A stretch of 24,277 nt of DNA from positions 1 through 24,277 of the IMG/VR virus record IMGVR_UViG_3300046787_000178; one strand, given 5' to 3'. A program made the translations under genes and the position numbers. This DNA is from a virus. Below, piece after piece: positions 1-24,277 of the stretch (position 1 is the first letter of the stretch; each line of letters starts with the position of its first letter). The notes below the pieces were generated by a model. That model did not search any database, was not told the DNA's origin, and saw nothing but the letters and a program-made list of their open reading frames with translations.

Positions 1-194
1 GTAAAACTGCAAGTTTTGAGCACGTTGCACAGCTAATTGCAGCTAGATACAATGCACAAATAGAGTACATAGAAATGCCAGAAATACTTAAAAAAGGATA
101 TCAAGCATATACGTGCGCTAATCTTACTAAATTAGAAGAAGATATCGGACCGCAACAATGGCTAACAGTTGAAGACTGGTTAAATACAGTATGA
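1..194 (+). CDS. NAD-dependent sugar-nucleotide epimerase, C-terminal fragment (HldD/RfaD-like)
   Basis: The window opens inside a gene; the frame starting at base 3 is open to TGA at 192-194 and gives about 63 residues. The fragment (GKTASFEHVAQLIAARY, then a Y-I-E-M-P segment, KKGYQAYT, TVEDWL near the end) reads like the C-terminal substrate-binding part of ADP-L-glycero-D-manno-heptose-6-epimerase, an extended SDR enzyme of LPS inner-core heptose synthesis. The family is an inference from this tail only, because the Rossmann fold and catalytic YxxxK lie outside the window. A phage copy could serve surface-glycan modification. The stop overlaps the next start (ATGA), so the two are translationally coupled. 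Confidence 0.55.
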   Translation, partial: KTASFEHVAQLIAARYNAQIEYIEMPEILKKGYQAYTCANLTKLEEDIGPQQWLTVEDWLNTV

Positions 195-457
195 GACTTA
201 ACGAATTTATCACTGACGAAGACATTGCTGCTCTTGACGAAAAAGCCAGCAGAAAGCTATGCGCAAGTACTAAATCTAACAAAGAATTAGGTGCAAGTAA
301 TCTTGCCAGCTGTAAGAGCCAAGGCCTACGTGCCCGTGAAGGCAATAAATCACACTTACTGGGCAAAGGCCCTGAAAGTCGTGTTGTTATGGGCGGACAC
401 AAGCTAAAGGGTAAAAAGTACGGTGGAAAGATTCCAGACTGGGGCACACGCAAATGA
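191..457 (+). CDS. small basic phage protein with MRLNEF N-terminus
   Basis: An 88-residue protein of unknown function, very rich in Lys, Arg, Gly and Ser after residue 18. The core has two Cys (C-A-S-T-K-S and A-S-C-K-S-Q-G) and ends in a Gly/Lys-rich tail (GGHKLKGKKYGGKIPDWGTRK is split by prolines and glycines). The composition suggests nucleic-acid binding, which is inference. It starts with MRLNEFITDED, one of the shared N-terminal peptides in this window that resemble T4 capsid-targeting sequences. It overlaps both neighbours by 4 nt (ATGA at each end), so it belongs to one translational chain with the epimerase and the lysin. Confidence 0.7.
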   Translation: MRLNEFITDEDIAALDEKASRKLCASTKSNKELGASNLASCKSQGLRAREGNKSHLLGKGPESRVVMGGHKLKGKKYGGKIPDWGTRK

Positions 458-1899
458 GATTTAGCGAATTTAAAGTTATAAAAGAAGCAGCCGGCGATAA
501 CATAGTTGTTATCGGCGACAGTATTGCTAATGGCATTGCAGGAGCTGGCGGAGTCTCTAAAGATTTAACTGATCCAGGTAAGAATACTACATTTATTTTA
601 CAAAATTTAGTAACACAGTTTGCTAAAAGCGGAAAAGCTAAAGGAGCAACTGTAATATTAAGTAGTGGTGCAGCTAATAGTGCGAATGTGACTACAGAAG
701 ACGGACAAAAGTTTCAATCTGAGAACTTAGGGCCAGTAGCTACGCAGATTAAAACACTTAAAGATGCAGGTGCAAAAGTTATGCTAGTAGGAGTAGCAAG
801 TGCTAAGACTCCTTTGCAAAAGCCCACACAGTATACTAAAGGTAAAAAGTGGACAATAGATTACACTGGAATGAACGATCGACTTGCAGCTATTGCGGCA
901 GCTAATGGTGCTACGTTTTTAGGACCATTAGAAGAGTTTGATCCTAACATTAGTAAAGGCGACGGCATACATCCTTACAACGGCTACGGCAAGTTGTTTA
1001 AAGAAGGATCTGCGGCTGCTGGCACTAACTTAGGACCAGCAGGTTCACAACCAGGTGCTCCTAGAGTCAAAGACAAGACAGGTGCTGGAACTAAACCGTC
1101 CACATTAGTAGTACCAACTGGTCGACAAGGACCAGCTGTTCGAGATGTGCAACAGGCTCTATTAGCACTAGGTTACAAGTTGCCACAACACGGTGCAGAT
1201 GGTATACGTGGTCCCGAAACAGTTAATGCAGTTAAACAATTCCAACAGGCCAACAATCTAGCAGTTGACGGAGATCCTGGAGAAGAAACAGTAGGAGCAT
1301 TGAACAAGTTAATTGCTAGTAAGGGAATTAAAATTGTGAAAAGCACACCTGCTGATGTAAAAGTTTCTGCTGGTGGAGAAGCTAGCGGCAAACTACCACC
1401 TCTAAAGATGGACTCGGCTACTACTGGAAAAGTTGGCGAACTGTTAAACTTCATTGCTCGTTACGAATCCCGCGGCGATTATAACATTATGGTAGGTGGC
1501 AAGCGTAGCAACTTAACAAGCATGACCGTCGGTGAAATATTAGACATGCAAAAAGATATGATTGCAAAAGGACACGAAAGCACAGCAGTTGGTCGTTATC
1601 AATATATTAGAAAGACACTAGCTGGTACTGCTGCACAAATGGACATAGATGTTAATAGCACTAAGTTTGACGAAAAAACACAAGACGCATTAGCGACTCA
1701 AACATTAAGAACTATCGGATTAGAAAACTGGCTTGCTGGCAAACTAGATGATAGTGCATTCCTTAACAAGATTGCAAAGGTATGGGCAAGCGTACCAACA
1801 ACAAGCGGCAGCTCGTACTATCAAGGCGTTGGATCCAATACAGCCGGTGTTAAGGCAGATGTTGCATTAAATACATTACAAGATATTAGAACAGCATAA
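454..1899 (+). CDS. three-domain cell-wall enzyme: SGNH hydrolase + PG-binding domain + lambda-R-like (GH104) transglycosylase
   Basis: A 481-residue fusion. Residues about 16-185 form an SGNH/GDSL hydrolase: block I is VVIGDS (Ser23) and block V is GDGIHP (Asp170, His173). Residues about 220-288 are a peptidoglycan_binding_1 domain (Q-x-A-L-x-x-L-G-Y, then DGIRGPETVNAVKQFQ). Residues about 327-470 match phage lambda endolysin R (GH104): Glu338 in IARYESRGDYN lies where lambda R has its catalytic Glu, followed by the VGG, S-T-A-V-G-R-Y-Q and K-V-W-A-S-V-P motifs. The enzyme should bind and cleave glycan strands, with an esterase activity on the wall. No signal peptide is visible; the MRFSEFKVIKEA start instead looks like a capsid-targeting peptide with an I-K-E|A cleavage site. 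It could be a late lysin or an entry enzyme. The start overlaps the previous stop (ATGA). Confidence 0.85.
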   Translation: MRFSEFKVIKEAAGDNIVVIGDSIANGIAGAGGVSKDLTDPGKNTTFILQNLVTQFAKSGKAKGATVILSSGAANSANVTTEDGQKFQSENLGPVATQIKTLKDAGAKVMLVGVASAKTPLQKPTQYTKGKKWTIDYTGMNDRLAAIAAANGATFLGPLEEFDPNISKGDGIHPYNGYGKLFKEGSAAAGTNLGPAGSQPGAPRVKDKTGAGTKPSTLVVPTGRQGPAVRDVQQALLALGYKLPQHGADGIRGPETVNAVKQFQQANNLAVDGDPGEETVGALNKLIASKGIKIVKSTPADVKVSAGGEASGKLPPLKMDSATTGKVGELLNFIARYESRGDYNIMVGGKRSNLTSMTVGEILDMQKDMIAKGHESTAVGRYQYIRKTLAGTAAQMDIDVNSTKFDEKTQDALATQTLRTIGLENWLAGKLDDSAFLNKIAKVWASVPTTSGSSYYQGVGSNTAGVKADVALNTLQDIRTA

Positions 1900-2447
1900 T
1901 GAATTTAACAGGTAAACTTTTAATTGCTCCTCCTAACGTGCGAGGAAACTTTTGGTCCAAGACCGTTACATTTGTCACGGAGAATCATTCTCGTGGCAGC
2001 ATGGGACTTGTGCTGAACAAAAAGTCTAAAATGACTATTAGAGAGTTTGCTCAACAATGTGATGTAGACTGTGACTTAGACGGATATGTGTATGTCGGCG
2101 GCCCTGTAAATGTTAAGGCGTTATCGCTTATACACAGCTCAGAATGGACCTGCAATAATACTATGCACATTAATAACGATTTTAGTATTAGTTCTAGTCA
2201 AGACTTACTACAAAGATTGGCCATGGGCGATTGCCCAAAGCATTGGCGATTAGCACTTGGATTATGTGCATGGGCGCCCGATCAGCTCGAAAGTGAGCTC
2301 AAAGGAACTGCTCCATTTAACCATAATTTTAGTTGGCTTTTGGCTACACCTAGTCATAATAGTGTGTTCGCACTAGACGGGCAAGATCAGTGGACTCAAT
2401 CAATTGAGCAATCCGGAAACGAATTCGTCCAAAAACTACTTGCTTAA
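1899..2447 (+). CDS. AlgH/YqgE family protein (UPF0301/DUF179)
   Basis: The 182 residues match the usual full length of the bacterial AlgH/YqgE family. Family hallmarks are visible: an N-terminal L-x-G-K-L-L-I-A-P segment, R-G-S-M-G-L-V-L-N-K around residue 35, and V-Y-V-G-G-P-V around residue 65. AlgH of Pseudomonas was linked to transcription of alginate genes, but the molecular function of the family remains unclear. The start overlaps the lysin stop by one base (TAATG), implying coupled expression. A regulator-like host gene inside a phage lysin operon is unusual; it may alter host regulation, which is speculation. Confidence 0.85.
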   Translation: MNLTGKLLIAPPNVRGNFWSKTVTFVTENHSRGSMGLVLNKKSKMTIREFAQQCDVDCDLDGYVYVGGPVNVKALSLIHSSEWTCNNTMHINNDFSISSSQDLLQRLAMGDCPKHWRLALGLCAWAPDQLESELKGTAPFNHNFSWLLATPSHNSVFALDGQDQWTQSIEQSGNEFVQKLLA

Positions 2448-2468
2448 ATACATAAATGGCTGTATAAT
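2440..2468 (+). promoter_or_regulatory. sigma70-type promoter candidate before the HNH gene
   Basis: TTGCTT (2440-2445) and a perfect TATAAT (2463-2468) are separated by 17 bases. The -35 box overlaps the end of the yqgE-like gene and a TTAAATA late-type motif (2444-2450). Transcription would begin about 30 bases before the HNH start at 2503. A host-RNA-polymerase promoter here could give the HNH/radical SAM/DUF454 cassette expression separate from the lysin operon. Confidence 0.4.
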
Positions 2469-2502
2469 ACAAGCTGTTCTAAACAAAAAGAAATGAATCA
2501 AA

Positions 2503-3015
2503 ATGTCAGATACGCTCTTACTCAACGCCGACGGCGCACCAGTTAGCTTTCTGCCACTTAGTACACTAACTTGGCAGGATGCGATCAAATACATGGTCTT
2601 AGATAAGGCCCACGTATTGGCTTGGCACGACAATTGGATCGTCCACAGTGCAAACTGGGAAACCGCTGTGCCAAGTATCCTAATTCTACGTGAATACATG
2701 AAGCCAAAGACAACCATTAGGTTCTCTAAGGGTAATGTATTCTTACGTGACAACTACACTTGCGCATACTGTGGTGACCACTTAGAAAAGAAACAATGTA
2801 CGTTAGACCACGTATTGCCTTCTAGTATGGGCGGTAAGACTACGTTTGAGAACACCGTAACCGCTTGCGGTCCTTGTAACGCTGGCAAAGGTAACAACAA
2901 GAAAATTGTTCCTAAGTTCAAGCCTCACAAGCCAGACTTCTACGAACTTGTTAACAAGCGTAAGCGTATGCCCTTTCAACTCCGTCATGAGGTGTGGCGT
3001 GACTACGTCACGTGA
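2503..3015 (+). CDS. HNH endonuclease
   Basis: A 170-residue protein. The C-terminal half is a classic zinc-type HNH domain: CAYC (Cys87, Cys90), L-D-H-V-L-P-S-S-M-G-G (Asp102-His103), the central Asn117 in F-E-N, and C-G-P-C-N (Cys122, Cys125) followed by K-G-N-N-K-K. The first 75 residues resemble the N-terminal part found in stand-alone bacterial/phage HNH proteins of this length. It may be a homing-type nuclease or act in DNA processing, and the sequence does not decide. Its stop overlaps the GTG start of the radical SAM gene. Confidence 0.88.
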   Translation: MSDTLLLNADGAPVSFLPLSTLTWQDAIKYMVLDKAHVLAWHDNWIVHSANWETAVPSILILREYMKPKTTIRFSKGNVFLRDNYTCAYCGDHLEKKQCTLDHVLPSSMGGKTTFENTVTACGPCNAGKGNNKKIVPKFKPHKPDFYELVNKRKRMPFQLRHEVWRDYVT

Positions 3016-3875
3016 CTCTAACTGTCGAGTGGAATGTAGGAAACGAATGTGATCTAAAATGTAGTTACTGTCACAAAGAACTACATGATGGAGCAAATCC
3101 GTTTCCCCCGGTAGACAAGTTTCGCCCGGCGTTTGATCACTTAATTGATCAGGCCCGGGCTTTCCCACGAATTAACATAGAATTTTCTGGTGGAGAGCCA
3201 ACTCAGAGCAATAGCTTACAAGATATAATCCTAACTAATAACGACACAAGGATTCGATTTAAAATACATTCTAATGCACAGGCTCCTATCGATTGGTGGC
3301 AATGGACTGCACATAAATTGTATGACTTAACGCTAAGTTATCATGCACATACTAGCTTCGATCATTTCCAGGAAGTTGTTAATATAACCAGCAACTACTT
3401 AAAGCCTAAAATATATATTCCACTAACTCCGGAAACATGGGCAGATCAAAAGACCTTGTATACTCAACTCAAGGCACTAGGTCATAATGTAAACCTGCAA
3501 CTATTGTATTCAAACTTCACACGAGGCAACGACTCATATCTTAAATACACAGAAGAACAGTGGGATGAATACTATACAGAGCAGGGCATTGACATAAACA
3601 ATACTGCTCAAGTAGAACAGACTATAGAGTTTAAACGTGTTAATCATTTAAACAATTATTATGGTCACATGTGCTGGGCCGGGTACAATCAAATTATTAT
3701 AGATAACTTTGGAGATGTCTATCGTGGTTGGTGTAAAGCCGGTAACTCACTGGGCAACGTGTTTAGACACGATGTGTTATTAGACAATCAACCTGCACCT
3801 TGTCCCAGGACACAGTGCAAAAATGGGTTTGATTTACAAGCTCATAAGAGCAAAGGAAGTTGGGGATTCGCATGA
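3012..3875 (+). CDS. radical SAM enzyme with C-terminal extra-cluster cysteines
   Basis: A 287-residue protein with the radical SAM CxxxCxxC motif (Cys13, Cys17, Cys20 in NECDLKCSYC) that binds a 4Fe-4S cluster, and the SAM-binding GGEP motif at residues 60-63. Four more cysteines near the C-terminus (221, 241, 264, 269) resemble a SPASM/twitch-type auxiliary iron-sulfur site. Radical SAM enzymes with such extensions often modify peptides or nucleotides; the substrate here is unknown. The start is GTG at 3012, overlapping the HNH stop (GTGA), and the stop overlaps the next ATG (ATGA), so the three genes form one translational unit. Confidence 0.87.
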   Translation: MTLTVEWNVGNECDLKCSYCHKELHDGANPFPPVDKFRPAFDHLIDQARAFPRINIEFSGGEPTQSNSLQDIILTNNDTRIRFKIHSNAQAPIDWWQWTAHKLYDLTLSYHAHTSFDHFQEVVNITSNYLKPKIYIPLTPETWADQKTLYTQLKALGHNVNLQLLYSNFTRGNDSYLKYTEEQWDEYYTEQGIDINNTAQVEQTIEFKRVNHLNNYYGHMCWAGYNQIIIDNFGDVYRGWCKAGNSLGNVFRHDVLLDNQPAPCPRTQCKNGFDLQAHKSKGSWGFA

Positions 3876-4291
3876 AAAAGTTATTTTGGAACATATTAGG
3901 ATTTTTAAGTTTAGGTATGGCCTACATTGGAGTTATTACTCCGGGTTTACCTTACAGTATTTTTGTAGTGTTTGCCGCATATTGTTTTAGCAAAGGTAAC
4001 GAGCGTATGCATCGTTGGTTATACAATCACAAGCTGTTTGGACCTTTCTTAACTAACTGGGGCGAGAAACGTGTATTCCCAACTAAAATGAAGTTCTTCA
4101 TGTTAGCCATGATGTCGACTAGTTTACTTATTATGTTCTTCACAGGTGTTAAACCTATAGGAATATTAAGTACTGCTATATTCATGTGTCTAGTTGCTGT
4201 TTGGGCTTGGCGTTTCCCAGGCAGCGTAGCAGAATATGAAAATAGAATCGCCGAAGGTAAGAAAATAGGTTGGTTTAATAACTATATATAA
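3872..4291 (+). CDS. DUF454 (YbaN-like) inner-membrane protein
   Basis: 139 residues from the ATG at 3872, which overlaps the previous stop as ATGA; an upstream TTG at 3860 is a less likely start. It opens with a hydrophobic segment (F-W-N-I-L-G-F-L-S-L-G-M-A-Y-I-G-V) followed by the family signature G-V-I-T-P-G-L-P and a second hydrophobic stretch. R-W-L-Y-N-H-K-L-F-G-P and two further transmembrane helices follow. This pattern is typical of the DUF454 family of small inner-membrane proteins, whose function is unknown. It lies at the end of the HNH/radical SAM cassette. Confidence 0.8.
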   Translation: MKKLFWNILGFLSLGMAYIGVITPGLPYSIFVVFAAYCFSKGNERMHRWLYNHKLFGPFLTNWGEKRVFPTKMKFFMLAMMSTSLLIMFFTGVKPIGILSTAIFMCLVAVWAWRFPGSVAEYENRIAEGKKIGWFNNYI

Positions 4292-4293
4292 CA

Positions 4294-4301
4294 ACTAAAT
4301 A
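4294..4301 (+). promoter_or_regulatory. late-promoter-like motif ACTAAATA before the fibre operon
   Basis: It resembles the T4 late promoter TATAAATA and lies 22 bases before the start of the next gene. The 11-base context CTAAATATTAG (4295-4305) recurs exactly at 11255-11265 before another gene cluster. Confidence 0.5.
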
Positions 4302-4324
4302 TTAGTAAACGAGGGATTTACTAA
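4302..4324 (+). promoter_or_regulatory. hairpin over the ribosome-binding site of the fibre operon
   Basis: TTAGTAAA (4302-4309) is perfectly complementary to TTTACTAA (4317-4324). The 7-base loop CGAGGGA carries the Shine-Dalgarno sequence, and the last base of the stem is the A of the ATG. A transcript begun at the adjacent late motif would start near 4307 and lack most of the left arm, so the hairpin would form only in read-through RNA from upstream. Confidence 0.5.
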
Positions 4325-4652
4325 TGAAATTATCACCATTCAAACGCGGAGACACCTGGAAAATTACATTTGTTTGGAAAAGTGACGGGACTCCGATAGA
4401 TATTACAGGGTGTCATGCACGAATGCAAATTCGAAAGAAGCGGGTAGGTACACTATTAGCTGAAATTTCTGATGATGATGACAGTATAACTATTGTTGGA
4501 GCATCTGGAGAAGTTAATGTTGCATTTCCTGCTTCAATTACCACATTAGTTGAGCCAGGAACACACGAAACAAGTTTACAACTTACATATCCGTCTGGGG
4601 AAGTACAATCTAGCGATGCTATAGATATTCCAGTTATTGAGGCAGTAACAAG

Positions 4653-4656
<4 letters not shown>
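4324..4656 (+). CDS. tail-fibre-associated beta-rich protein (connector/BppU-N-like)
   Basis: A 110-residue beta-rich protein. It begins with [12 protein letters not shown] and continues [13 protein letters not shown], ending in a [12 protein letters not shown] strand pair. This layout resembles small phage proteins encoded just upstream of tail fibres, such as the N-terminal domain of BppU-type baseplate upper proteins. Assignment is by pattern and location only. Its stop overlaps the fibre start (ATGA), and it is the first gene of the fibre operon. Confidence 0.5.
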
Positions 4657-7748
<3,092 letters not shown>

Positions 7749-7757
7749 GGACATACA

Positions 7758-8024
7758 ATGACACATAGTATAATATTAGAATACGCTGCTAACAATCCGG
7801 CTTGGGTTGAAACTCAAGCCTATGTATTTAGACGCCATAGAGACGTACTACTTTCGGAAGTTGTGTGGAAAGCAGAACGCTATCAACGTGAGCTTCGCTT
7901 AGGATTACCAACTACGGACACGGCTGAAACAATAGCGGCACTTGACCAGTATATCAACGACTTATGCAATGTACCGCAGCAAGCAGACTTTCCGTTTAAT
8001 ATAGTTTGGCCCATTAAGCCTTAA
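7758..8024 (+). CDS. tail-fibre assembly chaperone-like protein
   Basis: 88 residues, with a Shine-Dalgarno AAGGA nine bases after the fibre stop. The centre is a long amphipathic helix rich in Arg and Glu (V-L-L-S-E-V-V-W-K-A-E-R-Y-Q-R-E-L), then an A-L-D-Q-Y-I-N-D-L helix and a terminal FPFNIVWPIKP. A short protein directly after a fibre gene, ending in F-P-x-x-I-x-W-P-x-x-P, is typical of phage tail-fibre assembly proteins (Caudo_TAP/gp38-type). The specific family is inferred from this tail and the location. Confidence 0.65.
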   Translation: MTHSIILEYAANNPAWVETQAYVFRRHRDVLLSEVVWKAERYQRELRLGLPTTDTAETIAALDQYINDLCNVPQQADFPFNIVWPIKP

Positions 8025-8025
8025 C

Positions 8026-8033
8026 AATAAATA
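8026..8033 (+). promoter_or_regulatory. late-promoter-like motif AATAAATA
   Basis: T4-late-like motif 25 bases before the nuclease start, in the short gap after the chaperone gene. Confidence 0.5.
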
Positions 8034-8058
8034 ATAGCACTTATTTGGAGTAGATTAG

Positions 8059-8505
8059 ATGAAGAAGTTATTAGCAGTATTATTGTTAGTCCCTGTACTA
8101 GCATTTGCACAAAAGACACCTAAGGGCGTTACTTATGACGCACAAATATTAAGAGTGAGTGACGGCGACACAGTTGTGATCGCAGCTCCCTTTCTACCAG
8201 CACCACTTAAGCCAGAACTTGCAGTCCGAGTTTTTGGCGTTGACACCCCAGAAAAAGGATTCCGCGCTAAGTGCCCAAGTGAAGATCAGCGAGGCCAAGC
8301 AGCCAGCGCCTTCACTAAAAACGCAATCGCACAAGCTGCCGCAAATGGTGGAAAGTTTCAAGCAACACTATATGGATGGGATAAGTTTGGTGGTCGTGTA
8401 CTCGGTGACATTTTAATCAATGGACAGAGTTTACGTGCTGGATTAATTGCCAACGGTTTTGCTCGTGAATACTACGGCGATGCAAAACAAAGCTGGTGCG
8501 AGTAA
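8059..8505 (+). CDS. exported staphylococcal-type thermonuclease (SNase)
   Basis: 148 residues, starting with a clear signal peptide (MKKLLAVLLLVPVLAFAQ, cleavage after A-F-A). The SNase fold follows: I-L-R-V-S-D-G-D-T (Asp35, Asp37), R-V-F-G-V-D-T-P-E (Arg57, Asp62, Glu65) and G-G-R-V-L-G-D (Arg113), matching the calcium-binding and catalytic residues of staphylococcal nuclease. The C-terminus (A-x-G-F-A-R-E-Y-Y-G-D) is typical of the family. It should be a periplasmic or secreted calcium-dependent nuclease for DNA and RNA. Possible roles are destroying competing phage DNA or scavenging nucleotides. It is preceded by a late-promoter-like motif and the Shine-Dalgarno TTGGAG. Confidence 0.9.
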   Translation: MKKLLAVLLLVPVLAFAQKTPKGVTYDAQILRVSDGDTVVIAAPFLPAPLKPELAVRVFGVDTPEKGFRAKCPSEDQRGQAASAFTKNAIAQAAANGGKFQATLYGWDKFGGRVLGDILINGQSLRAGLIANGFAREYYGDAKQSWCE

Positions 8506-8507
8506 TC

Positions 8508-8672
8508 ATGCAGATTAAATCAATCCTTGTATCTATTTTTAAAAATATTGTTGCAGGATTAACATTATACGGAATCGGAGTTGCAATGGCTCACGGTGCT
8601 TACATTGAAACTGATTCATTGTGTGATCCACGATTCTGTTGTCCACCGGCGTACAATAATGAGAGCGAGTGA
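8508..8672 (+). CDS. 54-residue membrane/exported miniprotein
   Basis: Reading from ATG 8508 to TGA 8670-8672 gives 54 residues. There is a basic start (MQIKS), a hydrophobic helix (I-V-A-G-L-T-L-Y-G-I-G-V-A-M-A) and a short tail with three cysteines (L-C-D-P-R-F-C-C-P-P-A-Y). The A-M-A site could be a signal-peptidase cleavage site, leaving a small Cys-rich periplasmic peptide. It starts two bases after the nuclease stop and overlaps the next gene by 14 bases, so it fits the operon. Function is unknown; a lysis-accessory or secreted cysteine peptide is possible. Confidence 0.6.
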   Translation: MQIKSILVSIFKNIVAGLTLYGIGVAMAHGAYIETDSLCDPRFCCPPAYNNESE

Positions 8673-9432
8673 ATTCTTATCTGAGTTGTTCGAACCTGAA
8701 CAGGCATCGCCTCTAGAATGGGAAAAGGCTACCGGTGTAACTTACGCCATGGGTGTAGTTCCTATTAGTGGACATGAAATTCCGATCGATATAACGTTCG
8801 CCAACACAGACGATGGCAAAGTTGATATTGAGTTTATGGTAGGCGGCAAGTTTAATCTAACTGGCAAAGGTGGTGCAGCACAAGTGTTTGCCACAGTCGT
8901 TAATGCAGTTAAACAATTTATTGCAGAGCATCCAAAAGTAACACTTATAACATTTACAGCACACGAACAAAGTCGTGCTAAGATGTATGACACGTTAGCT
9001 AAACGTGTTAGCAAGCAAGTAGGCTGGCACGTTATTCCTTATGATGAGATGATTGCTAATCCTAAGCTGCACGGAGGTAGTGGCGAGTTTACGTTTGCTA
9101 TCCAACGAGGTGAAGCACCTACTCATAGACAAGCTGCACAGAAACCCCAGCACGGAGAATTTGTTCCTGTTTTCTATGTGTATGCCTACGAGAATAACAA
9201 GTTACCTGTTATTAAAATCAAAGCAAAGAAAAGTATGGATGCTGAGAACTGGGTTATTAAACACATACCAGGATACAAAGACGAGCACCCTATGTCAATC
9301 TTTGCTACTAAAACGCCGCCAAACGGCAGATCGGATATAGTTGACAAAGGGGAAGTTCCACTACCACCCCCACCGCGTAAACTAAACGACATAGAATTAA
9401 AACTTAAACAGAAATTAGACGGCACGGCCTAG
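8659..9432 (+). CDS. MRASEF protein of unknown function
   Basis: 257 residues from ATG 8659; an in-frame ATG at 8581 lies within the miniprotein gene, and its added sequence has no sign of conservation. The start peptide MRASEFLSELFE is shared with the gene at 16321. Residues about 25-155 look like one mixed alpha/beta domain (V-P-I-S-G-H-E-I-P-I-D-I-T-F, V-D-I-E-F-M-V-G-G, then helix F-A-T-V-V-N-A-V-K-Q-F). The segment I-T-F-T-A-H-E-Q-S-R-A-K-M-Y-D-T-L resembles the end of an acetyltransferase-like or phage structural domain, but no family is secure. The C-terminal third is Pro/Lys-rich. It may be a head-packaged protein (see findings). Confidence 0.75.
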   Translation: MRASEFLSELFEPEQASPLEWEKATGVTYAMGVVPISGHEIPIDITFANTDDGKVDIEFMVGGKFNLTGKGGAAQVFATVVNAVKQFIAEHPKVTLITFTAHEQSRAKMYDTLAKRVSKQVGWHVIPYDEMIANPKLHGGSGEFTFAIQRGEAPTHRQAAQKPQHGEFVPVFYVYAYENNKLPVIKIKAKKSMDAENWVIKHIPGYKDEHPMSIFATKTPPNGRSDIVDKGEVPLPPPPRKLNDIELKLKQKLDGTA

Positions 9433-9441
9433 GAGAATAAT

Positions 9442-9822
9442 ATGAAGAAACTAATAGCAGTATTGGCACTAGTTACACTGGCAGGATGCAGTTCATTAGG
9501 TCCGTGGCCGAGTAAGTGGGATGTGAACCAAGCCAAGGTTACAACAGACTTACGACAAACAACACATAATTTTGATTGCAAAGGCAATCTAACTGAGCAA
9601 TTAACTATTTTAAATTTACAAATACAGTGGTTTGATTTATATGCTGAAAGTAAAAGTACAAAAGATGTTGCACACTTAACTGATACTATGAAGGGTACAG
9701 CAAAAGAATTTGCTGAGAGAGCGAACAAAGGTCCAGTAAGTCCTCTATACTGCGATCTAAAAAAGAAGTTAATGATTCAACAAGCTGATATCATTGCTAA
9801 AACAGTACAAGGGAGATTCTAA
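9442..9822 (+). CDS. predicted lipoprotein
   Basis: 126 residues with a textbook lipoprotein signal: MKK, a hydrophobic core, and the lipobox L-A-G-C with Cys16 followed by Ser-Ser, so it should be anchored in the outer membrane. The mature part is mainly helical (L-T-I-L-N-L-Q-I-Q-W-F-D-L, then D-T-M-K-G-T-A-K-E-F) with two further cysteines (C-K-G and Y-C-D-L-K-K-K). Strong Shine-Dalgarno AGGAG. Roles such as outer spanin or superinfection exclusion are possible given the exported neighbours, but nothing in the sequence decides. Its stop overlaps the next start by one base. Confidence 0.75.
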   Translation: MKKLIAVLALVTLAGCSSLGPWPSKWDVNQAKVTTDLRQTTHNFDCKGNLTEQLTILNLQIQWFDLYAESKSTKDVAHLTDTMKGTAKEFAERANKGPVSPLYCDLKKKLMIQQADIIAKTVQGRF

Positions 9823-10055
9823 TGAGCAACGTATTACATGAAGTTATCAACAGTGGACAACCTTGGGCAGCTGAACGTGCTCAATACGCTCTGCAAGTAG
9901 CAGAAGCAATCCAGACTGGACAAATAAGTCCTGACGAAGCAAAAGCTATTCTAGAAGATTTAATAGCAACAGAAAAGCTCGAAGCTGAAGGAGCTGACCT
10001 CCAACTACGAGCTGCATTAGTGTTCGGTGTTACACAAGTAATTAGTATGTGTTAA
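9822..10055 (+). CDS. small helical phage protein
   Basis: 77 residues, nearly all predicted helix: [17 protein letters not shown], then [13 protein letters not shown], which resembles EF-hand-like or helix-turn-helix packing without calcium ligands, and a hydrophobic tail. Coupled to the lipoprotein by a TAATG overlap with Shine-Dalgarno GGGAG. Its last 14 bases overlap the converging aminolevulinate synthase gene, with no terminator between them. Function unknown. Confidence 0.65.
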
Positions 10056-11238
10056 ACACTGTTTGAAGAGCTTGTATTAAGTCTTCAATCATCCCATCAT
10101 CATGTAACGGAGTAGGTGCAAATCGCAGCCGCTCCGTTCCCACATCTACTGTAGGATAGTTGATTGCCTGTACATATATGTTATAGTCATTTAATAACGC
10201 ATCACTCATGGCCTTAGCACGTTTAGCATCGCCTACTAGTACAGGTACAATATGTGTAGTGCTATCCATTACCGGTAGTCCTGCCTTTTGCAAACGATAT
10301 TTTAATTTACGAGCACGATCCTGATGTTGCTCGCGAAGCTCAGGATGTGCTTTGAGATACTTAACAGCAGCCAATGCACCTGCACAAGTAACAGGACTCA
10401 TTGACGTAGTAAAAATAAAACCTGCGGCAATGCTACGGATAGCATCAATCACAACTGCATCGGCAGCAATATAGCCACCTTGGACTCCGTACGCCTTGCC
10501 CAGGGTTCCGTTGATTATATCAATCCTGTCTTGTAAGCCGTATTTTTCTGACTTACCACCGCCTGTGTCACCGTATAGTCCTACCGCATGTACCTCGTCC
10601 AAGTAGGTCATTGCACCGTACTTGTCCGCAAGGTCGCAGATCTCTTTCATTAAACTAACATCGCCGTCCATACTGTACACACTTTCAAATACAATGCATG
10701 GTGTCTTCTTGCACAATACAGCCGCTTGCAAACAATTTTCTAACTCAACTAAGTTATTGTGTTCAAAAATTTGTTTGTTGGCCTTACTATGATTTATACC
10801 AACAATTAAACTATTATGATTCTTGCTGTCGCTAATGAACTCAATATTAGGAATGATCTTAGCAAGTGCAATCAAAGTCCACTCGTTGGCTACATAGGCA
10901 CTGCTAAACAATAGAGAACGTTCTTTCTTGTGTAGTGTTGCTAGCTCATGCTCTAGGGCAACGTGATAGTGACTAGTGCCTGCAATGTTGCGTGTACCAC
11001 CAGATCCTGCACCTGTATGATCAAGGGCTGTATGCATAGCGTCAAGCACAACTTTGTGCTGCCCCATGCCTAAATAATCGTTGCTACACCAGTTAGTAAT
11101 GCTTTTGATGTTGTAAGGGCCGTACCACATAGCTTGCGGAAACTTACCATTTTCACGTAATATATCGTTAAACACACGATATTTGCCGTTGGCTTTTAAA
11201 TCTGTAATTAAATGCTGGAAGGGTTCTTTGTTTATCAT
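10042..11238 (-). CDS. hemA: 5-aminolevulinate synthase (PLP, Shemin pathway)
   Basis: 398 residues, full length for ALAS, which condenses glycine with succinyl-CoA to 5-aminolevulinate, the first step of haem and chlorophyll synthesis in alphaproteobacteria. Alpha-oxoamine synthase motifs are clear: Y-R-V-F and G-K-F-P-Q-A near the start, [10 protein letters not shown] (50-59), [13 protein letters not shown] (76-88) and [10 protein letters not shown] (214-223). [14 protein letters not shown] follows, with the PLP lysine at 248. The A-Y-G-V-Q-G-G-Y form separates ALAS from AONS and KBL. No broken motif is seen, so the enzyme is probably active. A GTTAAATA motif lies 7 bases before the ATG with no Shine-Dalgarno, suggesting a nearly leaderless message. 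It is the only minus-strand gene in this part. Confidence 0.95.
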
Positions 11239-11245
11239 AGTGGAG

Positions 11246-11261
11246 TATTTAACGCTAAATA
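11246..11261. promoter_or_regulatory. divergent back-to-back late promoter motifs
   Basis: TATTTAACGCTAAATA contains GTTAAATA on the minus strand (11253-11246, for hemA) and GCTAAATA on the plus strand (11254-11261, for the gene at 11280). The two motifs abut and make a palindrome with perfect 6-base arms. Confidence 0.5.
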
Positions 11262-11279
11262 TTAGACTCGGGAAATAAT

Positions 11280-11579
11280 ATGAGAATACAAGATGTAATT
11301 AGGTCTGTTTTAGACATTATCGATAACGGGGCAGAAGATATGCAGCCCGATGACACACCAAGCGGATATTGTGATGACGATCTAGCACGTTTCAAACAGA
11401 TTGCAGGTATTGTTAGCGAACCTGTTGAAATGAGTGTACTAGCTAACAGCCCAAACGAGAAAGTAGCAGACATTGACGCTGTTACTGTAGATGCTGGTGG
11501 TGGAGTCAACGGTCCTAAGCATCCACATGATATACGTGTAAAAGATCCTAGCATGTATCCGAATCAACAGGAGGTCTAA
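11280..11579 (+). CDS. small acidic phage protein
   Basis: 99 residues, acidic. It begins [16 protein letters not shown], an amphipathic helix resembling the other M-R-x-x-[E/D] starts, followed by an Asp-rich stretch and a C-terminal [17 protein letters not shown]. No recognised family. It opens the 11280-13700 operon, 18 bases after a late-type motif. Its position before structural-type genes suggests a virion or head-assembly role (inference). Confidence 0.65.
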
Positions 11580-11580
11580 T

Positions 11581-11805
11581 ATGTCAGCGAACGGAATTAG
11601 TACTCTAGCAAATAAAAAACTAAGACAAGAAGCAAAGCTAGCTCTAGCAGGACAAGATCGTACTGACCAAAACATCGTTGAACCTGGTAGATATGCAGAT
11701 ACTACTGCGGACATTACACAACTACCTACAAAATATCTAGCAGATAATAGTGTATCTGATAACGCAAACGTAGGCGGGTTAATACAGGGTAGGCCTTGGG
11801 CATAA
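11581..11805 (+). CDS. small phage protein, probable virion component
   Basis: 74 residues, polar and without Cys. The N-terminal half is helical (S-T-L-A-N-K-K-L-R-Q-E-A-K-L-A-L-A-G-Q-D-R); the rest is extended and ends V-G-G-L-I-Q-G-R-P-W-A. It has a perfect Shine-Dalgarno AGGAGG, one of the strongest in the window, which predicts abundant product. Sits between the 11280 gene and the virion-type protein at 11809. No family recognised. Confidence 0.65.
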   Translation: MSANGISTLANKKLRQEAKLALAGQDRTDQNIVEPGRYADTTADITQLPTKYLADNSVSDNANVGGLIQGRPWA

Positions 11806-11808
11806 GCT

Positions 11809-12651
11809 ATGACGATAGATGTAAACGGCCGTACAGTCAACACGACAAATTACGAACACAGTTCAGAGCCTAACCTTAACGATCTGCATAAGACCATGCA
11901 GTATAATACTGACGGCGAGCCTGAACTTAGAGTCACACTAGGGCAGACAGTTAGTAATGCCGACTGGTACTTACAAGTTGCCATGGGCAACATTACAGGT
12001 GCTACCAGTGTGTTCAAAGCAGGATTCAATCCTGCTGTAGGTTCTAGTGAAGAAAGTTTATGGTCGCATAGTGAATTGTATCCTTGGGCAAGTTGGGAAG
12101 CAGGCGGCACACTAAGTTGTGTCAGTAGTTCAGCAAGTGATCTTGGACAACTACACATAACAGGATTAAAGACCAGCGATTGGACTGAAACAACTGAGAT
12201 CGTAACCTTAACTGGATTAACACCAGCAGTCACTACTACAAGTTTCATCCGAGTTAACAATGTTCATTATTTTCACACCGCAACAAATGTTGGTGAGATA
12301 CATGTGAACCGCAATGGCGCATGTGTTGCACACATTAGTCCAGATAACGGTCAAGGACAAATGGCACAATATACCGTGCCGGCAGGCAAGACAGCATTTA
12401 TTCTATCAGGTAACTCTAACATAGGTAAAGGCAATGACGGAACAGGCAAGTTTAAATATAGATTATACGGCAGTAACTTTCAAACAGCAATGACATACAT
12501 GTTGTTTCAATCTACATTTAACTATGATTTTAAAGCACCTTTGATGTTACCAGAAAAGACTGATTTGGATGTAACACTCGTAGCATCGAACTCTAATACA
12601 CCTACTAGTTGCAACTATAGTTTGATACTGATAGATAACACGGTAATATAA
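11809..12651 (+). CDS. beta-rich virion-type protein (conserved in marine phages)
   Basis: 280 residues, beta-rich, without signal peptide. The pattern S-V-F-K-A-G-F-N-P-A-V near residue 68, L-Y-P-W-A-S-W, E-I-V-T-L-T-G-L-T-P-A-V-T-T, F-I-R-V-N-N-V and Y-T-V-P-A-G-K-T-A-F resembles a widespread structural protein of marine podo- and myoviruses. I infer from this that it is a head-fibre, decoration or tail-spike-like component. The match is from memory of the motif order and cannot be verified here. It follows the previous gene by three bases. Confidence 0.6.
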   Translation: MTIDVNGRTVNTTNYEHSSEPNLNDLHKTMQYNTDGEPELRVTLGQTVSNADWYLQVAMGNITGATSVFKAGFNPAVGSSEESLWSHSELYPWASWEAGGTLSCVSSSASDLGQLHITGLKTSDWTETTEIVTLTGLTPAVTTTSFIRVNNVHYFHTATNVGEIHVNRNGACVAHISPDNGQGQMAQYTVPAGKTAFILSGNSNIGKGNDGTGKFKYRLYGSNFQTAMTYMLFQSTFNYDFKAPLMLPEKTDLDVTLVASNSNTPTSCNYSLILIDNTVI

Positions 12652-12652
12652 A

Positions 12653-13057
12653 ATGACCTACAGAAAATATATCAACATCGTAGAAGCAGCCAACAAGGGC
12701 TGTCCTATTGCTACACACGACTTAGAAGTTAATGTCAAGAATAGACAAGTTGCTATAGACAAACATCACTACGGTCCTGCCAATCCTGACGAGTCAGGCG
12801 CCTACTGGAAAGATGCAGCCAAGCAATGGGGCATCGATGAAAAGACTGCAAAGACTATGAAGTGTGAAAACTGTGCGGCATTCAACATCACAGATGCAAT
12901 GTATGACTGCATACATGACGGTATGGGCAAAGAGGCATTTGAAGCAGAGAAGACTCGTGAAGCAGCAGACTTGGGTTACTGCAATCTACTGCACTTCAAA
13001 TGTGCAGGAACTCGCAGTTGTGAGTTGTGGGTCACTGGTGGTCCTATTGTAAAATAA
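12653..13057 (+). CDS. cysteine-rich conserved phage protein, possible HiPIP-like iron-sulfur protein
   Basis: 134 residues. The C-terminal half has ordered cysteines: K-C-E-N-C-A-A-F, then M-Y-D-C-I, G-Y-C, F-K-C-A-G-T-R-S-C-E-L-W, ending V-T-G-G-P-I. The middle (V-N-V-K-N-R-Q-V-A-I-D-K-x-x-Y-G-P-x-N-P) is typical of the same group. Phages of many hosts carry this protein, sometimes annotated as high-potential iron-sulfur-like because of the C-x2-C and later Cys. Cluster binding is plausible but not shown. The start M-T-Y-R-K-Y-I-N-I-V-E-A-A is similar to the T4 internal-protein start followed by I-x-E|A. Confidence 0.7.
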   Translation: MTYRKYINIVEAANKGCPIATHDLEVNVKNRQVAIDKHHYGPANPDESGAYWKDAAKQWGIDEKTAKTMKCENCAAFNITDAMYDCIHDGMGKEAFEAEKTREAADLGYCNLLHFKCAGTRSCELWVTGGPIVK

Positions 13058-13058
13058 A

Positions 13059-13700
13059 ATGTCTCTAGTTACACTCACTGATAACAGATTAGACCCCAAT
13101 GGCTACTGGACCTTGCCTATAGCTAAACTTGTTTACATACCTACTATAGAGGATCTTGCCTTGTTCGATCAAAACGGTTATGACTTAACTGTACTTGAAC
13201 AACACTTTGCCTACGGCAACTGGGCTAAACCTAAGCGTCACAGAGAACACATACGTGCCATTAAACAAGATTGGTTTACGCAAGAAGATCGTGTAGAAGG
13301 TGCTCACCTAAATCACAGCTTGTTATTTGAACGCAAAGCCTACGCAGGCGCTGCCTTAGATGAACTAAAGTTCTGGGCCAAGACTAATCCCTTGGTCAAT
13401 AAACTAATTGCCTTACGCCCTAAGTGGGGATTAGACTTCAGTATGGATTATGTAGATCGTCAAGGTAACGCCTTTGAAGTACTACACTGGGAATATGACG
13501 GGTTTGACTATGATGAAGTACAGGTCCGCAAACTACAGGTACAGGCTAAGTTTGCTACTATAGATTGGGACGAAGCAGGCGAACAAATACTCAAACACAA
13601 AGACCAGTGGCATAACCTAGACTTCTTTGAACAGAGCGATTGGAAATGCAATTACTTTGGTATACCTCGTGAACGTTTTAAGATGGTAGCGTGGTCATAG
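13059..13700 (+). CDS. conserved phage protein of unknown function
   Basis: 213 residues, no signal peptide or membrane segment, rich in Trp, Tyr and Asp. The C-terminal 90 residues contain repeated aromatic-acidic stretches (H-W-E-Y-D-G-F-D-Y-D-E-V, A-T-I-D-W-D-E-A, F-E-Q-S-D-W-K). I do not recognise a family. It starts one base after the preceding stop and ends just before a strong terminator, so it closes the operon that begins at 11280. Confidence 0.7.
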   Translation: MSLVTLTDNRLDPNGYWTLPIAKLVYIPTIEDLALFDQNGYDLTVLEQHFAYGNWAKPKRHREHIRAIKQDWFTQEDRVEGAHLNHSLLFERKAYAGAALDELKFWAKTNPLVNKLIALRPKWGLDFSMDYVDRQGNAFEVLHWEYDGFDYDEVQVRKLQVQAKFATIDWDEAGEQILKHKDQWHNLDFFEQSDWKCNYFGIPRERFKMVAWS

Positions 13701-13725
13701 AAAAAGGACTCTAAGAGTCCTTTTT
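13701..13725. terminator. bidirectional rho-independent terminator
   Basis: AAAAAGGACTC and GAGTCCTTTTT form an 11-base perfect stem around the loop TAA. The A and T runs flank the GC part symmetrically, so it should stop plus-strand transcription from 13700 and minus-strand transcription from 13780. Confidence 0.85.
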
Positions 13726-13779
13726 CGTTTCGTAACATATAATATATAACCGCTATGCGGATAACTTTCTAAATAATTT

Positions 13780-14052
13780 TTATTTCTTAGCAGGAAGGCC
13801 GCTGTTAACAAATGCGTACATCTTTTCAGCAGCTTCGAGAACTTTGTCCAGGCCTGGATAATCTGGCATACCTACCGAAGTAACAATTTGTCCAGTCTTT
13901 TCGTCCTTGGCCGCAGTCATTTGCCAACCTGCAAACTTAACTTGAAACTCATTGTTGACCTGATCCTTTGCCATTGCTAAGATGTCTGTACGGATTTCGT
14001 AACCGTTCTTATTGAATTTAACTTCTGGTAGTTTTGGTGTGTATTCTGACAT
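13780..14052 (-). CDS. small phage protein next to phasin-like gene
   Basis: 90 residues from the ATG at 14052, chosen because it has AGGA at good spacing; longer in-frame extensions run through the neighbouring gene. The protein begins M-S-E-Y-T-P-K-L-P-E-V-K-F, then a mixed alpha/beta segment (N-G-Y-E-I-R-T-D-I-L-A-M-A-K, F-Q-V-K-F-A-G-W-Q) and a C-terminal helix V-L-E-A-A-E-K-M-Y-A-F-V. No family recognised. It forms a pair with the phasin-like gene 19 bases upstream. Confidence 0.65.
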   Translation of the reverse strand: MSEYTPKLPEVKFNKNGYEIRTDILAMAKDQVNNEFQVKFAGWQMTAAKDEKTGQIVTSVGMPDYPGLDKVLEAAEKMYAFVNSGLPAKK

Positions 14053-14071
14053 AATATTTTCCTGTGTGTGT

Positions 14072-14296
14072 TTATTTTGTGTAAGCTGGAACAAATGACT
14101 TAAATGTGTCAGTTGTTTGCTTAGTAAATGCTTGAGCAATGGCCAAACTTGCTTCAACTGACGTCTTAGCTGCCGCAGCTTGAGCATCGATAAGTTTGTT
14201 TAGTTCTGCTTTGAACTTTGCGTCAGTAACGAATGTATTGACGATTTGCTTTTTGCCGTTCTGAATAGAATCGATGATTGCGTTGTGTGTAAACAT
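14072..14296 (-). CDS. phasin-like small helical protein
   Basis: 74 residues from ATG 14296, with AAGGAG eight bases upstream. The protein is one long amphipathic helix pair rich in Ala and Thr (L-I-D-A-Q-A-A-A-A-K-T-S-V-E-A-S-L-A-I-A-Q-A-F), ending T-D-T-F-K-S-F-V. This composition is that of phasins, which coat polyhydroxyalkanoate granules, and similar small phasin-like proteins occur in marine phages. True phasins are longer, so function is open. A late-type motif and a 5'-end hairpin precede it, suggesting high expression. Confidence 0.6.
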   Translation of the reverse strand: MFTHNAIIDSIQNGKKQIVNTFVTDAKFKAELNKLIDAQAAAAKTSVEASLAIAQAFTKQTTDTFKSFVPAYTK

Positions 14297-14325
14297 ATTT
14301 TTCTCCTTGTGTGTGTATGTTTTAA

Positions 14326-14340
14326 ACAGCATCTTGCTGT
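14326..14340 (-). promoter_or_regulatory. 5'-terminal mRNA hairpin of the phasin-like gene
   Basis: ACAGCA and TGCTGT pair as a 6-base stem with a 3-base loop. With the minus-strand late motif at 14353-14346, the first transcribed base predicted by T4 late spacing is 14340, the first base of this stem. Such hairpins commonly stabilise mRNA. Confidence 0.45.
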
Positions 14341-14345
14341 CTATA

Positions 14346-14353
14346 TATTTATT
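14346..14353 (-). promoter_or_regulatory. late-promoter-like motif AATAAATA (minus strand)
   Basis: Minus-strand AATAAATA, 49 bases before the phasin-like start, in the 66-base gap behind the GNAT gene. Confidence 0.5.
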
Positions 14354-14362
14354 ATACAGATG

Positions 14363-14926
14363 TTAGTCTGTACTGTAAAGTGATTTGACAAAGTTTCTCT
14401 GCACTTTGCCTAAGTGATCTATCTTGGCCATATTGCTTTCAACTACTTCGTGCATCACACTGCCAGCAGTTGGTTCGGGTATGGCAATATTAGCAAAGGT
14501 TTCCCCACCGTCATTGATTAATACACCGTGTTTACCGGCTAGCTTCTTAATAGCAGTGTTAGTGCTCAAACACACCATACAGCCGCCTTTGATATTACGG
14601 TTCTGACACCATTCAATGCATCTGCCCATTAGGCTACTGCCCATTCCTTGCTTCCTATAAGGTGTTAAAACACTAAAAGCAAGTTCAGTTTCATTGCCTT
14701 CTAGGCTTATGTGTCCAGCAGCAACTACATTGAGATTTTCGTCCTCAATTACGAAAAGTTTATGTTCTCGGGGGTTGGCTTCAAATCGATCACAGAGTTG
14801 ATTTATAACCTCGTCGCTGACCATGAAGCCGAATCTAGTATACCTGCTTTCTCCATCAAGGGATAATAGATGTTTTCGATATCTATTATATTCAAGAGGT
14901 TGAAGACGATAAACTAAATGTGCCAT
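14363..14926 (-). CDS. GNAT-family N-acetyltransferase
   Basis: 187 residues. The acetyl-CoA-binding motif A is visible in the middle: E-L-A-F-S-V-L-T-P-Y-R-K-Q-G-M-G-S-S-L, with the R/Q-x-x-G-x-G/A signature, followed by a helix (M-G-R-C-I-E-W-C) and a beta strand (G-C-M-V-C-L-S-T-N-T-A). The acceptor substrate is unknown; GNAT enzymes acetylate small amines, tRNA, peptides or antibiotics. It is the third gene of the minus-strand group and starts two bases after the preceding 33-residue ORF. Confidence 0.85.
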   Translation of the reverse strand: MAHLVYRLQPLEYNRYRKHLLSLDGESRYTRFGFMVSDEVINQLCDRFEANPREHKLFVIEDENLNVVAAGHISLEGNETELAFSVLTPYRKQGMGSSLMGRCIEWCQNRNIKGGCMVCLSTNTAIKKLAGKHGVLINDGGETFANIAIPEPTAGSVMHEVVESNMAKIDHLGKVQRNFVKSLYSTD

Positions 14927-14927
14927 A

Positions 14928-15029
14928 TCAATACCACATGCTGTAGCCCTGGCGTTTCATACGTGCTTGTTTAGCTTCTGCTATATCAACTAGCACTTCC
15001 CAAATAAAAGTTGTTATACGTGTAATCAT
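14928..15029 (-). CDS. 33-residue miniprotein
   Basis: Minus-strand ATG at 15029-15027 to TGA at 14930-14928 gives 33 residues: M-I-T-R-I-T-T-F-I-W-E-V-L-V-D-I-A-E-A-K, then basic Q-A-R-M-K-R-Q-G-Y-S-M-W-Y. It is an amphipathic or membrane-associated helix with a basic, aromatic tail. The start overlaps the upstream stop as ATGA, with GAGG at good spacing, and the stop is one base from the GNAT start. That arrangement makes a real gene likely. Function unknown. Confidence 0.55.
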   Translation of the reverse strand: MITRITTFIWEVLVDIAEAKQARMKRQGYSMWY

Positions 15030-15208
15030 AATGGCCATCCTCTGTGTGTTGTATTTTTATCAAACTGGCGTGTCCAGTGTTCAATTTCAGCTACGCTTGA
15101 TGGGCGTTTCGAAACGATATACTTCTCCAACTCACTTCCATAAGTAGTTGGTTGTTCAACTCTTTTGAGTTGTTTGCTAATATATGCTATCATTGTTGTA
15201 AGTAACAT
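15026..15208 (-). CDS. small DUF3563-like protein
   Basis: 60 residues with an N-terminal hydrophobic helix (L-L-T-T-M-I-A-Y-I-S-K-Q-L) and a C-terminal segment S-E-L-E-K-Y-I-V-S-K-R-P-S-S-V-A-E-I-E-H-W-T-R-Q-F. This resembles the short DUF3563 family of proteobacteria and phages, in which an E-x-Y-L/I and an acidic/Trp/Arg C-terminus recur. First gene of the minus-strand group, with its own late-type motif upstream. Confidence 0.6.
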   Translation of the reverse strand: MLLTTMIAYISKQLKRVEQPTTYGSELEKYIVSKRPSSVAEIEHWTRQFDKNTTHRGWPL

Positions 15209-15250
15209 TGTGTGTCCTTTGTGTTGTAGTACTCATGGTTTCTACTAATA

Positions 15251-15258
15251 TATTTAGC
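15251..15258 (-). promoter_or_regulatory. late-promoter-like motif GCTAAATA (minus strand)
   Basis: Minus-strand GCTAAATA, 42 bases before the start at 15208. With the plus-strand motif at 15304-15311 it makes the 15209-15333 gap a divergent promoter region. Confidence 0.45.
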
Positions 15259-15303
15259 ATACAAATGTTGCGTTGCACAAAAAGTATTTCGCCAATCAAA
15301 AAG

Positions 15304-15311
15304 GTTAAATA
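15304..15311 (+). promoter_or_regulatory. late-promoter-like motif GTTAAATA
   Basis: 22 bases before the start at 15334; it drives the 15334-18020 operon if functional. Confidence 0.5.
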
Positions 15312-15333
15312 TACAAAAGAATTAGAGGATTAT

Positions 15334-15591
15334 ATGCGTAAAAGCACTAGGTCAATATTACAAGAATTAAGCGATTTGGGTATTAGCCGCGACAAAGATC
15401 AAGTTATTGAAAGTCGCGGAGCAAACCTAATTGAAAGTGCGATCAACTTACTATCTCTAATTCGCGAACAGTACGATGTAGAGACAGCAGCAGAATTAGA
15501 GCGCCGATTCGTTAATGCTATCCGTACTAGCGAGCCTGCCAAGTTTAAACGTGGCATGAAGAAGATACAGGAAAGCAAGAACAATGAGTAA
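15334..15591 (+). CDS. conserved small phage protein
   Basis: 85 residues. The start at 15334 was chosen because AGAGG lies five bases before it and a late-type motif 22 bases before it; the open frame extends upstream to 15208, but that part would lie in the divergent promoter region. The protein is helical: R-S-I-L-Q-E-L-S-D-L-G, I-E-S-R-G-A-N-L-I-E-S-A-I-N-L-L, then E-L-E-R-R-F-V-N-A-I-R and K-F-K-R-G-M-K-K-I. No enzyme motif. Its stop overlaps the next start by eight bases. Confidence 0.7.
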   Translation: MRKSTRSILQELSDLGISRDKDQVIESRGANLIESAINLLSLIREQYDVETAAELERRFVNAIRTSEPAKFKRGMKKIQESKNNE

Positions 15592-16324
15592 GAACGTTAT
15601 TTTTCCCGATACAAAGGAATATGATCAAAAGCTAGCTCCAGACATGAAAGCTAAGATGGATAACATCTTAAATCCATTAGGGCTAAACAGCGTAGCTATC
15701 GGCAGTGCTCATACTCCTAGTCCTGGAGAAATGAGCGGCGACTTAGATCTACAAGTAGACCTAGACGAAGTTAAGGCTAAGTTTAAAACAGACGACGACA
15801 AGGCAGCACGTAAGGCACTTGCACAGTTTGTACAGGATCGTGGATTTCAAGTACGACAAGCTGGTGTAAACGTATTTGTACGTTTGCCGATGGGTGATGA
15901 TTTTTACCAAGTTGATTTAGAAACAATTCCTAACGTGGCCAAAGTTAGCCGCTATCACCAACACAAGATTCCTAAGGGATCTGCATATAAAGGCGTGGGC
16001 AAACAGTTAATGATTGCAAGTCTAGCCAAACAAATGGGCTATGTTTACAGCGCATGGCAAGGCTTGTTTGCTCGTACACCTGAGAACAAGAAAGGTGAGC
16101 TAGTCGCAGACGACTGGGACGAGATTGCAAAAGTGTTGCTAGGGCCCGACGCAACTGGTGATAACTTAGATAGCGTAGAAGCTATCATGGCTAGCTTGCC
16201 ACAAGACCAAGCACAGGCATTGTTAGTACACGTTAAACAAGATAAGAACTGGGCAGAACGCACACCTAAGCAGCCAGTTGGAACTAACGAATGGTTCCGT
16301 AACATGATGAACAAATTAACATGA
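15584..16324 (+). CDS. nucleotidyltransferase-fold protein
   Basis: 246 residues. The N-terminal half has the nucleotidyltransferase (polymerase beta-like) signature: Gly40-Ser41 in V-A-I-G-S-A, a paired acidic motif G-D-L-D-L-Q-V-D (Asp53, Asp55), and a third acidic strand F-Y-Q-V-D-L-E (Asp111). The insert between GS and DxD (H-T-P-S-P-G-E-M-S) is longer than in MNT enzymes. It should transfer a nucleotide to an unknown acceptor such as tRNA, protein or small molecule. It shares an operon with a KxDG ligase-like gene, and a second NTase lies at 19635. Confidence 0.7.
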   Translation: MSKNVIFPDTKEYDQKLAPDMKAKMDNILNPLGLNSVAIGSAHTPSPGEMSGDLDLQVDLDEVKAKFKTDDDKAARKALAQFVQDRGFQVRQAGVNVFVRLPMGDDFYQVDLETIPNVAKVSRYHQHKIPKGSAYKGVGKQLMIASLAKQMGYVYSAWQGLFARTPENKKGELVADDWDEIAKVLLGPDATGDNLDSVEAIMASLPQDQAQALLVHVKQDKNWAERTPKQPVGTNEWFRNMMNKLT

Positions 16325-16875
16325 GGGCTAGTGAGTTCATAACAGAGCTACATCTCAATAAGAGTAATTGGGAAGTAATCATTTCCAATGCAGATAAACA
16401 TGAAGTTGGTGACGATCTAGTTAGTCTAGTTACTACGGCATACAGTAACACACCACAGGGCAGTTTTGTTAACAGTCTCAAGGATGTAATCCCTAGTGAT
16501 TGGAACGTAATTGATTTCGACCAAGATCCAGATGTAGATGCTACTATATTTTATAGAGGACCACGCGGTGGGGAAAATTGGGTAGGGCATAAAATACAAG
16601 GGTTAGGGCACGATGGGACCAGAGAAGGCAAAGACCGTGCGCTGGCCAAAATGCAGGACTTATTACTAAGCGATGGATGGTGGATAGAATCTAGTGATGC
16701 AATGCGAGCAGTTCTAAAAAAATTAAATGTACCGGCAGTTACAGATCATAAGTTATTGCAACGATTGTTTAACGATCCAAATTTACAAATGTTGGATAGA
16801 GATACATATTCAAGAACACTACAAGGCGGAGTAACCGTTACTGAAACCGTATTCGGAGATCCAAAAATAAAATGA
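16321..16875 (+). CDS. MRASEF protein of unknown function
   Basis: 184 residues, starting MRASEFITELHLNK and overlapping both neighbours as ATGA. Middle section is D-P-D-V-D-A-T-I-F-Y-R-G-P-R-G-G-E-N-W-V-G-H-K-I-Q-G-L-G-H-D-G-T, then a helix rich in charged residues. The G-H-D-G-T-R-E-G-K-D-R-A-L-A-K-M stretch suggests a nucleotide- or phosphate-binding turn, but I recognise no family. The gene sits between an NTase and the ligase-like gene, which implies work in the same process. Confidence 0.7.
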   Translation: MRASEFITELHLNKSNWEVIISNADKHEVGDDLVSLVTTAYSNTPQGSFVNSLKDVIPSDWNVIDFDQDPDVDATIFYRGPRGGENWVGHKIQGLGHDGTREGKDRALAKMQDLLLSDGWWIESSDAMRAVLKKLNVPAVTDHKLLQRLFNDPNLQMLDRDTYSRTLQGGVTVTETVFGDPKIK

Positions 16876-18020
16876 GAGCAAATGAATTTTTAAGAGAAGC
16901 TGAAGAAGCTGCTACAAAAAAACTAGGTCGTGCGTTTAATCACTTAGAAGACCTAGTGTTCTTCCACGGTAGTAAAGGCACAATGGAAGCATTAGAGCAC
17001 TTAAAAGAAATTGCCACAGCAGAGGGTAGCAAAACTATTCGTATGAAGTGGGACGGCAATCCTCAAATCTATTGGGGTCGTGCTAAGAAGGGCGGCCCAC
17101 TAATTCTAGCAGGACATAACGGATGGGCTCGCGGCGCAGCTAGCGATAATCCTCGTGATGTTTACGATTTTATTGTAAACAAAAGCGGCAGTCCTAAAAC
17201 ACCCGAGCAAGCAAAAGAGCGTCAAACTTTTGGTAAACAGTTTGCTAGCTTGTACCCACTGTTTGATGCAGCTACCCCAAAGGACTTTGTGGGCTTTGTG
17301 TATGCAGACGGCTTGTTTTTACAGCAACCAGCAGTTGACAAGCAGGGCGTTTATACATTCTGTCCTAATCCTAAGAGTCAAACATGTTATCATGTAAAAG
17401 CAGATAGCCCACTTGGACAGCAAATTAGCCAAGCTCAGGTAATGGTTGTAGGTCACGCTTACTTCCCCGAGTTTGGCATGGATGACAGCGATCAAAAGCC
17501 AATGGATGATTTTAGTATGTTCAACTCTAATCCTGCATTGATTGTGCAAGGACCAGTGTACAACAGTAATCCCGTAGCGTTAGATACTACTGCTATTGAT
17601 CGTGTTGAACAATACCTAAGTCAACATTCTGCAGAAATTGACAGCTTCTTGCAAGGGACTCCGGGACTTGGCGATCTTAAGAATATATTGTATACCTACG
17701 TTAATCAAACAGCCAAAGCAAAGCAGTTAGATAATCTAGGCGCACAGAACTTCATGGCTTGGCTTAAATCTAGCAAAGTTAGCACTCCTAAGCAGTCTAA
17801 AATAGAACAGCTGACAGTACAGCACTCTAAGGCGCTTGACGCTATTTTTGGGCTTGTTGGACGTATCATGGACTTAAAAGACCAGGTTATTGCGCAAGTA
17901 GAGCAAGGTCAGGGCGAAATATGGGATACACATGGTGAAGGTCGTGTACGCTACGCACCGCCGGGCAAACAGTTCGGAAACGTTAAACTAGTGCCACGCA
18001 GACGATGGACTCCGACTTAA
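16872..18020 (+). CDS. KxDG ligase-like protein (covalent nucleotidyltransferase superfamily candidate, DUF6267-like)
   Basis: 382 residues. R-M-K-W-D-G-N-P-Q-I-Y-W-G has the KxDG motif I of DNA ligases, RNA ligases and capping enzymes, with Lys59 as the candidate AMP-accepting residue. L-I-L-A-G-H-N-G-W (about 77-85) and D-F-V-G-F-V-Y-A-D-G-L-F (138-149) fit the following strands of that fold. Large phage proteins with a KWDG-P-x-x-x-x-G segment are grouped as DUF6267, and this protein resembles them. The N-terminus is MRANEFLREAEEA, the closest match in the window to the T4 capsid-targeting peptide plus L-x-E|A cleavage site. The C-terminal third is helical. It ends before a terminator. Ligase activity is inference. 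Confidence 0.55.
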   Translation: MRANEFLREAEEAATKKLGRAFNHLEDLVFFHGSKGTMEALEHLKEIATAEGSKTIRMKWDGNPQIYWGRAKKGGPLILAGHNGWARGAASDNPRDVYDFIVNKSGSPKTPEQAKERQTFGKQFASLYPLFDAATPKDFVGFVYADGLFLQQPAVDKQGVYTFCPNPKSQTCYHVKADSPLGQQISQAQVMVVGHAYFPEFGMDDSDQKPMDDFSMFNSNPALIVQGPVYNSNPVALDTTAIDRVEQYLSQHSAEIDSFLQGTPGLGDLKNILYTYVNQTAKAKQLDNLGAQNFMAWLKSSKVSTPKQSKIEQLTVQHSKALDAIFGLVGRIMDLKDQVIAQVEQGQGEIWDTHGEGRVRYAPPGKQFGNVKLVPRRRWTPT

Positions 18021-18032
18021 ATTTAATACGCC

Positions 18033-18060
18033 AAAAAAGCCCATTATCCGGGCTTTTTTT
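18033..18060 (+). terminator. rho-independent terminator
   Basis: AAAAAAGCCC and GGGCTTTTTT form a 10-base stem with loop ATTATCC, followed by T. It lies 12 bases after the 18020 stop and closes the 15334-18020 operon. Confidence 0.9.
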
Positions 18061-18068
18061 GTCTTTGT

Positions 18069-18076
18069 GGTAAATA
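18069..18076 (+). promoter_or_regulatory. late-promoter-like motif GGTAAATA
   Basis: Directly after the 18033-18060 terminator and 49 bases before the start at 18126, so the next gene is transcribed by itself. Confidence 0.5.
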
Positions 18077-18086
18077 ATAGTACAAA

Positions 18087-18103
18087 GGCCACAGAGTGTG
18101 GTC
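18087..18103 (+). promoter_or_regulatory. 5'-UTR hairpin before the 18126 gene
   Basis: GGCCACA and TGTGGTC form a seven-pair stem (one G-T wobble) with a GAG triloop. It would lie about five bases from the predicted 5' end of the transcript from the 18069 motif. Likely a stability element. Confidence 0.45.
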
Positions 18104-18125
18104 GACATATACGAGGAGATATATT

Positions 18126-18488
18126 ATGTCAGCAACAACAAGAGTAAACGGCGACGGCCAATTCCTAGAAAGTACACTATACAGTGTATACCAACAAAAA
18201 GCAATCTTAGTTACAATCTTAGACAACAGCTCAACAGCAGTTGATTGTTCTTCATTGGACGACGGTGTAGACGAGATGGTTTCATTAGTAGTTAAAGAAA
18301 TCCAACCTTTGATGTACATCTTAAAAGGTTCAAGCCACAACGAAATCCACGCTATCATCGACGGTCACGCTGTTGATGCAGATACACTACAATTACGTGT
18401 TCGTGAAGTAGTAGCAGGTAAGTTAGGCGTTGCAGCTTCTGGTAACGACTCAACAGTAGCAGTTGGTACAACTATCACTGTAGCTTAA
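18126..18488 (+). CDS. virion-type small protein in its own transcription unit
   Basis: 120 residues without signal peptide or Cys-rich motif, apart from one Cys in A-V-D-C-S-S. It is a mix of beta strands (F-L-E-S-T-L-Y-S-V-Y-Q-Q-K-A-I-L-V-T-I-L) and a C-terminal A-V-G-T-T-I-T-V strand. Strong Shine-Dalgarno GAGGAG, its own late-type promoter motif, a 5' hairpin and flanking terminators on both sides point to high, independent expression. That fits a decoration or other abundant virion protein. No family is recognised. Confidence 0.65.
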   Translation: MSATTRVNGDGQFLESTLYSVYQQKAILVTILDNSSTAVDCSSLDDGVDEMVSLVVKEIQPLMYILKGSSHNEIHAIIDGHAVDADTLQLRVREVVAGKLGVAASGNDSTVAVGTTITVA

Positions 18489-18509
18489 TTCTCCGGGATG
18501 GGAAGACTA

Positions 18510-18532
18510 AGCACCCTCCGGGGTGCTTTTTT
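18510..18532 (+). terminator. rho-independent terminator
   Basis: AGCACCC and GGGTGCT form a perfect 7-base stem with loop TCCG, followed by five T. It closes the single-gene unit ending at 18488. Confidence 0.92.
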
Positions 18533-18560
18533 ACGACTATATTATGATCGATATACTCTA

Positions 18561-18568
18561 ATTAAATA
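18561..18568 (+). promoter_or_regulatory. late-promoter-like motif ATTAAATA, five bases before ATG
   Basis: Only five bases separate the motif from the ATG at 18574. With T4 late spacing, transcription would start at the A of that ATG. Confidence 0.4.
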
Positions 18569-18573
18569 TTATT

Positions 18574-18855
18574 ATGAAAAATACACATTGGAAAGCAGTT
18601 ATGTTTCTAGCTCTAACATTAATGTTGTTAGGAGCAGGTGTGTCTATGTGGGGTATACATCATCACTTAAAATCTATTGCAGTAACCGGGCTTGCTATTA
18701 TTATCACAGTTTGCGTTAGCTGGTGGTTTTGGGTTATGTTTATTATCCGAACGATGATGTCACTAAACGAGAAAACAGTAAATAGTTTAGTAGATATACA
18801 AGTCGACTTGGGCACAGTGAAGATTCTTTTAACAGAATACGAGAAGACTAGATAA
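18574..18855 (+). CDS. small membrane protein with two transmembrane helices
   Basis: 93 residues with two hydrophobic helices: A-V-M-F-L-A-L-T-L-M-L-L-G-A-G-V-S-M-W-G and I-A-V-T-G-L-A-I-I-I-T-V-C-V-S-W-W-F. They are followed by a third hydrophobic segment (V-M-F-I-I-R-T-M) and a charged helical tail. Two starts are possible: ATG 18574, leaderless behind the late-type motif, and ATG 18601, which has GGAAAG about six bases upstream. The longer form adds a basic N-terminus (M-K-N-T-H-W-K-A-V). A dual start of this type is known for the lambda S holin, so holin or lysis-accessory function is one possibility, not established. Confidence 0.7.
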   Translation: MKNTHWKAVMFLALTLMLLGAGVSMWGIHHHLKSIAVTGLAIIITVCVSWWFWVMFIIRTMMSLNEKTVNSLVDIQVDLGTVKILLTEYEKTR

Positions 18856-18858
18856 ATA
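18851..18858 (+). promoter_or_regulatory. late-promoter-like motif GATAAATA overlapping a stop codon
   Basis: The TAA stop at 18853-18855 is part of the motif. It lies 66 bases before the start at 18925. Confidence 0.4.
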
Positions 18859-18924
18859 ACTTACAGGCAAACAATTAGGCATAATCATAGAACCCCAACA
18901 TACACCACTTGGAGAGTGAACATT

Positions 18925-19167
18925 ATGGCTACATCGCCTACGACAGATTTAGAAAAAACAAGTTTAGAAGCTCACGTTGACCTATGTGCATTACGTTATG
19001 CACAATTAGACGACCGTCTTACTAGCTTAGAAGGCAAAGTAAGTTCAGTACATAAAGATATAGTAGAAGGCCAAAAGAGTTTAACTAAGGTAATTATCGG
19101 CACAGCAGGTACAGTTATCGCAGGTATCATATCTATTGTTATAGTATTGTTAATGAAAGCAAGCTAA
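18925..19167 (+). CDS. coiled-coil protein with C-terminal membrane anchor (XhlA-like)
   Basis: 80 residues from ATG 18925, chosen over GTG 18916 because GGAG at 18911-18914 is well placed. The cytoplasmic part is a coiled coil (L-E-A-H-V-D-L-C-A-L-R-Y-A-Q-L-D-D-R-L-T-S-L-E). A single C-terminal transmembrane helix follows: L-T-K-V-I-I-G-T-A-G-T-V-I-A-G-I-I-S-I-V-I-V-L-L. This is the layout of XhlA/haemolysin-type phage lysis proteins. It follows another small membrane protein and has its own terminator; a role in lysis is inference. Confidence 0.65.
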   Translation: MATSPTTDLEKTSLEAHVDLCALRYAQLDDRLTSLEGKVSSVHKDIVEGQKSLTKVIIGTAGTVIAGIISIVIVLLMKAS

Positions 19168-19182
19168 AATACACTATAAAAT

Positions 19183-19211
19183 AAAGCTCTAGTTTAGCTA
19201 GGGCTTTTTTT
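19183..19211 (+). terminator. rho-independent terminator
   Basis: AAAGCTCTAG and CTAGGGCTTT form a 10-pair stem with one G-T wobble and loop TTTAG, followed by T residues to 19211. Confidence 0.85.
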
Positions 19212-19217
19212 ATGGCT

Positions 19218-19225
19218 GTTAAATA
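19218..19225 (+). promoter_or_regulatory. late-promoter-like motif GTTAAATA, five bases before ATG
   Basis: Immediately after the terminator and five bases before the ATG at 19231, where no Shine-Dalgarno exists. The predicted transcript begins at the ATG. Confidence 0.45.
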
Positions 19226-19230
19226 CACTG

Positions 19231-19605
19231 ATGATTTACTGCCTATATACACTTGTTGACATTACTGCTTCCGGACAGTATAAATCTAGAAATGATCTAG
19301 AAAGACTGCAACAACAAAACTTTGATACTGTGATACAAACTATCGGACTTGCAGGTAACGTTTACTACGAACGACCGCCCGAATTGCGTCCTGCTGAGAT
19401 ATTCGGTAATGCAAACATAGACTGTTGGTACTTTGAATGGCGAATGGAAATTGATCACTTGTTCGAATACAACGGTGATGAGATTGCACGATTAAAGGAC
19501 TTGTTCGAATTTGTTCCGGTTATTACTAACTTAACAGAAACTACTAAATTTGAACGCCCAATGTTTAAACTTGGGCACAATATTATTTTCGATTACAAAC
19601 AATAA
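19231..19605 (+). CDS. conserved phage protein of unknown function (leaderless start)
   Basis: 124 residues, mixed alpha/beta. It starts M-I-Y-C-L-Y-T-L-V-D-I-T-A-S-G-Q-Y, then Q-Q-Q-N-F-D-T-V-I-Q-T-I-G-L-A-G-N-V, and a second half C-W-Y-F-E-W-R-M-E-I-D-H-L-F-E-Y-N-G-D. The beginning is beta-strand-like and cannot be shortened without losing the first strand, so the ATG at 19231 is the likely start although no Shine-Dalgarno precedes it. Similar proteins occur in T4-like marine phages, and the function is not known to me. The gene follows a terminator and is the only one in its unit before the promoter at 19601. Confidence 0.72.
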   Translation: MIYCLYTLVDITASGQYKSRNDLERLQQQNFDTVIQTIGLAGNVYYERPPELRPAEIFGNANIDCWYFEWRMEIDHLFEYNGDEIARLKDLFEFVPVITNLTETTKFERPMFKLGHNIIFDYKQ

Positions 19606-19608
19606 ATA
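19601..19608 (+). promoter_or_regulatory. late-promoter-like motif AATAAATA overlapping a stop codon
   Basis: The TAA stop at 19603-19605 is part of the motif. It lies 26 bases before the start at 19635. Confidence 0.5.
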
Positions 19609-19634
19609 TACAATAGGCGGGATTGTAACACATT

Positions 19635-20363
19635 ATGTTTTTAAGAGAGTTCAAGGTAGAGAGCATTGTTGACCAAGCTATTTTGTTTCACAAAGAGCTT
19701 AATCCAAAGCTGTGGCAACAGCGCCGTCTTCGCCCTGAAGTTCGCTACAAACTATTAAAAGTTGCTAAACATTTTATAGAATTCATAAACATACCTAGTA
19801 TACGTCTTAAGGATGTAACTATATCGGGATCGAACGCAGCCTACACATACACTGAAAATAGTGATTTAGATCTACATCTTGTAGTAGATATTCCCGCAGC
19901 AGCACAATATCATTTAAAACCTTTGTTTGACGCAAAGAAGAATCAATATAACTTCAACCACGATGTAAGACTACGTGGCATTGAAGTTGAAGTGTACGTA
20001 CAACCTAGTACGGATGTGCATCACTCAGCAGGTATATATTCAGTATTAGATGACCAATGGCTATCACAACCTAAGGCAGTCAAAGTAACAATTGACGATA
20101 ATGATGTAGAGCTTAAAGTACGCAACTACTTAAACAAGATTAAAATGGCATTACGATCTCCAGATATCAAAGTGTCAAACATAGTTAAAGATAGAATTAA
20201 TCGTTTACGTAAAAACGGTTTAGAACGCGAAGGCGAGTTTTCTGTTGAAAACATTGCATTCAAAGTGTTAAGGGCAAAAGGTTACATCGATCAATTGCGA
20301 CAACATATATACGATTTAGAAGACAAGGCAATGAGCCTAGGAGAACAAAATGAAAAGAAATGA
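19635..20363 (+). CDS. nucleotidyltransferase-fold protein
   Basis: 242 residues. The NTase signature is clear: Gly65-Ser66 in T-I-S-G-S-N-A-A-Y, then N-S-D-L-D-L-H-L-V-V-D with the metal-binding Asp77 and Asp79, and a third acidic residue in G-I-E-V-E-V-Y-V (Glu117/Glu119). The N-terminal 60 residues and C-terminal 80 residues are helical. Acceptor substrate is unknown. The start M-F-L-R-E-F-K-V-E-S resembles the shared capsid-targeting-like peptide. The gene is followed by an overlapping chain of small genes with tight coupling. Confidence 0.72.
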   Translation: MFLREFKVESIVDQAILFHKELNPKLWQQRRLRPEVRYKLLKVAKHFIEFINIPSIRLKDVTISGSNAAYTYTENSDLDLHLVVDIPAAAQYHLKPLFDAKKNQYNFNHDVRLRGIEVEVYVQPSTDVHHSAGIYSVLDDQWLSQPKAVKVTIDDNDVELKVRNYLNKIKMALRSPDIKVSNIVKDRINRLRKNGLEREGEFSVENIAFKVLRAKGYIDQLRQHIYDLEDKAMSLGEQNEKK

Positions 20364-20871
20364 AATACTAGGCGAACACAAAAAAGGTATTAAGGCTGTT
20401 AAGTATAACAAGAAGCCAACTAATCCATCTGCGGCTCATGCTAAAGCTAAAGAAAAACTAGCACCAGTTAAACCATTAGAAGAAGGACTTGCTGAAATGC
20501 GATATAAAAGAGATGCATACCAACGTGATTACGATTCAAGTGTAGCAGGAATGGGCAAACGTGATAGCCTAGCTTATCAGTTAGACGGTGGCGCAAACGA
20601 CGAAGGGTGGGATGAAGAACCTAGACAATACCATGCTAGACCTCAGCAGTCTAAGGGTATGTATTTTTATAATGTACCTCCTGAAAAGGAACTTACTGCA
20701 AAAGCATTTGGTCTAAGACAGACTAGAAGCGGTAAGTGGTATTCTAAAATGAAAACTCCGACTAACGAAAAAGAATTCGGACCTGGTCGTTACTGGGAAC
20801 CAAAGAATGAAGCAATGGGTGCAGAAGTAGGTAAGATTGCTAAAGTCCAACTACTAAGAAAGCAACATTAA
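20350..20871 (+). CDS. phage protein, N-terminal part of a gene with an apparent frame change
   Basis: 173 residues, from M-K-R-N-E-I-L-G-E-H to a TAA at 20869. It is polar, with a Lys/Pro-rich start and an aromatic middle (Y-F-Y-N-V-P-P-E-K-E-L, then A-F-G-L-R-Q-T-R-S-G-K-W-Y). After M-G-A-E-V-G-K-I-A-K-V the reading changes to an unlikely Q-L-L-R-K-Q-H end. In the -1 frame a coherent domain runs on to a stop at 21042-21044 that overlaps the next start as ATGA. The gene was probably once (or still is, by frameshifting) one reading frame of about 231 residues. Shine-Dalgarno TAGGAG is good. Confidence 0.65.
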   Translation: MKRNEILGEHKKGIKAVKYNKKPTNPSAAHAKAKEKLAPVKPLEEGLAEMRYKRDAYQRDYDSSVAGMGKRDSLAYQLDGGANDEGWDEEPRQYHARPQQSKGMYFYNVPPEKELTAKAFGLRQTRSGKWYSKMKTPTNEKEFGPGRYWEPKNEAMGAEVGKIAKVQLLRKQH

Positions 20872-21044
20872 CCAAGCCCGACGGCAGTTCTATGGAAGTT
20901 GACAGCACAGCATTAAAGCCAACGCCTGATGGTAAAATGGCTATAGACACTCCGGACGCTAATGAAATCAAAGCAGGAACTTCTGTAGTAAGTACAGAAT
21001 CGGCAGACCTTACTGCTATGTTACGTATTGCAGGCTTAAGATGA
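20844..21044 (+). pseudogene. displaced C-terminal frame of the 20350 gene
   Basis: The -1 frame is open from 20844 to TGA 21042-21044, with no good start codon at its head. It encodes T-T-K-K-A-T-L-T-K-P-D-G-S-S-M-E-V-D, then L-K-P-T-P-D-G-K-M-A-I-D-T-P and K-A-G-T-S-V-V, a beta-rich small domain. A one-base loss (for example in a C run at 20847-20848) would produce the break. Real recoding is less likely because no classical slippery heptamer is visible. Confidence 0.6.
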
Positions 21045-21241
21045 AAATCAACGAATTGATTAAAGAGTTTGAAGTTTATACGTCAAACGAAGAACAACAG
21101 ATGTTAGAACAACTAACATACGTTCGACCTCTAAGTAGTTTTAGCGAGCGTGATCAGTTCACAATTGAGAGCCTAATTAGGAAATCTCTGGTAATTAAGT
21201 TAGGAGATGTAAATCCTAGAGTAATTGCCAATGAACTATAA
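21041..21241 (+). CDS. small conserved phage protein
   Basis: 66 residues, predominantly helical: M-K-I-N-E-L-I-K-E-F-E-V-Y, L-S-S-F-S-E-R-D-Q-F-T-I-E-S-L-I-R-K-S-L. The start fits the shared M-[RK]-x-x-E pattern and is followed by I-K-E. The ATGA overlap with the upstream frame and an 11-base overlap with the next gene indicate coupling. No function recognised. Confidence 0.65.
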   Translation: MKINELIKEFEVYTSNEEQQMLEQLTYVRPLSSFSERDQFTIESLIRKSLVIKLGDVNPRVIANEL

Positions 21242-21662
21242 ACGCCAAGCCAAACAATTAGAGTCGTTCTTAGAAGACGAATTTAAGAAAAAGATACCTA
21301 TTGCAGTTTTACCCGACAAGAGTTTAGTATATAAACGCTATAAGATCAAACAAAACAAGCAAGGGCTATGGGCGTTAAGTTATGCTGGCAAGGATGATAT
21401 AGATTATTTTAGAATTAAGACCACTGCTATTCTAGCAGCTAAGTTTTATGATCAAACTAATTTTAATCGCTATAACGAAGTCAAGACATTAGATTCGCAA
21501 TACTGGAACAACAGCAACGATGCTAGTTTTTTCAAGTATAGGTACGAACATGCTAAAGATCTAGAAAAGCGAGATATTTGCTTGTGGCGATGGGAAATTG
21601 CAGACGGCCGAGCTAAACGTTACAAGGAATTAATTTCCGCAATGTTTAAGTCAAACTTTTGA
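21231..21662 (+). CDS. conserved phage protein of unknown function
   Basis: 143 residues from ATG 21231; an upstream in-frame TTG at 21225 is less likely. Basic, aromatic-rich, mixed alpha/beta: Y-K-R-Q-A-K-Q-L-E-S-F-L, Y-K-R-Y-K-I-K-Q-N-K-Q-G-L-W-A-L, then F-R-I-K-T-T-A-I-L-A-A-K-F-Y and C-L-W-R-W-E-I-A-D-G-R. No catalytic motif is seen. It ends in a TGA that forms part of the next late-type motif. Confidence 0.65.
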   Translation: MNYKRQAKQLESFLEDEFKKKIPIAVLPDKSLVYKRYKIKQNKQGLWALSYAGKDDIDYFRIKTTAILAAKFYDQTNFNRYNEVKTLDSQYWNNSNDASFFKYRYEHAKDLEKRDICLWRWEIADGRAKRYKELISAMFKSNF

Positions 21663-21668
21663 TAAATA
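21661..21668 (+). promoter_or_regulatory. late-promoter-like motif GATAAATA overlapping a stop codon
   Basis: The motif shares two bases with the TGA at 21660-21662 and lies 30 bases before the start at 21699. Confidence 0.5.
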
Positions 21669-21698
21669 AAAATAACAGTCTTTTAGGGATTACAGAAC

Positions 21699-22595
21699 AT
21701 GCAGATTAAAGAACTTTCACATCCAAAGAGCAGCAAAGCACTCAACGAGAGCGTAGCTAAGAAATTTGGATATAAATTAAACGTAGACAGTTTCACAATG
21801 GAACAACTACAAGCAGCACGTGACAAGATCACTTTTGAACTTGCTGAATTCGAAACAAGCAGAAACTATGATGCTGTATTCGAAAGCAACGCTTACCAGC
21901 GTGACCGTGCATTACTTGATGTAATCACACAGGCAATTTCAGAGCGCACACTTTCTCCAGGCGAAGAAAAGAAGAAAGAAAAATATGTAAAAGGCATGAA
22001 GTCAAAGTCAGGCGAATTTAAAAAGCGTTATGGCGAAAAAGGCGAAGAAGTTATGCATGCCACAGCTACTAAGATGGCTAAGAAAGAAAGCATTGAAGAA
22101 GCAATGCAAGTTCTACGTGGTGTTCTAGCAGAACGAGTTCTTACTGAAGGCGAAGAAGAAAAAGCAGCGTTGATCATGAGCGCTCGTGATATGGTTGACA
22201 AAGTCACTGGATGGCTGGAAGATACTGCATCATTAAAATCAGAAACCATGTTAGAATTAGTGGACTCTATAAGAGACGAATTAGGCTCAGACATTAGCAA
22301 CCAGTTCTCTGGTAAAGTTAAGCCAGCTCTAGAAGAAGTATATAACACATTAGAAACTGCACGTACTACACTAGCACAAGCAGTAGCTATCTTAACAGGT
22401 GAAGAAGCTCCAGGAATGGGTGCAGAAGCTCCACCAGAAATGGGTATGCCAGGCGAAGAAGAATTCCCAACAGGCGACGAGTTTGCAGCAAGTGAAGCAG
22501 GCGCAGGTGGCGAAGAAGAAGCAGGCCGTGCAATGCGTGAAAGTATTGCATACAGCCGCAAGCTAGGCACTATCTTAAGTTCAAAAAAAAAGTAA
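21699..22595 (+). CDS. acidic helical phage protein, possibly prohead core/scaffold; zero-frame product
   Basis: 298 residues, highly charged and mainly helical. The middle contains S-P-G-E-E-K-K-K-E-K-Y-V-K-G-M-K, then F-K-K-R-Y-G-E-K-G-E-E-V-M-H-A-T-A-T-K-M-A-K-K, a stretch common in small phage proteins. A long acidic section and a flexible Gly/Glu/Ala/Pro/Met-rich linker (about 250-280) follow. The end R-E-S-I-A-Y-S-R-K-L is followed by a Lys run encoded on A9. An L-N-E|S site at residues 15-18 resembles prohead-protease cleavage sites. The properties fit a scaffold or core protein, which is inference. The zero frame ends on TAA directly after the slippery site. Confidence 0.7.
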   Translation: MQIKELSHPKSSKALNESVAKKFGYKLNVDSFTMEQLQAARDKITFELAEFETSRNYDAVFESNAYQRDRALLDVITQAISERTLSPGEEKKKEKYVKGMKSKSGEFKKRYGEKGEEVMHATATKMAKKESIEEAMQVLRGVLAERVLTEGEEEKAALIMSARDMVDKVTGWLEDTASLKSETMLELVDSIRDELGSDISNQFSGKVKPALEEVYNTLETARTTLAQAVAILTGEEAPGMGAEAPPEMGMPGEEEFPTGDEFAASEAGAGGEEEAGRAMRESIAYSRKLGTILSSKKK

Positions 22596-22627
22596 ATGAA
22601 GGTGCGGATAATTTAATCCGCATCCTT
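22583..22627 (+). other. -1 programmed ribosomal frameshift signal
   Basis: Nine A followed by G give the heptamer A-AAA-AAG in frame (22586-22592), the slippery sequence of E. coli dnaX, with TAA immediately after it. Six bases later (22599) a stem-loop begins. AAGG/CCTT and TGCGGAT/ATCCGCA pair across a six-base loop with one bulged T. The -1 frame is open from here to 22915. Confidence 0.75.
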
Positions 22628-22915
22628 TCACACTTAAAAAACAAAGCAGAGCGCACCGGCGGTGGCCAATATAGTTGGGAAGCAGTTTCCAACTTGTTGC
22701 AAAACATGTCCGGTTCCGAAATGGATTACGAAACATTCAAAGCAGAATACGATTCGATTCCACAGCTAAAAAATATTGTACAACAGTTTGATTCACGAGG
22801 TGTTACTTTGGTTAAACCTAAAGAACCAGAAGCAACTCGTTCGGATAAAAACACAGCAGGGTTAGATGCAGCAGCGTCTAGAGCGGCAGCTAAATCGCTC
22901 AAACAGCCTGGATGA
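22592..22915 (+). CDS. -1 frame extension of the 21699 gene
   Basis: In the -1 frame, 107 residues follow the slippery site, giving a 405-residue fusion. The extension starts V-N-E-G-A-D-N-L-I-R-I-L-S-H-L-K, continues Q-Y-S-W-E-A-V-S-N-L-L-Q-N-M and D-Y-E-T-F-K-A-E-Y-D-S-I-P-Q-L-K-N-I-V, and ends in an Ala/Lys-rich tail. The helix before the first internal ATG (22694) belongs to the same fold, so starting there would cut the domain. No Shine-Dalgarno precedes that ATG. Expression as a minor fusion product is therefore the best reading. An A9 assembly error is the alternative. Confidence 0.65.
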   Translation, partial: VNEGADNLIRILSHLKNKAERTGGGQYSWEAVSNLLQNMSGSEMDYETFKAEYDSIPQLKNIVQQFDSRGVTLVKPKEPEATRSDKNTAGLDAAASRAAAKSLKQPG

Positions 22916-22917
22916 GC

Positions 22918-22947
22918 TTGACGTAAAGGGTCGTAATACTATATAAT
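22918..22947 (+). promoter_or_regulatory. strong sigma70-type promoter before the exonuclease gene
   Basis: TTGACG (22918-22923) and TATAAT (22942-22947) are separated by 18 bases. The ATG at 22953 lies five bases after the -10 box, so the message is nearly leaderless. AAAGGGTC (22925-22932) and GACCCTTT (22955-22962) form an inverted repeat flanking the -10 box and start codon, a possible operator. Confidence 0.65.
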
Positions 22948-22952
22948 GTACT

Positions 22953-23639
22953 ATGACCCTTTTAATTGAAAAATATACCTATAGCAAGCTAACTAGAGAC
23001 GAAAGCACCGGCAAACGCTTGTATGCTACTCCTACCGGACACAAAGTTCCGTCAGTAACAACAATCCTAGACAAAACAAAACCTGCAGAAACTCGCATTG
23101 CACTAGCTAATTGGCGCAAAGCAGTCGGCGAGAAAAAAGCGCAGGAAATTACAACCGAAGCAGCCAATCGTGGTACTAGGATGCACAAGTATCTTGAAGA
23201 CTACGTTACACAAGGTTTCTTATCTCCTCCCGGTTCTAACCCATTTAGTCAGCAAAGCCATAAGATGGCAGAATGTATTATTGAAAAGGGGTTTGGGGCG
23301 GTATCTGAAGTTTGGGGTAACGAAGTACCCTTGTACTTTCCAGAACTATATGCGGGAACTACTGATTGCGTTGGCGTACACAACGGCGAACAGAGTATTC
23401 TAGATTACAAGCAAACTAACAAACCTAAGAAAATAGAGTATATTGACGATTATTTTATACAGCTAACAGCCTATGCGCTAGCACATAACGAAGTACACGG
23501 AACTAATATACGCAAAGGTGTTATTTTAATGTGTAGCAAGGACTTCGAATATCAAGAGTTTATCCTAGAACCCAAGGACTTTGACTACTGGACAGAGCGT
23601 TGGTGTAAGCGGGTGGAAGAATACTACCGCATGAACTGA
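22953..23639 (+). CDS. PD-(D/E)XK nuclease, Cas4/RecB-type exonuclease
   Basis: 228 residues. The nuclease core is clear: E-A-A-N-R-G-T-R-M-H (motif I helix), G-T-T-D-C-V-G (catalytic Asp), I-L-D-Y-K-Q-T-N (D-x-K motif) and Q-L-T-A-Y-A-L-A-H (the Q-x3-Y motif of RecB/Cas4). Such phage enzymes act in DNA repair, recombination or host-DNA breakdown. The start is ATG 22953: upstream reading hits a TAA in frame, and the next Met is past the catalytic helix. A sigma70-like promoter precedes it directly, so it may be an early or middle gene unlike its late-type neighbours. Confidence 0.88.
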   Translation: MTLLIEKYTYSKLTRDESTGKRLYATPTGHKVPSVTTILDKTKPAETRIALANWRKAVGEKKAQEITTEAANRGTRMHKYLEDYVTQGFLSPPGSNPFSQQSHKMAECIIEKGFGAVSEVWGNEVPLYFPELYAGTTDCVGVHNGEQSILDYKQTNKPKKIEYIDDYFIQLTAYALAHNEVHGTNIRKGVILMCSKDFEYQEFILEPKDFDYWTERWCKRVEEYYRMN

Positions 23640-23645
23640 TAAATA
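23638..23645 (+). promoter_or_regulatory. late-promoter-like motif GATAAATA overlapping a stop codon
   Basis: Shares two bases with the TGA at 23637-23639 and lies 20 bases before the tail gene start at 23666. Confidence 0.5.
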
Positions 23646-23665
23646 TCACATAAGAGGATATTTAC

Positions 23666-24277
23666 ATGGCTGTCGTACAAATTTCGAGGATTCAACTACG
23701 TAGAGGTAGAGCAAACGAGACCCCACTTCCACAGCTTGCTAGTGGTGAATTAGCATGGGCTATTGATACACAGGAGTTGTGGATCGGTAATGGTGCAGTA
23801 GGCGAAGGAGCTCCGGCAGTGGGAAATACTCGAGTGTTGACAGAAGCAGATGCTCCAACTCTGCTAAATGCAATTGAGTACACATATAAAAACGACACTG
23901 CTCCTATACAAACTGGAGCTACTGAAAACTTCCCTATTGTTCGCCCTGCACAAGATAAGTTAGACGAACACGTATCGGCAGCAGACTACGGAATTGTTCC
24001 TGGATCAACTGATCAATCTACTGCTATACAACGTGCAATTGACAACTTGTTTTTAGACAATGCAATTGCAGGAACAGAAAGCCGTGTAACGTTAGAATTT
24101 CCAGCAGGTGAATATACATTTGCGTCTACTATCTATTTGCCTAGCTATGTAACTATTGTAGGTGCAGGCAAGCAAAAAACTATTTTTAACTACACTGGTA
24201 TTGTAGCAGCATTTGAGTTTGTCAACGATACTTCAACTAAACTAGTAAGAAGTTCAATAGCTTCTACAACTTACAAC
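23666..24277 (+). CDS. tail protein with MTD-like N-terminus and pectate-lyase beta-helix (3' end cut)
   Basis: The first 204 residues of a longer gene, with an AAGAGG Shine-Dalgarno. The N-terminus has the tail-protein signature R-I-Q-L-R-R-G-R-A-N-E-T-P-L-P, then L-A-S-G-E-L-A-W-A-I-D-T-Q-E-L-W-I-G-N-G, as in the major tropism determinant N-terminal domain that attaches fibres to the virion. From about residue 103, V-S-A-A-D-Y-G-I-V-P-G-S-T-D-Q-S-T-A-I-Q begins a pectate-lyase-type right-handed beta-helix (V-T-L-E-F-P-A-G-E-Y-T-F, I-Y-L-P-S-Y-V-T-I-V-G-A-G). It is probably a tail spike or adhesin with a glycan-degrading or glycan-binding role. Confidence 0.87.
   Translation, partial: MAVVQISRIQLRRGRANETPLPQLASGELAWAIDTQELWIGNGAVGEGAPAVGNTRVLTEADAPTLLNAIEYTYKNDTAPIQTGATENFPIVRPAQDKLDEHVSAADYGIVPGSTDQSTAIQRAIDNLFLDNAIAGTESRVTLEFPAGEYTFASTIYLPSYVTIVGAGKQKTIFNYTGIVAAFEFVNDTSTKLVRSSIASTTYN

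Follow-up and report, generated by a model that had tools for sequence, protein, structure and literature searches.

We analyzed a window of 24,277 bases, the whole stretch of DNA given here, from an IMG/VR virus record. On its plus strand, an open reading frame of 298 codons (21699-22595) ends with TCA AAA AAA AAG TAA. Nine A residues at 22583-22591 are followed by G at 22592 and by the frame-0 stop TAA at 22593-22595, and the slip site, AAAAAAAAAG (22583-22592, plus strand), holds the heptamer A_AAA_AAG in frame at 22586-22592, with an extra AAA codon kept upstream of it. The -1 frame opens at 22541, after a TGA at 22538-22540. Past the slip point it runs for 107 sense codons, from 22592 to 22912, to a TGA at 22913-22915, and its first start codon is a TTG at 22694, 34 codons past the slip site. 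A first-pass annotation had proposed that a -1 frameshift here extends a protein from 298 to 405 residues; the heptamer in the correct frame, the TAA directly after it and the 107 open codons were all as described there, no start codon precedes the TTG, and the predicted fusion is 405 aa long. We refer to the frame-0 protein (298 aa) as N and to the domain read in the -1 frame (107 aa, 22592-22915, plus strand) as C.

A candidate 3' stimulatory stem-loop follows the slip site at 22598-22628 (plus strand). The earlier description of a stem-loop with one bulge stands, but its extent is revised from 11 pairs at 22599-22627 behind a six-base spacer to 12 pairs beginning 5 nt past the heptamer. The folding energy is -15.8 kcal/mol, with a z-score of -5.3 against 200 dinucleotide shuffles. 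No upstream Shine-Dalgarno-like stimulator is apparent in the sequence leading up to the A run, and an Rfam search of the region matched no frameshift element.

N is a homologue of the virion protein CBB gp298 (GAP32_293) and matches phrog_14154, "virion structural protein", with an E value of 1.7e-8. Pfam and NCBIfam had no family over cut-off for either N or C, and a PDB sequence search gave chance-level matches only. The first-pass label of an acidic core or scaffold protein is plausible for N, and the retention of its homologue in CBB virions, described below, bears on that label. The neighbours of the N gene are a fibre-like gene and a PD-(D/E)XK exonuclease (22953-23639, plus strand; phrog_298, E 9e-55), which is 49% identical to that of GAP32 and serves as a downstream synteny anchor common to RaK2, GAP32 and CBB.

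Conservation of the frameshift signal

Relatives were gathered in five scans of IMG/VR and two scans with C-domain alignments; the C-domain alignment A1 was too divergent for the contig scan, and two narrower alignments were used. Hundreds of relatives were among the matches listed, and both domains were located in them with profiles of each, whereas the genome contigs that were scanned yielded no relatives. The group carrying the frameshift consists of uncultured aquatic phages with freshwater and marine members. At least 206 distinct haplotypes among the matches listed have both domains, and the counts that follow are not frequencies, sampling having followed similarity and the haplotypes being related. 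In 184 of the 206 listed, an in-frame A_AAA_AA(G/A/C) heptamer is present and C is encoded in the -1 frame, while in the other 22 N and C are two separate genes with no slip heptamer. None of the 206 joins both domains in one continuous frame, the arrangement that a different length of the A run could have produced. Homologues with a proper start for C, which the first-pass annotation had taken as counting against a frameshift, thus do exist, but they have lost the slip site and so support it. In L056-L064 and comparable marine loci, alignment to the query starts no earlier than residue 145, at the conserved N core, and so these loci may lack the first half of N or have something else in its place.

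All of 116 representatives have an in-frame slippery heptamer at the end of the N open reading frame, and since such heptamers are rare elsewhere in the same family of reading frames (29 per 35,789 codons), this placement is not due to chance. The frame-0 stop lies 0 or 3 nt past the heptamer in 105 of the 116. The length of the run varies (A6G, A8G, A9, A9G, A9C and A10), with the in-frame heptamer kept throughout. Median dN/dS over 108 pairs is 0.12 for the region past the slip when it is read in the -1 frame, whereas the other two frames give 1.38 and 2.14; this evidence of purifying selection indicates that the region evolves as protein. Third positions account for 60% of the differences, and residue conservation in C begins immediately past the slip.

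Homopolymer runs are prone to error, and the A run could be an assembly or sequencing error in a gene that truly occupies one frame. The same run, however, is found in independent assemblies of other samples, both in many distinct haplotypes and in the nearest relative among the matches listed (L002), which is 97% identical, comes from a different sample and has the same A9. With these assemblies, the lack of any single-frame haplotype and the covariation of the stem, the comparative data rule out an assembly error, and the chance that the run is an error of either sort is very small.

In 24 freshwater relatives the 8-pair core of the stem is paired in 99.5% of cells, and 4 pairs are compensated on both sides; when the partner strand was slid by 1-3 columns as a control, pairing fell to 22-46%. 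In 117 representatives less than 85% identical to each other, the 60 nt past the slip have a mean folding z-score of -2.06, with 46% below -2, compared with means of -0.24 to 0.02 and 3-12% below -2 in control windows. Other clades have unrelated strong stems at the same place, such as a 17-pair stem in L135, and a clear stem is absent from many marine members. Conservation of the heptamer and of the -1 frame, dN/dS and covariation all agree in supporting the original proposal that a 3' stem-loop accompanies a -1 frameshift at A_AAA_AAG and that the second domain is real. From these sequence comparisons we are close to certain that the frameshift is conserved and functional.

The slip itself could be made by the ribosome or by RNA polymerase. 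In the latter case the polymerase would add one A at the A9 run, and the A10 mRNA would be translated normally to give N-C. Runs of nine A are slippage-prone for RNA polymerase in many bacteria, Thermus dnaX uses an A9 run (PMC1088944), and an A9 or A10 run is present in 180 of the 184 frameshifting haplotypes listed. Natural members with A6G (L264) or A8G (L053 and L267) argue against the polymerase, as does the 3' stem, which covaries and is at ribosomal spacing. There is also a strong preference for G after the run, though A10 would suit the polymerase better: among 110 AAR cases, 97 have AAG as the third codon of the slip site, although AAG makes up 31% of the Lys codons of these genes. 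In E. coli, A_AAA_AAG ranks among the most slippery of heptamers (PMC4066793). We consider transcriptional slippage quite improbable, and the slip is likely to be ribosomal.

Alternatively, C could be made alone, by re-initiation or from an internal start and with no fusion. An ATG follows the slip site by one codon (TAATG) in roughly one in ten frameshifting haplotypes, and the 22 listed haplotypes with separate genes clearly use a start of their own for C. In the window, however, 34 codons of the domain pass before the first start codon, the conserved residues of C start directly past the slip, and 92 of the 116 representatives have no -1 frame start codon near the junction (24 do), a Shine-Dalgarno-like site being found in one only. 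We hold it very unlikely that C is made only in this way. The overlap of ATG with the frame-0 stop was seen, for example, at position 4906 of L113 (from the same record as L021), one codon past the slip, and in this subset coupled re-initiation could add free C. As the -1 part mostly lacks a start codon, a conserved virion domain can escape annotation in these phages.

The C domain and its cultured relatives

Searches of cultured phages by tblastn with N or C gave no match at thresholds of 1e-5 to 1e-2. Cultured relatives came up only when the C-terminal half of N served as the tblastn query and E values up to 10 were allowed, and they were confirmed by profile and synteny; the N profile (A2) matched eight cultured RaK2-type proteins with E values of 1e-8 to 1e-13. 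These phages are jumbo phages of the RaK2/GAP32/CBB type (Mimasvirus, Alcyoneusvirus and Eneladusvirus), which have the same gene order as the window: N, C, exonuclease. In CBB the three genes are gp298, gp299 and the exonuclease gp300; N is homologous, and C has the same size, position and C-terminal pattern as in the window. They differ from the window in that N and C are separate genes with their own starts and no slip site, the C protein beginning with a sequence like MRFSQITED. Mass spectrometry of purified CBB virions detected 10 unique peptides of CBB_298 and 2 of CBB_299 (PMC5259590).

C is assigned by position as the homologue of CBB gp299 and GAP32_294. Six C genes of the RaK2 type ranked top among 277 open reading frames, at only 9.5-13.6 bits (best E 9e-4), and a profile-profile comparison with the cultured C (hhalign) gave a probability of 16%. 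As this sequence match is weak, the identity of C rests on synteny, length and C-terminal pattern too. An AlphaFold2 model of C has a pLDDT of about 85 over residues 1-70. The predicted fold consists of a helix, a strand, two or three helices and a two-stranded wing, followed by a disordered tail. The best structural matches are many winged-helix domains with modest scores (Foldseek E 0.03, VIA Z 6.8). C is thus modeled as small and winged-helix-like, ending in a disordered tail, and DNA binding by it would be a guess.

Where C has its own gene in the environmental haplotypes, the protein starts with sequences like MRVSEILKE, MRLFEF or MKLFDLVKE. All 20 distinct examples of separate C genes that were compared, environmental and cultured, fit the lenient start pattern M[RKL]xx[ED][FLIV]; of the 34 remaining coding sequences in three cultured loci, 1 fits it. 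A clear [VIL]xE is missing near the start of three deep separate C genes (L074, L428 and L429). A tree built on few columns of the N core, with some long branches, places separate genes in the outgroups and gives the frameshift clade one origin, with reversion at least 2 times. L418, which is not on the tree, looks like a further reversion to separate genes. L156, counted among the 184, has at the end of its frame-0 reading frame (4925-4990) both an A6G heptamer and an own C start, MLVSDILLKE, and is possibly a transitional state.

Possible role of the fusion in the phage head

The first residues past the slip in the -1 frame are VNE (22592-22600, plus strand), a [VIL]xE motif and candidate prohead-protease site. 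Such a motif occurs within the first ten positions past the slip in 111 of the 116 representatives; it occurs in 1.7% of control windows and, after shuffling, in 28 of 116. Its spacing to the first helix varies. It resembles the site of T4-type prohead proteases; the motif is short, and cleavage there is something we infer. N has similar motifs. The capsid-targeting-like N-terminus MQIKELSHPKSSKALNE ends in LNE (residues 15-17, 21741-21749, plus strand), and LN[ED] is close to the N-terminus in 113 of the 117 representatives. A second motif, LTE (residues 148-150, 22140-22148, plus strand), directly precedes the conserved N core (GEEEKA...); E150 and G151 are invariant in 27 sequences, and RaK2-type homologues have LNE, LTE, LQE or INE at the same place before the core. 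Judging by motif, N may be cleaved at both LNE and LTE.

Internal proteins of phage T4 reach the prohead by means of capsid-targeting sequences that are removed by gp21, and proteases of the T4 and phiKZ types cut after glutamate (PMC5694885, PMC9958956). The window is a fragment, and a 364-kb record carrying the frameshift encodes a gp21-type protease (PF03420, E 1.3e-25) and a gp23-type capsid protein. The phages studied here resemble T4 in their short starts like M[KR]xx[ED]F, in their [VIL]xE sites and in this protease, with the difference that targeting of C would come from a fusion partner and not from a peptide of its own.

On balance we read the signal as a real and conserved -1 frameshift, in all likelihood ribosomal, by which C, a winged-helix-like head protein, is fused to its neighbour. 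In the mechanism that we propose, ribosomes on the N gene would move back by one base at A_AAA_AAG, immediately ahead of the TAA, aided in this clade by the stem-loop about 5 nt downstream. Most ribosomes should stop and give N (298 aa), and a fraction would go on to give N-C (405 aa). The fusion would replace the capsid-targeting-like peptide of C, N would ferry a set fraction of C into the prohead, and a protease of the T4 gp21 type could then free C at the [VIL]xE just past the slip point, so that the slip rate would set the number of C copies packaged. Taken whole, a ribosomal -1 frameshift by which N carries C into the prohead for release at [VIL]xE seems to us a reasonably probable account. 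Its delivery part, with the frameshift as a substitute for a capsid-targeting signal and protease release afterward, is put forward more tentatively, as is the accompanying idea that phages switch in evolution between an own targeting peptide and the frameshift fusion. If it is correct, the natural swap between slip site and targeting-like start would give the frameshift a concrete role in head assembly, the dosing of an internal protein by recoding.

N-C could instead be a minor structural isoform, like T7 10B or the capsid proteins with Ig extensions, that stays uncleaved in the particle, with [VIL]xE only part of a linker or helix cap. C-terminal extensions of virion proteins by frameshifting are known in T3/T7, A2, A118, A500 and PSA (PMC5009743). 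This alternative fits less well with the retention of the motif in so many representatives at varying distances from the first helix, with C being an independent virion protein in relatives, and with the targeting-like start that separate C genes acquire; we judge it rather unlikely. The 10A/10B proteins of T7/T3 and those of Lactobacillus phage A2 and the Listeria phages are like the proposed N-C in being minor, C-terminally extended virion proteins made by frameshifting. They differ in that the extension here is a winged-helix-like domain, elsewhere an independent virion protein, with a conserved protease-like motif at the junction.

Two other known systems are close to the cassette or to its use. 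The E. coli dnaX and IS3-family cassettes have the same heptamer, in the same in-frame position, and a stem about 5 nt downstream. The window differs in having no upstream Shine-Dalgarno-like stimulator, which is present in some members of that group and is not obligatory, and in its product, a phage virion-type protein extended at the C-terminus and not a truncation or a transposase. In lambda, a -1 frameshift likewise sets the ratio of short gpG to long gpGT, a further well-known frameshifted phage protein (PMC5009743), and the first-pass annotation had drawn this parallel with tail chaperones. The parallel was not borne out, since both domains are virion proteins in CBB (PMC5259590) and since neither the window nor the relative L113 shows a tape-measure or tail-tube gene next to N. 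Our search of open-access journal papers on frameshifting together with such jumbo phages, capsid targeting or marine myoviruses found no account of this signal, widely conserved as it is in uncultured phages.

Nine plus-strand genes of the window, beginning at 191, 454, 8659, 11280, 16321, 16872, 20350, 21041 and 21699, start with M[RKQ]x(1-3)[ED][FLIV]. The shared starts, for example MRFSEF, MRASEF, MRANEF and MKINEL..., are like T4 capsid-targeting sequences, and by this motif they suggest that many internal proteins may be packaged. One of these genes (454-1899) encodes a protein with a peptidoglycan-binding domain.

Three further genes of the window may be mentioned. A 5-aminolevulinate synthase (TIGR01821, 584 bits) is encoded at 10042-11238 on the minus strand, against the surrounding plus-strand genes; phage-borne AlaS has been described already (PMC11480375). 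The plus strand encodes, at 4653-7748, a collagen-like tail fibre of 1031 aa that contains long GPxG repeats as well as a region in which AIGxxAG recurs. At 3012-3875, also on the plus strand, is a Radical-SAM-like gene with a GTG start and weak matches to maturase and viperin models, and it adjoins an HNH-like open reading frame.
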